Origin: an uncultured beta proteobacterium
GTDB taxonomy: Bacteria > Pseudomonadota > Gammaproteobacteria > Burkholderiales > Burkholderiaceae_C
Length of the DNA: 64,000 bases
Direction of reading: 5' to 3'
Assembly (NCBI GenBank): GCA_903960915.1
Contig: CAJCCO010000103.1
Span: 1-64,000, forward strand
In this document: piece by piece, positions 1 to 64,000 of the stretch
How the letters are laid out: each line of letters starts with the position of its first letter
How positions within the stretch are numbered: position 1 is the stretch's first letter
Notes under the pieces: model-generated
Seen by the model: only the letters and a program-made list of their open reading frames with translations
What the model was told of the DNA's origin: nothing
Database searches by the model: none
Translations under genes and position numbers: made by a program

Positions 1-359
1 ATCTCGGTAATTTCTGCACTGTCGGCCAGCGCCAGGGACTGGGCATAAATGTCGGCGCCCCCTATGACCCAGGCGTGCGCCTGTTCGGCACACAGGGCCA
101 GCGCTTCAGGCAATGAATGGGCGGTGAGCGCGCCAGCGGCCTGCCAGCCCGGCTGGCGGGTGATGACCACGTTGGTGCGCCCGGGCAGGGGCTTGAACTT
201 CGGTGGCAGGGAATCCCAGGTTTTGCGTCCCATGATCACCGCACAACCCAGGGTGTGGCGCTTGAAGTGCGCCAGGTCTTCTGGCAGATGCCAGGGCAGG
301 GTGTTGTTGGCGCCAATGACGCCATTGCTGGCGCGGGCAAAGATCAGGTGCAATTGCAT
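1..359 (-). CDS. folA: Dihydrofolate reductase (3' end cut by window edge)
   Basis: This gene reduces dihydrofolate to tetrahydrofolate with NADPH. Reading the minus strand from the ATG at 359 gives MQLHLIFARASNGVIGANN, then LPWHLPEDLAHFK and VIMGRKTWDSLP, which are the DHFR signature (substrate-binding WxLPEDL region and the NADPH-binding GRKTW loop). A later GGADIY matches the second nucleotide-binding loop. About 119 codons are visible and the C-terminal quarter lies outside the window. It starts 16 nt after the thyA stop on the same strand, the common thyA-folA pairing in which ThyA consumes methylene-THF and releases the dihydrofolate that FolA recycles. Confidence is high. Confidence 0.95.
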   Translation of the reverse strand, partial: MQLHLIFARASNGVIGANNTLPWHLPEDLAHFKRHTLGCAVIMGRKTWDSLPPKFKPLPGRTNVVITRQPGWQAAGALTAHSLPEALALCAEQAHAWVIGGADIYAQSLALADSAEITE

Positions 360-375
360 GGTGCCGGGCGCTACG

Positions 376-1218
376 TTAGACCGCCACCGGTGCCTTGATG
401 GCCGGGTGACATTGGTAGTTGAGCACCTCGAAGTCTTCAAACTGGTAGTCAAAAATGGAGGCCGGTTGACGCAGGATGCGCAGCGTAGGGTAGGCAAACG
501 GGGCCCGGCTCAGTTGCAACTCAACCTGTGCGTGGTGGTTGTCGTAAATGTGGCAGTCGCCACCGGTCCAGATGAAATCGCCTACGTCCAGGTCACACTG
601 CTGCGCCACCATGTGGGTCAGCAGCGCATAGCTGGCAATGTTGAAGGGCACACCCAGAAAAATATCGGCGCTGCGCTGGTAGAGCTGGCAGCTCAGACGC
701 GGCTTTTGGCCGGGCGCGCTGGCCGGTGCCACGTAAAACTGAAAGAACGCATGGCAGGGCATGAGTGCCATTTTGTCGAGCTCGGCAACGTTCCAGGCGC
801 TCACAATCATGCGGCGCGAGTCGGGGTTGGATTTGAGCGTTTTCATCAACTCGGTAATTTGGTCAATGTGGCCGCCATTGGGGGTGGGCCAGCTGCGCCA
901 TTGCACGCCATAAACCGGACCCAGCTCGCCGTCGGGCCGCGCCCATTCGTCCCAGATGCTGACGCCACGCTCTTTGAGCCAGTTGTTGTTGCTGGAGCCG
1001 GTCAAAAACCAGAGTAGCTCTTGAATGATGGACCGCAGGTGCACTTTTTTGGTGGTGACCAGCGGAAAACCTTCATTCAGGTCAAAGCGCATCTGGTGGC
1101 CAAACAGGCTTTGGGTGCCGGTGCCGGTGCGGTCCCCCTTGGCCGCGCCCGTGGTGTAGACCAGGCGCATGAAATCTTCGTACTGCGAGCGGATGGGGTG
1201 GGGGGCGGATGGCTGCAT
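376..1218 (-). CDS. thyA: Thymidylate synthase ThyA
   Basis: ThyA methylates dUMP to dTMP using methylene-tetrahydrofolate as methyl donor and reductant. The 280-residue protein is close to the family length (264 in E. coli). It shows [12 protein letters not shown] near residue 29, the catalytic cysteine in [11 protein letters not shown] (Cys155), [10 protein letters not shown] (phosphate-binding arginines) and a C-terminal [13 protein letters not shown] that closes the active site. It is cotranscribed with folA directly downstream. A 55-nt gap separates it from the upstream FAD oxidase gene. Nothing is unusual. Confidence 0.97.
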
Positions 1219-1273
1219 GGCGGGGTGTTCAGATTGGGAGGGGCCAGGCGGTGCGTCTGGCCAGAAGAATATT

Positions 1274-2707
1274 TTAGAGGCGTATCACCCGCCCCGGGTT
1301 CATCAGGTTCTGCGGGTCAAGCGCGCGTTTGATGCTGCGCATCAGGTCCAGCGCCACCGGTGATTTGTATTTTTCAAGGGTGGTCACCTTCAGGCTGCCC
1401 ACGCCGTGTTCGGCGGAGATGGAGCCTTCAAAGCGTGCCACGGCGTCAAATACCAGGGTATTAACCTGGGCCTCGTGCGCGCGCAAGAACTGCGCGCCAT
1501 CCACGCCGGGTGGCGCCTGCACGTTGTAGTGCAGGTTGCCGTCGCCCAGGTGCCCAAAGTTGACCAGGCGCACGCCGGGCAGGGCTTGCTGCAGCAAGGC
1601 GTCGGTGCTGCGCACGAATTCTGGAATGCGCGAGACGCTGAGGGAGATGTCGTGCTTGATGTTCAGGCCCTCTTGCGCCTGGGCCAGCGGAATGCTTTCG
1701 CGAATGTGCCACAGCGCCTGGGCTTGGGCCAAGTTTTCGGTCACCACGGCGTCCAGGATGCAGCCCTTTTCCAGGGCGGTAGACAGCAGCTTTTCAAGCT
1801 GCTCGCGGGCATGGGCGGGGGACTCGTAGCTGGCGTTTTCCAGCAGCACAGAGTAGGGCGCGTCGGACCCCGGTGGTATGTGCAACTGGGCAAAGTGCCG
1901 GGCCACCAGGCTTAAGGCAAAGTCGCCCATGACTTCAAAGCCGGTCAGCCCCGCCCCCAACTGCTGGTGCGCCAGCCCCAGCAGCTGCACGGCAGCCTCC
2001 ATGCTGGGCAAAGCCACCCAAGCGGTCAGCTGCGCTGCGGGCAGTGGGTAGAGTTTGAGGGTGGCCGCGGTGATGATGCCCAGCGTGCCTTCAGAGCCAA
2101 TGAAGAGGTGGCGCAGGTCGTAGCCGGTGTTGTCCTTGCGCAACCCGCTCAGACCCTGCCAGATGTCACCTTGCGCGGTGACCACTTCAAGGCCCAGGCA
2201 CAGGTCACGCGTGTTGCCAAAGCGCACCACCTGCGTGCCGCCGGCGTTGGTGGCCAGGTTGCCGCCCAGGGTGCAGCTGCCTTCAGCGGCCAGGCTCAAG
2301 GGGAACAGCAGGCCGGCGTTCTGTGCCTGCTGCTGCAGGCTTTGCAAAATGCAGCCGGCCTCTACCGTGATGGTCAGGTTGTCGGCATCGAGTTGTCGCA
2401 CGGCGTTCATGCGCTGCAGGCTGACCACCAGTTGCCGGCCCGAGGCATCGGGCGTGGAGCCCACCACCAGGCCGGTGTTGCCGCCTTGGGGTACCAGGCT
2501 CAGGCCCGAGTCGGGGTGCTGCGCCAAATAGGCCGCGCAGGTTTTAACCACATCGGCCAGCTCTTGCGTGCTGCCCGGGCGCACGACCGCCAGTGCTTTG
2601 CCGCGCGAGCGTTGGCGCCAGTCTTGCTCCCAAGCCGTCAGGTCGCCCTCGGTCAGCACATGGGCCGCCCCGAGTTGTTGACGCAGTGGGTCGAGCAAGC
2701 CCTGCAT
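1274..2707 (-). CDS. FAD-binding oxidase, GlcD/D-lactate dehydrogenase family
   Basis: This is a flavoprotein of the FAD-binding PCMH plus FAD-oxidase C-terminal type, which oxidises 2-hydroxy acids such as glycolate, D-lactate or D-2-hydroxyglutarate. Seen in the sequence: the FAD pyrophosphate-binding stretch [11 protein letters not shown], then [18 protein letters not shown] and [10 protein letters not shown], and a C-terminal SISAEHGVG that carries a conserved histidine. The frame is open 15 codons further upstream, but I chose the ATG at 2707 because it follows the DUF2069 stop by 4 nt, implying translational coupling, and gives the usual N-terminus (477 aa). The exact substrate cannot be told from sequence alone. 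Confidence 0.85.
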
Positions 2708-2711
2708 AGGT

Positions 2712-3143
2712 TCAGGCCTGGGCGGCAGCGCCTTTGAGGCGCAGGCGCACATGCAGAGCGCAGGCGGTGAACAGCACCAGGCACAAGGCCACTTCCACCA
2801 TGGCCAGGTAAGAACTTGGGGGCTTGTCGCTGGCGGCGCGCACGGCGCCTTCGGTGAAGTAAAGCCAGACCATCAGGCTGACCCAGCGGTAGGTGTACAT
2901 GCGGTTTTTCAGGAGGCCTGCCAGCGGAATGCACAGGGGCAGCACTTTCAGCGCCAGGGAAGAACCACCGGGTCGGATGGGGGCAAGCACCAGCTCCCAG
3001 GCCAGCCCCAGAATGATGAGCCCCAGCAGACAGCCCACGGCCATGGCGCGGGTGAGAGCGACGGTGCGGCTGGCGGCTTGAATGCCAGTGAAAGTGGCAG
3101 CATCGGCCACGGGCTGAGAAGGGGATTTGGATTCGGTGTTCAT
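2712..3143 (-). CDS. DUF2069 family small membrane protein
   Basis: A 143-residue inner-membrane protein with about four hydrophobic segments (for example AVGCLLGLIILGLAWELVL and VEVALCLVLFTACALHV). The order LVLAPIRPGGSSLALKVLPLCIPLAGLLKNRMYTYRW, read here as adjacent short motifs, is typical of DUF2069, a family without a known function. The start at 3143 is preferred over an open extension that would run into the divergent yihY promoter. It lies immediately upstream of the FAD oxidase gene (4-nt gap), so the two are probably expressed together. No enzymatic residues are evident. Confidence 0.75.
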   Translation of the reverse strand: MNTESKSPSQPVADAATFTGIQAASRTVALTRAMAVGCLLGLIILGLAWELVLAPIRPGGSSLALKVLPLCIPLAGLLKNRMYTYRWVSLMVWLYFTEGAVRAASDKPPSSYLAMVEVALCLVLFTACALHVRLRLKGAAAQA

Positions 3144-3164
3144 TGGGATGGCATCATAGCGGCC

Positions 3165-4415
3165 ATGAGTTTGTCGCGTTACACCCCATTGTCCTTCTCG
3201 CAGCGTCTTGATGCGCTGCTGAGCAGCTTGTCCCATTTCCCCTGGAAAAGCACCGCGCACACGCTGCGTGAACGCTTTCGAGAAGACCGGCTGGGCCTGA
3301 CCGCCAGCAGTTTGACCTTCACCACGACGATCGCGCTGGTGCCCATCATCACGGTGGCGTTGGCGGTTTTTACGGCTTTTCCGATGTTTGCCAAATTTCA
3401 GGATGTGCTGCAGAAGTGGCTGATTGAGAGCCTGATTCCCGACAACATTGCGCGCCAGGTGCTGGGCTACCTGACCCAGTTCGCAGGCAAGGCCAGCAAG
3501 CTCGGTGTGGCCGGTGTGGCGGTGTTGTTTTCTACCGCGCTGGCCCTGATTTTTACGATTGACCGCACCCTCAACAGTATTTGGCGTGTGCGCAAGGCCC
3601 GCCCTTGGGGGCAGCGCGTGCTGGTGTACTGGGCCGCCATCACCTTAGGGCCGCTGGTGCTGGGCGTGAGCCTGACGGCCACTTCGTACGCCGTATCGGC
3701 CTCCAAAGGGGTGGTGGGTGGCATGCCCGGTGGGGTGCAGCTCTTGCTGGATGTGCTGCAGTTTTTTCTGATGGCCGGAGGCATGGCGGCGATGTACCAC
3801 TATGTGCCCAATACCCTGGTGAAGTGGGGCCACGCTTGGGCGGGGGGGCTGTTTGTGTCGGCGGGCTTTGAAGTGGCCAAAAAACTGCTGAGTCTGTACT
3901 TGAGCAAGGTGCCTACCTATTCGATGGTTTACGGTGCGTTCGCCACGGTGCCCATTTTGCTGATCTGGATCTATGTGGCCTGGGTCATCGTGCTGCTGGG
4001 GGCGGTTATCACGGCCTACCTGCCCAGCCTGCTGGCGGGCCAGGTGCTTCGGCCGCGTTCACACGGGTTTCAATTCCAGTTGGCGTTGGAGGCCGTGCAA
4101 CAGCTCGATGGGGCCCGCACCCAAGGGCGCGCCGGACTGACGATGGCGCAGTTGACGCAAGCGCTTCGGGTGGATGCGCTGCTGCTTGAGCCGGTGTTGG
4201 AAGCCCTGGTGGAGCTGGACTGGTTGGGTTTGCTGCAGGAAGAAAAGGCGGAAGGCTCGGCCGGTGTGGCCGCGCGTTACGTGTTGCTGGCCAATCCCGA
4301 CACCACTGCCTTGGCGCCGTTGATAGATGCGCTGCTGCTCAAGCAAGACGCAGCCACCAGCAAACTGTGGGACAACAGTGCCTGGCACCAGTTGACCCTG
4401 CGACAAGCGCTGTAA
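3165..4415 (+). CDS. YihY/BrkB-family inner-membrane protein
   Basis: A 416-residue protein with six predicted membrane segments in its first 280 residues, then a soluble tail of about 130 residues. Family marks include LTASSLTFTTTIALVPIITV near the N-terminus and SKVPTYSMVYGAFATVPILLIWIYVAW near residue 250. The family was once called ribonuclease BN by mistake; its true role in the envelope is unknown. The C-terminal tail resembles the winged-helix-like extension found in many proteobacterial members. The ATG at 3165 lies only 21 nt from the divergent DUF2069 start, so the two genes share a very short promoter region. The open frame continues upstream but without family similarity. Confidence 0.88.
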   Translation: MSLSRYTPLSFSQRLDALLSSLSHFPWKSTAHTLRERFREDRLGLTASSLTFTTTIALVPIITVALAVFTAFPMFAKFQDVLQKWLIESLIPDNIARQVLGYLTQFAGKASKLGVAGVAVLFSTALALIFTIDRTLNSIWRVRKARPWGQRVLVYWAAITLGPLVLGVSLTATSYAVSASKGVVGGMPGGVQLLLDVLQFFLMAGGMAAMYHYVPNTLVKWGHAWAGGLFVSAGFEVAKKLLSLYLSKVPTYSMVYGAFATVPILLIWIYVAWVIVLLGAVITAYLPSLLAGQVLRPRSHGFQFQLALEAVQQLDGARTQGRAGLTMAQLTQALRVDALLLEPVLEALVELDWLGLLQEEKAEGSAGVAARYVLLANPDTTALAPLIDALLLKQDAATSKLWDNSAWHQLTLRQAL

Positions 4416-4431
4416 GCCAAGCTGCAGAGCT

Positions 4432-4475
4432 GGGCCGGTTCAGGGCCGGTTTAGGGCCGATTCAGGGCAGGTTTT
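4432..4475. repeat. Four imperfect 11-bp tandem repeats
   Basis: Just after the yihY stop the units gggccggttca, gggccggttta, gggccgattca and gggcaggtttt follow each other with a strict period of 11. The array lies in the 106-bp gap between two convergent genes. It is short, non-coding in any sensible frame, and could be variable in copy number between strains. Confidence 0.8.
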
Positions 4476-4521
4476 TGGCCAGTTTTTGGTCTGTCACCGC
4501 CCATGGCCTGCTTTGCGCCGC

Positions 4522-5328
4522 TCAGGTTTTTAAGAAATTTTTGAGCGCTGCCAGCATCGGCTCGGCGGTTTCAAACATCTGGTGGTGCCCGCCCGGGAGT
4601 TTCACCACGGTGGCCTGGCGCGCCTTGTCAATCAGCGCCTGGGCCGCTTTGGGGGGCGTCATCTGGTCGACCTGACCCAACACAAAAAGCACCGGACACG
4701 TGACCGCCTGCATGGCTTCTTCGCCGTGGGCGTAGCTGTCACAGGCCTTGAAATCGCAGTAGAAAACATTGGTCTGGGTGTTGCTGGCGATGACCCGCCG
4801 GCCCAGTGCCAGGGAGGCGCCGTACACCCAGGTACCCGCGCCCAGAACAGAGGGCGGCGGCGCCAGGGTAGACCAGGACAGGTCGTTGACCAGCTTGAGG
4901 GCCTTGAGTGGTTCTTCCTGTGTGGCTTGCAGCAGCGCGGGCGAGACTTTCATGGGGAAAGCCGTGCCCACCAGCACCAGTTGGCTGATGCGTTCAGGCG
5001 CGCGACCGGCCGCTTCCAGCGCAATCAGCGAGCCGTAGCTGTGGCCCATCAAAGTGGCCTGCTTCAGCCCGGCGGCATCCATCAGGGCCAGTACAAAGTC
5101 GGCGGCTTCTTCCACCGTGGCGGGCGGCGTGCCAGCGCTGCGGCAATGGCCGGGCAGGTCCAGCGCCAGCACGTTGAAGCCGTGGTGGGCCAGGTAGCGG
5201 CTTTGCAGAATCCAGACACTGTGGTCGTTCAGGGCGCCGTGGATGAAGATGATGCTGGGTTTGGCGGCATCAAACGGCTTGCCGCCGGTGTAGCAATAGG
5301 TGCTGTGGCCGTTGACGGTGTAGTTCAT
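4522..5328 (-). CDS. Alpha/beta hydrolase (serine hydrolase)
   Basis: A 268-residue cytoplasmic alpha/beta-fold hydrolase. The oxyanion-hole motif IFIHGAL lies near residue 28, the nucleophile elbow GHSYGS near residue 95, a candidate acid in VLGQVDQMTP and the catalytic histidine in PGGHHQMFE close to the C-terminus, so the triad is complete. The start codon overlaps the metY stop by 4 nt (ATGA), which suggests coupled translation with the sulfhydrylase upstream. The substrate is unknown. It is too short and lacks the usual motifs to be homoserine acetyltransferase, although the neighbour would fit such a partner. Confidence 0.85.
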   Translation of the reverse strand: MNYTVNGHSTYCYTGGKPFDAAKPSIIFIHGALNDHSVWILQSRYLAHHGFNVLALDLPGHCRSAGTPPATVEEAADFVLALMDAAGLKQATLMGHSYGSLIALEAAGRAPERISQLVLVGTAFPMKVSPALLQATQEEPLKALKLVNDLSWSTLAPPPSVLGAGTWVYGASLALGRRVIASNTQTNVFYCDFKACDSYAHGEEAMQAVTCPVLFVLGQVDQMTPPKAAQALIDKARQATVVKLPGGHHQMFETAEPMLAALKNFLKT

Positions 5329-6623
5329 TGGGCTTTCTCCGCAACTTTCAGCGCGCGTTTGAGGTCGTCCAGCAAATCACCCGCATCTTCCAGACCAATG
5401 GACAAACGGATGGTGCCTTGGGTAATACCGCCTGCAGCCAAGGCCTCGTCACTCATGCGGAAGTGGGTGGTGCTGGCGGGGTGAATGACCAGGCTGCGGC
5501 AGTCGCCCACGTTGGCCAGGTGGCTGAAGACTCTCAGGCTTTCGACAAACTTTTTGCCTTGCTCGCGGCTGCCCTTGAGGTCAAAGCTGAACACCGAGCC
5601 GGCGCCGCGTGGCAGCAGTTGCTGCGCCAGCGCATGGCTGGGGTGGCTGGGCAGCAAGGGGTGGCCCACGCGCGCGACAAAGGGGTGCTGGGCCAAAAAT
5701 TCCACCACGGCCTGGGTGTTGCGCATGTGGCGCTCCATGCGCAGCGAAAGGGTCTCAATGCCTTGCAGAATTAGCCAGGCCGAATGCGGGCTCAGGCAGG
5801 CGCCAAAGTCGCGCAGGCCTTCGCGCCGGGCGCGCAGCAAGAAGGCGCCTACGGTGCTTTCCTCGCTGAACACCATGTTGTGAAAGCCCTCATAGGGCTC
5901 GGTCAGCTCTGGAAATTTGCCGCTTTTCTCCCAGTCAAAGCTGCCACCGTCCACCACAATGCCGCCAATGACGGTGCCGTGTCCGCTCAGGAATTTGGTG
6001 GCCGAGTGGTAGACCAGGTCGGCCCCATGTTCCAGCGGTTTGATCAGCCAGGGCGAGGTCAGGGTGGAGTCCACCAGCAGCGGCACACCGGCTTCATGCG
6101 CAATGGCCGAGACGCGGGCAATGTCCAGCACCTCCAGCCCGGGGTTGCCCACGGTTTCACCAAAGAACATCTTGGTGTTGGGGCGCACGGCGGCGCGCCA
6201 GCCGTCAAAGTCGCCGGGTTTGACGAAGGTAGTCTCAATGCCAAAACGGCGCAGCGTGTAGTGCAGCAAATTTTGTGAGCCGCCATACAGCGCGGTGCTG
6301 GCCACAATGTGCGAGCCCGCGCCCATCAGCGTGGCGACGCTCAAATGCAGTGCGGCTTGCCCGCTGGCGGTGGCAATGGCGCCAATGCCGCCTTCTAGCG
6401 CGGCCACCCGCTCTTCCAGCACCGCAGTGGTGGGGTTGCTGATGCGGCTGTAGACATGGCCGGCGCGCTCTAGGTTAAAGAGCGACGCGGCGTGTTCGCT
6501 GGACTCGAAGACAAACGAAGTGGTGAGATGAATCGGCACGGCGCGCGCGCCTGTGGCCGGGTCGGGGGCGGCGCCGGCGTGCAGCGCCAGGGTGTCAAAA
6601 CCGGGGTCGGAGTAACCGGGCAT
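5325..6623 (-). CDS. metY: O-acetylhomoserine sulfhydrylase (aminocarboxypropyltransferase)
   Basis: A PLP-dependent enzyme of the Cys/Met metabolism family that makes homocysteine from O-acetylhomoserine and sulfide. At 432 aa it has the longer form typical of MetY rather than the ~390 aa of MetB/MetC. Motifs: YSRISNPT near residue 58, TASGQAALHL near 85, the PLP-binding SATKFLSGHGT with Lys210, and ETVGNPGLEVLDI near 156. It is transcribed away from the CBS-domain gene. Whether it acts on acetyl or succinyl esters cannot be proved here, but the length and motifs favour the acetyl ester. Confidence 0.92.
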   Translation of the reverse strand: MPGYSDPGFDTLALHAGAAPDPATGARAVPIHLTTSFVFESSEHAASLFNLERAGHVYSRISNPTTAVLEERVAALEGGIGAIATASGQAALHLSVATLMGAGSHIVASTALYGGSQNLLHYTLRRFGIETTFVKPGDFDGWRAAVRPNTKMFFGETVGNPGLEVLDIARVSAIAHEAGVPLLVDSTLTSPWLIKPLEHGADLVYHSATKFLSGHGTVIGGIVVDGGSFDWEKSGKFPELTEPYEGFHNMVFSEESTVGAFLLRARREGLRDFGACLSPHSAWLILQGIETLSLRMERHMRNTQAVVEFLAQHPFVARVGHPLLPSHPSHALAQQLLPRGAGSVFSFDLKGSREQGKKFVESLRVFSHLANVGDCRSLVIHPASTTHFRMSDEALAAGGITQGTIRLSIGLEDAGDLLDDLKRALKVAEKAQ

Positions 6624-6711
6624 GTGTTTTCCTTTGTTTTTAGCTGTCTCAGCAGGCTTATTGTGGGCTATATTGCAAGCACCCGGTTTTCAACCCGTCA
6701 GGAGGCAAATC

Positions 6712-7161
6712 ATGAAAGTCAGCGATATTTTGCGCGTCAAGGGCGGCACCCTTTACACCGCCACGCCTTTGGAGCCCCTGTCACGGGCGCTGGACCTGAT
6801 GGCCGAGAAAGACCTGGGCTCATTGGTGGTGATGGAGCATGGCGACCTGGTAGGTATGCTGACCTTTCGCGAGGTGATTCAGTTGCTGGTGAAAAACGGC
6901 GGCACCATTGGCACCACCGTGGTTCGCACGGCCATGGACGACGCGCCCCTGACCTGCACCGCCGAGACCGAGCTGGACGAGGTGCGTCGCATGATGCTGG
7001 AGCGCCACGCCCGCTACATGCCCGTGATGGACCAGCGCATGCTCATGGGCGTGATCAGCTTTTACGACGTGGCCAAGGCCGTTGTGGACAGCCAGAACTT
7101 CGAAAACAAAATGCTCAAGGCCTACATTCGCGACTGGCCCGAAGAAGGCGCCAAGGCCTGA
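6712..7161 (+). CDS. Tandem CBS-domain protein
   Basis: A 149-residue soluble protein made of two CBS domains (residues about 10-65 and 80-135), which together normally form one adenosine-nucleotide-binding Bateman module. Repeated patterns are [15 protein letters not shown] / [10 protein letters not shown] and [16 protein letters not shown] / [15 protein letters not shown]. The start at 6712 is fixed by a perfect AGGAGG at 6700-6705, 6 nt upstream; the frame is open further upstream. No attached enzyme domain is present, so it is probably a regulatory subunit or energy sensor with an unknown partner. It is followed by aroC 61 nt downstream. Confidence 0.9.
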
Positions 7162-7209
7162 CCTTGGGGTTGGCCCCGAGCGCTTGAGCGCTGGTACTTC
7201 AAGGTCTGG

Positions 7210-7215
7210 GATAAT
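7210..7215 (+). promoter_or_regulatory. -10-like hexamer 7 nt before the aroC ATG
   Basis: GATAAT ends exactly 7 nt before the aroC start, and no Shine-Dalgarno sequence lies between. That is the normal -10 to transcription-start distance, so the mRNA may begin at the ATG itself (leaderless). No good -35 hexamer is visible at 16-18 nt upstream (TTGAGC lies at 20 nt spacing), which limits confidence. Confidence 0.4.
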
Positions 7216-7222
7216 TCGCGCC

Positions 7223-8317
7223 ATGAGCGGAAACACCTTTGGACACCTTTTTGCAGTCACCAATTTTGGTGAATCCCACGGCCCAGCCATTGGCTGCGTG
7301 ATTGACGGCTGCCCGCCGGGCATGGATTTGAGTGAGGCCGACATCCAGCCTGACCTTGACCGCCGCCGTCCCGGCACCAGTCGCTTTGTCACCCAGCGCA
7401 ACGAGCCAGATGCGGTGGAAATCCTCAGCGGCGTCTACCAAGGTAAAACCACTGGCACGCCGATTTGCCTGCTCATCAAAAACACCGACCAACGCAGCAA
7501 GGACTACGGCAACATCCTGGAGACCTTTCGCCCCGGCCATGCCGACTACAGCTATTTCCAGAAGTACGGCATCAGAGACCCACGGGGTGGTGGGCGTTCC
7601 TCGGCCCGAATGACTGCGCCCATGGTGGCCGCCGGCGCCGTGGCCAAGAAGTGGCTGGCGCAGCAATATGGCACCGTGTTTCGCGGCTGCATGACGCAGG
7701 TGGGTGAGATGACCATTGGCTTTGAGTCCTGGGACTTCGTACCCCACAACGCCTTCTTTGCGCCGGTGGCCGATACCTCGGCGCTGGAGGCTTACATGGA
7801 CGCGTTGCGCAAAGCTGGCGACTCGTGCGGTGCCCGCATTCGGCTGTCGGCCTCTCATGTGCCGGTAGGTTTGGGCGAGCCCTTGTTTGACAAGATGGAC
7901 GCAGACATTGCGCACGCCATGATGGGCATCAATGCAGTCAAGGGTGTGGAGATTGGCGCCGGCTTCGCCAGCGTCAGCCAGCGCGGCACCACGCACGGCG
8001 ATTCACTCACCCCGCAAGGTTTTCTGTCGAACAACGCCGGCGGTGTGTTGGGCGGCATCAGCACCGGGCAAGATCTCGAAGTGTCGATTGCCATCAAACC
8101 CACCAGCTCCATACTGAGCCCACGCCATTCGATAGATACCGCAGGCCAGCCCGCCGAGGTGGTGACCAAAGGCCGGCACGACCCCTGCGTGGGCCTACGC
8201 GCCACCCCGATTGCCGAGGCCATGCTGGCCCTGGTGGTGATGGACCATGCCTTGCGCCACCGGGCGCAATGTGGCGATGTGAGCGTGGCCTTGAAGCCGA
8301 TCGCGGCCAGCGCTTAA
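7223..8317 (+). CDS. aroC: Chorismate synthase
   Basis: AroC eliminates phosphate from EPSP to give chorismate, using reduced FMN, as the last shared step of aromatic amino acid and folate synthesis. The 364-residue protein starts [20 protein letters not shown], the first family signature, followed by [17 protein letters not shown] (near residue 48) and [14 protein letters not shown] then [12 protein letters not shown] (near 105-130), which bind FMN and substrate. Length and motifs are standard. The ATG at 7223 is chosen because the family N-terminus begins there, even though an upstream frame is open. A second shikimate gene, aroQ, lies 2.2 kb downstream. Confidence 0.97.
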
Positions 8318-8330
8318 TGCCCAAGCGCGC

Positions 8331-9509
8331 ATGACCGTTCTCGCCGCCCGGGCGCGGCGCCAGCAACTGGTGCCGTTTGCCGCCCTGAGCGCGAGTTACT
8401 TTGCCCATATTGGCTTCTTCAACCCCTACCTGAGCCTGTGGCTCAAAGACCTGGGGCTGAGCCTTTTCACCATCAGCCTGCTGACCTCCCTGCAGGCACT
8501 CACCCGCCTGTTTGCCCCGTATGCCTGGGGTGCCTTGAGCGATCGCACAGGTGAGCGCATTCAATTGCTGCGCTTTGGTGCCACCTGCGCCCTGGTGCTT
8601 TCGCTGGGTTTGTTTTGGCGTGGCAGCACGCTTTGGCTGGCGCTTGTTTTACTGCTGATGTTCACCAATACCAGCGCCATGATGCCCATGAGCGAGGCCG
8701 CCATGGCCCATCTGGTGAGCCACGGCGGGGCCTTTGACGCGCGCCAGTACGGCCGGGTTCGTTTGTGGGGCTCGGTAGGCTTTTTCCTGATGGTCTTGCT
8801 CGCTGGTAGCTGGTTTGAGTACTTTGGCATGGCGCACTTTCCGCTCTGGACGGTGCTGACGCTGCTGGGCGTCACGGTGTGCGTCTGGCGCTTGCCCAAC
8901 CTCAAGGAGGAGGTTCAGGCGCACGCCCTGCACCTGCCTTTGGGGCCAGTGATGCGCCAGCCCGTCGTCCGCTGGTTTTTTGCCTCCTTGTTTTTTCATG
9001 TGCTGTCCCACATCAGCGTGTATGCCTTCTTCTCGCTCTACCTGGATTCATTGGGCTACAGCAAAACCATGATTGGCTTTTTCTGGGGCGTGGCGGTGGT
9101 GGCCGAGGTGGTCTGGTTCTACACCCAGAGCCGCTGGCTGCCGCTCATGAGCTTGCAGGGCTGGTTGTTGTTGGCCGCCTCGCTGACGGTGCTGCGCATG
9201 GGGTTGACCGCCACCAGCGCCGCGGTGTTGCCCGTGCTGATGTTGGCGCAACTGCTGCACGCCATCACCTTTGCGGCACACCACACGGCCTGCATTGCGC
9301 TGCTGTCGAAACATTTCCCGGGGCGCTTAAGGGGCCGTGGGCAGGCCTTGTATACCGTGGTCGGCTATGGCATACCGGGCATCTTGGGGGGACTGGCGGG
9401 GGGGCTGTTGAGCGAAAAATATGGGCTGGGCAGCGTCTTCATGGTCTCCGTGGTCACCAGCCTGGTGGCCACGGCCTTGGCTTTCAAGGTTTGGAAGTCA
9501 GCGCGTTGA
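8331..9509 (+). CDS. Major facilitator superfamily transporter
   Basis: A 392-residue membrane protein with about twelve hydrophobic segments. The loop between segments 2 and 3 carries the MFS A-motif-like GALSDRTGERIQLLRFG, and the N-terminus FFNPYLSLWLKDLGLS resembles the MFS_1-like branch that includes HcaT and nucleoside-type permeases. It begins 13 nt after aroC on the same strand and may be cotranscribed. Its 3' end overlaps the convergent EamA gene by 26 bp. Substrate unknown. Confidence 0.85.
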   Translation: MTVLAARARRQQLVPFAALSASYFAHIGFFNPYLSLWLKDLGLSLFTISLLTSLQALTRLFAPYAWGALSDRTGERIQLLRFGATCALVLSLGLFWRGSTLWLALVLLLMFTNTSAMMPMSEAAMAHLVSHGGAFDARQYGRVRLWGSVGFFLMVLLAGSWFEYFGMAHFPLWTVLTLLGVTVCVWRLPNLKEEVQAHALHLPLGPVMRQPVVRWFFASLFFHVLSHISVYAFFSLYLDSLGYSKTMIGFFWGVAVVAEVVWFYTQSRWLPLMSLQGWLLLAASLTVLRMGLTATSAAVLPVLMLAQLLHAITFAAHHTACIALLSKHFPGRLRGRGQALYTVVGYGIPGILGGLAGGLLSEKYGLGSVFMVSVVTSLVATALAFKVWKSAR

Positions 9510-10377
9510 CGCTCAGGCGCCACGGGTTCATGCCGGTCACCAGCAAACAAGACAGCAAGATGAGCGCGCTGCCTGCGTAAAGCACCGGCCCGGTGGCTTC
9601 ACCCAGAAAAATCACCGACCACAGCACACCGAAACCGGTGCTCATGAAGGTTGAACTCAAGCCTGCCACCGGCGTGATGTGGCGCATGATGCGCACAAAA
9701 ATCCAGTAGGCCAAGCCCGAGGTGGCCACGCCCAGCACCAGCACACTCAGGACGGCGGTGAGCGTGAACTGCGCTTGGGGAAAATCGTAAATAGCGCCTG
9801 GCAGCATCATCAACAAGGCCGCAGCATGCATGCCAGCGGTCAGGGTGAGTGGTTCCATGCGTACCGTGGCACGTTTCAGCAAAGGCGTAGAAACGCCCGA
9901 TAGGCCCGCCGCCGCCGTGCAGACCAGCGCCGAGGTGATGAGCGCATCGGACGGATGAACCGGGCCCAGCCGAACCACCAGCGCAGCGCCGAGAAAGCCG
10001 AGCAGGCAACCCATGAGCTTGGTGGGGGTCAGGGTTTCTTCTTTCATCCAGGCCGAGGCAAAGGCGCCGAACAGCACCGAGGTAACCGACAGCAACGCGC
10101 CATAGCCCGCTGGCAAGTGCAGCGATGCCCAGGCGTACAAAACGTGTGGCCCCGCCACGCCCACCAAACCCAGCACAAACAGCTCGCGCCAGTGACCCTT
10201 GGGCCAGGGGTGCTTGAGTACCCGCATGATGGCGGCCAGCACCAGCGTGGCCAGTCCCATGCGTGAGGCTGCCATCAGGTTGGGGCCTAGTACGGGCGCC
10301 GCGATGCGAGTCAGCAAAAAGGAGGCCCCCCACAGGGCGGACAATGCAACCAGTTGCAGAAAATATTTGTTTTTCAT
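9484..10377 (-). CDS. EamA-family (DMT superfamily) transporter
   Basis: A 297-residue inner-membrane protein with ten hydrophobic segments arranged as two EamA repeats (about residues 5-140 and 150-285). The N-terminal LQLVALSALWGASFLLTRIA is typical of the drug/metabolite transporter superfamily, whose members mostly export amino acids or small metabolites. It is convergent with, and overlaps by 26 bp, the MFS gene, and is divergent from aroQ. Substrate cannot be inferred. Confidence 0.87.
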   Translation of the reverse strand: MKNKYFLQLVALSALWGASFLLTRIAAPVLGPNLMAASRMGLATLVLAAIMRVLKHPWPKGHWRELFVLGLVGVAGPHVLYAWASLHLPAGYGALLSVTSVLFGAFASAWMKEETLTPTKLMGCLLGFLGAALVVRLGPVHPSDALITSALVCTAAAGLSGVSTPLLKRATVRMEPLTLTAGMHAAALLMMLPGAIYDFPQAQFTLTAVLSVLVLGVATSGLAYWIFVRIMRHITPVAGLSSTFMSTGFGVLWSVIFLGEATGPVLYAGSALILLSCLLVTGMNPWRLSVNALTSKP

Positions 10378-10456
10378 GGGGCAGTGCAGGGCGGGCAGGG
10401 ATGCTCAAACCATTCTATAGGCCGCCCCCCAGGCAAGGCTGACACCCGCCCTGGGT

Positions 10457-10484
10457 GCGCAAACGCTGTAACGCTTGCGCTTTT
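10457..10484 (+). other. Stem-loop followed by TTTT in the aroQ leader region
   Basis: GCGCAAACG and CGCTTGCGC form an imperfect stem around ctgtaa and are followed by TTTT. It looks like a small intrinsic terminator on the plus strand, yet no plus-strand gene precedes it; it lies in the gap between the divergent EamA gene and aroQ. It could be an attenuator, an operator or chance. Confidence 0.35.
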
Positions 10485-10566
10485 GCGGCCTCAGCCGGGC
10501 AGGCTCCCTGATAATCAGGCCCAACCCTTGGCGGCTGGGTGCTCTGAAGACCGTCAATAACTTGGA

Positions 10567-11034
10567 ATGACTGCGCAAGAAATGAACAAAACCGCACTGA
10601 TCCTGAACGGCCCCAACCTCAACCTGCTGGGAACCCGTGAACCCGCCGTTTACGGCGCACACACCTTGGCCGACGTGGAGGCCCTGTGTGCCAAGGCCTG
10701 CGCCACCCACGGTTTGACGCTGGACTTTCGGCAAAGCAACCACGAAGGCGAGTTGGTCGACTGGCTGCATGAGGCGGGGGGTCTCCACGCGGCAGGCAAA
10801 CTCGCCGGCGTTATTCTGAATGCCGGCGCCTACACCCACACCTCGGTGGCCTTGCATGACGCGATCAAGGGCACCGGCATCACACTCATTGAGTTGCATA
10901 TTTCCAATGTGTTTGCCCGTGAAGCGTTTCGCCACCATTCCTATATTTCTCCCGTGGCTAAAGCGGTGATGTGCGGCTTTGGCGTCAATGGCTATGCCTT
11001 GGCGGTTGCCGGACTGGCCCAGTTGCAGGCCTGA
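10567..11034 (+). CDS. aroQ: Type II 3-dehydroquinate dehydratase
   Basis: Catalyses dehydration of 3-dehydroquinate to 3-dehydroshikimate. The 155-residue length is that of the small dodecameric type II enzyme. Motifs: [13 protein letters not shown] with the active-site loop that follows, [16 protein letters not shown] near residue 57, [15 protein letters not shown] near 88 and [17 protein letters not shown] near 110, which hold the catalytic tyrosine-loop, Asn and His positions. A second ATG 15 nt in (MNKTALIL) could be the true start; neither has a strong ribosome site. Confidence 0.95.
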
Positions 11035-11063
11035 GTCAGCGCTCTGGTTGCCGAAGCAGCGCC

Positions 11064-11483
11064 ATGACCGATCCCGCCGGAGCGCCGCTTCTGATCGTCG
11101 ATGAGGGCGAGGTTGAATTCAACGCTATTCGAGCGCAGGGCGCGGGCGGGCAAAACGTCAACAAGGTGTCCAGCGCTATTCATCTGCGCTTTGACATTGC
11201 CGCCTCATCGCTGCCCGAAGACGTGAAAGAGCGCTTGCTGGCCTTGCACGACAGCCGCATCACCAAAGCCGGTGTGCTGGTGATCAAGGCGCAGCAGCAC
11301 CGCACCCAGGAAATGAACCGTTTGGACGCCTTGCTGCGTCTGCATGAGTTGGTCAACAGCGTGGCACAAGCGCCCAAGACGCGCCGGCCCACCAAACCGA
11401 GCTACGGCTCCAAACAAAGACGCCTGGCCAGCAAAAGCCAGCGCGCGCAAACCAAGGCGTTGCGCGGCCCGGTCAAAGACTGA
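11064..11483 (+). CDS. arfB: Peptidyl-tRNA hydrolase ArfB (ribosome rescue)
   Basis: A 139-residue class I release-factor-like protein that hydrolyses peptidyl-tRNA on stalled ribosomes. The GGQ motif lies at residues 28-30 in RAQGAGGQNVNKVSSA. The protein lacks the codon-recognition domain of RF1/RF2 and ends in a lysine/arginine-rich tail (SYGSKQRRLASKSQRAQTK), which in ArfB inserts into the empty mRNA channel. The start at 11064 excludes an upstream open stretch without similarity. It is 29 nt downstream of aroQ. Confidence 0.92.
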   Translation: MTDPAGAPLLIVDEGEVEFNAIRAQGAGGQNVNKVSSAIHLRFDIAASSLPEDVKERLLALHDSRITKAGVLVIKAQQHRTQEMNRLDALLRLHELVNSVAQAPKTRRPTKPSYGSKQRRLASKSQRAQTKALRGPVKD

Positions 11484-11577
11484 ACTGGTCCTGACGCACG
11501 CGATTTGCGCTGCCGCAAGCCTGGCCCTGGCGCGCCCTGCCAGCATGGTCTGTCCCATGCACTGGAGGCGCTTTGTC

Positions 11578-12168
11578 ATGACCCCGCAAAAAATACTGTT
11601 GATTCAGGGCCACCCCGATCCCCTCATTCCCCACCTGTGCCACGCGCTGGAAGACGCCTACGCCCAAGGCGCCGAGTCAGCAGGCCATGCGGTGCGCCGC
11701 GTGGCGGTGGCGCAGCTGGACTTTCCGCTCTTGCGCAGCCAGGTGGCGTGGGAGAGCGACACCTTGCCGCCGGTTTTGGGGCCGGCACAGCAAGATATGG
11801 CCTGGGCCACGCACCTGGTGTTTTTCTTTCCGCTGTGGCTGGGCGATATGCCGGCCTTGCTCAAAGGTTTTCTGGAGCAGGTGGCGCGTCCGGGCTTTGC
11901 CTTCAAATCCGATGCGTCCAACCCCTTCGGCCAAAAAGCCCTGAGCGGGCGCTCGGCCCGTGTGGTGGTGACCATGGGCATGCCCGCTTTGCTGTACCGC
12001 TGGTACTTTCGGGCGCACAGCGTGAAGTCGCTGGAGCGCAACGTGCTGGGCTTTGTCGGCATGTCGCCCATCCATGAAACGCTGGTTGGCACGGTGGACA
12101 AGCTCGATGAGGCGGGCTTCAAAAAATGGCAGGCCAAGTTGCACCAGTTGGGCGTTGCCGCGCAATAA
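11578..12168 (+). CDS. Flavodoxin-like NAD(P)H-dependent oxidoreductase
   Basis: A 196-residue protein of the flavodoxin-fold quinone reductase family (MdaB/KefF/NQO type), which binds FMN or FAD and transfers two electrons from NAD(P)H to quinones or similar acceptors. Seen: the N-terminal ILLIQGHPDP with the phosphate-binding loop, HLVFFFPLWLGDMPALLKGFLEQV near residue 80, and a GMPALLYRWYFRAH stretch near 140. A GGAGG at 11564-11568 lies 9 nt before the ATG at 11578 and fixes the start. The physiological acceptor is unknown. Confidence 0.85.
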   Translation: MTPQKILLIQGHPDPLIPHLCHALEDAYAQGAESAGHAVRRVAVAQLDFPLLRSQVAWESDTLPPVLGPAQQDMAWATHLVFFFPLWLGDMPALLKGFLEQVARPGFAFKSDASNPFGQKALSGRSARVVVTMGMPALLYRWYFRAHSVKSLERNVLGFVGMSPIHETLVGTVDKLDEAGFKKWQAKLHQLGVAAQ

Positions 12169-12297
12169 GTGCCAGAGAAGCGGGCGCTAAGGGCCGGTCG
12201 CCTACTTGGCCGGATGCAATAGACTACGGGCCGCGCTGATTGGCGCATGAATCGAACAAAGGCGCCGTCCCGTTGGGGCGCGGCACCAGGAGAAAAA

Positions 12298-13254
12298 ATG
12301 GCTATCCAGTGGTTTCCGGGTCATATGCATCTGACCAAACAAGCCATCACAGAACGTATCAAAAATATTGATGTGGTGATTGAGCTGCTCGATGCCCGCC
12401 TGCCCGGCTCCAGCGCCAACCCCATGCTGGCTGAGCTGACTGCAGGCAAGCCCGCGCTCAAAGTGTTGAACAAACAAGACTTGGCCGACCCCGCCTACAC
12501 CGCGCTGTGGCTGGCCCACTACAACAGCCAGAGCGGCACGCGGGCGCTGGCTTTGGATGCCAGTGTCACCGCGCCGGCCAAGGCCTTGGCCACCGCCTGT
12601 TTTGAACTGGCACCTAAACGCGGCGGCATGGTCAAGCCCATGCGGGTGTTGATTTGTGGCATTCCCAACGTGGGCAAATCGACGCTGATCAACACCCTCA
12701 CAGGCAAGCGCGCCACCAAAACCGGCGACGAAGCCGGTATCACCAAGATTGAACAGCGCATCTCCCTGGCGGACGACTTCTACCTCTACGACACCCCGGG
12801 CGTGCTTTGGCCGCGCATCATTGTGGCCAAAAGTGGCTACAACCTGGCCGCCAGTGGCGCCATTGGCCGCAATGCCTTCAACGAAGAAGAGGTGGCGCTG
12901 GAACTTTTGGACTGCCTTATCAAGCATTACCCCACCCTGCTGGAGGCGCGCTACAAGCTGGACCCTGTGGCAGGCTTGCGTGACGAAGAAGTGCTTGAAG
13001 CGATTGGCCGCAAGCGCGGCGCTTTGCAGTCAGGCCAGCGCGTGAATATGCAAAAGGCGGCAGAAATCGTGATTTACGACTTTCGTGCCGCCGTCATGGG
13101 CCGCATCAGTCTGGAAACGCCTGAAGAATTCGCCCAGTGGCTGGCCGCTGGGCAAAAGTTGGACGCCGAGCGCCAGGTCAAGAAGGATGCGATTGAGCTG
13201 GACCGGAAAATTCGCTTCAAAAAAATCCCCCGGCCTGACAAGCGGGAATCTTGA
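12298..13254 (+). CDS. ylqF: Ribosome biogenesis GTPase YlqF/RbgA family
   Basis: A 318-residue circularly permuted GTPase that helps assemble the large ribosomal subunit. The G-motifs occur in permuted order: NKQD (G4) near residue 58, then the P-loop GIPNVGKST (G1) near residue 120 and DTPGV (G3) near 163. The N-terminal IQWFPGHMHLTKQAI is the family signature. The start at 12298 is supported by AGGAG 8 nt upstream; an in-frame ATG at 12247 is less likely. The C-terminal domain (ANTAR-like helices, residues 220-318) is present. Confidence 0.92.
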   Translation: MAIQWFPGHMHLTKQAITERIKNIDVVIELLDARLPGSSANPMLAELTAGKPALKVLNKQDLADPAYTALWLAHYNSQSGTRALALDASVTAPAKALATACFELAPKRGGMVKPMRVLICGIPNVGKSTLINTLTGKRATKTGDEAGITKIEQRISLADDFYLYDTPGVLWPRIIVAKSGYNLAASGAIGRNAFNEEEVALELLDCLIKHYPTLLEARYKLDPVAGLRDEEVLEAIGRKRGALQSGQRVNMQKAAEIVIYDFRAAVMGRISLETPEEFAQWLAAGQKLDAERQVKKDAIELDRKIRFKKIPRPDKRES

Positions 13255-13259
13255 GTGAC

Positions 13260-13553
13260 TCAAACGCCGCCGTTGAGTGCCAGGTCTGAGCACGGATACG
13301 CCACGCAGGGCAGCACGTAGCCGTCAGCCTTTTCTTCGGCGCTGAGGCCCGGCCAGTCGATCTCGTAACGCACCTGGCCGCGCGTCAGTTGGCCCATGCA
13401 GGTGCGGCAGGTGCCATTGCGGCAGGCGCTGGGCCAGTCGATTCCGCCTTGCTCCATCGAGATCAACAGGGGTTCCTGCGTCCAGGCATCGAATTGCTGG
13501 CCCTCGGGCTCGGTGGTGGCGATGAAAAATGGAGGGGTGTCGGGGGCGTTCAT
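13260..13553 (-). CDS. 2Fe-2S ferredoxin, plant type
   Basis: A 97-residue single-domain ferredoxin. Cysteines 44, 49, 52 (in CRNGTCRTC) and 83 match the plant-type CX4CX2C...C ligand pattern. It carries no fused reductase, so it must pair with a partner elsewhere. It is convergent with ylqF (5-nt gap) and divergent from the old-yellow-enzyme gene, 68 nt away. The specific electron-transfer role cannot be deduced. Confidence 0.9.
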   Translation of the reverse strand: MNAPDTPPFFIATTEPEGQQFDAWTQEPLLISMEQGGIDWPSACRNGTCRTCMGQLTRGQVRYEIDWPGLSAEEKADGYVLPCVAYPCSDLALNGGV

Positions 13554-13621
13554 GGCCCTATTTTAAGAACGGCAGGCCCGCTCAAGAGGCGCGTGTTCAT
13601 TTGATCGAGAATGCAGGCCTT

Positions 13622-14887
13622 ATGCATGCAACACCAAGCCCCACACTTTTCTCCCCGCTGACCCTGCCCAACGGCCAGATCGTTCCCAACCGCCTGGCCA
13701 AAGCCGCCATGGAGGAAAACATGGCGGGTCCCGGCCAGGTGCCAGATGAGCGGCTGTTCCAGCTGTACCAAACCTGGGCGCAGGGCGGTATGGGCCTGAT
13801 CCTCACGGGCAATGTGATGGTGGACCCGCGCGCCATGACCGGGCCGGGTGGCGTGGTCTTGCAACAGGGCAGTGACCTGACACCCTTCAAGCGCTGGGCG
13901 CAGGCGGCTCGCTCGGGTGGTGCGCAGGTGTGGATGCAGATCAACCACCCCGGGCGCCAGGTCATGGCGGCCATGGGCCAGCCGGGCTGGGCGCCGTCTG
14001 AGGTGGCGCTGGACCTGGGCAAGCACTCCCATTTGATCGCCAAGCCGCAAGCCATGACCGAGGCTGACATCGCCCACACCACGGCCCGCTTCGCCGACAC
14101 GGCGCGCCTGGCCTGCGAGGCCGGGTTCACCGGCGTGCAAGTGCATGCCGCGCATGGTTATTTGCTGAGTCAATTTTTATCACCACTGACCAACCGGCGC
14201 ACCGACCGGTGGGGCGGCACGCTGGAAAACCGGGCGCGTTTTCTGCTGGCGGTGGTCCAGGCCGTGCGCGCAGCGGTGCCAGCCGATTTTTGCGTGGCGG
14301 TCAAACTCAACTCGGCCGATTTTCAGCGGGGTGGATTTGATGAAAAAGATGCCCAGTTGGTGGTGCACATGCTGGGTGGCCTGGGGGTCGACTTGGTGGA
14401 GTTGTCCGGGGGCAGCTACGAGGCGCCCGCCATGCAAGGCGAGTCAAGGGACGGCCGCAGCCTGGCCCGCGAAGCCTATTTCTTGACCTTTGCGCAGGAG
14501 ATCGCCCAAACCGCACGCATACCCCTCATGACCACAGGCGGCATAGGCCGGCTGGAAGTGGCGCAGACGGTGCTGGGTCATGGCGTGGCCATGGTGGGCA
14601 TGGCCACTGCGTTGGCCATGAACCCGGCGTTGCCGCTGGCTTGGCGCGAAGGGCGTGCGCTGGATGCACCCCGCCCGGTGAATAAACTCAAGAACAAAGT
14701 GCTGGCCGCCTTGGCCACCATGGCGCTGATCAAACGCCAGTTGCACCGCCTTGGCGCCGGCCAACAGCCCCATCCCGGCCAGAGTGCCGTGCTGAGCCTG
14801 CTGCTGGACCAACTGCGCACCAAACGCCTGACCCGGCGCTACCGGCGCTGGTTGCTTGCCCTGGTGCCCAGCCACGGCGCCCCTTGA
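13622..14887 (+). CDS. NADH:flavin oxidoreductase, old yellow enzyme family
   Basis: A 421-residue TIM-barrel FMN enzyme that reduces activated C=C bonds. Motifs: PNRLAKAAMEENMA near the N-terminus, QINHPGRQ near residue 118, the substrate-binding HAAHGYLLSQFLSPLTNRR (near 175) and LVELSGGSYE near 258, plus TTGGIG near 305. A C-terminal extension after about residue 360 is rich in Arg/Gln and is not part of the barrel. The start at 13622 gives the family N-terminus. Substrate unknown. Confidence 0.87.
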   Translation: MHATPSPTLFSPLTLPNGQIVPNRLAKAAMEENMAGPGQVPDERLFQLYQTWAQGGMGLILTGNVMVDPRAMTGPGGVVLQQGSDLTPFKRWAQAARSGGAQVWMQINHPGRQVMAAMGQPGWAPSEVALDLGKHSHLIAKPQAMTEADIAHTTARFADTARLACEAGFTGVQVHAAHGYLLSQFLSPLTNRRTDRWGGTLENRARFLLAVVQAVRAAVPADFCVAVKLNSADFQRGGFDEKDAQLVVHMLGGLGVDLVELSGGSYEAPAMQGESRDGRSLAREAYFLTFAQEIAQTARIPLMTTGGIGRLEVAQTVLGHGVAMVGMATALAMNPALPLAWREGRALDAPRPVNKLKNKVLAALATMALIKRQLHRLGAGQQPHPGQSAVLSLLLDQLRTKRLTRRYRRWLLALVPSHGAP

Positions 14888-14951
14888 CGTTCTAACTGAC
14901 TGCGCCCCGCACCTTGATATTTATCCTCCTGTGCATCAACATCGAGCCACC

Positions 14952-15872
14952 ATGAAAAGCCTGCTGCCGCTGAGTCTCCTGATTCGACCCGATAAAAACG
15001 ACCCTCGCCCGCTGGTGATTTACCACGGCCGCTATTGCCCGGACGGTTTTGCTGCCGCGCTTGCTGCCTGGCTGTTTTACGAGGGCCAAGCCGAATTTCT
15101 GGGGCTGGACCATGGCGACATCAAGTCGGTGGCTGACTTGCCTGAGCTGACCGGGCGTGCGGTTTACATCCTGGACTTTTCGTTTTCCAAAGAGCTGATG
15201 CAGGCCATTGAAGCGCAGGCCGCCAAGTTGGTGATGCTGGACCACCACCGCAGCGCCGCTGAAAAGCTCGACGGCTTTGCCTGCCGCTGCGGCGTGGTGC
15301 ATTTCGACATGAACAAATCGGGCGCGCGCCTGGCCTGGGAATTCTTCCTGATGGACCAGCCGCTGCCTGACCTGGTGCGCTTTGTGGAAGACCGCGATAT
15401 TTGGGTCTGGCAATACCCTGAGAGCCCCGGCTTTCTGGCGGCGCTGGACATGGAGCCCCATACGTTTGAGCGCTGGCACGAGATTGCTCGCTTTGACGCA
15501 CAGCAGCGCGCCGCCTACATTGAGCGCGGGCGCGCCATGGACGACAAATTCAGCAAACTGTGTGAAGGCATTGCCGAAGGCGCGCAAGCCCTGGTGTTCA
15601 ACGGCATCAGCGGCGTGATGGTCAACGCCCCGGGCGCTTTTCACAGTGTGGTGGGTGACCTGCTGTCCAAACAAGGCCACGCGTTTGCCCTGATGTGGAG
15701 CATCGATAAATCGGGTGGGGTGAAAGCCGGGTTGCGCTCTCAGCGCGATTTCAATTGCATCCCCCTGGCGGAGAGTCTGGGCGGCGGTGGTCATGCACAG
15801 GCCTGTGGTTTCAAGATGAGCGCTGCGCGCTTGCCAGAATTGCTGAGCGGTACGTTTGTTGCCAGCCGTTAG
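14952..15872 (+). CDS. DHH-family phosphoesterase
   Basis: A 306-residue protein with an N-terminal DHH domain and a C-terminal DHHA1 domain. Metal-binding motifs are HGRYCPDG (near residue 25), LDFSF (75), the eponymous DHH at residues 97-99 and EDRDIW near 140. The C-terminus carries GGGGHAQACGF, the DHHA1 nucleic-acid or nucleotide-binding motif. Related enzymes cleave nanoRNA or cyclic dinucleotides, but this branch has no assigned substrate. The start at 14952 is preferred over an upstream extension that overlaps the OYE gene. No ribosome site is obvious. Confidence 0.85.
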   Translation: MKSLLPLSLLIRPDKNDPRPLVIYHGRYCPDGFAAALAAWLFYEGQAEFLGLDHGDIKSVADLPELTGRAVYILDFSFSKELMQAIEAQAAKLVMLDHHRSAAEKLDGFACRCGVVHFDMNKSGARLAWEFFLMDQPLPDLVRFVEDRDIWVWQYPESPGFLAALDMEPHTFERWHEIARFDAQQRAAYIERGRAMDDKFSKLCEGIAEGAQALVFNGISGVMVNAPGAFHSVVGDLLSKQGHAFALMWSIDKSGGVKAGLRSQRDFNCIPLAESLGGGGHAQACGFKMSAARLPELLSGTFVASR

Positions 15873-15882
15873 CGGGTGCTGC

Positions 15883-16608
15883 TCAGCAACCCAGTAGATC
15901 GGCCAGAACCAGAAAATCTCGGGCGTGCCAGGTATTGGCCGGGTCAGGCGACACATCTTTGGGCTGCCCGGCACCCATCTCCAGCGGGCGCTCAATGTAC
16001 GCAGTTTGTAAACCGCAGGCGCGGGCGGCGGCCAGGTCGTCCTGGTGCGCAGCCACCAGCATCACTTGCGCAGTCGCCAGGTCAAACACCCGGGCCACGC
16101 CCAGGTATGTGGCGGGGTCGGGCTTGTAGGCCTTGAAGACTTCGGCCGACAGAATGCAGTCCCAGGGCAGACCCCCGTGCTTGGCCATGTGCGTGAGCAG
16201 GCGAATATTGCCGTTGGACAGTGTGCAGATGACAAAGCGTGTTTTCAGCCGTGTCAGGCCCGCCACCACATCGGGCCAGGGGTCGAGCCGGTGCCAGGCG
16301 GTGTTGAGGTGCTGCTTTTGCCCATCGCTCAGGTGGGTGATGCCAAAGTCTTTGAGCACGTCCTCCAGAATCAGGCGGTGCAGGTCGTCAATCAGGGTCC
16401 AGCCCAGTTCGCCTGACATCACGCGGCGCATGGCAGGCTGGTAGCCCGCGCGCCAGGCCAGCGCAAAAGCGTTAGCGTCCACGTCCGGGCACAGGGCCAG
16501 CACCTCGCGCGAAATGCCGCTGTGCCAGTCCACCACGGTGCCAAAAATATCAAAGGCTAGAACTTGGGGCGTCACTTGGGGCGAGGCGGGGTGGTTCAGC
16601 AGGTTCAT
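15883..16608 (-). CDS. HAD-superfamily hydrolase, 2-haloacid dehalogenase type II
   Basis: A 241-residue HAD hydrolase of the L-2-haloacid dehalogenase branch. Asp20 in LAFDIFGTVVDWHSG is the nucleophile, TLSNGN near residue 133 is motif II, FKAYKPDPATY near 160 holds the motif III lysine and VAAHQDDLAAARACG near 187 is motif IV. The residues after the nucleophile (FGTVVDWHSG) are those of true type II dehalogenases, though many members act on other substrates. It starts 16 nt after an alpha/beta hydrolase with an aspartate nucleophile on the same strand, an arrangement that would suit serial dehalogenation but does not prove it. Confidence 0.85.
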   Translation of the reverse strand: MNLLNHPASPQVTPQVLAFDIFGTVVDWHSGISREVLALCPDVDANAFALAWRAGYQPAMRRVMSGELGWTLIDDLHRLILEDVLKDFGITHLSDGQKQHLNTAWHRLDPWPDVVAGLTRLKTRFVICTLSNGNIRLLTHMAKHGGLPWDCILSAEVFKAYKPDPATYLGVARVFDLATAQVMLVAAHQDDLAAARACGLQTAYIERPLEMGAGQPKDVSPDPANTWHARDFLVLADLLGC

Positions 16609-16624
16609 GGGAATTTCTATCAGG

Positions 16625-17449
16625 TCAGGCCACCGGGTTGGCGCCGGGTGTGAGCCACTGCTGTACGCAGGTGTTGAAGGCAGCGGTTTGCTCCACCATG
16701 ACCCAATGGCCGGTGTTGAATGGTTGGACGGTGTTGCCGGGACACGCCGCGAGCTCGGCCAGCCAGGCGGGGCTGTGGAACATGAACGGTTTGCGCGCGC
16801 CGTAGATGTACAGAGTCGGGCAATGCGGTTTGATGGGCGCGGCCCGCTTGAAGCCGCCGGCCAGGCCGAACCATTGCATGGCGTAGGGGTAGTTCATCTG
16901 CCAGCCCATGGCTTGGGGGTTGGCGCGGTAACGCAGGGCGCGCGCCATCCAGCGCGTCATGCGGTTGCCCAAGGCGGCACTGACCGATTTGCCCAAATAC
17001 CAGGCCAGTGCCAGCCAGATCTGGTAGCTGAAAATTTGCCACTTTGCGCTGAGGGAGAGGGATTGTTGAAAAGAGGTGGAATTGTGGTCGCCAATGTCTA
17101 CCGCCACGATGCGCGCCACGCGCTCCGGGTGGCGTGCGGCAAATTCATAGCCAAACATGCAGCCCCAGTCGTGCATCAGCAGCGTCACGGGTGCGCCGGG
17201 GCTGGTGCTGTCTGCCACGGCCAGCAACAGCGCGCTCATGTCGGCCAAGGAGGTGGGGCGGGCGGGTTTTTCCAGGTCAAAGCCCGGCAAGCTCAAGCGC
17301 ACGCATTGAAACTGGGGCGCCAGGGCTTGCACCGTGCTGTCCCACAGGCGGTGGGTGTCGGGCCAACCGTGCAGCATCAGCACGGTGTGCGGGCCGTTGC
17401 CTTCTACAAAAACCTCCAGGTTTTGAATGCTGAGTGAGGTGGTGTTCAT
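16625..17449 (-). CDS. Alpha/beta hydrolase with aspartate nucleophile (epoxide hydrolase/dehalogenase-like)
   Basis: A 274-residue alpha/beta hydrolase. The oxyanion-hole motif is LMLHGWPD near residue 25, and the nucleophile elbow reads LMHDWGC with Asp94 where esterases have serine. This HGWPD/HDWG combination is typical of epoxide hydrolases and haloalkane dehalogenases. The catalytic histidine is in NTGHWVMVEQ near 250. The usual acid position after strand 7 reads YGARKPFMFH, with no Asp at the common place, so the acid may come from another loop. AAGGGAG lies just before the ATG at 17449. The gene probably forms a pair with the HAD gene downstream. Confidence 0.83.
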   Translation of the reverse strand: MNTTSLSIQNLEVFVEGNGPHTVLMLHGWPDTHRLWDSTVQALAPQFQCVRLSLPGFDLEKPARPTSLADMSALLLAVADSTSPGAPVTLLMHDWGCMFGYEFAARHPERVARIVAVDIGDHNSTSFQQSLSLSAKWQIFSYQIWLALAWYLGKSVSAALGNRMTRWMARALRYRANPQAMGWQMNYPYAMQWFGLAGGFKRAAPIKPHCPTLYIYGARKPFMFHSPAWLAELAACPGNTVQPFNTGHWVMVEQTAAFNTCVQQWLTPGANPVA

Positions 17450-17619
17450 GCGCTCCCTTATATAGTTTTTTGCTCAACTGCCCGCACTGTACCCGAGCCC
17501 TGCCCGAGGGGAAGGCTGGCGCAAGGCCTGGTTGAGCTGGTCGATGGGCAGGGCCCAGTTCGGCGAGGTTTTGAAAAAAACATACGAGGTGCGCAGACCG
17601 TGGCGCGCGTTGGGTAGCC

Positions 17620-18642
17620 TCAAAGTTGCAAGGCCTGGCGCAGGTTCGGGCCGCTCAGGCGCTGTCCGCGGCGGTGTGCGGCCATCAGCTGGCCCATGGC
17701 TGCATTGAGCGGTGCCGCGCCACCATGCTGAGCCGCCAGACGCGTCACGGCACCGCACAGGTCGTCAATCTCGGTGGTGCGACCGAGTTGCACGTCGTCC
17801 CACATCGACGAGCGTGCGCTGGGGTCCATGCGCAACATGCGGGCGGCCAGACGGGTGAACAGCCAGTTGGGCAGCTTGAGCAAATGGGGCAGCAGGCGCG
17901 GCGGTGCGCTGGCCACCTGGGCCGGGGTAATACCGGCGCGGTCCAGTGCAGCCAGTGCTTCGGTTTGCAGGGCCGACAACACGCGGCGGTAATCGCGGTT
18001 GAGCAACTCTTCGCGCAGGGGCAGGTCAGACAGGGCGTTGACCGGGTTGTTGAGGTTGAGCAGCAGCTTGCCCCATTGCACGGCACGCATGTCGTTCACC
18101 AGCACAGTGGGCAGCCCGGCGGCCGACCAAAGCGGGGCCATCTGTTCGGTCAAACTATTTCGGACCAGGTGCAAACTGCCTGTGGTGGCCCGGTGCACCT
18201 GGGTCGACGAGGGCATGACCAGGTTGTAGGGCACCATGCCCGCCAGCGCTTGCAGCGTGGGCGCTGCGGCGGTGATACGTGCCACGTTGTCGACCCCGTT
18301 TTGCAGTGACACCACCGGGGTGCCGGCGGGGCAGCAAGCGGCGATTTCCTGCGCTGCCGTAACGGTGGCTGCGCCTTTGACACACAGCAAAACAACCGTG
18401 GGCTCAGAGCCGCCCAGCGCGGCAAGCGACTGCCAGGCAGAAGAGAAATCCAGGCTCAGCCTCAGCGCATCCGGCGCAAGCTGTGCTGAAAAGCCGTCCA
18501 GGTCAGTCACCGTCAGGCCACTCAGGGCCAAAGGCTCCAGCACCCGGGACCTGCCCACCAGGGCCACGAGTTGGCCAGACGCGGCCAAGCGCGCGCCCAC
18601 ATAACAACCCACGGCACCGGCGCCCAAAATGAGGAATTTCAT
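17620..18642 (-). CDS. panE: 2-Dehydropantoate 2-reductase family protein
   Basis: An NADPH-dependent reductase of the ketopantoate reductase (ApbA/PanE) family, which makes pantoate for coenzyme A. Residues 5-12 form the Rossmann motif LGAGAVGCYVG. Further marks are LLCVKGAATVTA near 107, VSLQNGVDN near 130 with the catalytic-region Asn, and WGKLLLNLNNPVNALSDLPLRE near 195 with the conserved lysine and asparagine. At 340 aa it is longer than E. coli PanE (303). Many bacteria carry several paralogues with other substrates, so the gene symbol is tentative. The 170 bp between its stop and the next gene hold nothing I can identify. Confidence 0.8.
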   Translation of the reverse strand: MKFLILGAGAVGCYVGARLAASGQLVALVGRSRVLEPLALSGLTVTDLDGFSAQLAPDALRLSLDFSSAWQSLAALGGSEPTVVLLCVKGAATVTAAQEIAACCPAGTPVVSLQNGVDNVARITAAAPTLQALAGMVPYNLVMPSSTQVHRATTGSLHLVRNSLTEQMAPLWSAAGLPTVLVNDMRAVQWGKLLLNLNNPVNALSDLPLREELLNRDYRRVLSALQTEALAALDRAGITPAQVASAPPRLLPHLLKLPNWLFTRLAARMLRMDPSARSSMWDDVQLGRTTEIDDLCGAVTRLAAQHGGAAPLNAAMGQLMAAHRRGQRLSGPNLRQALQL

Positions 18643-18776
18643 AACTAAGGGGAGTAAGGGGCGTTCGGTTGATGAAGAAAGGCTAAGTGGCGTTTACCGG
18701 CCGCTCAGGGCGACTGAATGGGACGGAACAGTCCCCGCCGATTTTTTCAGCCAGTAGGCGGCAGCACTGAGACAGG

Positions 18777-19004
18777 TTAAAGCTTGGCAACCGGTTTGAC
18801 GTTGGTGCTGGGCTTGCGCGGGCGCAGGTGACGAAACACCAAGGTGCCGCCCATCGCCAATAAAAACCAGCCCAGCAAGGAAAAGGCGAACAGAAAGGTG
18901 TGCAAAGTTGGCGCCGTCAGCACGTAAGGCAAGACCGCGATGGCCGCACCAAAGATGATGAACAAAAGACCTTTTTGCAGCATTGCAGTGGTGGATTCAG
19001 TCAT
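18777..19004 (-). CDS. Small hydrophobic protein, two membrane segments
   Basis: A 75-residue protein with two hydrophobic helices (LLFIIFGAAIAVLPYVL and FLFAFSLLGWFLLAMGGTLVF) and a basic C-terminal tail (HLRPRKPSTNVKPVAKL). The basic tail suggests a cytoplasmic C-terminus by the positive-inside rule. I do not recognise the family. It stands alone between panE and the GST gene, both on the same strand, with gaps of 134 and 70 bp. Confidence 0.65.
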   Translation of the reverse strand: MTESTTAMLQKGLLFIIFGAAIAVLPYVLTAPTLHTFLFAFSLLGWFLLAMGGTLVFRHLRPRKPSTNVKPVAKL

Positions 19005-19074
19005 GGTCGAGCGTTATGAAAGCAGCCAAAGCTGTATTTTTACATGATCGTCACGCGTTGGGCCGTGACTTCTT

Positions 19075-19716
19075 TCAAACTTTGGTGTTGGCTGCCTTGC
19101 GGTCAGCTATGACTTTTTGTGAACTGGCCCGCTCACCGATCATCTTGAGGTAGGGCTTGTAATCCAGGCCCGCAGCGGTCAGCAGATCTTCACCATAAAC
19201 CGCGCGGGTGGCCATGCCAATCAATGGCAGGTTGTTGAAGGCCACGCAGTCGGCCAGGGTGAAGCTGTCACCCGCCACATAGGGAGAAAACTTGGTTAGA
19301 CGCAGAAAAGCGAGGGTGTTTTTCTCCAGTTGCTGGCGCACCCGGGCTTGCGTGCCGGCACTGACAGTGCCGCCAAAAAAGGCTTGCGGGTACAAGTCGC
19401 GCGCCACCAGCTCCAAATGCAGGTTCAAGAACATGGCGATCTCGCGTACCTTGGCAGCCGCAAAGGGGTCGGCAGGCAACAAGGGGTGCGCGGGGTATTG
19501 CGCTTCGATGTAATCCAGAATCACATGGCTTTCACACAGGCCACCCTGGGGGGTGCGAATGAAAGGAATTTTGCCCAGCGGGGAGCAGCTCAGGACGGCT
19601 TCGTCCAGGCTTTTTGTGGGCACGTGCTCTTCGGCAAACGGCACATTTTTTTCAAGCAGCACTTGCTTGACGATGTTGTAGTAATTGGAAATGGGAAAAC
19701 CGCAAAGTGTGATCAT
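19075..19716 (-). CDS. Glutathione S-transferase family protein
   Basis: A 213-residue cytosolic GST. The N-terminal thioredoxin-like domain starts ITLCGFPISNYYNIVKQVLLEKNVPF; the glutathione-binding loop IPFIRTPQGGLCESHVILDYIE (positions about 50-72) shows the cis-proline and the E-S-H (usually ESxAI) motif. The C-terminal helical domain contains FTLADCVAFNNLPL, the N-capping box. Substrate unknown, and no operon partner is evident. Confidence 0.88.
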   Translation of the reverse strand: MITLCGFPISNYYNIVKQVLLEKNVPFAEEHVPTKSLDEAVLSCSPLGKIPFIRTPQGGLCESHVILDYIEAQYPAHPLLPADPFAAAKVREIAMFLNLHLELVARDLYPQAFFGGTVSAGTQARVRQQLEKNTLAFLRLTKFSPYVAGDSFTLADCVAFNNLPLIGMATRAVYGEDLLTAAGLDYKPYLKMIGERASSQKVIADRKAANTKV

Positions 19717-19808
19717 GGCGCTGTGCTCCTAAGAATATTTATTCAGTTTAAAGGCCGCAGCCGGCAGGCTCTGTCACCTGGGTTTTGGGGCTTGCGCAGC
19801 CACCTGGC

Positions 19809-20090
19809 TCAGGCGTTTAACTTCTCGCCGGCCTTTTGCAGCCAGGCTTCAAGGTTGTCGAGCAAGGCCGACTGGCTGAACGAGCAGCTTTCTTCGCTGA
19901 ACAAGGCGCTGGACTCCAGCCGGTCCAGCAAACCCAGCCACACCTCACCGTAGCGCGGGGGCAGGGCGGCCAGCAAGGCTTCCTGCGCGCGGGCTTGGGC
20001 GGAGAAAGCGGCCACGGTCAATGCGTCAGCGCGAAGCTGGACCAGGCCTTGGCTCAGGGCATGCAGGGCAGGGCTTAGGGCGCTGTGCAT
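19809..20090 (-). CDS. Hypothetical protein, helical
   Basis: A 93-residue, alanine- and leucine-rich protein predicted to be mostly helical, without membrane segments or recognisable motifs. It is supported mainly by its position: it starts 26 nt after the stop of another small gene on the same strand and its frame shows a normal third-position GC bias. I do not recognise the family. Confidence 0.5.
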   Translation of the reverse strand: MHSALSPALHALSQGLVQLRADALTVAAFSAQARAQEALLAALPPRYGEVWLGLLDRLESSALFSEESCSFSQSALLDNLEAWLQKAGEKLNA

Positions 20091-20116
20091 GGCTTGATGG
20101 GTGGCTTGGGTGCGGT

Positions 20117-20365
20117 TTAGTGGGTGACGAATTCGTAGACCACTTCTTCGCTCTCCAGCATGTCCAGAATGTCGTTGAGCTCGTCTTCGCTTTCGGTGCT
20201 GGTCCAGGTTTCTTCTGGGTCGCTGGCAAACAGGGGCTCAATGGCCATGTCCAGAAATTGCTGGTTGGGCAGCTTCAACACCTGGCCGCCTTCAGAGGTT
20301 TGCACCAGCTCCCAGTCGTCGGGGACAGACATTTCAAGCTTGATGGTGATGTTGAGTTTTTTCAT
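20117..20365 (-). CDS. Small acidic hypothetical protein
   Basis: An 82-residue, strongly acidic protein (C-terminal half rich in Glu and Asp: EETWTSTESEDELND). The N-terminus KKLNITIKLEMSVPDDWELV looks like a beta strand followed by a conserved PxDW segment. The start at 20365 is chosen because the upstream extension is proline/arginine-rich and unlike the rest. It probably forms a two-gene unit with the 93-residue protein downstream. No known function. Confidence 0.65.
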   Translation of the reverse strand: MKKLNITIKLEMSVPDDWELVQTSEGGQVLKLPNQQFLDMAIEPLFASDPEETWTSTESEDELNDILDMLESEEVVYEFVTH

Positions 20366-20447
20366 ACTGGTTTCCCAAGGGGTTGAAGGGGGGAGTTGGT
20401 CGCCAGCCGGTCGTAAGTTGCGCACCTTACGCACCGGCGTGCCGTAT

Positions 20448-21086
20448 TTACTTCACTTCAGTGACGAACTGCTCACGGGGCGTGCGCACCTTTTTGAGGT
20501 TGACCAGCCAGTCTTTGTCGGCTTCACGGTAGCCCAGCGGCATGATGGCCACGCTGCGCAGGCCACGGGCCGACAGGTTCAGAAGCTCGTCCAAAGCCTT
20601 GGGGTTGAAGCCTTCCATGGGCGTGGCGTCCACTTCTTCAAAAGCGGCTGCAACCAGGGCAAAGCCCAAGCCGATGTAGGCTTGGCGCGCTGCGTGTTCA
20701 AAGTTGACTTGCGCATCACGCGTGGGGTAATTGGCCAGCAACATCTTGCGGTAGTTGTCGCCAGCTTCGGTGCTGCCGCCGCGCTGGGCGTTGCTGTAGT
20801 CGAAGTTCTGGTTGATGCGGTCGGCGGTGTAGTTGTCCCACGCGGCAAACACCAGCAGGTGGGAGCCGTCAGTGACTTGCTCCTGGCCGTAGGCCATGGG
20901 CTTGATCTGCTCGCGCACGGATTTGCTGCTCACCACGATGAGCTCAAACGGCTGTAATCCGCTGGAAGTGGGTGCCAGGCGCACGGCTTCAACAATGCGG
21001 TCTACCTTGTCTTGAGGCACGGCTTTGGCCGGGTCCATTTTTTTAGTGGCATAGCGCCATTCGAGTTTTTGTTGCAATACGGACAT
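20448..21086 (-). CDS. NAD(P)H-dependent nitroreductase family protein (NfsB-like)
   Basis: A 212-residue FMN enzyme of the oxygen-insensitive nitroreductase family, which takes electrons from NAD(P)H and reduces nitroaromatics or quinones. Seen: KLEWRYATKKMDPAK with the FMN-phosphate Arg, VRLAPTSSGLQPFELIV near residue 40, GFALVAAAFEEVDATPMEGFNP near 155 and SVAIMPLGYREADKDWL near 185. An AGGA at 21096-21099 fixes the start at 21086 over an ATG 24 nt upstream. Confidence 0.88.
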   Translation of the reverse strand: MSVLQQKLEWRYATKKMDPAKAVPQDKVDRIVEAVRLAPTSSGLQPFELIVVSSKSVREQIKPMAYGQEQVTDGSHLLVFAAWDNYTADRINQNFDYSNAQRGGSTEAGDNYRKMLLANYPTRDAQVNFEHAARQAYIGLGFALVAAAFEEVDATPMEGFNPKALDELLNLSARGLRSVAIMPLGYREADKDWLVNLKKVRTPREQFVTEVK

Positions 21087-21180
21087 GTTATTTTTTCCTG
21101 TGGATGACATAAATGGCTGCGGTCAAAGGCAGCCACCCGAAGCCTTCAGTGCGCTGGGGGAGGCTGGATTATGGCTAAAG

Positions 21181-21266
21181 ACCCAGCGAAGTGCTGTCCC
21201 GGGCAAGGCCTGCTGGGTTGATGCGCTGAACAGCGGCGCCGGGGACGCCTTTCTAAGCTGTTCAGC
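21181..21266 (-). terminator. Two consecutive stem-loops downstream of leuB
   Basis: Two inverted repeats lie between the leuB stop and the nitroreductase gene. GCTGAACAGC (21225-21234) pairs perfectly with GCTGTTCAGC (21257-21266) and encloses a smaller GGCG/CGCC stem. ACCCAGC (21181-21187) pairs with GCTGGGT (21213-21219). Neither is followed by a clear U-run on the minus strand, so they may stabilise the leu transcript end rather than act as an intrinsic terminator. Confidence 0.45.
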
Positions 21267-21285
21267 AACTCAACTACACAGCAAA

Positions 21286-22356
21286 TCAACGCAAGGCATT
21301 CACCACGGCGTCGCCCATTTGCGCCGTGCTGACCTTGTTGGTGCCCGGGCTGTAAATGTCTGCCGTGCGCAGGCCCTGGGCCAGCACTTTTTTCACCGCG
21401 GTTTCAATTCGTACCGCGGCTTCTTCCTGGTTCAGGCTGAAGCGCAGCATCATGGCGGCCGACAAAATAGTGGCCAGTGGGTTGGCGATGCCTTTGCCGG
21501 CAATGTCGGGGGCGCTGCCGTGGCTGGGTTCGTACAGGCCCTGGTTTTTGGTGTTCAGGCTGGCCGAGGGCAGCATGCCGATGGAGCCGGTCAGCATGGA
21601 GGCTTCGTCGGAGAGGATGTCGCCGAACATATTGCCGGTCACCACCACGTCAAAGCGCTTGGGCTCTTTGACCAACTGCATGGCGGCGTTGTCCACGTAC
21701 ATGTGGTCCAGCGCCACGTCAGGGTATTGGGCGTGCACGTCGGTGACCACGTCTTTCCAGAACTGGAAGGTCTCCAGCACGTTGGCTTTGTCCACGCTGG
21801 TGACGCGCTTGTGGCGCTTGCGGGCGGCCTGGAAGGCGACGTGCGCAATGCGTTCAATCTCTGGCCTGGAATAGCGCATGGTGTCAAAGGCTTCTTCGGC
21901 ACCGGGGAAGTGGCCGTCGGTGGCAATGCGCCGGCCACGCGGCTGGCCAAAGTAAATGTCGCCCGTCAACTCGCGAATGATCAGAATATCCAGCCCGGCA
22001 ATCAGTTCGGGCTTGAGGCTGGACGCGCCCACCAGCTCTTCGTAGCAAATGGCGGGGCGGAAGTTGGCGAACAGGCCCATGTTTTTACGCAGGCCCAAAA
22101 TGGCCTGCTCGGGGCGCAAGGGGCGGTCAAGCTTGTCGTACTTCCAGTCGCCCACGGCACCAAACAGCACCGCGTCAGAAGCCATGGCGAGTTTGAGGGT
22201 GGCTTCGGGCAGGGGGTGGCCGAATGCGTCGTAGGCCACGCCGCCAACCAGGGCGGATTCCATCTCGAACTTCAGACCCAGGACGTTCAGGACTTTGACG
22301 GCTTCAGCGACGATTTCGGTGCCAATGCCATCACCGGGGAGGACTGCGATTTTCAT
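21286..22356 (-). CDS. leuB: 3-Isopropylmalate dehydrogenase
   Basis: LeuB oxidises and decarboxylates 3-isopropylmalate to 2-ketoisocaproate with NAD+ and Mg2+ in leucine synthesis. The 356-residue protein starts [16 protein letters not shown], has RPAICYEEL and [12 protein letters not shown] (near residue 143), the Asp-rich metal site [17 protein letters not shown] near 233 and [18 protein letters not shown] near 275, all classical for the beta-decarboxylating dehydrogenases. It is the last gene of leuC-leuD-ABM-leuB. Confidence 0.96.
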
Positions 22357-22367
22357 AAAGTTTCCAA

Positions 22368-22700
22368 TTATTTGAGAGAGTAGGCGCGTTCCACTTTGGC
22401 CACGCGTGTTTCGTAGTGCTGGTACCAGCTTTGTATGCCGGTTTCCTGGGCGATGCGGTGCTCGGCATGGTGCTTCCAGGCGCGGATGCTGGCCTCGTCG
22501 GTCCAGTAGGACACGGTGATGCCGAAGCCGTCGGCATCCCGCGCGCTTTCAATACCCAAAAAACCGGGCTGCTGCTGCGCCAGCGTCGCCATGCGTTCGC
22601 CCATGGCGCCATAGCCTTCATCTCCCGGCGTGCGGCGCGAGGAAAAAATCACCGCGTAGTAGGGCGGTGCTGGCAGTTGCGCAAAGGAGGCGTCGCGCAT
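22368..22700 (-). CDS. Antibiotic biosynthesis monooxygenase (ABM) domain protein
   Basis: A 110-residue single-domain protein with the ABM ferredoxin-like fold: [17 protein letters not shown], then [44 protein letters not shown] near residues 60-88 and [19 protein letters not shown] at the end. Related proteins act as haem-degrading or quinol monooxygenases, and many have no known role. It lies inside the leucine operon, 5 nt after leuD and 11 nt before leuB, so it is surely cotranscribed. A direct step in leucine synthesis is not known for this family. Confidence 0.85.
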
Positions 22701-22705
22701 GGCCT

Positions 22706-23356
22706 TTAGCTCACCATGCTGCGCGCCAGCCAGGGCTTTTGGGCCAGTCGTTCGGCTTCGAAGTTTTTGATTTTGTCGGCATGGCGCAGGGTCAGGCCGA
22801 TGTCGTCAAAGCCGTTGAGCAGGCAGTATTTGCGAAAACCTTGTACCTCAAAAGGCAGCTCTTCACCCTGCGGCTTGACCACCACCTGGCGCTCCAGGTC
22901 GATGGTGAGGGTGTAGCCGGGGAAGGCCAACGCCTCGCTGAACAACCGGTCGACTTGCGCGTCAGGCAGCACGATGGGCAGCAGCCCGTTCTTGAAGCTG
23001 TTGTTGAAGAAGATGTCGGCGTAGCTGGGGGCAATGATGGCCCTGAAACCAAACTGGTCCAGCGCCCAGGGGGCGTGCTCGCGCGAGGAGCCGCAGCCAA
23101 AGTTCTTGCGCGCCAGCAGGATGGAGGCGCCCGCATAGCGGGACTGGTTCAGCACGAAGTCTGGGTTGGGCTTGCGGCTGGCGGGGTCCTGGCCGGGAAA
23201 GCCGGCATCGAGGTAGCGCCATTCGTCAAACAGGTTCTGGCCAAAGCCGGTCTTGCGGATGGATTTCAAAAACTGTTTAGGGATGATGGCATCGGTGTCC
23301 ACGTTTTCGCGGTCCATGGGGGCGACCAGGCCCTGGTGTACGGTGAAGTCTTTCAT
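22706..23356 (-). CDS. leuD: 3-Isopropylmalate dehydratase small subunit
   Basis: LeuD is the swivelling subunit of isopropylmalate isomerase, working with LeuC. The 216-residue protein starts [31 protein letters not shown], read as family N-terminus, and shows [15 protein letters not shown] near residue 83, the substrate-binding signature, and [19 protein letters not shown] near 110. The start at 23356 is chosen over a long upstream extension that overlaps leuC in another frame. Spacing to leuC is 35 nt. Confidence 0.96.
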
Positions 23357-23391
23357 TTTTGTCAGCGCCTTACGTATTTGAACTAACTGAA

Positions 23392-24840
23392 TTAACTGAA
23401 TTTGCGGATGTCGACAAAGTGGCCGTGGATGGCGGCAGCGGCGGCCATGGCCGGGCTGACCAGGTGCGTGCGGCCACCGGCGCCTTGACGGCCTTCGAAG
23501 TTGCGGTTGCTGGTGGAGGCGCAACGCTCACCTGGCTCCAGCCGGTCGGCATTCATGGCCAGGCACATGGAGCAGCCGGGTTCACGCCACTCAAATCCGG
23601 CGTTCTTGAAAATTTCATGCAGACCTTCGCGCTCGGCCTGGTCTTTGACCAAGCCCGAGCCCGGTACCACCAGGGCCAGCTTGATGTTCTTGGCGACTTT
23701 CTGGCCCAGGCTCTTCACCACGGCGGCGGCTTCGCGCATGTCTTCAATGCGGCTGTTGGTGCAGGAGCCGATGAACACCTTGTCGACAAAAATGTCGTTC
23801 AGGGCCTTGCCAGGCTCCAGACCCATGTAGGTCAGGGCGCGCTCAATGGCACCGCGTTTGTTGGCGTCTTTTTCCTTGTCTGGATCGGGCACGTGGCCGT
23901 CAATGCCCAGCACCATTTCGGGCGAGGTGCCCCAGGTGACTTGCGGCACGATGTCTGAGGCATCAAGTGCCACCACGCTGTCAAAGTGCGCGCCGGCATC
24001 GCTGTGCAAGGTCTTCCAGTAGGCCACGGCCTGGTCCCATTCAACGGCAGCCGCTTCAGGTGTGGCGGCATTGGCGCCGGGCGACAGAGGGCGGCCCTTG
24101 ACGTAGTCGATGGTCTTTTGGTCCACCGCCACCAGGCCGGCGCGGGCACCGGCTTCAATGGCCATGTTGCAGACGGTCATGCGGCCTTCCATGCTCAGGG
24201 CGCGTATGGCGGAACCACCAAACTCAATGGTGTAGCCAGTGCCGCCTGCCGTGCCAATTTTGCCGATGATGGCCAGCACGATGTCCTTGGCGGTGCAGCC
24301 GCGCGGCACCGTACCTTCCACCTTGACCAGCAGGTTCTTGGCTTTCTTGGCCAAAAGCGTTTGCGTGGCCATGACGTGCTCGACCTCGCTGGTGCCAATG
24401 CCATGCGCCAGCGCACCAAACGCACCGTGGGTGGAGGTGTGGGAGTCGCCGCAGACGACCGTCATGCCGGGCAGGGTGGCGCCGTTTTCAGGCCCGATCA
24501 CGTGCACGATGCCCTGGCGCTTGGAGAGGAAGGGAAAGTAAGCGGCCGAGCCGAACTCGCTGATGTTGTGGTCTAGCGTAGTGACCTGCTCTTTGCTGGT
24601 TGGGTCGGTGATGCCGTCGTAGCCCAGTTCCCAGCCGGTGGTGGGGGTGTTGTGGTCGGCTGTGGCGACGATGGAGCTGACGCGCCAGACTTTGCGGCCG
24701 GTTTCGCGCAGGCCTTCAAAGGCCTGGGGGCTGGTGACTTCGTGCACCAGGTGGCGGTCAATATAGAGGATGGCGGTGCCATCTTCTTCGGTGTGAATGA
24801 CATGCTCGTCCCAGAGCTTGTCGTACAGCGTGCGACTCAT
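23392..24840 (-). CDS. leuC: 3-Isopropylmalate dehydratase large subunit
   Basis: LeuC carries the 4Fe-4S cluster of isopropylmalate isomerase. The 482-residue protein starts [15 protein letters not shown] and shows [27 protein letters not shown] near residue 132, [14 protein letters not shown] with a cluster cysteine near 350 and [11 protein letters not shown] with the other two near 412. An AAAGGA a few bases upstream supports the ATG at 24840. It is the first gene of the leu operon and is divergent from an HTH regulator 90 bp away. Confidence 0.97.
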
Positions 24841-24917
24841 GGTGTTCCTTTGAATGCGTGCAAAGATGCTATCGTGCACTGGTTTTTAAACTGGTACAAG
24901 AAGTTAAATTATCCTGG

Positions 24918-24923
24918 TATAAA
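24918..24923 (+). promoter_or_regulatory. Extended -10 (TGGTATAAA) 7 nt before the HTH regulator ATG
   Basis: TATAAA, preceded by TG one base upstream, ends 7 nt before the ATG at 24931 and there is no ribosome site. The geometry suggests transcription starting at the ATG. Two further CTGGT copies (near 24878 and 24892) precede the CTGGT of this element, so the region may also hold an operator repeat between this gene and leuC. Confidence 0.45.
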
Positions 24924-24930
24924 TTTCACC

Positions 24931-25704
24931 ATGACCGAAGCCAATCCGCGTGCCCTGCTGGGCGCCTTTATCCGTGCCCACCGTGAGCGCTTGCCCCTGC
25001 CGGCCACGGCGGTTGGACGCAGGCGCACACCGGGTTGGCGCCGTGAAGAGCTGGCAGAGGCCACTGGCGTGGGCGTGACTTGGATTACCTGGCTGGAGCA
25101 GGGGCGTGACGTGTCAGCCTCGCCCACCGCCCTGGCGCGCCTGTCCGATGCCTTGCAGCTCAACCCGGCCGAACGCGCCTCGCTCTTTGATCTGGCGCAG
25201 CGGCGTGACCCGGTGGAGCCCACGGAGCGCCCCGCCGAGCTGCCCAGCCATGTGTTGGCCCTGCCAGCGTTACTGCAGGTGCCGGCCTACCTGCTGGACC
25301 ACCTGTGGACCGCGCGGGCCTGGAATGCGCCAGCGGCCCAGTTGTTCACCGGTTGGCTGGATGGGGCGCACGACCGCAACTTGCTGCGCTTCGTTTTTTT
25401 GTCGGCTGATGCCCAGGTGTTGATCGCGGATTGGCCCGAGCGCGCCCAGCGCCTGGTGGCCGAGTTCCGCGCAGACTTCAGCCGCCGCCCACGCGATGCA
25501 GCCATGCAGGCGCTGATTGATGAGCTGTCCGCCAGCAGCCCGCTGTTCACCCGGCTGTGGGACGCGCAGACCGTGCTGCACCGTGAAGGGGGTGAGCGCA
25601 GTTTTCAGTTACCCCATAACGCGGTGGCGCGCTACCAGCAGACCACCTTGCTGGTGGCAAGCCATACCGCGTGCAAGCTGGTGTGCCTGACCCCCTTGAA
25701 CTAG
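24931..25704 (+). CDS. Helix-turn-helix transcriptional regulator, MmyB-like
   Basis: A 257-residue DNA-binding protein. The N-terminal xre-type HTH (residues about 5-85) contains RRTPGWRREELAEATGVGVTWITWLEQGRDVSAS, given here as family reference points, and the rest forms the MmyB-like ligand-binding domain with LPALLQVPAYLLD, FVFLSADAQVLI and LPHNAVARYQQTTLLV. Such regulators bind fatty-acid-like ligands in the one well studied case. It is divergent from leuC, but control of leu genes is only a guess from position. Starts without a ribosome site. Confidence 0.88.
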   Translation: MTEANPRALLGAFIRAHRERLPLPATAVGRRRTPGWRREELAEATGVGVTWITWLEQGRDVSASPTALARLSDALQLNPAERASLFDLAQRRDPVEPTERPAELPSHVLALPALLQVPAYLLDHLWTARAWNAPAAQLFTGWLDGAHDRNLLRFVFLSADAQVLIADWPERAQRLVAEFRADFSRRPRDAAMQALIDELSASSPLFTRLWDAQTVLHREGGERSFQLPHNAVARYQQTTLLVASHTACKLVCLTPLN

Positions 25705-25713
25705 GCCGTTCAT

Positions 25714-25748
25714 AAAAACAAAACCCGCCGACGTTGCCGTGCGGCGGG
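25714..25748 (-). terminator. Intrinsic terminator of the sdh-gltA operon
   Basis: CCCGCCG (25724-25730) pairs with CGGCGGG (25742-25748). Read on the minus strand the hairpin is followed by TTTTGTTTT, giving a normal rho-independent terminator 57 bp after the gltA stop. It may also end the convergent HTH gene. Confidence 0.8.
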
Positions 25749-25804
25749 TGGTGAGGACCAGCGCATTGCGCGCCAGACCTGGGGCTTTCGCCAGTGCTCA
25801 GCGC

Positions 25805-27115
25805 TTAGCGCTGTGCAATGGGCAGCACGTCGCGTTTGACCGAGCCGGTGAACAACTGGCGAGGACGACCAATTTTGTACTCAGGATCACCAATCATTTC
25901 GTTCAATTGGGCAATCCAGCCCACGGTGCGGGCCAGCGCAAACACGGCGGTGAACAGGCCCACGGGAATGCCGATGGCGCGTTGCACGATGCCGGAGTAA
26001 AAGTCCACATTGGGGTAGAGCTTGCGCGACACGAAGTACTCGTCTTCGAGGGCGATTTTCTCCAGCGCCATGGCCAGCTTGAACAGGGGGTCGTTTTCCA
26101 GACCCAGGGCGGCCAGCACTTCTTTGCAGGTTTCTTGCATGAGCTTGGCGCGTGGGTCGTAGTTTTTGTACACGCGGTGACCAAAGCCCATGAGCTTGAC
26201 GCCGGAGTTCTTGTCCTTGACCTGTTCCATGAACTGGCCAACTTTGGAGATGCCTCCCATTTTCTGGATGTCTTCAAGCATGTTCAGGCAGGCCTCATTG
26301 GCGCCGCCGTGGGCTGGGCCCCACAGGCAGGCCACACCCGCTGCAATGGCCGCAAACGGGTTGGTGCCAGAGCTGCCGCACAGGCGCACGGTGGAGGTGG
26401 AGGCGTTTTGCTCGTGGTCGGCGTGCAACACGAAGATGCGGTCCAGGGCGCGCTCAATCACGGGGTTGACCACATACTCTTCACAGGGCGTGGCAAACAT
26501 CATGTGCAGGAAGTTGCCAGCGTAGCTCAGGTTGTTTTTGGGGTACATGTAGGGCTGGCCTGCACTGTATTTGTACGCCATGGCCACCAAAGTGGGCATC
26601 TTTGCAATCAGACGGATCGCAGAAATCTCGCGGTGCTCAGGGTTGTTGATGTCGGTGCTGTCATGGTAGAAGGCCGACAGGGCGCCGACCAGACCGGTCA
26701 TGATGGCCATGGGGTGGGCGTCACGACGGAAACCACGCAGGAAAAACTGCATTTGTTCGTTGACCATGGTGTGGTTGGTCACGCGTTTGACAAAGTCGGC
26801 TTTGCCGGCCACATCGGGCAGGTTTCCGTACAGCAACAGGTGGCAGGTTTCCATGAAGTCACAGTTGGTGGCCAACTGCTCAATGGGGTAACCGCGGTAG
26901 AGCAATTCGCCCTTGTCGCCGTCGATGTAGGTGATGGCCGACTGGCATGACGCGGTGGACAAAAAGCCCGGGTCATAGGTGAACATGCCGGTTTGTGCAT
27001 ACAGCTTGCGGATGTCTACGACGTCCGGGCCGACGTTGCCTTGGTAAACCGGCAAGTCGACGCTGGGGCTGCCGTTACTGAACGACAGGGTGGCTTTGTT
27101 GTCAGCTAATTTCAT
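25805..27115 (-). CDS. gltA: Citrate synthase
   Basis: Type II (hexameric, NADH-sensitive in relatives) citrate synthase that condenses oxaloacetate and acetyl-CoA. The 436-residue protein shows the active-site [17 protein letters not shown] near residue 263, [15 protein letters not shown] near 307 with the second histidine, and the catalytic Asp region [22 protein letters not shown], quoted as neighbouring motifs, near 360. It begins 3 nt after sdhE, so it closes a sdhC-sdhD-sdhA-sdhB-sdhE-gltA operon. Confidence 0.97.
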
Positions 27116-27118
27116 TTA

Positions 27119-27403
27119 CTACCTTTCAGCGGGTTTTCTCAACATTTTCAAAACTTCACGGATGTCATCGCGGTCCAGATTGACATCAATTTGCGCAAGC
27201 GATTGACGTGCCAGATGCAGATCTAGCAAGTCGTTGTCGCTCAAATCCATCAGTTCACCCAAAGCCAGTGATTGACTCACGGTCAACGTGGTTGCAAAAC
27301 GCTCAAAGAAGCGTTCGATGAACAGGTCGTTCTCCAGCAGACCACGGCGACAGCGCCACCGCAGTTTGCTAAGTGCTCTTTCATCAATCAACGCATCGTT
27401 CAT
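27119..27403 (-). CDS. sdhE: Succinate dehydrogenase flavinylation factor SdhE
   Basis: A 94-residue protein of the SDH assembly factor 2 family that helps attach FAD covalently to SdhA. The diagnostic KLRWRCRRGLLENDLFIERF (residues 13-32) contains the conserved RRG motif needed for flavinylation. The start at 27403 gives the family N-terminus. It lies between sdhB (20-nt gap) and gltA (3-nt gap), the usual place in Burkholderiales. Confidence 0.93.
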   Translation of the reverse strand: MNDALIDERALSKLRWRCRRGLLENDLFIERFFERFATTLTVSQSLALGELMDLSDNDLLDLHLARQSLAQIDVNLDRDDIREVLKMLRKPAER

Positions 27404-27423
27404 GGCGGGGTGTAGCGTCAGAC

Positions 27424-28128
27424 TCAAACCGTACGCAGGACCATCATTTCCTTGATCTTGCCAATGGCCTTGGTCGGGTTCAGGCCTTTGGGGCACACGT
27501 CGACGCAATTCATGATGGTGTGGCAACGGAACAGGCGGTACGGGTCTTCCAGGTTATCCAGGCGCTCGGCGGTGGCTTCGTCTCGGCTGTCAGCGATGAA
27601 GCGATAGGCTTGCAGCAAACCGGCCGGGCCGACAAACTTGTCCGGGTTCCACCAGAACGAGGGGCAGCTGGTGGAGCAACTGGCGCACAAAATGCACTCG
27701 TACAGGCCGTTGAGCTCGTCGCGCTCCTCAGGGCTTTGCAGACGTTCCTTTTCAGGGGGCACGTTGTCGTTGATGAGGTAGGGCTTGATCGAGTTGTACT
27801 GCTTGAAGAACTGGGTCATGTCCACGATCATGTCGCGGATGACGGGCAGGCCGGGCAGGGGCTTCAAGACGATTGGGTCTTTGAGCGACAACATATTGGT
27901 CAGGCAAGCCAAACCATTTTTGCCGTTGATGTTCATGGCGTCCGAGCCGCACACACCTTCGCGGCAAGAGCGGCGAAAGGAGATTGAGGGGTCGATGGCC
28001 TTGAGCTTCATCAGGGCGTCGAGCAGCATGCGTTCGCTGCCGTCCAACTCCACTTGAAGGGTCTGCATGTAAGGCTTGGCGTCCTTGTCTGGGTCGTAAC
28101 GGTAAATTTGGAAAGTGCGTAAGGTCAT
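27424..28128 (-). CDS. sdhB: Succinate dehydrogenase iron-sulfur subunit
   Basis: The 234-residue electron-transfer subunit of complex II. Three cluster sites are visible: CREGVCGSDAMNINGKNGLAC near residue 60 (2Fe-2S; only part of the span is quoted here as its Cys pattern), CILCASCSTSCPS near 150 (4Fe-4S) and CHTIMNCVDVCPKGLNP near 207 (3Fe-4S plus 4Fe-4S ligand). Located on the cytoplasmic face with SdhA. Confidence 0.97.
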   Translation of the reverse strand: MTLRTFQIYRYDPDKDAKPYMQTLQVELDGSERMLLDALMKLKAIDPSISFRRSCREGVCGSDAMNINGKNGLACLTNMLSLKDPIVLKPLPGLPVIRDMIVDMTQFFKQYNSIKPYLINDNVPPEKERLQSPEERDELNGLYECILCASCSTSCPSFWWNPDKFVGPAGLLQAYRFIADSRDEATAERLDNLEDPYRLFRCHTIMNCVDVCPKGLNPTKAIGKIKEMMVLRTV

Positions 28129-28197
28129 GATGGGCTCCGGTTCTCAGTAGGCGGGGTCAATGCGATAGGACTGGGCTGCAAATGGTTTAAAAAATCG

Positions 28198-29988
28198 TTA
28201 GAAGGTCCGTACTTTGAGCTCAACCGAGGCGACGGTCAGTGGCTTCATTTGTACTGGCTTGTAGCTCAGACGGTTGCCCTCGCTGTACCACAGGGTGTGT
28301 TTGTGCCATTCCTGGTCGTTGCGGCCGTTGGGGTGCTCGACGGAGTCGCTGTAGTCGTCCACCGTGTGGGCACCGCGGCTTTCATGGCGCGCAGCAGCCG
28401 AGACGATGGTGGCCTGTGCGGCTTCAATCAGGTTTTCGACTTCCAGGGCTTCAATACGGGCGGTGTTGAAGATTTTGGATTTGTCTTTGAGGTTGATCGA
28501 GCCCACGCGTTCGCGCAGGTCTGCCACTTTGACCACGCCCTCGTCCATGCTGGCCTGGGTGCGGAAAACGCCGGCGTGTTGCTGCATGGTGTTGCGGATG
28601 TCGTTGGCCACGTCCTGGGCGTATTCGCCTTGGGTCGCGTTGTCTAAGCGTGACAGGCGCGCCAGGGTTTTATCGGCGGCGTCTTTGGGCAGCGGTTTGT
28701 GCGCCTTGGACTTGTTGTTGAACTCCACAATGTGGTTGCCGGCGGCACGGCCAAACACCAGCAAATCGAGCAAGGAGTTGGTGCCTAGGCGGTTGGCGCC
28801 ATGCACGCTGACGCAAGAGCATTCGCCCACGGCATACAAGCCATTGACGACCTGGTTATGCACGCCATTGGCTTGAATGACCACCTGGCCGTTGATGTTG
28901 GTGGGAATGCCGCCCATCTGGTAGTGAATAGTGGGCACCACGGGGATGGGCTCGCGCGTGATGTCGACATTGGCAAAATTCTGGCCAATTTCAAACACCG
29001 AGGGCAGGCGTTTCATGATGGTCTCGGCGCCTAGGTGGTCGAGCTTGAGCAGCACGTGGTCTTTGTTGGGTCCGCAGCCTCGGCCTTCCTTGATTTCCTG
29101 GTCCATAGAGCGAGATACAAAGTCGCGCGGGGCCAAGTCTTTCAGAGTGGGCGCGTAGCGCTCCATGAAGCGCTCGCCATTGCTGTTCAGCAAAATGGCA
29201 CCTTCTCCGCGGCAACCTTCGGTGAGCAAGACGCCAGCGCCGTGCACGCCGGTGGGGTGAAACTGCCAGAACTCCATGTCTTCAAGGGGGATGCCTGAGC
29301 GGGCTGCGAGCCCCAAGCCGTCGCCGGTGTTGATGAAGGCGTTGGTGGAGGCCGCAAAAATGCGGCCTGCGCCACCTGTGGCCAGCAGTGTGGTCTTGGC
29401 TTCCAGAATATGGATATCGCCGGTTTCCATCTCGAGGGCCGTGACCCCTACAACATCGCCTTCGGCGTCACGAATCAGGTCCAGTGCCATCCATTCGACA
29501 AAAAAGCTGGTTTTGGCTTTGATGTTTTGCTGGTACAGCGTATGGAGCATGGCGTGGCCGGTGCGGTCAGCCGCAGCGCAAGCGCGTTCCACGGCCTTTT
29601 CACCGTAGTTGGCGGTGTGGCCGCCAAATGGACGCTGGTAAATGGTGCCATCAGGGTTGCGGTCAAACGGCATGCCCATGTGCTCTAGGTCGTACACGAC
29701 TTTGGGGGCTTCACGGCACATGAATTCAATGGCGTCCTGGTCACCCAGCCAGTCCGAACCTTTGACGGTGTCGTAAAAGTGGTAATGCCAGTTGTCGTCG
29801 TTCATATTGCCCAGCGAGGCACCGATACCGCCTTGGGCTGCCACGGTGTGTGAGCGCGTGGGGAACACTTTGGAGAGAACGGCCACGTTCAGGCCGGCAC
29901 GTGCCAGCTGCAGTGAGGCACGCATACCTGAGCCCCCCGCGCCAATGATGACGACGTCAAATTTTCGTTTGGTTACGGAATAAGTCAT
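28198..29988 (-). CDS. sdhA: Succinate dehydrogenase flavoprotein subunit
   Basis: The 596-residue catalytic subunit oxidising succinate to fumarate. The N-terminal FAD dinucleotide-binding motif is VVIIGAGGSGMRASLQLA, and SHTVAAQGGIGASLGN near residue 46 contains the histidine used for covalent FAD attachment. Active-site segments RPFGGHTANYG near 118 and HPTGVHGAGVL near 243 with conserved His and Arg follow. FAD attachment would depend on SdhE encoded two genes downstream. Confidence 0.97.
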   Translation of the reverse strand: MTYSVTKRKFDVVIIGAGGSGMRASLQLARAGLNVAVLSKVFPTRSHTVAAQGGIGASLGNMNDDNWHYHFYDTVKGSDWLGDQDAIEFMCREAPKVVYDLEHMGMPFDRNPDGTIYQRPFGGHTANYGEKAVERACAAADRTGHAMLHTLYQQNIKAKTSFFVEWMALDLIRDAEGDVVGVTALEMETGDIHILEAKTTLLATGGAGRIFAASTNAFINTGDGLGLAARSGIPLEDMEFWQFHPTGVHGAGVLLTEGCRGEGAILLNSNGERFMERYAPTLKDLAPRDFVSRSMDQEIKEGRGCGPNKDHVLLKLDHLGAETIMKRLPSVFEIGQNFANVDITREPIPVVPTIHYQMGGIPTNINGQVVIQANGVHNQVVNGLYAVGECSCVSVHGANRLGTNSLLDLLVFGRAAGNHIVEFNNKSKAHKPLPKDAADKTLARLSRLDNATQGEYAQDVANDIRNTMQQHAGVFRTQASMDEGVVKVADLRERVGSINLKDKSKIFNTARIEALEVENLIEAAQATIVSAAARHESRGAHTVDDYSDSVEHPNGRNDQEWHKHTLWYSEGNRLSYKPVQMKPLTVASVELKVRTF

Positions 29989-30012
29989 GAAATTTAAGCC
30001 TGTAATGAAGAG

Positions 30013-30045
30013 TGCATCAAGAACGCATCAAATACGCATCAATGG
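30013..30045. repeat. Three 11-bp tandem units between sdhD and sdhA
   Basis: The plus strand reads tgcatcaagaa, cgcatcaaata, cgcatcaatgg, a period of 11 with an invariant GCATCAA core. The array sits in the 64-bp gap between the sdhD stop and the sdhA start, so it is transcribed within the operon and could influence sdhA translation or be a slippage product. Confidence 0.7.
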
Positions 30046-30052
30046 GGGAGCG

Positions 30053-30418
30053 TCAGAGACGCCACAGGATCTGGATGGCCCAACCAGCGCAGCCAACCAG
30101 CCACACGATGGAGAAAATCTGGAGGGACAAGCGCAGACCCACGGGCTTGATGTAGTCCATCCAGATGTCGCGCATGCCAATCCATACGTGGTAAATCAAG
30201 GCCAAGATGACGGTGAAGGTGATGACCTTCATCCATTGGGCGGAAAACAGTCCGGCCCATTTGTCGTAGCCGATGGGGCCTTTGGTGAGCAAAAGCTGCG
30301 CCAGAACAATCAGGGTGAAGAGCGCCATCAGCACTGCGGTGACGCGCTGTGCCAGCCAGTCGCGCAGACCGTAGTGAGCGCCGACGACGATGCGTTTTGA
30401 GCCGTAATTAACTGCCAT
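30053..30418 (-). CDS. sdhD: Succinate dehydrogenase membrane anchor subunit D
   Basis: A 121-residue protein with three membrane helices. WLAQRVTAVLMALFTLIVLAQLL opens helix 1, and the loop YHVWIGMRDIWMDYIKP (near residue 76) carries the haem-ligand histidine region and the quinone-site aspartate/tyrosine conserved in SdhD. It follows sdhC by 12 nt. Confidence 0.93.
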   Translation of the reverse strand: MAVNYGSKRIVVGAHYGLRDWLAQRVTAVLMALFTLIVLAQLLLTKGPIGYDKWAGLFSAQWMKVITFTVILALIYHVWIGMRDIWMDYIKPVGLRLSLQIFSIVWLVGCAGWAIQILWRL

Positions 30419-30430
30419 TTTTGTGAGTCC

Positions 30431-30874
30431 TTAGTAAGCGCCAAACAATTTGAGAGCCAGCGCCAGGGTGATCAAGCTCCCCAGTGTCAGGGTGAAAATT
30501 GCCGAGGATTTGCCGAATTCCTTGCTGACCGCGTGGCGTGCGTCCATCCACAAGTGGCGCAAGCCAGCAATCAGGTGGTGCACATAGGCCCAAATAATGG
30601 CCAGTGCGAGCAGTTTCCAGATCACGCCAGGCAGGCCGAGCATGCCAAATTCAAAAGCTGATTTGAATTTGATGAAGGAAATTTCCGAGGAGACCGACAC
30701 ATCGAACATCCAGATGATGAAGGGCAGCAGCAAAAACATGATGGCACCACTGATTCGGTGCAGGATAGACACCCAACCAGCAGGCGGAAGGCGGTAAGAG
30801 GGCAGGTCTTTGAAAGCGTGAATATTTCGAAATTCAGGTCGCTTTTGCCGGGAAGGCGTAACAATCTCAGTCAT
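30431..30874 (-). CDS. sdhC: Succinate dehydrogenase cytochrome b556 subunit
   Basis: A 147-residue protein with three membrane helices. LPPAGWVSILHRISGAIMFL is the family signature near the N-terminus with the quinone-site Ser and Arg, and YVHHLIAGLRHLWMDARHAV near residue 95 holds the haem histidine. It is the first gene of the sdh operon. The 142 bp upstream, before the gntR stop, must hold the operon promoter, but I could not pick a convincing -35/-10 pair there. Confidence 0.93.
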   Translation of the reverse strand: MTEIVTPSRQKRPEFRNIHAFKDLPSYRLPPAGWVSILHRISGAIMFLLLPFIIWMFDVSVSSEISFIKFKSAFEFGMLGLPGVIWKLLALAIIWAYVHHLIAGLRHLWMDARHAVSKEFGKSSAIFTLTLGSLITLALALKLFGAY

Positions 30875-31016
30875 GGGAGTTCTTTCTTGGATGTAACTGC
30901 GTTGTAATTATTGAGGTATGTCAGGGCAAAATTCTATTGCAATGCAGCAAACTGACACGGACATTGCAAAAAACATTAATTTTTGAATTAAATTCACGAG
31001 ACTTTGGTTTCGGCTT

Positions 31017-31820
31017 TTAGTTCAATTCGTTACGGTAATGGTGCGTGTCGGTCACGTACAGGCCGCGACGCAGCTCCATAGGCGCATTGTTGTAGGTGTA
31101 AGCAATGCGTTCCACGCTTAAAAGCGGCGTGTTGGGCTCAATTTTTAGCAGTTGGCACTGCTCAGCATCCGGCAGCAAAGCGCGAATTTTTTCCTCGGCT
31201 CTGACCATTTGCACACCAAATTCAATTTCAAACAAGGCATACATGGGTCCGCTGTAATTGCTCAAACGCTCTGCGGTCAGCCCTTTGAACGGGCCACCAG
31301 GCAGCCAGATATCTTCCAAAATGGTGGGTTTGTCGGCAAAAGACAATACCCGGCGCACCTGCAGCACCGGGTCACCCGTGCGCAGGCCCAGGGCACGGGC
31401 GATCTCGGCTGAAGCGCGTAGGCGTTTGCAGTCGATGATGAGGCGTTGTGCAGGGCCTTCGCTGCTGAGGTCGCCACTATCAGGCATCAGCTTTAAAAAG
31501 CGGTACTGCACGTGTTGTTCGGCATGGGTGGCGACAAAGGTGCCTTTGCCCTGGCGGCGCACCAATAAATTCTCGGCCGCCAGTTCATCAATGGCTTTGC
31601 GCACGGTGCCCTGACTGACGCGGTAGCGACCGGCCAACTCCATTTCACTTGGAATGGCTTCGCCAGGTTTCCACTCACTCAGCCGCAGACTGTTGAGGAT
31701 CAAGCCCTTGATTTGCTGGTAAAGCGGCCTGAAAGCGGGCGTGGCCTGCGTACTCGCCGAGTCGCTGAGGTCGGCAGCGTCAATGGGCGTGTCATTGGAA
31801 GGGGCGGGCATTTGGGGCAT
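31017..31820 (-). CDS. GntR-family (HutC-type) transcriptional regulator
   Basis: A 267-residue regulator. The winged helix (about residues 30-95) reads FRPLYQQIKGLILNSL, KPGEAIPSEMELAGRYRVSQGTVRKAI and VRRQGKGTFVA as consecutive motifs, followed by a UTRA ligand-binding domain (ALGLRTGDPVLQVRRV, ERIAYTYNNAPMELRRGLY). Start 31820 is preferred; an upstream in-frame extension would overlap its own operator. It is divergent from mdh and next to sdhC, so a role in TCA-cycle control is a reasonable inference. The effector is unknown. Confidence 0.88.
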   Translation of the reverse strand: MPQMPAPSNDTPIDAADLSDSASTQATPAFRPLYQQIKGLILNSLRLSEWKPGEAIPSEMELAGRYRVSQGTVRKAIDELAAENLLVRRQGKGTFVATHAEQHVQYRFLKLMPDSGDLSSEGPAQRLIIDCKRLRASAEIARALGLRTGDPVLQVRRVLSFADKPTILEDIWLPGGPFKGLTAERLSNYSGPMYALFEIEFGVQMVRAEEKIRALLPDAEQCQLLKIEPNTPLLSVERIAYTYNNAPMELRRGLYVTDTHHYRNELN

Positions 31821-31862
31821 GAATAATGTGTTCCACCAGTGGCTGGAAACCCTCGAATCATA

Positions 31863-31884
31863 TCTTATATAAGACATAAGACAA
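31863..31884. promoter_or_regulatory. Candidate GntR operator between gntR and mdh
   Basis: TCTTATATAAGA at 31863-31874 is a perfect 12-bp palindrome, followed directly by a further half-site (cATAAGACA), so TCTTAT/ATAAGA half-sites occur three times. The site lies 2 bp upstream of a good -35 hexamer for mdh (TTGACC, 31886-31891) and 43 bp from the gntR start, as expected for an operator acting on both genes. Confidence 0.65.
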
Positions 31885-31885
31885 A

Positions 31886-31916
31886 TTGACCACTCAGGGT
31901 TTTCCATAGTAAACTC
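31886..31916 (+). promoter_or_regulatory. Putative mdh promoter
   Basis: TTGACC (31886-31891) is a five-of-six -35 match; the best -10-like hexamer downstream is TAAACT (31911-31916) at 19-nt spacing, which is long. The element lies directly next to the GntR palindrome. Confidence 0.4.
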
Positions 31917-31998
31917 TGGCGCAGTATTTTTGTGGGGCTCAGGCACCTCGCTTGTTAGCCACTAGGTCTAGTTTCACAACACTTCTGGAGTTCTTATC

Positions 31999-32985
31999 AT
32001 GAGCAAAAAGCCCGTTCGCGTCGCCGTTACAGGTGCAGCAGGTCAAATTGGATATGCCATTCTGTTTCGCATCGCCTCCGGCGAAATGCTGGGCAAAGAC
32101 CAGCCCGTGATCCTCCAGTTGCTGGAAGTTCCCATGGAAAAGCCACAGCAAGCGCTGCAAGGTGTGATGATGGAACTGCAAGACTGCGCGTTCCCTCTGC
32201 TGGTTGGCATGGAAGCCCACGGCGACCCCATGACCGCGTTCAAAGATGTAGATTACGCCTTGCTCATTGGCTCACGCCCTCGCGGTCCTGGCATGGAGCG
32301 GGCCGAGTTGCTGGCTGTCAATGCTGAAATTTTCACCGCACAGGGTAAAGCGCTCAACGCGGTGGCGAGTCGCAATGTGAAGGTGCTGGTGGTGGGCAAC
32401 CCCGCCAATACCAACGCCTACATCGCCATGAAGAGTGCGCCTGACCTGCCGCGCAAGAACTTCACGGCCATGTTGCGTCTTGACCACAACCGCGCCTTGA
32501 GCCAGATTGCCGCCAAAACAGGCAAGCCTGTGGCTGATATCGAAAAGTTGACAGTCTGGGGCAACCATTCCCCCACCATGTACGCCGATTACCGTTTTGC
32601 CACCATCAACGGTGCAAGCGTCAAAGACATGATCAACGACCAGGACTGGAACGCCAACGTTTTCCTGCCTACCGTTGGCAAACGCGGTGCGGCCATCATC
32701 GCTGCGCGTGGTGTCTCTTCTGCAGCCTCTGCCGCCAACGCCGCCATTGACCACATGCGCGATTGGGCGTTGGGAACAAATGGCAAGTGGGTCACCATGG
32801 GGATTCCTTCGGATGGCCAATATGCCATCCCCAAGGACACCATGTTCGGCTTTGCTGTGACCTGTGAAGGTGGTGAATACCACGTGGTGCAAGACTTGCC
32901 GATTGACGCATTCAGTCAGGAATGCATCAACAAAACGCTCAAAGAGTTGCAAGAAGAGCAAGCCGGCGTTGCCCACCTGCTGTAA
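31999..32985 (+). CDS. mdh: Malate dehydrogenase
   Basis: NAD-dependent oxidation of malate to oxaloacetate. The 328-residue protein starts [20 protein letters not shown] with the TGAAGQIGY nucleotide-binding loop. It has [15 protein letters not shown] (substrate Arg region, near residue 92), [11 protein letters not shown] near 132 and [13 protein letters not shown] near 188 with the catalytic histidine. This length and the RPRGPGMER loop mark the bacterial type related to cytosolic MDH. A GGAG lies upstream of the ATG. Confidence 0.97.
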
Positions 32986-33010
32986 GCGGGTTTTCAAGCG
33001 AGCCTAGCTG

Positions 33011-34057
33011 GTGAGACATCCGCGCGAAGTTCTCCAAGGCGCCCAAGTGGCAGCACCCTTGACGGTGTGCGATCACTATTGCGGTGTGGAGACGCGGATG
33101 GTTAAAAGCCTGGCTTTGCAGTCGGAAATGGCCCAGGAGTTCGGTGCCTGCGTTTTCGATGTCACCCTGGACTGTGAAGACGGCGCCCCTGTGGGAGGCG
33201 AAAAAGACCATGCAGACATGGTCGTCGCCTTGGCCATGCAGACCTACATGGCTTCCAGTAAAAGTGCGCATAAGCCGCCCGCCCGGGTTGCGGCCCGCGT
33301 GCATCCGGTGGATCACGCCGCGTTTGAGCAAGATGTTGAAATAATTGTTGGCGGTGCTGGCAAGGCACTGTGCCACCTCATGGTTCCCAAGGTTGAAGCT
33401 TGGGCTGACATTGAGCGTGCTGCTGAGTTGGTGGACCACTTTTCAGCGCGATCTGGCCGGTCGGACGCTTTGCCACTGCATGTTTTGATCGAGTCGCCTG
33501 CCGCCTTGCATCAAGTGCACAACATTGCCGCCCATCCCCGGGTTCAGTCGCTCAGTTTTGGTTTGATGGATTTTGTGTCGGCGCACGGTGGGGCCATTCC
33601 TGCGAGCGCCATGGGTATGGATGCCGGATTGAATGGCAGCGGCCTGGACCAGTTTTCGCATCCCTTGGTGGTGCGTGCCAAACTTGAAATTGCATCGGCC
33701 TGTCACGCACACGGCAAAGTGCCCGCGCATTGCGTGGTGACCGAGTTCAGTGATGTTCAGGCTATCAAGGCCGCTGCAACGCAGGCCTGCCGTGCGCTGG
33801 GGTACACCCGCATGTGGAGCATTCACCCGAGCCAAATTCGCCCCATTCTGGAAGCTTTTGCACCGCCAGAACAAGAAATAGATCAGGCGGTCAGCATTTT
33901 GTTGGCAGCCGTGCAAGCCGATTGGGCACCCGTGTCTTATGCTGGCAAACTGCATGACCGAGCCAGTTACCGATATTTTTGGCAAATCTTGGAGCGTGCG
34001 CATCAAACCGGGCAGCACTTGCCTGCGCCAGCGCAACAGTTCTTTAGCCGCCATTAA
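33011..34057 (+). CDS. HpcH/HpaI aldolase / CoA-ester lyase family protein
   Basis: A 348-residue TIM-barrel protein of the citrate-lyase-beta / malyl-CoA-lyase family. TLDCEDGAPVGGEKDHAD near residue 52 carries the metal-binding acidic residues, ARVHPVDH near 95 the substrate arginine, LIESPAALHQV near 160 the conserved glutamate, and SFGLMDFV near 180 the metal Asp. Translation starts at GTG 33011, which matches the family N-terminus (RHPREVL...DHYCGVETR). The gene lies between mdh and acnB, so a C4-dicarboxyl-CoA substrate is plausible but unproven. Confidence 0.85.
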   Translation: MRHPREVLQGAQVAAPLTVCDHYCGVETRMVKSLALQSEMAQEFGACVFDVTLDCEDGAPVGGEKDHADMVVALAMQTYMASSKSAHKPPARVAARVHPVDHAAFEQDVEIIVGGAGKALCHLMVPKVEAWADIERAAELVDHFSARSGRSDALPLHVLIESPAALHQVHNIAAHPRVQSLSFGLMDFVSAHGGAIPASAMGMDAGLNGSGLDQFSHPLVVRAKLEIASACHAHGKVPAHCVVTEFSDVQAIKAAATQACRALGYTRMWSIHPSQIRPILEAFAPPEQEIDQAVSILLAAVQADWAPVSYAGKLHDRASYRYFWQILERAHQTGQHLPAPAQQFFSRH

Positions 34058-34076
34058 ACAAAGGGGGTCAGCAGTG

Positions 34077-34511
34077 ATGAAAGCCAGTTTTGTAGCCATA
34101 GGCCTGTTGTTGTTACCTTTTGCCTTGCAGGCGCAAACGGCAGAGCAGATAGCCATCGCTGAGCAGGTTTATCAGGGCAAGTTGCCATGTGAATTAGGCG
34201 CTTTTGTGGTGGTCACGGCGGATGCCAAGGTCCCTGGGTATTTTGAAGTGCAGTTTAAAAAACAGAAGTACCGCATGCTGCCGGTGGTCACCACGACCGG
34301 TGCCATTCGTCTGGAAGATGCCAAAGCGGGTGCCGTTTGGCTGCAGTTGTCTAACAAGTCGATGCTGATGGACCAAAAACAGGGCCGCCGTTTGACCGAT
34401 GAGTGCATGAGCAGTGACCAGGCGGTGGTGGCCAAAATGCTGACCATTAACCCCATGCCCAGTCTTTTGGATAAGCCCGTGGTGGTGGCTGAGAAAGAGA
34501 ATTTGAAGTAA
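34077..34511 (+). CDS. Small secreted protein of unknown function
   Basis: A 144-residue protein with a clear signal peptide (MKASFVAIGLLLLPFALQAQT, cleavage likely after LQAQ or ALQA). The mature part contains LPCELGAFVVVTADAKVPGYFEVQFKKQKYRM and a second cysteine in LTDECMSS, so one disulfide is possible. I do not recognise the family by name. AAGGGGG precedes the start. It sits between the lyase gene and acnB in the TCA block, 19 nt after the lyase stop, and is probably periplasmic. Confidence 0.75.
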   Translation: MKASFVAIGLLLLPFALQAQTAEQIAIAEQVYQGKLPCELGAFVVVTADAKVPGYFEVQFKKQKYRMLPVVTTTGAIRLEDAKAGAVWLQLSNKSMLMDQKQGRRLTDECMSSDQAVVAKMLTINPMPSLLDKPVVVAEKENLK

Positions 34512-34570
34512 ATATTTAGTGCCCTTTTCAGGGGCGCAGTCCAGTTTTATTGATTGAAAAGGAGTTGACC

Positions 34571-37180
34571 ATGTTGCAGACTTACCGTGCCCACGTCGCA
34601 GAACGCGCCGCCCTCGGCATTCCCCCTTTGCCCTTGTCCGCCAAGCAGACCGGTGAGGTGATTGAATTGTTGAAAAATCCGCCCTCAGGCGAGGAGGCCA
34701 CCCTGGTGGACCTGATCACGCACCGTGTGCCTGCGGGTGTGGACGACGCGGCCAAGGTCAAGGCCAGTTACTTGGCGGCAGTGGCGCATGGGACCGAAAA
34801 GTGTGCTTTGATCTCGCGAGAGAAAGCCACAGAATTGCTCGGCACCATGCTGGGCGGCTACAACATCAGCCCACTGGTGGACTTGTTGGACGATGCAGCT
34901 GTAGCGCAAGTAGCCGCCAATGCTTTGAAGAAAACCTTGCTGATGTTTGACCAGTTTCATGACGTCAAGGACAAAGCCGACAAGGGCAATGCCCAGGCCA
35001 AAGCTGTGTTGCAAAGCTGGGCCGATGCCGAATGGTTCACCTCGCGCCCTGAAGTGCCTCAGTCAATCACGCTGACTGTGTTCAAGGTGGACGGTGAAAT
35101 CAACACCGATGACCTGTCGCCCGCACCCGATGCGTTCAGTCGTCCCGACATCCCTATGCACGCTTTGGCCATGCACAAGAATGCACGACCCGGCATCACG
35201 CCTGAAGAAGACGGCAAGCGCGGCCCGGTCAAGTTTTTTGACGAACTCAAAGCCAAGGGCAACCTGGTGGCCTATGTAGGCGATGTGGTGGGTACCGGCT
35301 CTTCGCGTAAGTCAGCCACCAACTCGGTGTTGTGGTTCACAGGCGAAGACATTCCGTTTGTTCCCAACAAGCGTTTCGGCGGCGTGTGCCTGGGCAGCAA
35401 AATCGCGCCTATTTTTTACAACACCATGGAAGACTCTGGCGCGCTGCCCATTGAGCTGGACGTGAGCCAGATGCTCATGGGCGATGTGATTGAGCTGCGT
35501 CCTTATGACGGCAAAGCGCTCAAAAATGGTGCGGTTATCGCTGAGTTCAAACTCAAGAGTGATGTGCTGTTTGATGAAGTACGCGCCGGTGGTCGCATTC
35601 CTTTGATCATTGGCCGAGGTCTCACTGCCAAGGCACGCGAGGCGTTGGGCTTGCCCGTGAGTGCACTTTTCCGCTTGCCAAAGAACCCGGTGGATACCAA
35701 GAAAGGGTTCACCCTGGCGCAAAAAATGGTGGGTCGCGCCTGTGGTCTGCCTGTGGTGGCGGGCAACCAGCAAGGCATTCGCCCTGGCGCTTACTGCGAG
35801 CCCCGCATGACCAGCGTGGGTTCTCAAGACACCACCGGCCCCATGACCCGTGATGAATTGAAAGACCTGGCCTGCCTGGGTTTCAGTGCCGACCTGGTGA
35901 TGCAATCGTTCTGCCATACGGCGGCTTACCCCAAGCCGGTGGACGTGAAGATGCACCACGAGTTGCCAGACTTCATCAGCACCCGTGGCGGTGTGCCCCT
36001 GCGTCCTGGTGACGGCATCATTCACAGCTGGCTCAACCGCATGCTGCTGCCCGATACCGTGGGTACCGGTGGCGACAGCCACACCCGCTTTCCTATTGGT
36101 ATTAGCTTCCCTGCAGGCTCCGGTCTTGTTGCTTTCGGCGCCGCCACTGGCGTGATGCCGTTGGATATGCCGGAGAGTGTGCTGGTGCGCTTTAAAGGCA
36201 AGATGCAATCTGGTATCACCTTGCGTGATTTGGTCAATGCGATCCCTTTGTACGCCATCAAAGCCGGTTTGCTGACTGTGGCCAAGCAGGGCAAGAAAAA
36301 TATTTTCTCTGGTCGCATTCTGGAAATTGAAGGTCTGCCTGATCTCAAAGTGGAGCAGGCTTTTGAACTCAGCGATGCATCGGCCGAGCGCAGTGCTGGC
36401 GGTTGCACGGTGCACCTGAACAAGGAGCCCATTCAGGAGTACATCACCAGCAACATCACCATGCTGAAGTGGATGATTGCCGAGGGTTACTCTGACGTGC
36501 GCACCATCAACCGCCGTATCCAGGCGATGGAAGCCTGGTTGAAAGATCCTCAGTTGCTCAAGGGCGATGCCGATGCTGAATATGCAGCCGTTATCGAAAT
36601 TGACCTGGCCGATATTCATGAACCTATCGTGGCTTGCCCCAATGATCCGGACGATGTGAAAACACTTTCCGATGTAGCTGGCGCCAAAATTGATGAGGTG
36701 TTCATTGGCTCATGCATGACCAATATCGGTCACTTCCGTGCCGCTTCTAAGTTGTTGGAAAACAAGCGCGACATACCGGTCAAATTGTGGATGGCGCCCC
36801 CCACCAAAATGGATGCCAAGCAACTGACCGAAGAGGGCCATTACGGCGTTTTGGGTTCTGCGGGCGCGCGCATGGAAATGCCCGGTTGTAGCTTGTGTAT
36901 GGGTAACCAGGCACAGGTAAAAGAGGGCGCTACAGTGTTCTCTACGTCCACCCGAAATTTCCCCAACCGCCTGGGCAAGAACAGCAATGTCTATTTGGGC
37001 AGTGCTGAACTGGCGGCTATTTGTTCCAAACTGGGGCGCATCCCCAGCAAAGCCGAGTACATGGCCGATATGGGTGTGCTGACAGCGGCCAGCGATACGA
37101 TTTATCAATACTTGAACTTTGACAAGGTCTCGGACTACACCAAGGCAGCGGCATCGGTCAAAGCGAGTGCTGCTGCTTAA
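34571..37180 (+). CDS. acnB: Aconitate hydratase B
   Basis: Interconverts citrate and isocitrate. At 869 aa with an N-terminal HEAT-like domain (residues 1-160) ahead of the swivel domain it is AcnB, not AcnA. Motifs: [17 protein letters not shown] near residue 245, [21 protein letters not shown], given as the catalytic-region landmark, near 500, [13 protein letters not shown] near 712 and [11 protein letters not shown] near 772 with the cluster cysteines. The start at 34571 follows AAGGAG; an in-frame ATG 21 nt upstream is less likely. Confidence 0.97.
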
Positions 37181-37225
37181 TTAGCCAGTTGCACCCCCGG
37201 CTAAGGCTGGGGTCATATTTAAATA

Positions 37226-37260
37226 AAGCTCTGCCAGTGCAAACTGGCAGAGCTTTTTTC
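37226..37260 (+). terminator. Intrinsic terminator of acnB
   Basis: A perfect 13-bp stem AAGCTCTGCCAGT / ACTGGCAGAGCTT closes a gcaa tetraloop and is followed by TTTTTC. A textbook rho-independent terminator 46 bp after the acnB stop. Confidence 0.93.
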
Positions 37261-37309
37261 TATCGCGCGTGATCAACGTGATCAACGTGGTCTGCGTGAT
37301 ATTTTTTTC

Positions 37310-37526
37310 ATGAATGTGCACCAGTCCATCCCACTTTCCCTGCAAACGGTATTGCTGCTTGTGGGGCGCAATGTTTTCATGACCTTTGCCTGGTACGTGC
37401 ACCTGAAAAATTTGTCGACTACCTTGGTACACCACTGCGCTACTGAGCTGGGGGATTGCGCTTTTTCAGTACCTGTTGCAGGTGCCAGCTAAGCGCATTG
37501 GTTTCCAGCAAGCCGATCAGTCCTAG
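37310..37526 (+). pseudogene. Frameshifted, truncated DUF486 (DMT-type) membrane protein
   Basis: The first frame gives LSLQTVLLLVGRNVFMTFAWYVHLKNL, the start of the DUF486 family. After LSTT the family sequence continues in another frame as WYTTALLSWGIALF, then QYLLQVPAKRIGFQQADQS and a stop at 37524. The break is at about 37424, where ACC-T-TGG suggests one inserted or two deleted bases. The protein also ends after about 70 residues, whereas family members run to about 110. It is therefore a decayed gene. The surrounding 37181-37595 gap otherwise holds the acnB terminator, a GTGATCAAC 9-bp direct repeat (37269-37286) and the PhoB box. Confidence 0.8.
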
Positions 37527-37545
37527 TCTGGAGGGTAAACTCTGG

Positions 37546-37563
37546 CTGTCATAAAAATGTCAA
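37546..37563 (+). promoter_or_regulatory. PhoB box upstream of DUF47-pit
   Basis: CTGTCATAAAAATGTCAA matches the enterobacterial Pho-box consensus CTGTCATAAAACTGTCAC at 16 of 18 positions, with the two TGTCA half-sites 11 bp apart as PhoB requires. A third, inverted TGACA follows at 37569. It ends 32 bp before the DUF47 start, a position compatible with activation or repression of the phosphate transporter genes. Confidence 0.7.
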
Positions 37564-37595
37564 ATTACTGACATGCTGCCCATTAGGAGATCACC

Positions 37596-38243
37596 ATGTT
37601 CTTTGGCAAGTTGTTGCCTCGTGAAGGCAATTTTTTTGAAATGTTCAACCAGCATGCCGACCGCATCGTGGAGGCGGCCTGTGCATTCTCACAGTTAGTC
37701 GCCAATTACAACGATGTTCATTTGCGCGAAAAATACAACCAGGACGTGGATAACGCCGAGCGGGCTGCCGATCGCGTGACGCACGATGTGAACAAGGCAC
37801 TGCACAAGACCTTCATCACGCCGATTGACCGCGAACAGATTCATGGCCTGATCAACACCATGGACGATGTGGCCGATTTGATTCAGGACTCGGCCGAAAC
37901 CATGGCGTTGTACGACGTGCGCCATATGACCGTGGAAATTACTCGGCTGACAGATCTGAGTGTCAAATGCTGCGAGCGGGTTCGTGATGCGGTCAAATTG
38001 CTCGACAAAATTGCAGACCACAGCAACGCCGAGGCCGCTTTGAAAATTTGTGAGGAAATTGACAAACTGGAAAGCGACGCCGACCGTGTCATGCGCAGCG
38101 CCATGAGTAAATTGTTCCGTGAGGAGCCAGATGTGCGTGAAGTCATCAAACTCAAAGCCATCTATGAGTTGCTTGAAACCATCACCGACAAATGTGAAGA
38201 TGTTGCCAATCTGATCGAGGGCATCATCCTCGAAAACTCCTGA
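37596..38243 (+). CDS. DUF47 (PhoU-like) protein paired with Pit
   Basis: A 215-residue all-helical protein related to PhoU, seen in NAERAADRVTHDVNKALHKTFITPIDREQIHGLI (residues about 50-83, cited as short landmarks), DDVADLIQDSAE near 88 and KLESDADRVMRSAM near 152, where the E/DxxxD repeats bind metal clusters in PhoU. DUF47 genes usually lie directly before a pit-type phosphate transporter, as here (20-nt gap), and are thought to modulate it. AGGAG precedes the ATG. Confidence 0.92.
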   Translation: MFFGKLLPREGNFFEMFNQHADRIVEAACAFSQLVANYNDVHLREKYNQDVDNAERAADRVTHDVNKALHKTFITPIDREQIHGLINTMDDVADLIQDSAETMALYDVRHMTVEITRLTDLSVKCCERVRDAVKLLDKIADHSNAEAALKICEEIDKLESDADRVMRSAMSKLFREEPDVREVIKLKAIYELLETITDKCEDVANLIEGIILENS

Positions 38244-38263
38244 TCTAAGGCGGGATTTTTACA

Positions 38264-39274
38264 ATGCAAACCGTACAAGCAGCCCTGTGGGTGGTGGTTT
38301 TGCTGGTGGTGCTTGCCATCATGTTTGATTTCATGAATGGCTTTCATGACGCAGCGAACTCGATTGCCACGGTGGTGTCGACGGGGGTTCTAAAACCCAC
38401 ACAGGCCGTGCTCTTTGCTGCCTTTTTCAATGTAGCGGCGATTTTCATTTTTCATCTGAGTGTGGCCGCCACGGTGGGCAAGGGCATTGTGCAACCGGGC
38501 ATTGTGGATACCCATGTGGTGTTTGGCGCATTGTTGGGGGCCATTACCTGGAATTTGATCACTTGGTATTACGGCATTCCAAGCAGTTCCTCGCATGCCT
38601 TGATTGGCGGCATTGTGGGTGCGGTGATTGCCAAAGCGGGGGTGAGTGCACTGCTTCCATCTGGCATTCTCAAAACCGTGGCGTTTATATTTGTCTCTCC
38701 GGTGCTGGGGTTTCTTCTTGGTTCTCTGATGATGGTTCTTGTGGCCTGGTTATTTAGGCGGGCCCGACCTTCCAAGGTTGACAAGTGGTTTCGTAGCTTG
38801 CAGCTGGTTTCAGCGGGGGCCTATAGCTTGGGCCATGGCGGCAATGATGCGCAAAAAACCATTGGCATCATCTGGATGTTACTGATCGCAACGGGCTACA
38901 GTGCCGCAAGTGATCCATTGCCTCCTACCTGGACGATTGTCAGTTGCTACCTGGCCATTGGTGCCGGCACCATGTTCGGCGGCTGGCGCATTGTCAAGAC
39001 CATGGGGCAAAAAATAACCAAGCTCAAACCCGTCGGTGGTTTCTGTGCAGAAACAGGTGGTGCCATCACGCTGTTTTTAGCAACTTCCCTGGGTATTCCC
39101 GTGTCCACCACGCACACTATTACTGGCGCCATTGTGGGTGTCGGCTCAGTTCAGAGAGCCAGCGCCGTGCGCTGGGGTGTCGCTGGAAACATCGTATGGG
39201 CTTGGGTGTTGACCATTCCAGCCAGTGGATTTGTCGCGGCAGTGGCTTATTGGGTGAGCTGGCAAATATTTTAA
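38264..39274 (+). CDS. pit: Low-affinity inorganic phosphate transporter, Pit family
   Basis: A 336-residue inner-membrane symporter with about ten hydrophobic segments. Family signatures appear twice as inverted repeats: FDFMNGFHDAANSIATVVSTGVL near residue 24 (core GFHDAANSIA) and SLGHGGNDAQKTIGII near 190, together with GIPSSSSHALIGG near 103 and GIPVSTTHTITGAIVG near 278. It moves metal-phosphate with protons. Expected to be expressed with the DUF47 gene. Confidence 0.93.
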   Translation: MQTVQAALWVVVLLVVLAIMFDFMNGFHDAANSIATVVSTGVLKPTQAVLFAAFFNVAAIFIFHLSVAATVGKGIVQPGIVDTHVVFGALLGAITWNLITWYYGIPSSSSHALIGGIVGAVIAKAGVSALLPSGILKTVAFIFVSPVLGFLLGSLMMVLVAWLFRRARPSKVDKWFRSLQLVSAGAYSLGHGGNDAQKTIGIIWMLLIATGYSAASDPLPPTWTIVSCYLAIGAGTMFGGWRIVKTMGQKITKLKPVGGFCAETGGAITLFLATSLGIPVSTTHTITGAIVGVGSVQRASAVRWGVAGNIVWAWVLTIPASGFVAAVAYWVSWQIF

Positions 39275-39355
39275 GAATTTAAGTCGGCCAGTTCAACAAG
39301 CTGGTTGGGGCGCTGGATAAGTAGCTGGTTGCGTAGCTGATTGAGTAGCTGCTAG

Positions 39356-39802
39356 TTACTGAGAAATTTTTCGGGCTTCTTCGACTTGGTACTCGAAGTA
39401 ATGCTGAAAACTAAAAACGATGCTGCTCATCAGCACCGTGGTGCCCAACAATAATGCGACTGCGACGGCCCCGATGGTGAACCAGTTGGTTTGACCTGGC
39501 GCCGCATCCATAGGCAAATGGGGGTTGAACTTGGTGTTCCACTTCTCTGGGGTCATTAATCCATAAACAATGGCGGTCAAGGCGCAAGCCGCAATGGTAA
39601 ATCCGAGCAGAGGTATCAGTACCCAGCTCCATGGGTCGTCAATACCGTTCTTCTGAATCCGCTCCATGCCGTACAAGCCGAGCGCCGTGGGTACCGGTAA
39701 CAGCCAGCCCATCAGATCACCCATGCCTCGCAAATAAAACCGGTGCAAGCCCAGCGGGCCGCCGAAGAAAGTAAGCCAGGTTGCTATTGTTTTGTTTTTC
39801 AT
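39356..39802 (-). CDS. TM2-like small membrane protein
   Basis: A 148-residue protein whose N-terminus KTIATWLTFFGGPLGLHRFYLRG resembles the TM2 domain (GxxGxHRFYLG). It has four hydrophobic segments (for example WVLIPLLGFTIAACALTAIVYGL and WFTIGAVAVALLLGTTVLMSSIV) and a short charged tail. Function unknown. It follows the GNAT gene by 6 nt and is probably cotranscribed. Confidence 0.75.
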   Translation of the reverse strand: MKNKTIATWLTFFGGPLGLHRFYLRGMGDLMGWLLPVPTALGLYGMERIQKNGIDDPWSWVLIPLLGFTIAACALTAIVYGLMTPEKWNTKFNPHLPMDAAPGQTNWFTIGAVAVALLLGTTVLMSSIVFSFQHYFEYQVEEARKISQ

Positions 39803-39808
39803 GAATGA

Positions 39809-40336
39809 CTAATCGGTTTGTGGTGGGCAACTGTCGCCCAGGCCAATGGTTTTCTCCATCATGACGACATCCAGCCATTGGTTGAATTTCCAGCCGCAAG
39901 ATTTGAGAGTGCCGACGTGGTGAAAGCCAACGGACAAATGTAATCCGATAGAGCCGGTGTTGGCTGAGTCACCAATCACGGCAATCAATTTTCTCACGCC
40001 AGCTTTCTCGGCGTGTGCTGAGAGCTCTGCCAGTAACGCCCGCCCAAGGCCTTTTTCCTGTGCTTCAGGACTGATGTAAATGGAGTCTTCAGCTGAAAAT
40101 TTGTACGCCGGGCGGGGCTTGAACCAGTTGCAGTAAGCAAAGCCAAGCACCTGCTCGCCGTCTGCGGCCACCAGATAAGGCAGGCCTTTGGAAAGCACAT
40201 CTGCACGGCGCGTGCGCATGTCCTCTTGGCTGGGGGGATCAACCTCGAATGTGCCAGTGCCGTGAAGGACGTGGTGTGCATAAATTCCTGTGATTGCCGC
40301 AAGGTCTTGGTCTTGGCTGGATCGAATGATGGTCAT
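39809..40336 (-). CDS. GNAT-family N-acetyltransferase (phosphinothricin acetyltransferase-like)
   Basis: A 175-residue acetyl-CoA-dependent N-acetyltransferase. The N-terminus TIIRSSQDQDLAAITGIYAHHV, PYLVAADGEQVLGFAYCNWFKPRPAY and the acetyl-CoA loop EAQEKGLGRALLAEL near residue 92 match the PAT/YncA branch, which acetylates phosphinothricin, methionine sulfone or related compounds. GLHLSVGFHHVGTLKSCGWKF near 130 is a further family mark. Native substrate unknown. Divergent from rpsP. Confidence 0.88.
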   Translation of the reverse strand: MTIIRSSQDQDLAAITGIYAHHVLHGTGTFEVDPPSQEDMRTRRADVLSKGLPYLVAADGEQVLGFAYCNWFKPRPAYKFSAEDSIYISPEAQEKGLGRALLAELSAHAEKAGVRKLIAVIGDSANTGSIGLHLSVGFHHVGTLKSCGWKFNQWLDVVMMEKTIGLGDSCPPQTD

Positions 40337-40365
40337 AAAAGTAGGAAACGTTATAATGTGCGGCT
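40330..40365 (+). promoter_or_regulatory. Promoter of the rpsP operon
   Basis: A perfect -10 TATAAT lies at 40352-40357 with a four-of-six -35 (TGGTCA, 40330-40335) 16 nt upstream. The GTGCGGCT discriminator right after the -10 is GC-rich, as in stringently controlled ribosomal promoters, and is identical to that upstream of rplS. The resulting leader is about 105 nt and contains a CTGGCC/GGCCAG stem-loop (40379-40394). Confidence 0.65.
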
Positions 40366-40468
40366 AACTAGTGTGTCGCTGGCCGGGTGGCCAGTCGCGT
40401 GTCTCAAACGCTAGCTTACGTGTTAATTAATTGACGGACATAAAACTCCGCCACCCAAAGGATAAATC

Positions 40469-40720
40469 ATGGTCGTCATTCGACTCGCCCGTGGCGGAGC
40501 AAAAGCTCGCCCGTTTTTCAATATTGTCGTCGCTGACAAGCGCACCCGTCGTGACGGCCGCTTCATTGAGCGTATCGGTTTTTACAATCCGATTGCTACA
40601 GCCAACGAAGAAAGCATTCGTATTGCGCAAGACCGCCTGACCTACTGGAAGGGCGTTGGCGCCCAGGCTTCCCCTACCGTGGAACGTCTGATCAATCAAG
40701 CCGCTAAAAAAGCAGCCTGA
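40469..40720 (+). CDS. rpsP: 30S ribosomal protein S16
   Basis: The 83-residue S16 starts [20 protein letters not shown] and shows [15 protein letters not shown], the family signature. AAAGGA lies 6-8 nt upstream. It heads the usual rpsP-rimM-trmD-rplS unit, with rimM 8 nt downstream. Confidence 0.98.
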
Positions 40721-40728
40721 TTGTTGTG

Positions 40729-41292
40729 ATGACGCCCGGCCTCGAAGCCGCCGAATTGCCGGCGGACGCCATCGAAGTTGGGCGCATCGCTGATGCATGG
40801 GGTATCAAGGGCTGGTTCAAGGTCCTGTCCCATAGCGCTAATCCCGAGGCGCTTTTCGCATCCAAAACCTGGTTTTTATTACCCACCGAAAAAGGCCCCA
40901 AAACCTTTGCTGGTGTGGTCAAACTGTCTGTCAAGGAAGCTAAGCTTCACTCTGGAACTGTCGTCGCCTCGGCGCATCAGGTGGACGATCGCACGGCAGC
41001 AGAAGTGTTACGTGGTTCACGCATTTTTGTGGCGCGGTCGAGTTTCCCCCCTGCCGAAAAAGATGAGTATTACTGGGTCGATCTGATTGGCCTGGAGGTC
41101 ATCAACCGCGAAGGCATTGCACTGGGCACTGTCAAAGAATTGCTCTCTACCGGTGCACAAACTGTGCTGGTGATGGATTTTCTTCAGGATGGAAAAAATC
41201 AAGAGCGAATGATCCCTTTTGTGGCGATCTATATCGATGACGTAGACCTCAAGGCCCGCCGCATTCTGGTGGACTGGCAGCCTGAATTTTGA
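40729..41292 (+). CDS. rimM: 16S rRNA processing protein RimM
   Basis: RimM assists late assembly of the 30S head and binds S19. The 187-residue protein has the N-terminal RimM domain (IEVGRIADAWGIKGWFKVL, near residue 15) and the C-terminal PRC-barrel (EYYWVDLIGLEVINREG near 108, IPFVAIYIDDVDL near 160). A GTG one codon upstream (40726) could also serve as start. It lies between rpsP and trmD with 8- and 10-nt gaps. Confidence 0.95.
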   Translation: MTPGLEAAELPADAIEVGRIADAWGIKGWFKVLSHSANPEALFASKTWFLLPTEKGPKTFAGVVKLSVKEAKLHSGTVVASAHQVDDRTAAEVLRGSRIFVARSSFPPAEKDEYYWVDLIGLEVINREGIALGTVKELLSTGAQTVLVMDFLQDGKNQERMIPFVAIYIDDVDLKARRILVDWQPEF

Positions 41293-41302
41293 GGGTGGCG
41301 GT

Positions 41303-42052
41303 ATGCGTTTTGACATCGTCTCGCTTTTCCCCGAGCTTTTTTCTCCTTTTTTAACGAGCGGTATCACACGCCGAGCGTTTGAGTCAGGCCAGGTCAACGT
41401 TCAGTTCAGCAACCCCCGCGACTTTGCGCAGGGTAACTACAGGCGAGTGGATGACCGCCCCTTTGGGGGTGGACCCGGTATGGTCATGATGGCCGAGCCC
41501 TTGGAAAGATGCATTACCCAAATAACTGCGCAGCGACCCGATGTGCCGCCCGTAGTTCTTTTTTCTCCGGTGGGTAAACCCCTCAACCATGCCATGGTGG
41601 AGCGATGGTCTGCTAGCCAGGGCGCTATTCTGGTTTGCGGCCGATACGAAGGCATTGACCAGCGGTTCATTGATGAATACGTGACTGAGCAGATCAGTTT
41701 GGGTGACTTTGTATTGTCGGGCGGCGAAATTGCTGCCATGGCGCTGCTAGATGCCGTGGCCCGCCTTCAGCCCGGTGTCTTGAATGATGAAGGCAGCCAC
41801 CAACAAGACAGTTTTAATCCCATGCTGGACGGTTTATTGGATTGTCCGCACTACACCCGTCCTGAAAATTGGTCGGGCAGGGAGGTGCCCAGCGTTTTAG
41901 TGTCGGGTCACCACGTCCATATTGAACGTTGGCGCCGGGAGCAGCGACTGACCATGACGGCACGTTTAAGACCCGATTTGATTGACGCGGCGAGACAAAG
42001 CGGACGTTTGAGTTCTGAGGATGAGGTGACTCTCTCGCAGCTTCTGGGCTGA
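41303..42052 (+). CDS. trmD: tRNA (guanine-N1)-methyltransferase
   Basis: TrmD methylates G37 of tRNAs using S-adenosylmethionine, preventing frameshifting. The 249-residue SPOUT enzyme shows VDDRPFGGGPGMVMM near residue 51, VCGRYEGIDQRF near 112, SLGDFVLSGGEIAAM near 130 forming the trefoil-knot cofactor site, and CPHYTRPENW near 180. Length and motifs are standard. Confidence 0.97.
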   Translation: MRFDIVSLFPELFSPFLTSGITRRAFESGQVNVQFSNPRDFAQGNYRRVDDRPFGGGPGMVMMAEPLERCITQITAQRPDVPPVVLFSPVGKPLNHAMVERWSASQGAILVCGRYEGIDQRFIDEYVTEQISLGDFVLSGGEIAAMALLDAVARLQPGVLNDEGSHQQDSFNPMLDGLLDCPHYTRPENWSGREVPSVLVSGHHVHIERWRREQRLTMTARLRPDLIDAARQSGRLSSEDEVTLSQLLG

Positions 42053-42086
42053 TGGTATGTCCAGGCCGTCTGAATTCACTTCATAC

Positions 42087-42100
42087 TATAATGTGCGGCT
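42087..42100 (+). promoter_or_regulatory. Promoter element before rplS
   Basis: TATAATGTGCGGCT at 42087-42100 is identical over 14 nt to the -10/discriminator of the rpsP promoter. No good -35 is visible. It would let rplS be transcribed separately from rpsP-rimM-trmD with a leader of about 95 nt. Confidence 0.6.
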
Positions 42101-42194
42101 TAGCAGATCCTCTGGCGGCCTTTGGGTTGAACATTTCAACCTGAAATCTGTGTCAATCCTGGCACTGGCGCGACCATGATCATTAAAGGAAATC

Positions 42195-42569
42195 ATGAAT
42201 CTGATTCAAACACTTGAGCAAGAAGAAATTGCTCGTCTCGGGAAAGTTATTCCCGAATTCTCCCCTGGCGACACCGTTATCGTCAGCGTCAATGTGGTCG
42301 AGGGTACGCGTAAGCGCGTGCAGGCTTACGAAGGCGTTGTGATTGCCAAGCGCAATCGCGGACTCAACAGCGGTTTCATCGTTCGCAAGATTTCAAGCGG
42401 CGAAGGCGTGGAGCGTACGTTCCAAACCTACAGCCCGCTGATTGCCAGCATTGAAGTCAAGCGCCGCGGTGATGTGCGCCGTGCCAAGCTGTACTACTTG
42501 CGTGACCGCAGTGGTAAATCGGCACGTATCAAAGAAAAGTTGCCAGCCAAGAAAACAGCTCACGTTTAA
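42195..42569 (+). CDS. rplS: 50S ribosomal protein L19
   Basis: The 124-residue L19 has [20 protein letters not shown] near residue 23, [16 protein letters not shown] near 65 and [15 protein letters not shown] near 97, the family signature. AAAGGA lies upstream. The 142-bp gap from trmD contains its own promoter element, and an intrinsic terminator follows. Confidence 0.98.
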
Positions 42570-42584
42570 CTCGCGCTGTTCTCC

Positions 42585-42624
42585 AAAAAGCCGCCTCAGA
42601 ATCTGTCTGCGGCGGCTTTTTCTT
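42585..42624 (+). terminator. Intrinsic terminator of rplS
   Basis: AAAAAGCCGCC (42585-42595) pairs with GGCGGCTTTTT (42611-42621), with a small internal CAGA/TCTG stem, and runs into a T-rich tract. It ends the rpsP-rimM-trmD-rplS unit. Confidence 0.9.
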
Positions 42625-42637
42625 TTGGTTCAATCAC

Positions 42638-43339
42638 ATGTCCTCCCGAACGCCAGATTCTTCCCAGCCGCCTCTTGCTCTCTTTGATCCGGCCGCCGTG
42701 CCTGTGGTGCGTATAGATTCGCATTTGCCAGCTGTGGCGCCAGGGGTACTGCAGCCGTCGGCTCTTCGCCAGCGCTTTGCGCATCCTCCGGTCTGGGTGC
42801 CTGAATTTCATGCTGAGAAAAAATATTCAGACCGGCTGCCTATGCAGGCCGCGGTGTTGCTGCCTATTGTCATGAGGGAGCGCCCGACGGTCTTGCTGAC
42901 TCAGCGAACTGCTCACTTGTCTACCCATTCCGGGCAAATTGCCTTTCCTGGTGGCAAGGTGGACAAAGAGGATGCCCATGCCATTGCAGCTGCCCTGCGT
43001 GAAGCCCAGGAAGAGGTTGGGCTGGACCCTGGCTTTGTCGAGGTGCTGGGTACATTGCCGCACTACGTGACGGGCTCCGCCTTCATCATCACGCCGGTTG
43101 TTGCTTTGGTTAGTACGGGTTTCAGCCTGAGCCCAAATGCGCATGAGGTGGCGGATGTCTTTGAGGTCCCACTGGAATTCCTGATGAATCCATCACACCA
43201 CCGGCACCACCGGGTGGCGCATGAGGGAGAGTGGCGCGAATGGTTATCCATGCCTTACCAGGACGAGGACGCTGAACGTTTCATCTGGGGTGCTACGGCC
43301 GGCATGTTGCGCAATTTTTACCGTCTGCTGGCTGCCTGA
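42638..43339 (+). CDS. Nudix hydrolase, CoA pyrophosphatase-like
   Basis: A 233-residue hydrolase of the NudL/CoA pyrophosphatase branch. The Nudix box is GGKVDKEDAHAIAAALRE followed by AQEEVGL (near residues 108-134), and the CoAse-type flank RTAHLSTHSGQIAFPGGK just before it supports a coenzyme A substrate. The protein has an extra N-terminal stretch of about 60 residues. It begins 16 nt after the rplS terminator. Confidence 0.88.
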   Translation: MSSRTPDSSQPPLALFDPAAVPVVRIDSHLPAVAPGVLQPSALRQRFAHPPVWVPEFHAEKKYSDRLPMQAAVLLPIVMRERPTVLLTQRTAHLSTHSGQIAFPGGKVDKEDAHAIAAALREAQEEVGLDPGFVEVLGTLPHYVTGSAFIITPVVALVSTGFSLSPNAHEVADVFEVPLEFLMNPSHHRHHRVAHEGEWREWLSMPYQDEDAERFIWGATAGMLRNFYRLLAA

Positions 43340-43352
43340 GTCAGTGTGACGC

Positions 43353-43358
43353 TATGAT
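43353..43358 (+). promoter_or_regulatory. -10-like hexamer 6 nt before the cobD/cbiB-like ATG
   Basis: TATGAT ends 6 nt before the ATG at 43365 and no ribosome site is present, so a leaderless start is possible. The gene could also be translated by coupling to the Nudix gene, whose stop is 25 nt upstream. No clear -35. Confidence 0.35.
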
Positions 43359-43364
43359 TGTTGT

Positions 43365-44336
43365 ATGAGTTTTCTCTCTGTGCTAATTGCCCTGTTGCTC
43401 GAACAGGCGCGTCCTTTAGGGCCTGGAAATTCCATACACCACAGCATCCGTGTATGGGTGCGATGGTGTGCCAAAAATTTTGATGCCGGCAAGTCTTCGC
43501 ATGGGTGGTTGGCCTGGGGCTTTGCGGTTGGCGGGCCGTCACTGTTAGTTTTGCTGATTTATTGGTTGTTGCAGGTTTTTGTGGGTTGGCCCCTGGCTTT
43601 GATTTGGAGTGTTGCCGTGCTTTACGCCACGTTGGGCTTTCGGCAGTTCAGTTTTCACTTTACACAGATACGGGATGCTTTGACCGATGGCGACGAAGAA
43701 CTGGCACGCCAACTTTTGGCTGATTGGCAGCAAATAGATGCGCGCGATCTGCCCCGTAGCGAAATTGTGCGGCACGTGATTGAGCACTCTGTGCTGGCCG
43801 CACACCGGCACGTGTTTGGGGTGTTGACTTGGTATTGTGTACTGGCTGCATTTGGCCTGGGACCGGCAGGTGCCGTGTTGTACCGCCTGAGCGAATTTGT
43901 AGCCCGATACTGGCAGCATAAAAGTAAAACCCAACATCAACCCATGAGTGATGCCTTGCAGCACATCGGCAAAACGGCGTGGGCTGTGGTCGACTGGGTG
44001 CCCGCTCGAATCACGGCTGTCAGCTTTGCCGTTGTGGGTAGTTTTGAGGATGCCATTGACGGATGGCGTAATCAGGAATTGCGTTTCTCGGATGACAGCG
44101 ATGGCGTGGTGTTGGCAGCAACCTCAGGCGCAGTCAATATTCAGCTGGGCGGCCCTACCATTCCTACCAGCCTGCAGCCAACTTCGACGGACACCAGCAG
44201 TGTGCCCCTTGCCTTGCCACCACGTCAAACGCCTGAAATAGCGCATTTCCCTGTGATTGTGGGCCTGGTTTGGCGAACCGTTGTCATGTGGATGGTGTTA
44301 CTCGCGCTGTTGACTCTGGCTCGTCTGCTGGGTTGA
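43365..44336 (+). CDS. CobD/CbiB-family membrane protein
   Basis: A 323-residue integral membrane protein of the CobD/CbiB family (adenosylcobinamide-phosphate synthase and relatives). Landmarks: FLSVLIALLLEQARPLGPGNSIH, FHFTQIRDALTDGDEELARQLLADW near residue 100, SEIVRHVIEHSVLAAHRHVFGVLTWY near 127 and DWVPARITAVSFAVVGSFEDAI near 205. It is not in a cobalamin operon and its central glutamate-rich loop resembles AmpE-like members, so a true role in corrinoid synthesis is uncertain. Confidence 0.75.
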   Translation: MSFLSVLIALLLEQARPLGPGNSIHHSIRVWVRWCAKNFDAGKSSHGWLAWGFAVGGPSLLVLLIYWLLQVFVGWPLALIWSVAVLYATLGFRQFSFHFTQIRDALTDGDEELARQLLADWQQIDARDLPRSEIVRHVIEHSVLAAHRHVFGVLTWYCVLAAFGLGPAGAVLYRLSEFVARYWQHKSKTQHQPMSDALQHIGKTAWAVVDWVPARITAVSFAVVGSFEDAIDGWRNQELRFSDDSDGVVLAATSGAVNIQLGGPTIPTSLQPTSTDTSSVPLALPPRQTPEIAHFPVIVGLVWRTVVMWMVLLALLTLARLLG

Positions 44337-44413
44337 GTTCATTGTGCAAGGTGGCAAACCTTGCTTTGCATGAATCGTCCTTTCACGGTCATCCATTGGC
44401 GCCATGCAAGCAT

Positions 44414-45337
44414 TCAATACTTGCGGGTCTGACTCAACTCTGCGTATAAATCGCTGTAAATTTTGTAGCGGTTGGCGCTGATGTACTCTGGACTGTCTGC
44501 CTCAAATTTGAGGGCCGCCATGACGCTACAACCGGGTTCATGCAGGTGGCTGCAGTTGTAGAACTTGCAATTTGAAATGTGCGGCTTGAGGTCAGGCATG
44601 TAAGCGGCTAGTTGCGCTGGACGAATGTGGTTCAAGCCAAACTCTTGGAAGCCTGGGGAGTCAATTAAGGCCGTGCTTTTCTCAACATCCGCCCAATACC
44701 AGGTTGTACTGGTTGTGGTGTGCTTGCCAGAGTTGAGCGCCTGTGAAATTTCGCCAGTCTGGGCCAGTGCACCGGGTGCAAGTAAGTTGATGAGGGTGCT
44801 TTTACCCGCACCTGAAGGGCCGAGTACCAAGGTGGTTTTGCCACCCAGCACCTTGAGCAACTCTGCCTTGTCTGTGCCGCCGACCTCGCGCAGTGAAAGC
44901 GGCAACACGGCATAGTTCATTGCACGGTAAGGCCTCAGCCACTCCCATGCACGTGAAAAAGGTTCAGTCAGGTCTCTTTTATTCAGGGCAATGATGGGTG
45001 TGATGTGCTCTGCTTCAGCCGCAATCAGCGCCCTTGAAAGTTGGCTGCTGGAGAACTCAGGCTCAGCGGCAATCAGAATCAGTATTTGGTCGAGATTGCT
45101 GGCAAATGACTTGGTGCGAATTTCATCTTGCCGATAAAAAACATTTTTGCGGTCTTCAATTTTTTCAATCGTTCCCTCGTCCTCTGAGGCCTGCCACAAC
45201 ACCCGATCCCCGACGAGTCCCGTGCTTTTCTTTCCACGTGAGTGGCAAATTCGACGCTCGCCCTCAGGCGTTTCTACCAAAAAATGACGGCCATAGTTGG
45301 CCACAATCAGACCGCGTTCTAGTTTGGGTTGCGTCAT
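44414..45337 (-). CDS. rsgA: Ribosome small-subunit-dependent GTPase A
   Basis: A 307-residue circularly permuted GTPase that releases RbfA and checks 30S maturation. N-terminal OB fold (residues 1-75), then G4 NKRD near 132, the P-loop GPSGAGKST near 185, G3 DSPGF near 235 and a zinc motif CKFYNCSHLHEPGC near 265. The start at 45337 gives the family N-terminus; 21 extra codons are open upstream and would overlap the pterin dehydratase gene. The operon is M48-phhB-rsgA. Confidence 0.94.
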   Translation of the reverse strand: MTQPKLERGLIVANYGRHFLVETPEGERRICHSRGKKSTGLVGDRVLWQASEDEGTIEKIEDRKNVFYRQDEIRTKSFASNLDQILILIAAEPEFSSSQLSRALIAAEAEHITPIIALNKRDLTEPFSRAWEWLRPYRAMNYAVLPLSLREVGGTDKAELLKVLGGKTTLVLGPSGAGKSTLINLLAPGALAQTGEISQALNSGKHTTTSTTWYWADVEKSTALIDSPGFQEFGLNHIRPAQLAAYMPDLKPHISNCKFYNCSHLHEPGCSVMAALKFEADSPEYISANRYKIYSDLYAELSQTRKY

Positions 45338-45362
45338 CAATGAGCGGTTCGCAAAGAGGGGC

Positions 45363-45689
45363 TTAGACAAGCAATGCGTCAACTTGCGTGGCGCATTCAA
45401 TGTCGGTGAGGGAAATACCAGCTACGTCGTGGGTGTTAAAGCGCACAACACAACGGTTGAAATGCACGGATAAATCGGGGTGGTGATCTTGTACGTGAGC
45501 AATCATGGCCACAGCATTCACAAAAGCCATAGTTTCAAAATAATTGGCAAACGCAAAGGTTTTTTCAATAGCCACAAGGCTGCCATCACCGGTTAGCTTC
45601 CAGCCTTCCAGCGTAGCCAAGCGACTCACCACTTCAGGTGCGGACAAAGCACGCCGTGCCAGCACTGACCAATCTTTTTTCTTCAGCAT
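45363..45689 (-). CDS. phhB: Pterin-4a-carbinolamine dehydratase
   Basis: A 108-residue protein that dehydrates 4a-hydroxytetrahydrobiopterin after phenylalanine hydroxylation. The signature VQDHHPDLSVHFNRCVVRF (near residue 66) contains the catalytic His-His...His set, and GISLTDIECATQVD completes the fold. It lies between the M48 protease (12-nt gap) and rsgA. No phenylalanine hydroxylase is in the window, so the in vivo partner is unknown. Confidence 0.93.
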   Translation of the reverse strand: MLKKKDWSVLARRALSAPEVVSRLATLEGWKLTGDGSLVAIEKTFAFANYFETMAFVNAVAMIAHVQDHHPDLSVHFNRCVVRFNTHDVAGISLTDIECATQVDALLV

Positions 45690-45701
45690 GCAGGTAATTT
45701 T

Positions 45702-46994
45702 CTAGTGAGCAGGTTTTAAGGCCATCATCCGTGCCAGGCGCTCTGTAGCTGGCGGATGGGAGTAATAAAACTTCGCGTAAATGGGATCGGGCGTGAGCGT
45801 TGAGGCATTGTCTTCGTAAAGCTTGAGCAAGGCGGAGGCCAGGTCTGGGCCACTGGTGTGCGCAACGGCGTAGGCATCGGCTTCAAACTCATGACGGCGT
45901 GAGAATTTGGCCATCAGAGGACCGAGCAAAAAGGTTAGCACCGGACTGGCCAGCAGGAACAACATGAGCGCCAACGCGTCGTTTGGTGAATTTAGATTGG
46001 GCTGTACGCCAAGGCCGGTGTAAAACCAGGCTTGAGTAGCCAGCCAACCCAGCAAGGCAAAGCCCAGCAAGCTCAGGGCAAACATGGAGGCAATGCGTTT
46101 GAGCACATGCTTGTGTTTGAAGTGTCCCAACTCATGCGCCAATACGGCATCCACTTCAGAAGCACTCAGTTTGGCCAGCAGCGTGTCATAGAACACGACA
46201 CGTTTAGCCGCACCAAAACCCGTGAAGTAAGCATTAGCGTGGGCACTGCGCTTGCTGCCGTCCATCACGAAAAGTCCTTTGGCCGAAAAACCGCAACGCT
46301 GCATTAGCGCATTCACACGCGCCTTTAGCGTTTCGTCCTCCAATGGTTTGAACTTGTTGAAGAGGGGGGCAATCCAGGTGGGAAAAATCATCAACAGCAA
46401 CAGGTTGAAACCCATCCAGACGCCCCAAGTCCACGCCCACCACCAGGTGCCGGTTGCCGCCATCATCCATAAAATAAGTGCTGCCAGGGGTAAGCCAATT
46501 AGCAGGCCGACCAAGCTCGACTTCATCAGGTCCACCAGCCAAAGTTGGAGCGTCATCTTGTTGAAACCAAACCGCGTTTCTGTCACAAAGGTTTGGTACA
46601 GGCTCAAGGGTAAATCGATCAAGCCGCTAATCAGGGCGAAGGCAACCAAAAGCGCCAATTGCTGCCACAAGCCGCCACCCAGCCAGCCCAGTAAAACCTG
46701 GTTCAGGCTTGACAGACCGCCAAGCAAGGTCCAGCCCAACAAGGTAGCCGCGCCCAGTGCCATTTCAATCATGCCCAAGCGTGACTTGGCGATGGTGTAG
46801 TCAGCAGCCTTTTGATGTGCGGTCAGCGAGATGGTGTTAGAAAAGTTGGCAGGTACTTGGCCCCGGTGCAGGGCCACGAACCTGATCTGCCGTGAGGTCA
46901 GCCAGAATTTGAGGGCTATACCAAGTAGCAGAAAAGCGGCGAATGCCAGAGTCAGTACCAGAGAAAAAGAAACGGAAAGAATCGGGTCAGTCAT
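45702..46994 (-). CDS. M48-family zinc metalloprotease (Ste24/CAAX protease-like)
   Basis: A 430-residue inner-membrane protease with several hydrophobic segments, an N-terminal Peptidase_M48_N domain ([16 protein letters not shown] near residue 165) and the zinc site [10 protein letters not shown] near 285 with the third ligand in [12 protein letters not shown] near 363. Its end [11 protein letters not shown] is typical of the CAAX-prenyl-protease-like branch, which in bacteria acts on membrane proteins. The ATG at 46994 is only 37 nt from the divergent orn start, so the two promoters must overlap coding sequence. Confidence 0.9.
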
Positions 46995-47018
46995 GGCATT
47001 GGAGTTTAGGGCATCAGC

Positions 47019-47024
47019 GACAAT
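47019..47024 (+). promoter_or_regulatory. -10-like hexamer 7 nt before the orn ATG
   Basis: GACAAT ends 7 nt before the ATG at 47032. On the other strand TAAACT (47008-47003) ends 8 nt before the M48 ATG. Only 37 nt separate the two divergent start codons, which leaves no room for two normal leaders, so leaderless transcripts are likely or the promoters lie inside the opposite genes. Confidence 0.4.
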
Positions 47025-47031
47025 TCCGGGC

Positions 47032-47619
47032 ATGAACGATTCAAACCTCACCACAAAGCCCACGTCGCTTGTCAAATCTGAAAACAACCTTGTATGGCTT
47101 GATTGCGAAATGACCGGACTCCAGCCAGAGGTGGACCGGATCATTGAAATTGCGGTCATTGTGACCGGCCCGCAACTTGAGTGCAGGATAGAAGGCCCCG
47201 TGCTGGTTATTTACCAAAGCAACGAACAATTGGGAAAAATGGACGCCTGGAATCGGGGAACGCACGGCAAAAGTGGGCTGATCGACAAGGTCAAAGCCTC
47301 AACGGTCACTGAAGCTCAGGCCGAAAAGCAGTTGCTGGATTTTTTAAAGCAGTACGTTCCCAAAAACAGTTCGCCTATGTGCGGCAATAGCATTGGGCAA
47401 GACCGGCGCTTTCTGGTGAAATACATGCCGGAATTAGAGGCATTCTTCCATTACCGCAACCTGGATGTGAGTACCCTCAAAGAGTTGTCCAAACGTTGGC
47501 GGCCTGAGGTGTATGCCTCTTTCAAGAAGCAGCAGCGTCACACCGCCTTGGCCGATGTGCACGAGTCGATTGATGAGCTGGAACACTACCGGCAACACTT
47601 TTTGAAATTGCAGGCTTAG
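47032..47619 (+). CDS. orn: Oligoribonuclease
   Basis: A 195-residue DEDDh 3'-5' exonuclease that degrades RNA dinucleotides, including pGpG. Motifs: [23 protein letters not shown] with the first Asp and Glu near residue 24 (core LDCEMTGL), [11 protein letters not shown] near 118 with the second Asp, [13 protein letters not shown] near 143 and [14 protein letters not shown] near 170 with the catalytic His and Asp. The N-terminal 15 residues are an extension over E. coli Orn. Confidence 0.95.
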
Positions 47620-47639
47620 GTAGAAACCCGAATTCATGA

Positions 47640-47655
47640 CATAATGCGAGGCTGC
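47640..47655 (+). promoter_or_regulatory. Putative promoter of the RhlE-type helicase gene
   Basis: CATAATGCGAGGCTGC resembles the TATAATGTGCGGCT element seen before rpsP and rplS (A/T-rich -10 then GC-rich discriminator with GGCT). It would give a leader of about 205 nt before the ATG at 47860, long as in many cold-induced helicase mRNAs. No good -35 is visible. Confidence 0.45.
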
Positions 47656-47859
47656 ACCGCTACTGCGGCGCATATTTGTACATCTCCCTTCATTCACTGG
47701 GTCCAGCGCGACATCGCATTCAGCGGCGTCTGCACAAAAGGGCCCCCAGCGCTGGTTGAACTCTTCATGAGTCAGAGCAGGTTCCGTTTGATGGTTGATG
47801 TTTTTTAACCATTGACGGAACAAACGCGATTACCGCGTTGTTCGCGTGTGAGTAAATTC

Positions 47860-49725
47860 ATGACTGACGCTATCCAAGCGACAGGCGACTTTTCGCCTGC
47901 CGAAACTATTTCAATTGATGCCGTTGACACGGTAAACACCCCCGAGGTCGAACTGGTCACAGAAGCCCCTAACGGCTTCGTTACGCTGGGCCTGGCCCCC
48001 GAGCTGGTGCGTGCGGTCAAAGACCTGGGCTTCACCCAGCCCACGACCGTTCAGCTAAAAACCATCCCTCTGGCTATGCAAGGCGAGACTGACGCAAAAG
48101 GCGCTGCACGTTTTGTGGATCTGATGGTGTCCAGTCAGACCGGTAGTGGCAAAACAGCGGCGTTCCTGCTGCCTGTACTGCACACCTTGTTGTCGCAAAT
48201 GGCGCAAGCTGAAGACAAAGAACGCGCGGACTATGAGCAAGCTGTGGCCGCTGCCACAGCCAATGGCGAAGCGCCTCCCAAACGCGCCAAGCGCAAAGAC
48301 CCTACCAATCCCCGCAACTTCTCAGCAGCCACCCCTGGCGCCTTGATTGTTTGTCCTACCCGCGAACTGGCGCAGCAAGTTGCACATGATGCGATCGACC
48401 TCGTGCAGCATTGCCGCGGTTTGCGCATTGCCAATATCGTTGGTGGTATGCCTTACCAGCTGCAAATTGCCAAGCTGCAAAACGCCAACCTCGTGGTGGC
48501 CACACCAGGACGTTTGCTTGATCTGCAGCGCTCCATGCAAATTAAACTGGACCAAGTGCAGTTTTTGGTCGTGGATGAGGCCGACCGCATGTTGGACCTG
48601 GGATTCTCCGATGACCTGGCGGAAATCAACCAACTGACGATAGAGCGCAAGCAAACCATGATGTTCAGCGCCACGTTTGCGCCGCGTATCCAGCAACTGG
48701 CTTCACGCGTCATGCGCGAACCTCAGCGAATTCAGATCGATTCCCCTCAGGAAAAACACGCCAACATCAAGCAGGCACTGTTCTGGGCTGACAACGCACA
48801 GCACAAGCGCAAGTTGCTCGACCATTGGCTGCGTGACACCACTATCAATCAAGCCATTGTTTTTGCCAGTACACAAATTGAGTGCGATGGCTTGGCCAAT
48901 GACCTGCAACAAGAAGGCTTCTCGGCGGTTGCCCTGCACGGTGCCTTGAGCCAGGGCTTGCGTAATCGCCGCCTGATGGCTTTGCGTCAAGGCCAGGTTC
49001 AGATCCTGGTAGCCACTGATGTCGCCGCCCGTGGTATCGATGTGCCAACCATTAGCCACGTCTTTAACTTCGGCCTGCCCATGAAAGCGGAAGACTACAC
49101 CCACCGCATTGGCCGTACCGGACGCGCAGGACGTGATGGTTTAGCCGTGACGTTTGCCGAGTTCCGTGATCGCCGCAAGATTTTTGACATTGAAGCCTAC
49201 AGCCGCCAACAGTTCAAGGCCGAGACAATTCCCGGTCTGGAACCTCAGCAGCGCATGCCCGATTCGCGTCCAAGTTCTAACTTTGGTGGACGTGACAACC
49301 GGGGTGGCAATGACCACCAATCTCGTGACCGTAAATTTGGCGGTGGTGGACGGCCTGGTGGCTTCGGTGCCCCCCGTGGCGGCTTCGCTGACAGAAACGC
49401 TGGCGCTCCTCGTGATGCGGGCGGCGGTGGCTTTCAAAATCAAAATGCAGGTAGCTTCGGTCAGCCTGATGGTCGAAACAACGGTGGTGCTCGTGAAGGC
49501 TTTAGCTACGAGCGCAAAGGCGGCTTCAATGACCGCTTTGCGGGTGCTCGCAACGAAGGCGCTGCACCGCGTGGTGACTTTGCTCCACGCGGTGACTTCG
49601 CGCCTCGTGGCGACTTCGCTGCACGAAAGCCTGCGTTTGGTAAGCCAATGGGTGTCAAGCCCGGCAACGGCGGCAAGGTATTTGTGCCCCGCGATGCTAA
49701 AAAACGGCCTGCCAAAAACTTCTAA
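47860..49725 (+). CDS. rhlE: DEAD-box RNA helicase, RhlE type
   Basis: A 621-residue helicase. Q motif FVTLGLAPELVRAVKDLGF near residue 40, motif I SSQTGSGKT near 92, Ia PTRELAQQ, motif II VDEADRMLD, motif III FSATF and motif VI HRIGRTGRAGR are all present. An insert of about 40 residues, rich in Ala, Glu and Lys, separates motifs I and Ia. The C-terminal 170 residues are Gly/Arg/Asn-rich and contain GDFAPR repeated three times (last copy GDFAAR). The ATG at 47860 is chosen; a TTG at 47812 in the same frame is possible. Confidence 0.92.
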   Translation: MTDAIQATGDFSPAETISIDAVDTVNTPEVELVTEAPNGFVTLGLAPELVRAVKDLGFTQPTTVQLKTIPLAMQGETDAKGAARFVDLMVSSQTGSGKTAAFLLPVLHTLLSQMAQAEDKERADYEQAVAAATANGEAPPKRAKRKDPTNPRNFSAATPGALIVCPTRELAQQVAHDAIDLVQHCRGLRIANIVGGMPYQLQIAKLQNANLVVATPGRLLDLQRSMQIKLDQVQFLVVDEADRMLDLGFSDDLAEINQLTIERKQTMMFSATFAPRIQQLASRVMREPQRIQIDSPQEKHANIKQALFWADNAQHKRKLLDHWLRDTTINQAIVFASTQIECDGLANDLQQEGFSAVALHGALSQGLRNRRLMALRQGQVQILVATDVAARGIDVPTISHVFNFGLPMKAEDYTHRIGRTGRAGRDGLAVTFAEFRDRRKIFDIEAYSRQQFKAETIPGLEPQQRMPDSRPSSNFGGRDNRGGNDHQSRDRKFGGGGRPGGFGAPRGGFADRNAGAPRDAGGGGFQNQNAGSFGQPDGRNNGGAREGFSYERKGGFNDRFAGARNEGAAPRGDFAPRGDFAPRGDFAARKPAFGKPMGVKPGNGGKVFVPRDAKKRPAKNF

Positions 49726-49756
49726 GAAATTTCCCGCATGTTCGGGTAATTAACCT

Positions 49757-49795
49757 CCCATGAAAGAACGCGCCTTGTGCGCGTTTTTTCATGGG
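49757..49795 (+). terminator. Intrinsic terminator of the helicase gene
   Basis: CCCATGAAAGAACGCGC (49757-49773) pairs with GCGCGTTTTTTCATGGG (49779-49795) around cttgt with one mismatch, and the U-run is built into the 3' arm. The symmetric A/T tract could terminate from either side. Confidence 0.85.
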
Positions 49796-49969
49796 CCTTG
49801 CCATGGGAAATGCCGGTTCCATTTGCCCAAGTATTTTTCAGTCTTCGCTATTCGCCCACTCGCCAACAGTCTAGGGCAGTGTTAGCCTTGGCACCCTGCG
49901 GTATTGACTGCTCAGCTCAGGGTTGTTGCAACACGCTTGGTCAATGGTTGGTTATTCAGGGAGAGGCGA

Positions 49970-51181
49970 ATGTCTGAAAAAATTAGGGTAGAAAATCTGT
50001 GCAAGGTTTTTGGGCCAGACCCCGAATTGGCCATGCGCCTGCTCCAGTCCGGGCTAGACAAGGACGCTATTTTTCAGCAAACGGGCATGGTGGTGGGTGT
50101 CAACCATGCCAACTTCCATGTCAACGAAGGCGAAATATTTGTTTTGATGGGATTGTCGGGTTCTGGCAAGTCCACATTGATTCGCTTGCTTAACCGTTTG
50201 GTGGAGCCCACCCATGGCCAAATTTTGTTGGGCGGGCATGACGTTGCAAGCCTGAGCAATAAAGCACTGGTTGAATTGCGCCGAAAAGACATGGCGATGG
50301 TTTTCCAGTCGTTTGCTTTGCTGCCGCATCTCTCTGTTTTAGACAACACAGCTTTCGGTTTGGAGGTGGCTGGTGTGGGTCGTCAAGCGCGTGAAAAAAG
50401 GGCCATGGAGGTACTGGCGCAAGTGGGGTTGCAAGACTATGCACGCCGGTTGCCCAGCGAACTCTCTGGCGGCATGCAACAGCGTGTGGGTTTGGCCCGT
50501 GCGCTGGCCGTAGACCCTACGTTGATGCTGATGGATGAAGCCTTCTCTGCGCTAGATCCGCTCATGCGCAAAGAGATGCAGGACTTGCTGCTGCACTTGC
50601 AAAGTGAGCAGCGGCGCACCATTGTTTTTGTCTCCCACGATTTGGAAGAAGCCTTCCATATTGGCGACCGCATAGCCATCATGCACGGGGGCTCCATAGT
50701 TCAAATTGGTACGCCCAATGAGATTCTGCGAAACCCCAGCAATGCCTATGTCAAGGCCTTCTTCAAAGGGGTGGACGTCAACAAATACCTGCTAGCCAGC
50801 GACATCGTCACCCGCAACGAGACGCTAGAAATTCGCACCACAGCGGACCTTCGTGCTGATTTTTCAGGTGCGGTCGAACAACTCAAGGCACACCAAAAAC
50901 ACCACGCCTGCGTAGTCAATGAAGCCGGTCAATGGGTAGGTATGGTGTCGGTCGAATCCATGCTGCACAGCCTGGAGGCGCCCTCGGTCAGTTTGCCGGC
51001 AGCCCTGCTTGTTGGGGTCGAACCGGTGGTCGGCCATATCAGCCTCAAGGAGGTGATGCGTTGCCTGGTCAAAACCAACTTGCCCTTGCCGGTCGTCGAT
51101 GCTGCAGGCTACTACATGGGGACAATTAGCCAGCAGGTGCTGTTAAGAAAAATGGTCGAAGAGGAGAATAACCATGGGTGA
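49970..51181 (+). CDS. Glycine betaine/choline ABC transporter ATPase (ProV/OpuAA/ChoV type)
   Basis: A 403-residue ABC ATPase with the long ProV-type N-terminal helix (residues 14-50). Walker A GLSGSGKST is at 61-69, signature LSGGMQQR near 165 and Walker B LMLMDEAFSALDP near 185. Two CBS domains follow (residues about 270-400), which in OpuA sense ionic strength or nucleotides. GGGAGAGG lies just before the ATG. It overlaps the permease gene by 8 nt. No binding protein lies beside it; the best candidate is ChoX at 60994, so choline or betaine is the likely cargo. Confidence 0.9.
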   Translation: MSEKIRVENLCKVFGPDPELAMRLLQSGLDKDAIFQQTGMVVGVNHANFHVNEGEIFVLMGLSGSGKSTLIRLLNRLVEPTHGQILLGGHDVASLSNKALVELRRKDMAMVFQSFALLPHLSVLDNTAFGLEVAGVGRQAREKRAMEVLAQVGLQDYARRLPSELSGGMQQRVGLARALAVDPTLMLMDEAFSALDPLMRKEMQDLLLHLQSEQRRTIVFVSHDLEEAFHIGDRIAIMHGGSIVQIGTPNEILRNPSNAYVKAFFKGVDVNKYLLASDIVTRNETLEIRTTADLRADFSGAVEQLKAHQKHHACVVNEAGQWVGMVSVESMLHSLEAPSVSLPAALLVGVEPVVGHISLKEVMRCLVKTNLPLPVVDAAGYYMGTISQQVLLRKMVEEENNHG

Positions 51182-52049
51182 ACGGCTCGCACTTGGCCAA
51201 TGGGTCGACCAGGCGGTCAACTTTGTGATTCAGAACGATGGCGGTAGCCTGGAGCGTTTGGGTTCTGGCATTGGCACCTTGACCGAGGGACTGGAGATAG
51301 GGCTTGGTGCCGTTCCCGTCTGGGCTGTCACCGCTGTATGGGTCGTTTTGGGCCTCTGGCGCGTGGGCTGGGCATTCGCCTTGTTCTGCTTAGCCTCCTG
51401 CCTGGTGATTCACGACATGGGTTTTTGGTCGCAAACCATGATCACCCTGGCACTGATTATTTCTGCCACATTGATCAGCCTGTTGATAGGTCTCCCCCTG
51501 GGCATTTGGGTGGCCAGAAACGACCGTGTTGCCGCACTGGTTCGGCCCACTTTGGACTTCATGCAAACCATGCCCGCATTCGTCTACCTCATTCCCGCGG
51601 CTATGTTGTTTGGTCTGGGGCGAGTGCCCGGTGTGCTGGCCACCGTTATTTTTGCGATGCCGCCCGTGGTCAGGCTGACCAGTCTGGGTATTCGCCAGGT
51701 CAACAAAGAGCAGGTTGAAGCGGGTATTACCTTTGGCTGCACGCCAGCGCAGGTGCTGTTTAAAGTGCAGATACCTGGCGCCTTGCCTTCCATCATGGCG
51801 GGTATCAACCAAACCATCATGATGTCTTTGTCGATGGTCATCATTGCCTCTATGGTAGGCGCCGGCGGTCTGGGCAATGATGTGCTGGCCAGTATCCAAC
51901 GGCTTGATATTGGCCTAGGCTTCGAATCGGGTCTGGCAGTCGTCCTGTTGGCCATCATGCTCGACCGCATCACCGAAACCTTTGGCAGCACAGTGCCCAA
52001 GCGTTCACTCAAAGACAGGTGGCGTCTACTTATACGCCCAGCCAAGTAA
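51174..52049 (+). CDS. Glycine betaine/choline ABC transporter permease (ProW/ChoW type)
   Basis: A 291-residue inner-membrane permease with an N-terminal amphipathic extension (residues 1-40) and about six hydrophobic segments. The binding-protein-dependent transport motif EAGITFGCTPAQVLFKVQIPGALPSIMAG is represented by its core EAGITFGCTPAQVLFKVQIP near residue 183. GLPLGIWVARND and MPAFVYLIPAAMLFGLGRVPG are typical of ProW. Translation is probably coupled to the ATPase gene. Confidence 0.9.
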   Translation: MGERLALGQWVDQAVNFVIQNDGGSLERLGSGIGTLTEGLEIGLGAVPVWAVTAVWVVLGLWRVGWAFALFCLASCLVIHDMGFWSQTMITLALIISATLISLLIGLPLGIWVARNDRVAALVRPTLDFMQTMPAFVYLIPAAMLFGLGRVPGVLATVIFAMPPVVRLTSLGIRQVNKEQVEAGITFGCTPAQVLFKVQIPGALPSIMAGINQTIMMSLSMVIIASMVGAGGLGNDVLASIQRLDIGLGFESGLAVVLLAIMLDRITETFGSTVPKRSLKDRWRLLIRPAK

Positions 52050-52094
52050 TGTGTGAACAGAAGACAAGCTGTGCAGACTGAGGTGGGCAAATCC

Positions 52095-52100
52095 TATAAT
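52095..52100 (+). promoter_or_regulatory. -10 element upstream of the GlxA-family regulator
   Basis: A perfect TATAAT lies 46 nt after the permease stop and about 190 nt before the regulator start. The -35 region is weak. The 240-bp gap otherwise contains no gene that I can see. Confidence 0.4.
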
Positions 52101-52289
52101 TCAGACCTAGTGGTGCAAGTGGTGCTTCAACCCTACCAAGCGCACTAGACACTCTAGACGCAGCAGACTTGGCGCTTTAAGAAAAAAATCAATTCAAGAT
52201 TGAACAAGGGTTTGATGGCAGGGGTAGGCAAATTGTCAGCACGATGCGGCATCCGAAATACGGTGAATCGGCAGACATAAATTTTCACG

Positions 52290-53318
52290 ATGGATAAAAC
52301 AGCAATGCATGCGCCTCTCAAGGATGTCAGGAAAACGGTATCGAAACATCGTTTCATCTTCCTGACCCTGCCCAACTACTCACTGATTGCCTTGTCCAGT
52401 GCTGTCGAGGTTCTGCGTATGGCCAATCGGGTGACCAAGCAGGACATCTATGAGTGGTCGCTGGCTAGCCTCGATGGCACTCCAACGCCCGCCAGCAATG
52501 GTTTGTCCATGACACCCACCTTGGCGGTGGAGAACATGGGGGCTGCCGATATTGTGTTTGTGTGCGGTGGCGTCAACGTTGAGCAGTCGGTGACACCCGA
52601 GCTGCTGCAGGTACTTAAAAGCCTGGCAAAGAAGCAAGTTCCACTGGGTGCTCTGTGCACAGGCGGCTACGCCTTAGCCAAAGCAGGTTTGCTGGATAAA
52701 TACAAAGCGGTGATTCACTGGGAAAACATGTCCGCTCTGCGTGAGCAGTTTCCCCGGGTCATATTTTCAGACCAACTGTTTGTGGTGGACCGTGACCGCT
52801 ACACCTGCTCCGGTGGAATCGCACCGCTCGATTTGATGCTGAACATCATCAAGGCCCATGTTGGACGTGATATTGCGCCCATGATTTCCGAGCAGTTCAT
52901 TCTCGATCGCATTCGCAATGACCAGGACCGACAGCACGTGCCCTTGCAAGCACGCGTTGGGCTGTTTCATGAAAACCTGATTGAGGCTGCCGCCCTGATG
53001 GAGGCCAACATTGAAGAGCCCCTGTCCTTGGACGAAATAGCGGCTTTGGTAGGCGTTTCAAGACGGCAAATTGAGCGACTTTTCAAGCGCTATGTGGGCG
53101 AGGTTCCCACCAAATACTATTTGGACATGCGCTTGCGGCGTGCGCGGGGCTTGCTGCTGCAAACGGCCATGTCCATCATGGACATCGCTGTGGCTTGTGG
53201 CTTCCAGTCACCACCCCACTTTTCCAAGTGTTACCGTAATATGTTTGGTCACACCCCCAGTGCCGAGAGACAAAACAGCCGGCGCGGCGTGTTGCAGCCA
53301 GCCAGCACGGAGCACTGA
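52290..53318 (+). CDS. GlxA-family AraC-type regulator (GbdR-like)
   Basis: A 342-residue regulator with an N-terminal DJ-1/PfpI-like ligand domain (FIFLTLPNYSLIALSSAVEVLRMAN near residue 22, core LPNYSLIALSSAVE; GALCTGGYALAKAGLL near 122) and a C-terminal pair of AraC helix-turn-helix motifs (SLDEIAALVGVSRRQIERLF and MDIAVACGFQSPPHFSKCYR, near 245-310). GbdR, CdhR and SouR, which control choline, carnitine and sarcosine catabolism in Pseudomonas, belong to this family. Position between a betaine-type importer and the corrinoid/betaine cluster supports a GbdR-like role; the ligand is inferred, not shown. Confidence 0.85.
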   Translation: MDKTAMHAPLKDVRKTVSKHRFIFLTLPNYSLIALSSAVEVLRMANRVTKQDIYEWSLASLDGTPTPASNGLSMTPTLAVENMGAADIVFVCGGVNVEQSVTPELLQVLKSLAKKQVPLGALCTGGYALAKAGLLDKYKAVIHWENMSALREQFPRVIFSDQLFVVDRDRYTCSGGIAPLDLMLNIIKAHVGRDIAPMISEQFILDRIRNDQDRQHVPLQARVGLFHENLIEAAALMEANIEEPLSLDEIAALVGVSRRQIERLFKRYVGEVPTKYYLDMRLRRARGLLLQTAMSIMDIAVACGFQSPPHFSKCYRNMFGHTPSAERQNSRRGVLQPASTEH

Positions 53319-53395
53319 ATCAGCAAGCACCCAAAGACGTGGGCTTTGGGGCTGTAACCGCATCATGAATGGCGGGCAACACGGCCCGCCCAGGT

Positions 53396-54271
53396 TTAGC
53401 GGAAGACCACCGTGCGGCTACCGTTCAGGAAGACGCGGTGTTCGATATGAAAGCGCACAGCTGCAGCCAGAGCGCGACATTCAGAGTCACGACCTGCAGC
53501 AGCCAGCTTCTCGGGGGTGTAAGTGTGGTCAACGCGCTCAACGATTTGTTCAATGATCGGGCCTTCATCCAGATCGGCCGTGACGTAATGCGCTGTGGCA
53601 CCTGTCAATTTGACGCCTCGTTCATGCGCCTGGTGGTAGGGCTTGGCGCCCTTGAAGCCGGGCAAGAAGGAGTGGTGAATATTCATGGCCCGGCCGCGTA
53701 ACTGACGGCACAGGTTGTCCGAGAGCACCTGCATGTAGCGCGCCAAAACCACCAAATCGCTGCTTGTTTCATCCACGATCTCAAGTAAACGCTGTTCTTG
53801 GGCTGCTTTTGTGTCCGGCGTGACGGGTAAATGAATGTAGGTCAGGCCATGCGACTCCACCATGCCCCGCAAATCAGGGTGGTTGGACACCACAGCCGTG
53901 ATTTCCATCTTCAGTTCACCGGTGCGGTGGCGGTAGAGCAAATCATGCAGGCAGTGGTCAAACTTGGACACCATGATCAGAACCCGTGGGTTCTTTTGAC
54001 CATCGTGAATAGCCCATTCCATCGCTTCACTCTTTGCAACTTCCAAAAATTGTTCGCGCAGCGCCTCCAGGGGGGGCGTTTTGGCCGGGTCACCGTAAAA
54101 GGAGACCCGTACAAAAAACCGGCCACTCAAAATATCGTCAAATTGCTGCATGTCAGTGATGTAGCACTGGTGCGAAGCCAGAAATCCAGACACGGCTGCA
54201 ACCGTGCCCATGCGACTGTCGCATGTGGCATTCAGGACGTAATGGGGTTTACCTTCTAGAGATATGGTCAT
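53396..54271 (-). CDS. purU: Formyltetrahydrofolate deformylase
   Basis: PurU hydrolyses 10-formyl-THF to formate and THF. The 291-residue protein has an N-terminal ACT domain (residues 8-85: NATCDSRMGTVAAVSGFL) and a C-terminal formyltransferase-like domain with VLIMVSKFDHCLHDLL near 97, NIHHSFLPGFKGAKPYHQAHERG near 195 (core NIHHSFLPGF, catalytic His) and DLDEGPIIEQ near 228 (catalytic Asp). It is divergent from the corrinoid gene cluster and convergent with the regulator gene. In this setting it would release formate from methyl groups oxidised on THF. Confidence 0.94.
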   Translation of the reverse strand: MTISLEGKPHYVLNATCDSRMGTVAAVSGFLASHQCYITDMQQFDDILSGRFFVRVSFYGDPAKTPPLEALREQFLEVAKSEAMEWAIHDGQKNPRVLIMVSKFDHCLHDLLYRHRTGELKMEITAVVSNHPDLRGMVESHGLTYIHLPVTPDTKAAQEQRLLEIVDETSSDLVVLARYMQVLSDNLCRQLRGRAMNIHHSFLPGFKGAKPYHQAHERGVKLTGATAHYVTADLDEGPIIEQIVERVDHTYTPEKLAAAGRDSECRALAAAVRFHIEHRVFLNGSRTVVFR

Positions 54272-54581
54272 TGAAATCTGGCTCCTCTTATCAGCACTGG
54301 TATTAAAGTGCGTTGTATTACTGAAACATGTCTATCCATCAATCAATCCCAGTTTAGACAGGCTTGTAGTTTAAGGTTGTCTCAAGGCGACAATTTTTAC
54401 GGTAGGGACGACTCACATAGCGCTCAAGTCATGCCGAAAATGAGCGAAAATCATGTCGTGAAGCGATAACCCTAAGTCGCTAATCTGTCAGCGATGCGAG
54501 GCATGGACCCGTACCATTTTCATCAATTCGGGACCCGGTATTTACTGGGTACCACCGTATATACCAATCGAGGAGTTAGCT
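54272..54581. promoter_or_regulatory. 310-bp divergent control region between purU and the corrinoid cluster
   Basis: No gene is visible here. Repeats present: CGCTCA (54421-54426) and TGAGCG (54441-54446) form an inverted repeat; CGAAAAT occurs twice with a 10-bp period (54435-54441 and 54445-54451); TCATGCCG (54429) and TCATGTCG (54451) form a direct repeat. GGTAT...ATACC flanks the segment just before the corrinoid gene. These are candidate binding sites for the nearby GlxA-type regulator. Confidence 0.5.
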
Positions 54582-55286
54582 GTGAGTAATGAGTTTGATG
54601 ACGACCTGGATTTGAACACCCTCAATGACGAGGAATTGACAGAGCAGGTGCATGACGACCTCTACAACGGCTTGCGCGAAGAGGTGGTGGAAGCCACCAA
54701 TATTTTGCTGGGCCGGGGCTGGACCGCTGCCCGCGTGCTGGACGATGCCTTGGTTGAAGGCATGCGCATCGTCGGCGTGGACTTCCGCGACGGCATTTTG
54801 TTTGTGCCCGAAGTGCTGCTGGCGGCCAACGCCATGAAGGGCGGCATGGAGATCCTGCGTCCGCTGCTGGCCGAAACCGGCGTCGCGCCCATTGGCAAGA
54901 TGGTCATTGGCACCGTCAAGGGTGACATCCATGACATCGGTAAAAACCTGGTAGGCATGATGATGGAAGGCGCCGGCTTTGAGGTGATCGACCTGGGCAT
55001 CAATAACCCGGTTGAAAAATACCTGGCTGCGCTGGAAGAGCACAAACCTGACATCCTGGGCTTGTCGGCCTTGCTCACCACCACCATGCCTTACATGAAA
55101 GTGGTGATCGACACGCTCAAAGAAAAAGGCCTGCGCGATGACTTCATCGTACTGGTCGGCGGCGCGCCGTTGAACGAAGAGTTTGGTAAGGCCGTTGGTG
55201 CTGACGCCTACTGCCGCGATGCCGGTATTGCGGTTGAAACAGCCAAGACGCTGATCGCTGCACGCCGCGCTGCCGCAGCGGCCTAA
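54582..55286 (+). CDS. Corrinoid (B12-binding) methyl-carrier protein, MtbC/MttC type
   Basis: A 234-residue methyl carrier. An N-terminal helical cap (B12-binding-2; residues 10-95) precedes a Rossmann B12 domain with DIHDIG at residues 115-120, where His117 is the lower cobalt ligand, SALLTTTMPYMK near 167 and VGGAPLNEEFGKAVGADAY near 200. These match MtbC/MtmC/MttC and the corrinoid proteins of glycine betaine methyltransferase systems. Translation starts at GTG 54582 after GAGGAG (54570-54575). It heads a plus-strand operon of seven genes for corrinoid-linked C1 metabolism. Confidence 0.93.
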   Translation: MSNEFDDDLDLNTLNDEELTEQVHDDLYNGLREEVVEATNILLGRGWTAARVLDDALVEGMRIVGVDFRDGILFVPEVLLAANAMKGGMEILRPLLAETGVAPIGKMVIGTVKGDIHDIGKNLVGMMMEGAGFEVIDLGINNPVEKYLAALEEHKPDILGLSALLTTTMPYMKVVIDTLKEKGLRDDFIVLVGGAPLNEEFGKAVGADAYCRDAGIAVETAKTLIAARRAAAAA

Positions 55287-55334
55287 GTGCCGCCCTAAGC
55301 TGGCACCCTTGTCTGTTTGAGGCCCTTAACAGCC

Positions 55335-55976
55335 ATGGGTGTCCAGCCAGCCTTTTTGGTCATTGCCTGTGGCGCACTCGCACGCGAAATTGTGGCGCTG
55401 CGCACCCTGAACAACTGGCCGCACATGGTGGTGCAATGCCTTCCTGCCGAGCTGCACAACCGCCCTGAGAAGATACCGGCGGCCGTTCGCGCCAAGATTC
55501 AGGCGGCACGGGACCGCTTTACTTCCATCTTTGTCGCCTATGCCGACTGCGGCACCGGTGGTCTGCTTGATGCCGTGCTTGCAGAAGAAGGCGTGGAGCG
55601 CATCCCCGGCGCCCACTGCTATGAGTTCTTTGCTGGAAGCACGCAGTTTGCCGAGCTGGCCGAAGCCGAACTCGGCACCTTTTACCTGACAGACTTTTTG
55701 CTGAAGCACTTTGAGCGTCTCATCATTCACGGATTGGGGATTGATAAGCACCCAGAGCTGCTCCCCATGTACTTTGGCCATTACAAAAAGTTGACCTACC
55801 TGGCACAAGTGCCATCGGAAGAAAAGATGGCCGCCGGACGTGCGGCGGCACAGCGATTGAACCTTTCATTTGAAACCCACGTGACCGGCTATGGCGAACT
55901 CGCCACCAGCCTGGCGCGTGCCCACGCTACGGCGAAACCGACCATGACAGAGAGCATCATTCAATGGCAAAGCTGA
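55335..55976 (+). CDS. DUF1638 family protein
   Basis: A 213-residue soluble protein. VQPAFLVIACGALAREIVAL opens the domain, LPAELHNRPEKIP and FVAYADCGTGGLLDAVLAEEGVERIPGAHCYEFFAG, with conserved Cys, Asp and His residues near positions 78-100, follow. DUF1638 is widespread beside corrinoid methyltransferase genes, notably in methylotrophic methanogens, but its role is unknown. The conserved C...H...C pattern suggests metal or corrinoid handling (inference). The ATG at 55335 is preferred over a TTG at 55317. It overlaps the next gene by 13 nt. Confidence 0.83.
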   Translation: MGVQPAFLVIACGALAREIVALRTLNNWPHMVVQCLPAELHNRPEKIPAAVRAKIQAARDRFTSIFVAYADCGTGGLLDAVLAEEGVERIPGAHCYEFFAGSTQFAELAEAELGTFYLTDFLLKHFERLIIHGLGIDKHPELLPMYFGHYKKLTYLAQVPSEEKMAAGRAAAQRLNLSFETHVTGYGELATSLARAHATAKPTMTESIIQWQS

Positions 55977-56308
55977 TCGTAATTTCTTGGCGCGATATCC
56001 CCGCGCAAGTGGTAGTAAAGAAGGGTCGCGAGACTGGCAAGGTACAGCTCTCGCACCGGTTCCAGGAAGCGGTTGACCGCGCCGCCATGCGGGCTGGCAA
56101 GTCTGGCTCGGCCGATTATCTGGCCGACTGGAAGCGCAGTGAGCCACGTGCCTGTTCTGATGACATGCAAGCCGAAGCCGATGCCGAAGCGCAAAAAATT
56201 GAAGCCCAGTACTCGGACGAAGACCTGTTGCGCCTTATCCGTGCCCATGGTTTTGAGCCCACGGCTGACAATGCCGAGGCGGCTCCTCCAGCGACAGGAG
56301 AGCTCTGA
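55964..56308 (+). CDS. 'Virulence factor' family small protein in corrinoid operon
   Basis: A 114-residue protein beginning MAKLIVISWRDIPAQVVVKKG, the mark of a small family that databases call 'virulence factor' without functional evidence. VDRAAMRAGKSGSADYLADWKR in the middle and an acidic C-terminal half complete it. It overlaps DUF1638 by 13 nt and the MetV-like gene by 1 nt, so translation is coupled. The context indicates a part in methyl-group transfer or oxidation rather than virulence; the function is unknown. Confidence 0.8.
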   Translation: MAKLIVISWRDIPAQVVVKKGRETGKVQLSHRFQEAVDRAAMRAGKSGSADYLADWKRSEPRACSDDMQAEADAEAQKIEAQYSDEDLLRLIRAHGFEPTADNAEAAPPATGEL

Positions 56309-56781
56309 TGTACAGCGTGCGTCGTTGGTCGGTGCGTCATGCGCGCGGCATGGAAATTTTTTACCAAGGCTTCGAGCGAGTCTTTGTTGCCCTTCATCCC
56401 CTATGGAAAGCCATTGGCTACCAGCGTCTTGAAAAACCAGTGGCTGCAGTGGAACAAGTGGTCAAAGGTTTTTTGTTTGACTGCCAGATGTGTGGTCAGT
56501 GCGCCCTGAGTTCCACCGGTATGTCGTGTTCCATGAACTGTCCTAAAACCATTCGCAACGGCCCGTGTGGCGGTGTGCGGGCTAACGGTCACTGCGAGGT
56601 CAAACCCGAGATGCGCTGCGTCTGGGTGGAGGGCTACGCGGGCAGCCAGCGCATGCGTGAAGGTCGTGCGGCCATTCAGGTCGTTCAGTTTGCTGTGGAT
56701 GCACGTCTTAAGGGCCGCTCATCCTGGCTCAAGGTCGCCCAAGAAAAGTCGCCCCCTGAAGCAACGGAGAAAAAAGCATGA
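56308..56781 (+). CDS. MetV-like methylene-THF reductase partner (MTHFR_C, Cys-rich)
   Basis: A 157-residue protein of the 'methylene-tetrahydrofolate reductase C-terminal' family. Eight cysteines at 59, 62, 65, 74, 78, 87, 96 and 104 lie in CQMCGQCALSSTGMSC, NCPKTIRNGPCGG and later residues, a pattern suited to an iron-sulfur cluster or zinc. In acetogens the equivalent protein MetV forms a complex with MetF. Here the stop overlaps the metF start by 4 nt, so the two are almost certainly made as a complex. Confidence 0.83.
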   Translation: MYSVRRWSVRHARGMEIFYQGFERVFVALHPLWKAIGYQRLEKPVAAVEQVVKGFLFDCQMCGQCALSSTGMSCSMNCPKTIRNGPCGGVRANGHCEVKPEMRCVWVEGYAGSQRMREGRAAIQVVQFAVDARLKGRSSWLKVAQEKSPPEATEKKA

Positions 56782-57818
56782 AGTTCGACGACGAACCCGT
56801 TCCGGGCTACCCCTTACCCATCTTGCCCGGCCACACCTCACCGGGTCGCCTGGAGCGGGTGCTGCGCAGCGGCGCATTTGCAATTACGGCTGAGCTGGAG
56901 CCGCCCGATTCGGCTGACCCCAGCGAGGTGTACCGCCGTGCCCGGGTGTTTGATGGCTACGTCGATGCCATCAACGCCACCGATGGCAGCGGTGCCAACT
57001 GCCACATGTCCAGCCTGGCCGTGTGTGCGCTGTTGACCCGTGTGGGGTACGCGCCGGTCATGCAAATTTCCTGCCGCGACAAAAACCGCATTGCCATCCA
57101 GGGCGACATTCTGGGCGGTGCCGCCATGGGCGTGTGCAATATTTTGTGTTTGAGTGGTGATGGCGTGCAAAGTGGCGACCACCCGCAAGCCAAGCCAGTG
57201 TTTGACCTGGACTGCATGTCCTTGCTTGAGATCGGTCGGGATATGCGTGACGCTCACCGCTTCCAAAGCGGGCGCAAGGTCACCTTTGCACCCCGCGTTT
57301 TTTTCGGCGCTGCTGCCAACCCCTTTGTTCAGCCGTTCGACTGGCGCGCCCAGCGCTTGGCCAAAAAAGTCGCCGCTGGTGCCCAATTCATACAGACCCA
57401 GTACTGCTACGACGTGCCTCGCCTGCGCCAATACATGAAAGAAGTAGAAGACCTGGGCTTGCTGGACAAGGTCTACATCCTGGTGGGCGTAGGCCCCATG
57501 CGCTCGGCTAAGGTGGCCGACTGGATGCGCACCAACGTGCCCGGCGTTCATATTCCCGATGCAGTCATCAAGCGCATGGCCGGGGCTGAAAAACCCGCGC
57601 TGGAAGGGCGCAAGATTTGCACTGAAATCATTCAGGAAGTCAAAGACATCAAAGGCGTAGCCGGTGTGCACATCATGGCCTACCGCCAAGAAGACGCGGT
57701 GCCTGAAATTGTGACGAACTCAGGCGTTTTGCAGGGCCGTGTGCCGTGGTATCCGGGCCGTGATGGCGCTGCGCCTGAACTGCTGCACATACCGGCCCCG
57801 GTGGCCCAGCCGGCCTGA
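56778..57818 (+). CDS. metF: Methylenetetrahydrofolate reductase
   Basis: A 346-residue TIM-barrel FAD enzyme. ITAELEPPDSADPSEVYRRA holds the catalytic Glu, DAINATDGSGANCHMSSLAVC and VMQISCRDKNRIAIQGDILGGAAMGVCNILCLSGD, represented by cores QISCRDKNR and NILCLSGDG, form the FAD and folate sites, and GAQFIQTQYCYD near residue 207 is the family substrate motif. The form paired with MetV is the branch used in acetogens. In this context it probably runs backwards, oxidising methyl-THF to methylene-THF. Confidence 0.9.
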   Translation: MKFDDEPVPGYPLPILPGHTSPGRLERVLRSGAFAITAELEPPDSADPSEVYRRARVFDGYVDAINATDGSGANCHMSSLAVCALLTRVGYAPVMQISCRDKNRIAIQGDILGGAAMGVCNILCLSGDGVQSGDHPQAKPVFDLDCMSLLEIGRDMRDAHRFQSGRKVTFAPRVFFGAAANPFVQPFDWRAQRLAKKVAAGAQFIQTQYCYDVPRLRQYMKEVEDLGLLDKVYILVGVGPMRSAKVADWMRTNVPGVHIPDAVIKRMAGAEKPALEGRKICTEIIQEVKDIKGVAGVHIMAYRQEDAVPEIVTNSGVLQGRVPWYPGRDGAAPELLHIPAPVAQPA

Positions 57819-57884
57819 AGTCGCTGACGCAACCCTCCATATTCTCCCCATACCCCTCTAATTTTTAAATCACAAGGATATAAC

Positions 57885-58799
57885 GTGACCGATACCATCA
57901 TCAGCTCTGCTACCAAAGAAATTGTGATCGGCTTTGACCGTCCTTTCGTCATCATTGGTGAGCGTATCAACCCCACGGGCCGCAAGATCATGGCCGCTGA
58001 AATGATGGCCGGCGACTACAGCCGCGTCATTGCCGATGCCCTGGCCCAAGTCGAGGCCGGAGCGCACATGTTGGACGTCAATGCAGGCATACCGCTGGCC
58101 GACGAGCCCGGCATGCTGGCCAAGGCCATCCAGTTGGTCCAAGCTGTGACAGACGTGCCCCTGTCGATCGACTCCTCCATCGTGGCCGCTCTGGAGGCTG
58201 GCCTGGCTGTCTACAAGGGCAAAGCCCTGGTCAACTCAGTCACCGGCGAAGAGGATCGTTTGGAAACCGTCTTGCCGCTGGTTAAAAAATACGGCGCAGC
58301 TGTGGTGGCCATCTCTAACGATGAAACCGGTATTTCTCAAGACCCGGATGTCCGCTTTGCCGTTGCCAAGAAAATTGTGGAGCGTGCGTCTGACTACGGC
58401 ATTCCTGCCTGCGACATCGTGGTCGACCCGCTGGTCATGCCCATTGGCGCCATCAACCAGGCCGGCGTGCAAGTCATGCGACTGGTGCACCGCTTGCGCA
58501 CCGAGCTGAAAGTCAACACCACCTGCGGTGCCTCCAACGTCAGCTTTGGCTTGCCAGAGCGTAACGGCATCAACGCGGGTTTCCTCACCATGGCCATTGC
58601 TTCGGGCATGACCTCGGCCATCACCAACCCCTTGCATGCTGAAGTGGTCAAGGCCTGTATGGCGGCTGATGTGATGATGGGACATGACCCCGACTGCATG
58701 CGCTGGATCCGCAAATTCCGTGAGGCGCCCACCATGGGTGCCGATGGCGAAATGGGTCGTGGCCGCCGTGAAACCGGTAGCAGAAGGCGTCGTGATTGA
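57885..58799 (+). CDS. Methyltetrahydrofolate:corrinoid methyltransferase (MtgA/AcsE-like)
   Basis: A 304-residue pterin-binding TIM-barrel protein. VIIGERINPTGRKIMA near residue 25, GAHMLDVNAGIPLADEPGML near 63, PLSIDSSIVAALEAGL near 92, LVNSVTGEEDRL near 115 and NTTCGASNVSFGLPER near 213 match methyl-THF:corrinoid/cobalamin methyltransferases. It would move the methyl group from the methyl-corrinoid protein to THF. Starts at GTG 57885 after AAGGA (57873-57877). MtgA of the Desulfitobacterium glycine betaine system has this role. Confidence 0.9.
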   Translation: MTDTIISSATKEIVIGFDRPFVIIGERINPTGRKIMAAEMMAGDYSRVIADALAQVEAGAHMLDVNAGIPLADEPGMLAKAIQLVQAVTDVPLSIDSSIVAALEAGLAVYKGKALVNSVTGEEDRLETVLPLVKKYGAAVVAISNDETGISQDPDVRFAVAKKIVERASDYGIPACDIVVDPLVMPIGAINQAGVQVMRLVHRLRTELKVNTTCGASNVSFGLPERNGINAGFLTMAIASGMTSAITNPLHAEVVKACMAADVMMGHDPDCMRWIRKFREAPTMGADGEMGRGRRETGSRRRRD

Positions 58800-58848
58800 G
58801 CTGTATTTTTGCCCCTTTCTTCTTTGACTTGTCTGGAACCAACTGTAA

Positions 58849-60879
58849 ATGAGTAACAAAGACGCCCTGGTAGTCTTCACCCCATCGGGCCGACGTGGTC
58901 GTTTTCCTGTGGGCACACCGGTGCTGCAAGCCGCCCGCTCTCTGGGTGTTGACATTGACTCTGTCTGTGGAGGGCGCGGCATTTGCGGGCGCTGCCAGGT
59001 GTTGCTCTCTGAAGGCGAGTTTGCCAAACACGGGTTGGTCTCACGCGCAGAAAATTTGTCTTCTCAAAGCCCGGTTGAGAAGGAATATTGCACCACCCAG
59101 ACCCTGGCCGACGGCCGGCGACTGTCTTGCTCGGTGCAGGTCTTGGGTGACGTGGTGATTGACGTGCCCTCAAGCAGCCAGGTGCACAAGCAAGTGGTGC
59201 GCAAGGAAGCAGAAGCGCACGACGTAGAGCTAGACCCGCTCATTCGCCTGCACTTTGTGGAAGTGCAAGAGCCCGATATGCACGACCCTTCGGGTGATCT
59301 GCGGCGACTCGAAGACGCCCTGGAATTTGAGTGGCGCCTGACCGACCTGGCCTGCGATGTGATTGTGTTGCAACAAATCCAGGTTGCATTGCGCGCGGGC
59401 AACTGGAAAGTCACCGTGGCAGTGCACGCCGGCAGGCAAATAGTAGCCGTCTGGCCTGGGTTCAAGGAACGTGTCTTTGGCCTGGCGGTGGACATAGGCT
59501 CCACCACCATCGCCGCCCATTTGTGCGATCTTGCCTCGGGCGAAGTCGTGGCCTCTGCAGGCATCATGAATCCACAAATCCGCTTTGGCGAAGATTTGAT
59601 GAGCCGCGTCTCCTACGTCATGATGAACCCGGGCGGCGAAATAGAGATGACCGCAGTCGTGCGCGCCGCCCTCAATGAGCTGGCCGATGATGTGGCCCGC
59701 CAGGTGGGCATCACGCCGCAAGACATACTGGAAGCCACCTTTGTGGGCAATCCCATCATGCACCACCTGCTGCTCGGGATTAACCCAGTGGAGCTGGGCG
59801 GTGCACCGTTTGCATTGGCCACTGACAAGGCCATCACCCTATGGGCTGTCGAGATCGACTTCGCTATTCACCGCAACGCGCGTATCTATGTGCTGCCGTG
59901 CATTGCCGGCCACGTTGGGGCGGATACCGCAGGCGTCATCCTGGCAGAGCGCCCAGACCTGACCGACAAGATCACCTTGCTGGTGGACGTGGGCACCAAT
60001 GCCGAGATCGTGCTGGGTAACAACCAGCGCCTGCTGGCTTGTTCCAGCCCCACCGGTCCCGCGTTTGAAGGTGCGCAAATCAGCTGCGGCCAGCGCGCTG
60101 CACCGGGTGCCATTGAGCGCGTGCGGGTAGACCCCGTCACGCTGGAGCCGCGCTTCAAGGTCATTGGTTGTGAGTTGTGGTCAGATGACCCCGGCTTTGC
60201 CGATGCCGTGGCGGGCAGTGGCGTAACCGGGGTGTGCGGCTCCGGCATTATTGAAGTGCTGGCCGAAATGTATTTGGCCGGCATCATTCGCCATGACGGC
60301 GTCATTCGGGGCGAACTCTCCGAGCGCAATCCACGCATCCAACCCGATGGCCGAACCTTCTCCTACGAGCTGTACCCGGCCACGGCTAACGCGCCCGCAC
60401 TCAAAATCATGCAAAACGATGTGCGTGCCATTCAGCTTGGCAAAGCTGCCTTGTATGCCGGCGTGCGCTTGCTGATGGAGCGCATGGGGGTGCGCCAGGT
60501 TGAACGCATCCGGCTCGCGGGTGCTTTTGGCAGCCACATCGACGTGAAATACGCCATGGTGCTGGGCATGATTCCAGACTGCACCTTGTCCGGCGTCAGC
60601 TCCGCCGGCAATGCCGCCGGTACCGGCGCCCGCATTGCCTTGCTGGACCAGCGCTCACGGCGCGACATTGAAGCCCTGGTGCGTCGCGTGGAGAAGATTG
60701 AGACTGCGGTGGAGCCTCGTTTCCAGGAGTTTTTTGTTGAGGCCATGGCCATTCCGCACCTCACCGACCCGTTTGTAGAACTTCAAAAAGAGGTCACGCT
60801 GCCAGCGCGGGTGGAAATCGTTAACGATAACGCCCCAAGGAGTCGCCGTGGACCGCGCCGTGAGCCTAGCAGCGCGTAA
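58849..60879 (+). CDS. Reductive activator of corrinoid protein (RACo-like, ASKHA/DUF4445)
   Basis: A 676-residue iron-sulfur ATPase. The N-terminal 2Fe-2S domain has cysteines 40, 46 and 49 in CGGRGICGRC and Cys94 in RLSCSVQV. The ASKHA part starts with GLAVDIGSTTIAAHL near residue 210 and continues with the phosphate loops LLVDVGTNAEIVLG and GVCGSGIIE. RACo and RamA use ATP to reduce inactive Co(II) corrinoid back to Co(I). It lies 49 nt after the methyltransferase and completes the methyl-transfer unit. Confidence 0.9.
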   Translation: MSNKDALVVFTPSGRRGRFPVGTPVLQAARSLGVDIDSVCGGRGICGRCQVLLSEGEFAKHGLVSRAENLSSQSPVEKEYCTTQTLADGRRLSCSVQVLGDVVIDVPSSSQVHKQVVRKEAEAHDVELDPLIRLHFVEVQEPDMHDPSGDLRRLEDALEFEWRLTDLACDVIVLQQIQVALRAGNWKVTVAVHAGRQIVAVWPGFKERVFGLAVDIGSTTIAAHLCDLASGEVVASAGIMNPQIRFGEDLMSRVSYVMMNPGGEIEMTAVVRAALNELADDVARQVGITPQDILEATFVGNPIMHHLLLGINPVELGGAPFALATDKAITLWAVEIDFAIHRNARIYVLPCIAGHVGADTAGVILAERPDLTDKITLLVDVGTNAEIVLGNNQRLLACSSPTGPAFEGAQISCGQRAAPGAIERVRVDPVTLEPRFKVIGCELWSDDPGFADAVAGSGVTGVCGSGIIEVLAEMYLAGIIRHDGVIRGELSERNPRIQPDGRTFSYELYPATANAPALKIMQNDVRAIQLGKAALYAGVRLLMERMGVRQVERIRLAGAFGSHIDVKYAMVLGMIPDCTLSGVSSAGNAAGTGARIALLDQRSRRDIEALVRRVEKIETAVEPRFQEFFVEAMAIPHLTDPFVELQKEVTLPARVEIVNDNAPRSRRGPRREPSSA

Positions 60880-60993
60880 GCCAACCACGCTTGAATTAGA
60901 GATTAAACTGAACCGGTCGCCCTGTTTTGTTATTTCAACAAGATGCAGGGATGACAAGTACCAATGCATACCAACAAGCCTCAAGGAGTCAGC

Positions 60994-61935
60994 ATGAAAC
61001 CTCTGTTTATCGTCGCCCTATTAGCCGCAGTGTCAGCCCTCGGTTCGCAGCAAGCCCTGGCTGAGGATGCCAGTTGCAAGACGGTGCGTTTTGCGGATGT
61101 GGGCTGGAGTGACATTGCCGCCACCACCGGACTGGCTTCGGTGGTGCTTGAGGGCTTGGGCTACAAAACCAATGTCACCATGGCCTCTATTCCAATTGCC
61201 TTTGCCGGCATGAAGAAAAAGCAGATTGATGTGTTCCTGGGCTACTGGAACCCCTCCATGACACCGCAGATTGAACCCTTCGTCAAAGCCGGTGACATCA
61301 AGGTGCTCGACACCCCTAACCTCGTTGGCGCCAAGTACACGCTGGCCGTGCCAACCTACCTCTATGACAAGGGCCTCAAAACCTTTGCTGATATTGCCAA
61401 GTTCGAAAAAGACCTGCAGGGCAAAATTCACGGCATTGAGCCCGGTAACGACGGCAATGCCCTGATCGCCGGCATGATCAAGGACAACAAGTTTGGCCTG
61501 AAGAGCTTCAAAATGGTCGAATCCTCTGAAGCAGGCATGCTGGTCGAGGCGCAGCGCGCCATTCGGGGCCAGAAGGCCATCGTCTTCTTGGGCTGGGAGC
61601 CTCACCCTATGAACGTGCAGATGAAAATGAGCTACTTGCAAGGGGGCGATGACGTGTTTGGCCCCAACCTGGGCGAAGCCAAGGTCTACACCGCCATTCC
61701 TCCCTCGTACGAGGCCAAGTGCCCCAACGTCGTGGCCTTGCTGAAAAATTTGCAATTCACCACCGACATCGAGAACCAGGTGATGGGCCCGATTCTGGCC
61801 AAGACAAAACCCAACGTCGCTGCGCGTGATTTCCTGAAGAAAAATCCGGCTGTTCTGGACAAATGGCTCAAAGGCGTGAAGAGTTTTTCGGGCAAAGACG
61901 GACTTCCTGAAGTTAAAGCTGCCCTGAAAATTTAA
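60994..61935 (+). CDS. choX: Choline-binding ABC transporter protein
   Basis: A 313-residue periplasmic binding protein with a signal peptide (residues 1-23, ending ALAED). The quaternary-amine cage of Sinorhizobium ChoX (Trp43, Trp90, Tyr119, Trp205 and Asp45) aligns with Trp38, Trp85, Tyr115, Trp201 and Asp40 here, and GIEPGNDGN and VFLGWEPHPMN are shared, so choline is the likely ligand. AAGGAG precedes the ATG at 60994. No ATPase or permease gene adjoins it; the ProV/ProW pair at 49970-52049 is the natural partner. Confidence 0.88.
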   Translation: MKPLFIVALLAAVSALGSQQALAEDASCKTVRFADVGWSDIAATTGLASVVLEGLGYKTNVTMASIPIAFAGMKKKQIDVFLGYWNPSMTPQIEPFVKAGDIKVLDTPNLVGAKYTLAVPTYLYDKGLKTFADIAKFEKDLQGKIHGIEPGNDGNALIAGMIKDNKFGLKSFKMVESSEAGMLVEAQRAIRGQKAIVFLGWEPHPMNVQMKMSYLQGGDDVFGPNLGEAKVYTAIPPSYEAKCPNVVALLKNLQFTTDIENQVMGPILAKTKPNVAARDFLKKNPAVLDKWLKGVKSFSGKDGLPEVKAALKI

Positions 61936-61991
61936 CGCAGCCCTGCTCAGCAGTCAGCAGGCTTCCCGCCTGTCCCTGCACACCCTGGCAC

Positions 61992-62030
61992 ATGACAGCG
62001 GCTCAACCCAGTTGAGCCGCTGTCATTTGT
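61992..62030 (+). terminator. 16-bp perfect hairpin between choX and betB
   Basis: ATGACAGCGGCTCAAC (61992-62007) pairs perfectly with GTTGAGCCGCTGTCAT (62011-62026) around a 3-nt loop and is followed by TTGT. The stem is very stable but the U-run is short, so it may terminate partially and set choX mRNA above betB-betA, as is usual for binding-protein genes. Confidence 0.75.
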
Positions 62031-62066
62031 AGATAAAGCAGGTATTGAAATTCGATGGAAAAATTT

Positions 62067-63524
62067 ATGAATGCTCAGATCATCTCCAGCTTTGTTGACG
62101 GCCACCTTGTGCAAGGCGGTGGCGACAGCTTTGATTCAGTCAACCCGGCCACGGGGCTGGCGTTTGCCACCGTGCACGATGCCAACCAGGCGGATGTGGA
62201 TGCCGCAGTCGCCGCAGCCCAGCGCGGGTTTGAGGTTTGGTCTGCAATGACCGGTACCGAGCGTGGCCGCATTCTGAACCGCGCGGTGCAACTGCTTCGT
62301 TCCCGCAATGAAGAACTTGCTGCGTTGGAGGTGCAAGACTGTGGCAAACCGCTGCAAGAAGCCCTGGTGGTGGATGTGCAAAGTGGGGCTGACTGCATTG
62401 AATATTTTGCCGGTGCAGCGGCCACCTTGGCGGGCGCGCAATACCCGCTGAAAAATGCCTTTGCCTATACCCGGCGTGAACCGCTGGGCGTGTGCGTGGG
62501 CATTGGCGCCTGGAACTACCCCCTGCAGATTGCCTGCTGGAAATCAGCCCCTGCGCTGGCCGCTGGCAATGCCATGATTTTCAAGCCCTCCGAACTCACC
62601 CCGGCCACGGCCGTGAAGCTGGCCGAAATTTACCTCGAAGCCGGTGTGCCCCCGGGCGTCTTCAACGTGCTCCAGGGCAGGGGCGCCACCGGCGCCATGC
62701 TGGCAGCGCATCCTGGGGTGGCCAAGGTGTCGGTCACCGGCTCGGTGCCCACGGGCAAAAAGGTCATGCAAACGGCGGCAGGTACCTTGAAGCGCATCAC
62801 GATGGAGCTGGGCGGTAAATCACCGCTCCTCGTGTTTGACGATGCCGACCTCGAGCAGGCCGTATCGGCCGCCATGATGGGCAATTTCTACACCCAAGGC
62901 GAGGTCTGCACCAACTGTACGCGGGTCTTTGTGCAGCGCGGTTTGCATGACCGTTTTCTGGCGCGCCTCAAGGAGCGCACGGCCTGGCTGCGTGTGGGCA
63001 ACCCGATGGACCCCGAAACCGAAGTTGGCGCCCTCATCTCCGCGGACCATCTGCACAAGGTCATGGGCTACATTGACAGCGGCGTGGCCGAAGGCGCCAC
63101 TTTGGCCCAAGGTGGGCATGTTGTAAACGTGCCAGGGCAGGGCGGCTACTTTGTGGCGCCCACCATCTTTTCCGACTGCCAGGACGACATGCGCATCGTG
63201 CGTGAAGAGATTTTCGGCCCCGTGTTATCGCTGCTGGTGTTTGACGACGAAGCAGAGGCCGTGGCCCGCGCCAACAACACCCGATTTGGCCTGGCCGCAG
63301 GCGTTTTCACCCGCGACAATGCGCGCGCGCACCGGGTGGCTGCCAAGCTGAAAGCCGGTATTTGCTGGATCAACAACTACAACATCACCCCGATTGAAAT
63401 GCCATTTGGTGGTGCCGGTGAGTCGGGCATTGGCCATGAAAACAGCATGGCCGCGTTTGAGCACTACACGCAGCTGAAAACCATTTATGTGGAGCTGGGC
63501 GAAGTGGCCTGCAGCTACCGCTGA
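62067..63524 (+). CDS. betB: Betaine aldehyde dehydrogenase
   Basis: NAD(P)-dependent oxidation of betaine aldehyde to glycine betaine. The aldehyde dehydrogenase core shows [22 protein letters not shown] with the catalytic-region Asn (about residue 150), MELGGKSP with the general-base Glu and [11 protein letters not shown] with the nucleophilic Cys (about residue 281). BetB-type features include [17 protein letters not shown] and the end [18 protein letters not shown]. The ATG at 62067 has GGAA upstream; an in-frame ATG at 62055 is the alternative. betA follows 39 nt downstream. Confidence 0.92.
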
Positions 63525-63563
63525 CTATTGTTTCTCCCTCGAGTTTCCCCTGGACCGACCGAC

Positions 63564-64000
63564 ATGAAATCTGAAGAATTTGACTACATCATTGTGGGCG
63601 CTGGCTCGGCCGGTTGCGTGCTGGCCAACCGGCTGACGGAAGACAAAGACATTCGAGTCTTGCTGCTTGAAGCGGGTGGGCGCGACAACAGCATTTTTAT
63701 CCACATGCCCTCGGCGCTGTCTTACCCGATGGCGGATAAAAATTACACCTGGCTGTATGAGTCGGAGCCCGAGCCGCACATGAACAACCGGCGTATCCAT
63801 TGCCCGCGTGGCCGAGTCCTGGGGGGGTCGTCTTCTATCAACGGCATGGTCTACATACGTGGCAACGCCCTTGATTACGACGGCTGGGCCGCAGCCCCCG
63901 GCATGCGTGACTGGTCGTATGCCGACTGCCTGCCGTACTTCCAAAAATCGGAAACCCGCGCCCAGGGTGGTGACCGCTACCGTGGCGATGCCGGCCCACT
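63564..64000 (+). CDS. betA: Choline dehydrogenase (5' part; runs off the window)
   Basis: A GMC-family flavoprotein that oxidises choline to betaine aldehyde at the membrane. About 145 codons are visible: [17 protein letters not shown] is the FAD dinucleotide fold, LLLEAGG the second strand, and [19 protein letters not shown] the GMC signature. With betB upstream it supplies glycine betaine for the corrinoid route. The 3' end is outside the window. Confidence 0.92.

What the first reader, a model, noticed from the sequence alone, without database searches (positions are those of the whole stretch)
49970..64000. Choline-to-formate route built around a corrinoid methyl carrier in a respiring betaproteobacterium
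The sequence shows, in about 14 kb, choline/betaine import genes, a GbdR-like regulator, purU, a B12-binding methyl carrier, methyl-THF:corrinoid methyltransferase, MetF with a MetV-like partner, a corrinoid activator, choX, betB and betA. Corrinoid-dependent betaine demethylation (MtgB/MtgA systems) is established in anaerobes such as Desulfitobacterium, while Pseudomonas-type aerobes use the oxygen-dependent Rieske enzyme GbcAB. The same genome region carries a full sdh/TCA block. I infer a complete methyl-oxidation route: betaine to methyl-corrinoid to methyl-THF to methylene-THF to formyl-THF to formate.
Basis: partly seen in the sequence, partly recalled or inferred. Interest (0 to 1): 0.85.

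Follow-up and report, generated by a model that had tools for sequence, protein, structure and literature searches.

The report
B12-dependent choline-to-formate gene cluster
A Comamonadaceae-like bacterium carries genes to strip a methyl group from betaine with vitamin B12 instead of oxygen, and probably to make methionine with the same B12 protein; the same kind of system was published in 2025 for marine bacteria, so this is a well-preserved new member rather than a new kind.

Summary
Window 49970-64000 encodes choline/betaine import, a GbdR-like regulator, PurU, a corrinoid methyl carrier (MtgC), DUF1638, PF13769, a MetV-like protein, MetF2, methyl-THF:corrinoid methyltransferase (MtgD), a RACo-type activator, ChoX, BetB and BetA. 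Four candidates (MttB family) lie on other contigs. MttB1 sits beside folD, serine dehydratase and sarcosine oxidase genes. Of 24 genomes searched, its ortholog is in 10 of 11 with MtgC (this one included) and 0 of 13 without a close MtgC. No GbcA passes its cut-off. The route betaine to formate is genetically complete.

A small PF13769 protein of unknown role comes next after DUF1638 among the genes queried in 46 of 46 loci with room that have it. Verdict: new member of a known kind.

The parts
49970..51181 (+). choV/proV-type ATPase of a choline/betaine ABC importer
   Evidence: TIGR01186 417 bits over cut-off 326.6, ProV model 440 of 444; first ATG at 49970
51174..52049 (+). choW permease
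   Evidence: TIGR03416 333 bits, cut-off 363
52290..53318 (+). GbdR-like AraC-family regulator
   Evidence: NF052371 418 bits, cut-off 480; PF12833 and PF01965
53396..54271 (-). purU, formyl-THF deformylase
   Evidence: TIGR00655 318 bits over cut-off 286
54582..55286 (+). mtgC, corrinoid methyl carrier
   Evidence: PF02310 93 bits, PF02607 59 bits; DxHxxG motif at residue 115; 82.6% identical over residues 22-222 to a Sinorhizobium meliloti pSymB protein
55335..55976 (+). DUF1638 protein, possible corrinoid reactivation factor
   Evidence: PF07796 96 bits; invariant C12, C72, C95 in the 42 sequences aligned; in Phaeobacter important for methionine synthesis (PMC5764234, passages)
55964..56308 (+). 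PF13769 small protein ('Virulence factor' by name only), role unknown
   Evidence: PF13769 90 bits; next after DUF1638 among queried genes in 46 of 46 loci with room that have it, within 200 bases in 41
56308..56781 (+). MetV-like cysteine-rich protein (8 Cys)
   Evidence: PF12225 87 bits; Cys count
56778..57818 (+). metF2, methylene-THF reductase-like, predicted to run as methyl-THF oxidase
   Evidence: PF02219 113 bits; a second, higher-scoring MetF at C117
57885..58799 (+). mtgD, methyl-corrinoid:THF methyltransferase
   Evidence: NF005719 366 bits over cut-off 259; PF00809
58849..60879 (+). RACo/RamA-like reductive activator of corrinoid proteins
   Evidence: PF14574, PF17651, PF17650, Fer2; 2Fe-2S-type Cys motif at residue 40
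60964..61935 (+). choX, choline-binding protein
   Evidence: TIGR03414 450 bits over cut-off 379
62055..63524 (+). betB, betaine-aldehyde dehydrogenase
   Evidence: NF009725 769 bits over cut-off 593
63528..64000 (+). betA, choline dehydrogenase (first part; continues to C103:65234)
   Evidence: NF002550 260 bits on the 157-aa part, under the full-length cut-off of 605; full 568-aa frame in L017

Best explanation
This is the carrier and C1-oxidation half of an MtgBCD-type, B12-dependent glycine betaine demethylation pathway, joined to choline uptake and choline oxidation. Choline enters through ChoXWV and BetA/BetB make glycine betaine (established family functions). An MttB-family enzyme coded elsewhere, most likely MttB1 on contig C109, moves one methyl group from betaine to cob(I)alamin on MtgC and releases dimethylglycine. 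MtgD moves the methyl group to THF. MetF2 with the MetV-like protein oxidises methyl-THF to methylene-THF. FolD and PurU take it to formate. RACo and DUF1638, perhaps with PF13769, re-reduce cobalamin that falls to Co(II). Dimethylglycine and sarcosine are handled by a dimethylglycine-dehydrogenase-like protein, an OYE-type flavoenzyme and sarcosine oxidase coded beside the MttB genes. The same MtgC and MtgD, run in reverse with the Bmt/MtgE protein coded 2.3 kb past the window, probably form the cell's main methionine synthase. Shown here: gene content, order, linkage and search-level absences. Inferred: substrate, direction, and both functions.
For: All cluster genes identified by family models. 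Four MttB genes in the genome. MttB1 is 83% identical to an Azoarcus plasmid protein that lies next to folD and within 8 kb of choX, betA and betB, and 68% to the Sinorhizobium MttB beside mtgC. Its best PDB match is 4yyc, 790 bits, and it matches 9yce, named glycine betaine methyltransferase, at 424 bits. Of 24 genomes, MttB1 orthologs are in 10 of 11 with MtgC (this genome and nine others at 87-92%) and 0 of 13 without a close MtgC; any MttB in 11 of 11 and 0 of 13 (Fisher p 4e-7). A second folD is divergent from MttB1, with serine dehydratase and sarcosine oxidase genes beside it. No GbcA over cut-off: best 53 bits against 670. Only one PF02574 gene, the cluster's bmt. The other three PF02310 proteins are two mutases and a radical-SAM protein, so no MetH carrier was found. 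Published genetics for the same enzyme set: mtgC and mtgD mutants of Ruegeria lose betaine growth and methionine synthesis (PMC12478193, results read).
Against: MtgB is not in the window, and which of the four MttB paralogs acts on betaine is inferred from neighbours and orthology only. The MttB1 neighbourhood also includes an oligopeptide-type ABC importer, which does not point to betaine. A core-MetE-like gene is present, in pieces at contig ends C62 and C9. MesX, which an enzyme of the MesD type would need, was not found, but that search's control was silent. So methionine may not depend on MtgCDE. Four of eight MtgC-bearing genomes of the genus also show a MetH-type protein, so the dual role is not general. 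The genome is a 146-contig assembly, 98.8% complete; absences are not proof, and the GbcA search had no positive control over cut-off. No shared regulatory motif was found between the cluster and the MttB loci. No formate dehydrogenase, Fhs or terminal oxidase was searched for.
Confidence: 0.8

Rival explanations
1. The carrier module is mainly a split methionine synthase (MtgC, MtgD, Bmt/MtgE with RACo and DUF1638), and the choline genes serve osmoprotection, not catabolism.
For: No MetH carrier found and the only PF02574 gene is in this cluster. In Phaeobacter the same five gene kinds make methionine (PMC5764234, passages).
Against: Four MttB genes, a MetF2 beside a second MetF, MetV, PurU, a second FolD, dimethylglycine and sarcosine enzymes and a GbdR-like regulator are not explained by methionine alone. 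MttB presence matches MtgC presence in all 24 genomes searched. Four of the eight MtgC-bearing genomes of the genus show MetH and still carry MtgC.
Confidence: 0.08
2. The main methyl donor is another quaternary amine (proline betaine, carnitine, gamma-butyrobetaine or similar), fed to one shared MtgC by MttB1-4; glycine betaine is minor.
For: Four MttB paralogs, 27-55% identical to each other, in different neighbourhoods; MttB1 and MttB4 lie beside oligopeptide-type ABC importers (by eye). PMC12478193 (discussion) describes several MttB-type enzymes sharing one MtgC.
Against: The carrier itself is coded between choline import, GbdR-like, BetA and BetB genes. In Azoarcus the MttB1 ortholog lies near choX, betA and betB. 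MttB1 is the paralog type most often near mtgC: 21 of 30 MttB hits, over the 24 of 40 loci with room that have any.
Confidence: 0.09
3. Betaine is demethylated by an oxygen-dependent Rieske enzyme, and the corrinoid cluster has another duty.
For: Six Rieske-domain proteins in the genome; one on C61 (379 aa) matches the GbcA model weakly.
Against: Best GbcA score is 53 bits against a cut-off of 670; the next, on C43, is 25 bits.
Confidence: 0.03

Closest known systems
MtgBCD(E) of Ruegeria pomeroyi (PMC12478193, 2025), with the pSymB genes of Sinorhizobium meliloti
   Same: PF06253 MtgB, PF02310 MtgC, PF00809 MtgD, PF02574 MtgE, MetF2, RamA-like activator, DUF1638; no MetH found here. S. meliloti strain Ak57 has bmt, mttB, mtgC, DUF1638, PF13769, metV-like, metF, mtgD and an ASKHA activator within about 18 kb, with other genes between.
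   Different: Here the carrier genes sit inside a choline gene group with GbdR-like and PurU, and the mttB genes are on other contigs. The host is Comamonadaceae-like; the words Betaproteobacteria, Azoarcus, freshwater, PurU and MetV do not occur in that paper's main text.
Plasmid pAZKH of Azoarcus sp. KH32C (annotated record; no paper seen)
   Same: choV-choW-gbdR-purU-mtgC-DUF1638-PF13769-metV-metF-mtgD-RACo in the same order; folD next to mttB; choX, betA and betB near it.
   Different: On a plasmid; the binding-protein gene after RACo is only 26% identical to ChoX here, while a 63% one lies beside mttB. Genes annotated as ETF parts and ETF-ubiquinone oxidoreductase lie close by.
Desulfitobacterium hafniense MtgABC (anaerobe)
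   Same: MttB-family betaine enzyme and corrinoid carrier feeding THF (as described in PMC12478193).
   Different: MtgC here scores 173-206 bits against cut-offs 310-370 of the two NCBIfam glycine-betaine MtgC models. The second methyltransferase there is MtgA, said to lack sequence identity with known structures (PMC7154762, abstract start in listing).
Chloromethane (cmu) pathway of Methylobacterium extorquens CM4
   Same: Aerobe; methyl-corrinoid to methyl-THF, with metF2, folD and purU on the same plasmid (PMC3621897, passages).
   Different: Donor is chloromethane through the two-domain CmuA; no MttB, RACo or DUF1638 named in the passages seen.
GbcAB of Pseudomonas
   Same: Same substrate; GbdR is its regulator there (recalled).
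   Different: Oxygen-dependent (stated in PMC12478193 as a monooxygenase); no GbcA over cut-off here.

Membership tests
Aerobic MtgBCD(E) betaine demethylase / split methionine synthase | Stand-alone corrinoid carrier with cobalamin-ligand motif | tested here: met
   234 aa, PF02607 and PF02310, DIHDIG
Aerobic MtgBCD(E) betaine demethylase / split methionine synthase | PF00809 methyl-THF methyltransferase (MtgD) | tested here: met
   NF005719 366 bits over cut-off
Aerobic MtgBCD(E) betaine demethylase / split methionine synthase | PF06253 MtgB in the same genome | tested here: met
   Four genes on other contigs, none in the window
Aerobic MtgBCD(E) betaine demethylase / split methionine synthase | RamA/RACo-like activator and DUF1638 | tested here: met
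Aerobic MtgBCD(E) betaine demethylase / split methionine synthase | MtgE (PF02574) and no classical MetH (usual, not universal) | tested here: met
   One PF02574 gene, in this cluster; no MetH carrier. But 4 of 8 MtgC-bearing genus members show MetH-type proteins
Aerobic MtgBCD(E) betaine demethylase / split methionine synthase | MtgC phylogeny in the roseobacter-type clade | not tested
   No tree built; 82.6% identity to S. meliloti
Aerobic MtgBCD(E) betaine demethylase / split methionine synthase | Mutant loses growth on betaine and methionine prototrophy | not testable with these tools
   Shown for Ruegeria (PMC12478193)
Desulfitobacterium-type MtgABC | MtgC over a curated glycine-betaine MtgC cut-off | tested here: not met
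   206 of 370 and 173 of 310 bits
Desulfitobacterium-type MtgABC | MtgA-type second methyltransferase | tested here: inconclusive
   The gene here is PF00809, 366 bits to NF005719; no MtgA model was run
GbcAB betaine monooxygenase | GbcA over the NF058607 cut-off | tested here: not met
   Best 53 bits against 670; no positive control among the 14

The most novel reading that the evidence does not exclude
The small PF13769 protein, filed in Pfam as 'Virulence factor', is an unrecognised core part of aerobic corrinoid methyl-transfer machines, most likely a partner of DUF1638 and RACo in loading or re-reducing the cobalamin of MtgC. In addition, Betaproteobacteria that carry the whole set can demethylate betaine without oxygen, so choline could be respired with nitrate, and some of them have given up MetH because MtgCDE makes their methionine.
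Probability: 0.3. Interest if true: 0.55.

Novelty: new member of a known kind. Interest (0 to 1): 0.42.

Why it matters
Glycine betaine and choline are abundant methylated nutrients. Before the 2025 Ruegeria work, aerobic bacteria were thought to open betaine with an oxygenase (GbcAB) or Bhmt. This locus extends the B12-dependent route to Comamonadaceae-like bacteria with a complete, readable choline-to-formate gene set, ties B12 supply to betaine use there, and predicts that some strains depend on the same carrier for methionine. It also makes two poorly understood families, DUF1638 and PF13769, directly testable.

Tried and rejected
Rejected: (a) my greedy ORF caller gave a 342-aa plus-strand frame beside MttB1 (L018:8472-9500) with no family match; it is antisense to folD2. 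I dropped that query and the mutase query from the counts. (b) Fold matches for the AlphaFold models of PF13769 (pLDDT 86) and DUF1638 (pLDDT 91): no PDB match at E 0.001 or better. The alignments used 46 of 64 and 41 of 72 relatives found, plus the window protein. (c) A shared regulatory motif between cluster and MttB promoters: shared 9-mers in pairs of regions, no gapped 5+5 motif in three or more; I take these as chance. (d) No Rfam family at gathering score in 49-64 kb. (e) Sigma-70-like sites in 52.0-54.7 kb: one found against 2.2 expected. (f) Viral-contig scans, E. coli genomes and the phage collection were not used. (g) I built no MttB or MtgC tree; identities and neighbours were used instead.

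MetH-type proteins are inferred from 31-39% identity of MtgC to a stretch inside frames of 523 aa or more; I did not scan them one by one. Counts from those calls were made by hand from the printed rows. The genus and family of this genome were not classified formally; 'Comamonadaceae-like' rests on the names of the nearest contigs.


Full report
What is there. The window is bases 1-64000 of contig C103 of a 3.72-Mb, 146-contig assembly, 98.8% complete. The closest carrier genes are in assemblies titled Comamonadaceae, Rhodoferax, Comamonas and Hydrogenophaga. From mtgC to metF2 the genes overlap or nearly touch, and mtgD and RACo follow within 66 and 49 bases, which looks like one transcript. 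purU is divergent from mtgC across 310 bases. Beyond the window the contig continues with the rest of betA, a 360-aa frame without Pfam or NCBIfam match, and a 362-aa betaine--homocysteine methyltransferase-type gene (NF005718 488 bits over cut-off 338), 2.3 kb past the window end.

The missing enzyme. No PF06253 methyltransferase is in the window. The genome has four. MttB1 on C109 stands divergent to a second folD, with serine dehydratase and sarcosine oxidase alpha and beta genes behind it. MttB2 on C106 is next to an OYE-type flavoenzyme, which I call DgcA-like by recall; that pairing recurs at 66-90% identity in 6 of 7 other loci of this type and weakly (35%) in the seventh. MttB3 on C61 is next to a dimethylglycine-dehydrogenase-like protein (FAD domain plus GcvT-type folate domain) and sarcosine oxidase genes. 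MttB4 on C141 is distant, 27-29% identical to the others. Against solved structures MttB1 scores 790 bits to 4yyc and 424 bits to 9yce, named glycine betaine methyltransferase.

Linkage test. I searched 24 chosen genomes for MttB1: 11 that carry a close MtgC (in one, G112, only a fragment is seen) and 13 that do not (three of these, G061, G161 and G163, have a distant carrier-like protein of 36-41% identity). MttB1 orthologs were in 10 of 11 (this genome, and nine others at 87-92% identity) and in 0 of 13. Any MttB was in 11 of 11 and 0 of 13 (Fisher p 4e-7). The one MtgC-bearing genome without an MttB1 ortholog (G177) is 80% complete and shows an MttB fragment. The genomes are related, so the p value overstates independence.

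Synteny. Of these 53, DUF1638 is found in 51, mtgD in 47, PF13769 in 46, RACo in 46, metV and metF2 in 28 each, and all six in 26. Of 40 loci with room on both sides, 24 have an MttB gene and 19 a GbdR-like gene, 10 a sarcosine or dimethylglycine gene, 8 a choline ABC part, 7 bmt, 6 bet genes and 4 purU. So the choline dress around the carrier is not the rule; among the loci seen it is most complete in the Comamonadaceae contigs L026 and L028. On the Azoarcus KH32C plasmid the order choV to RACo is the same, and the MttB1 ortholog there lies next to folD and within 8 kb of choX, betA and betB, with an ETF-ubiquinone oxidoreductase gene nearby. S. meliloti Ak57 pSymB has bmt, mttB, mtgC, DUF1638, PF13769, metV-like, metF, mtgD and the ASKHA activator within about 18 kb, other genes between.

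GbcA. Six Rieske-domain proteins exist. The GbcA model gives at most 53 bits against a cut-off of 670. The search rang weakly on other Rieske proteins, so it was sensitive, but none of its 14 control genomes passed the cut-off, so there is no positive control.

Methionine. The genome has one PF02574 gene, the cluster's bmt, and four PF02310 proteins: MtgC, two mutases and one radical-SAM protein. In 120 genomes of the family, MetH-type hits occur in 113 and close MtgC in 4 (G000, G040, G082, G112); three of those four lack a MetH-type hit, two of them below 80% complete. In 60 of the genus, MetH-type hits occur in 46 and close MtgC in 8, and 4 of the 8 lack MetH. Taking distinct genomes at least 90% complete and at most 5% contaminated, MetH is missing in 2 of 4 with MtgC and in 2 of 132 without (Fisher p 0.004; related genomes, few events). 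The genus sample alone is not significant (p 0.08). PMC12478193 reports that 108 of 156 marine genomes with MtgBCD lack MetH. A core-MetE-like gene is also present. If it is of the MesD type it would need MesX (PMC7857596, passages), which was not found, but the control was silent.

How it works. Shown by sequence: presence, order and linkage. From established family knowledge: ChoXWV, BetAB, PurU, FolD, RACo. From the Ruegeria work (abstract, introduction, results and discussion read): MtgC and MtgD are needed for betaine growth and methionine synthesis. Inferred: MttB1 as betaine enzyme, MetF2-MetV running oxidatively, and MtgC with two outputs. MetF2-MetV resembles acetogen MetVF (listing); its electron acceptor here is unknown. 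The step methyl-THF to formate through MetF2, FolD and PurU has an aerobic precedent in chloromethane use (PMC3621897, passages). Ruegeria uses Fhs for the last step instead (PMC4744692, passages); Fhs was not searched here.

Unknown parts. DUF1638 has three invariant cysteines in the 42 sequences aligned and a confident model without a significant PDB match. In the 46 loci with room that have PF13769, it comes next after DUF1638 among the genes queried in 46 of 46, within 200 bases in 41 and 0.9-3.0 kb away in 5; metV follows in 27 and mtgD in 17. It tracks RACo (present in 44 of 46 loci with PF13769 and 2 of 7 without, p 1e-4) better than metV (27 of 46 and 1 of 7, p 0.04). Its model, too, has no significant PDB match. 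No paper in the library holds 'PF13769'. The one paper found with both DUF1638 and cobalamin is the Ruegeria paper; PMC5764234 also discusses DUF1638.

Literature. The listings show no title or abstract start that reports this pathway in Betaproteobacteria. Supplementary tables were not readable, and the library holds only open-licence papers, so that absence is weak.

Noticed in passing
window 55964-56308: A PF13769 'Virulence factor' gene that comes next after DUF1638 in the mtgC loci where both were found; its Pfam name is misleading here.
   Followed up: partly
L018:3-1685 (C109): A hydantoinase/oxoprolinase gene downstream of the sarcosine oxidase genes near MttB1; a similar annotation lies near betB on the Azoarcus plasmid (L136:17461-19476). 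Perhaps N-methylhydantoin or creatinine use feeding sarcosine.
   Followed up: no
L108:2-988 minus and L109:1459-1989 minus (C62 start, C9 end): A core-MetE-like gene (PF01717) read in two pieces at two contig ends, without a MesX partner found.
   Followed up: partly
L020:4443-8894 (C61): Genes that look by eye like histidinol-dehydrogenase, DegT-type aminotransferase, D-cysteine-desulfhydrase and racemase families beside MttB3; possibly a betaine-type amino acid pathway.
   Followed up: no
window 61992-62026: A perfect inverted repeat with 16-base arms and a 3-base loop between choX and betB, terminator-like, suggesting that betBA is a separate transcript.
   Followed up: partly
L024:11369-17120 (C96): A type I CRISPR-Cas locus (Cas3-like and Cas7 by Pfam) near a Rieske oxygenase gene.
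   Followed up: partly
L017:2200-3282: A 360-aa protein between betA and bmt with no Pfam or NCBIfam match; a 66% identical match lies after betA in L030.
   Followed up: partly
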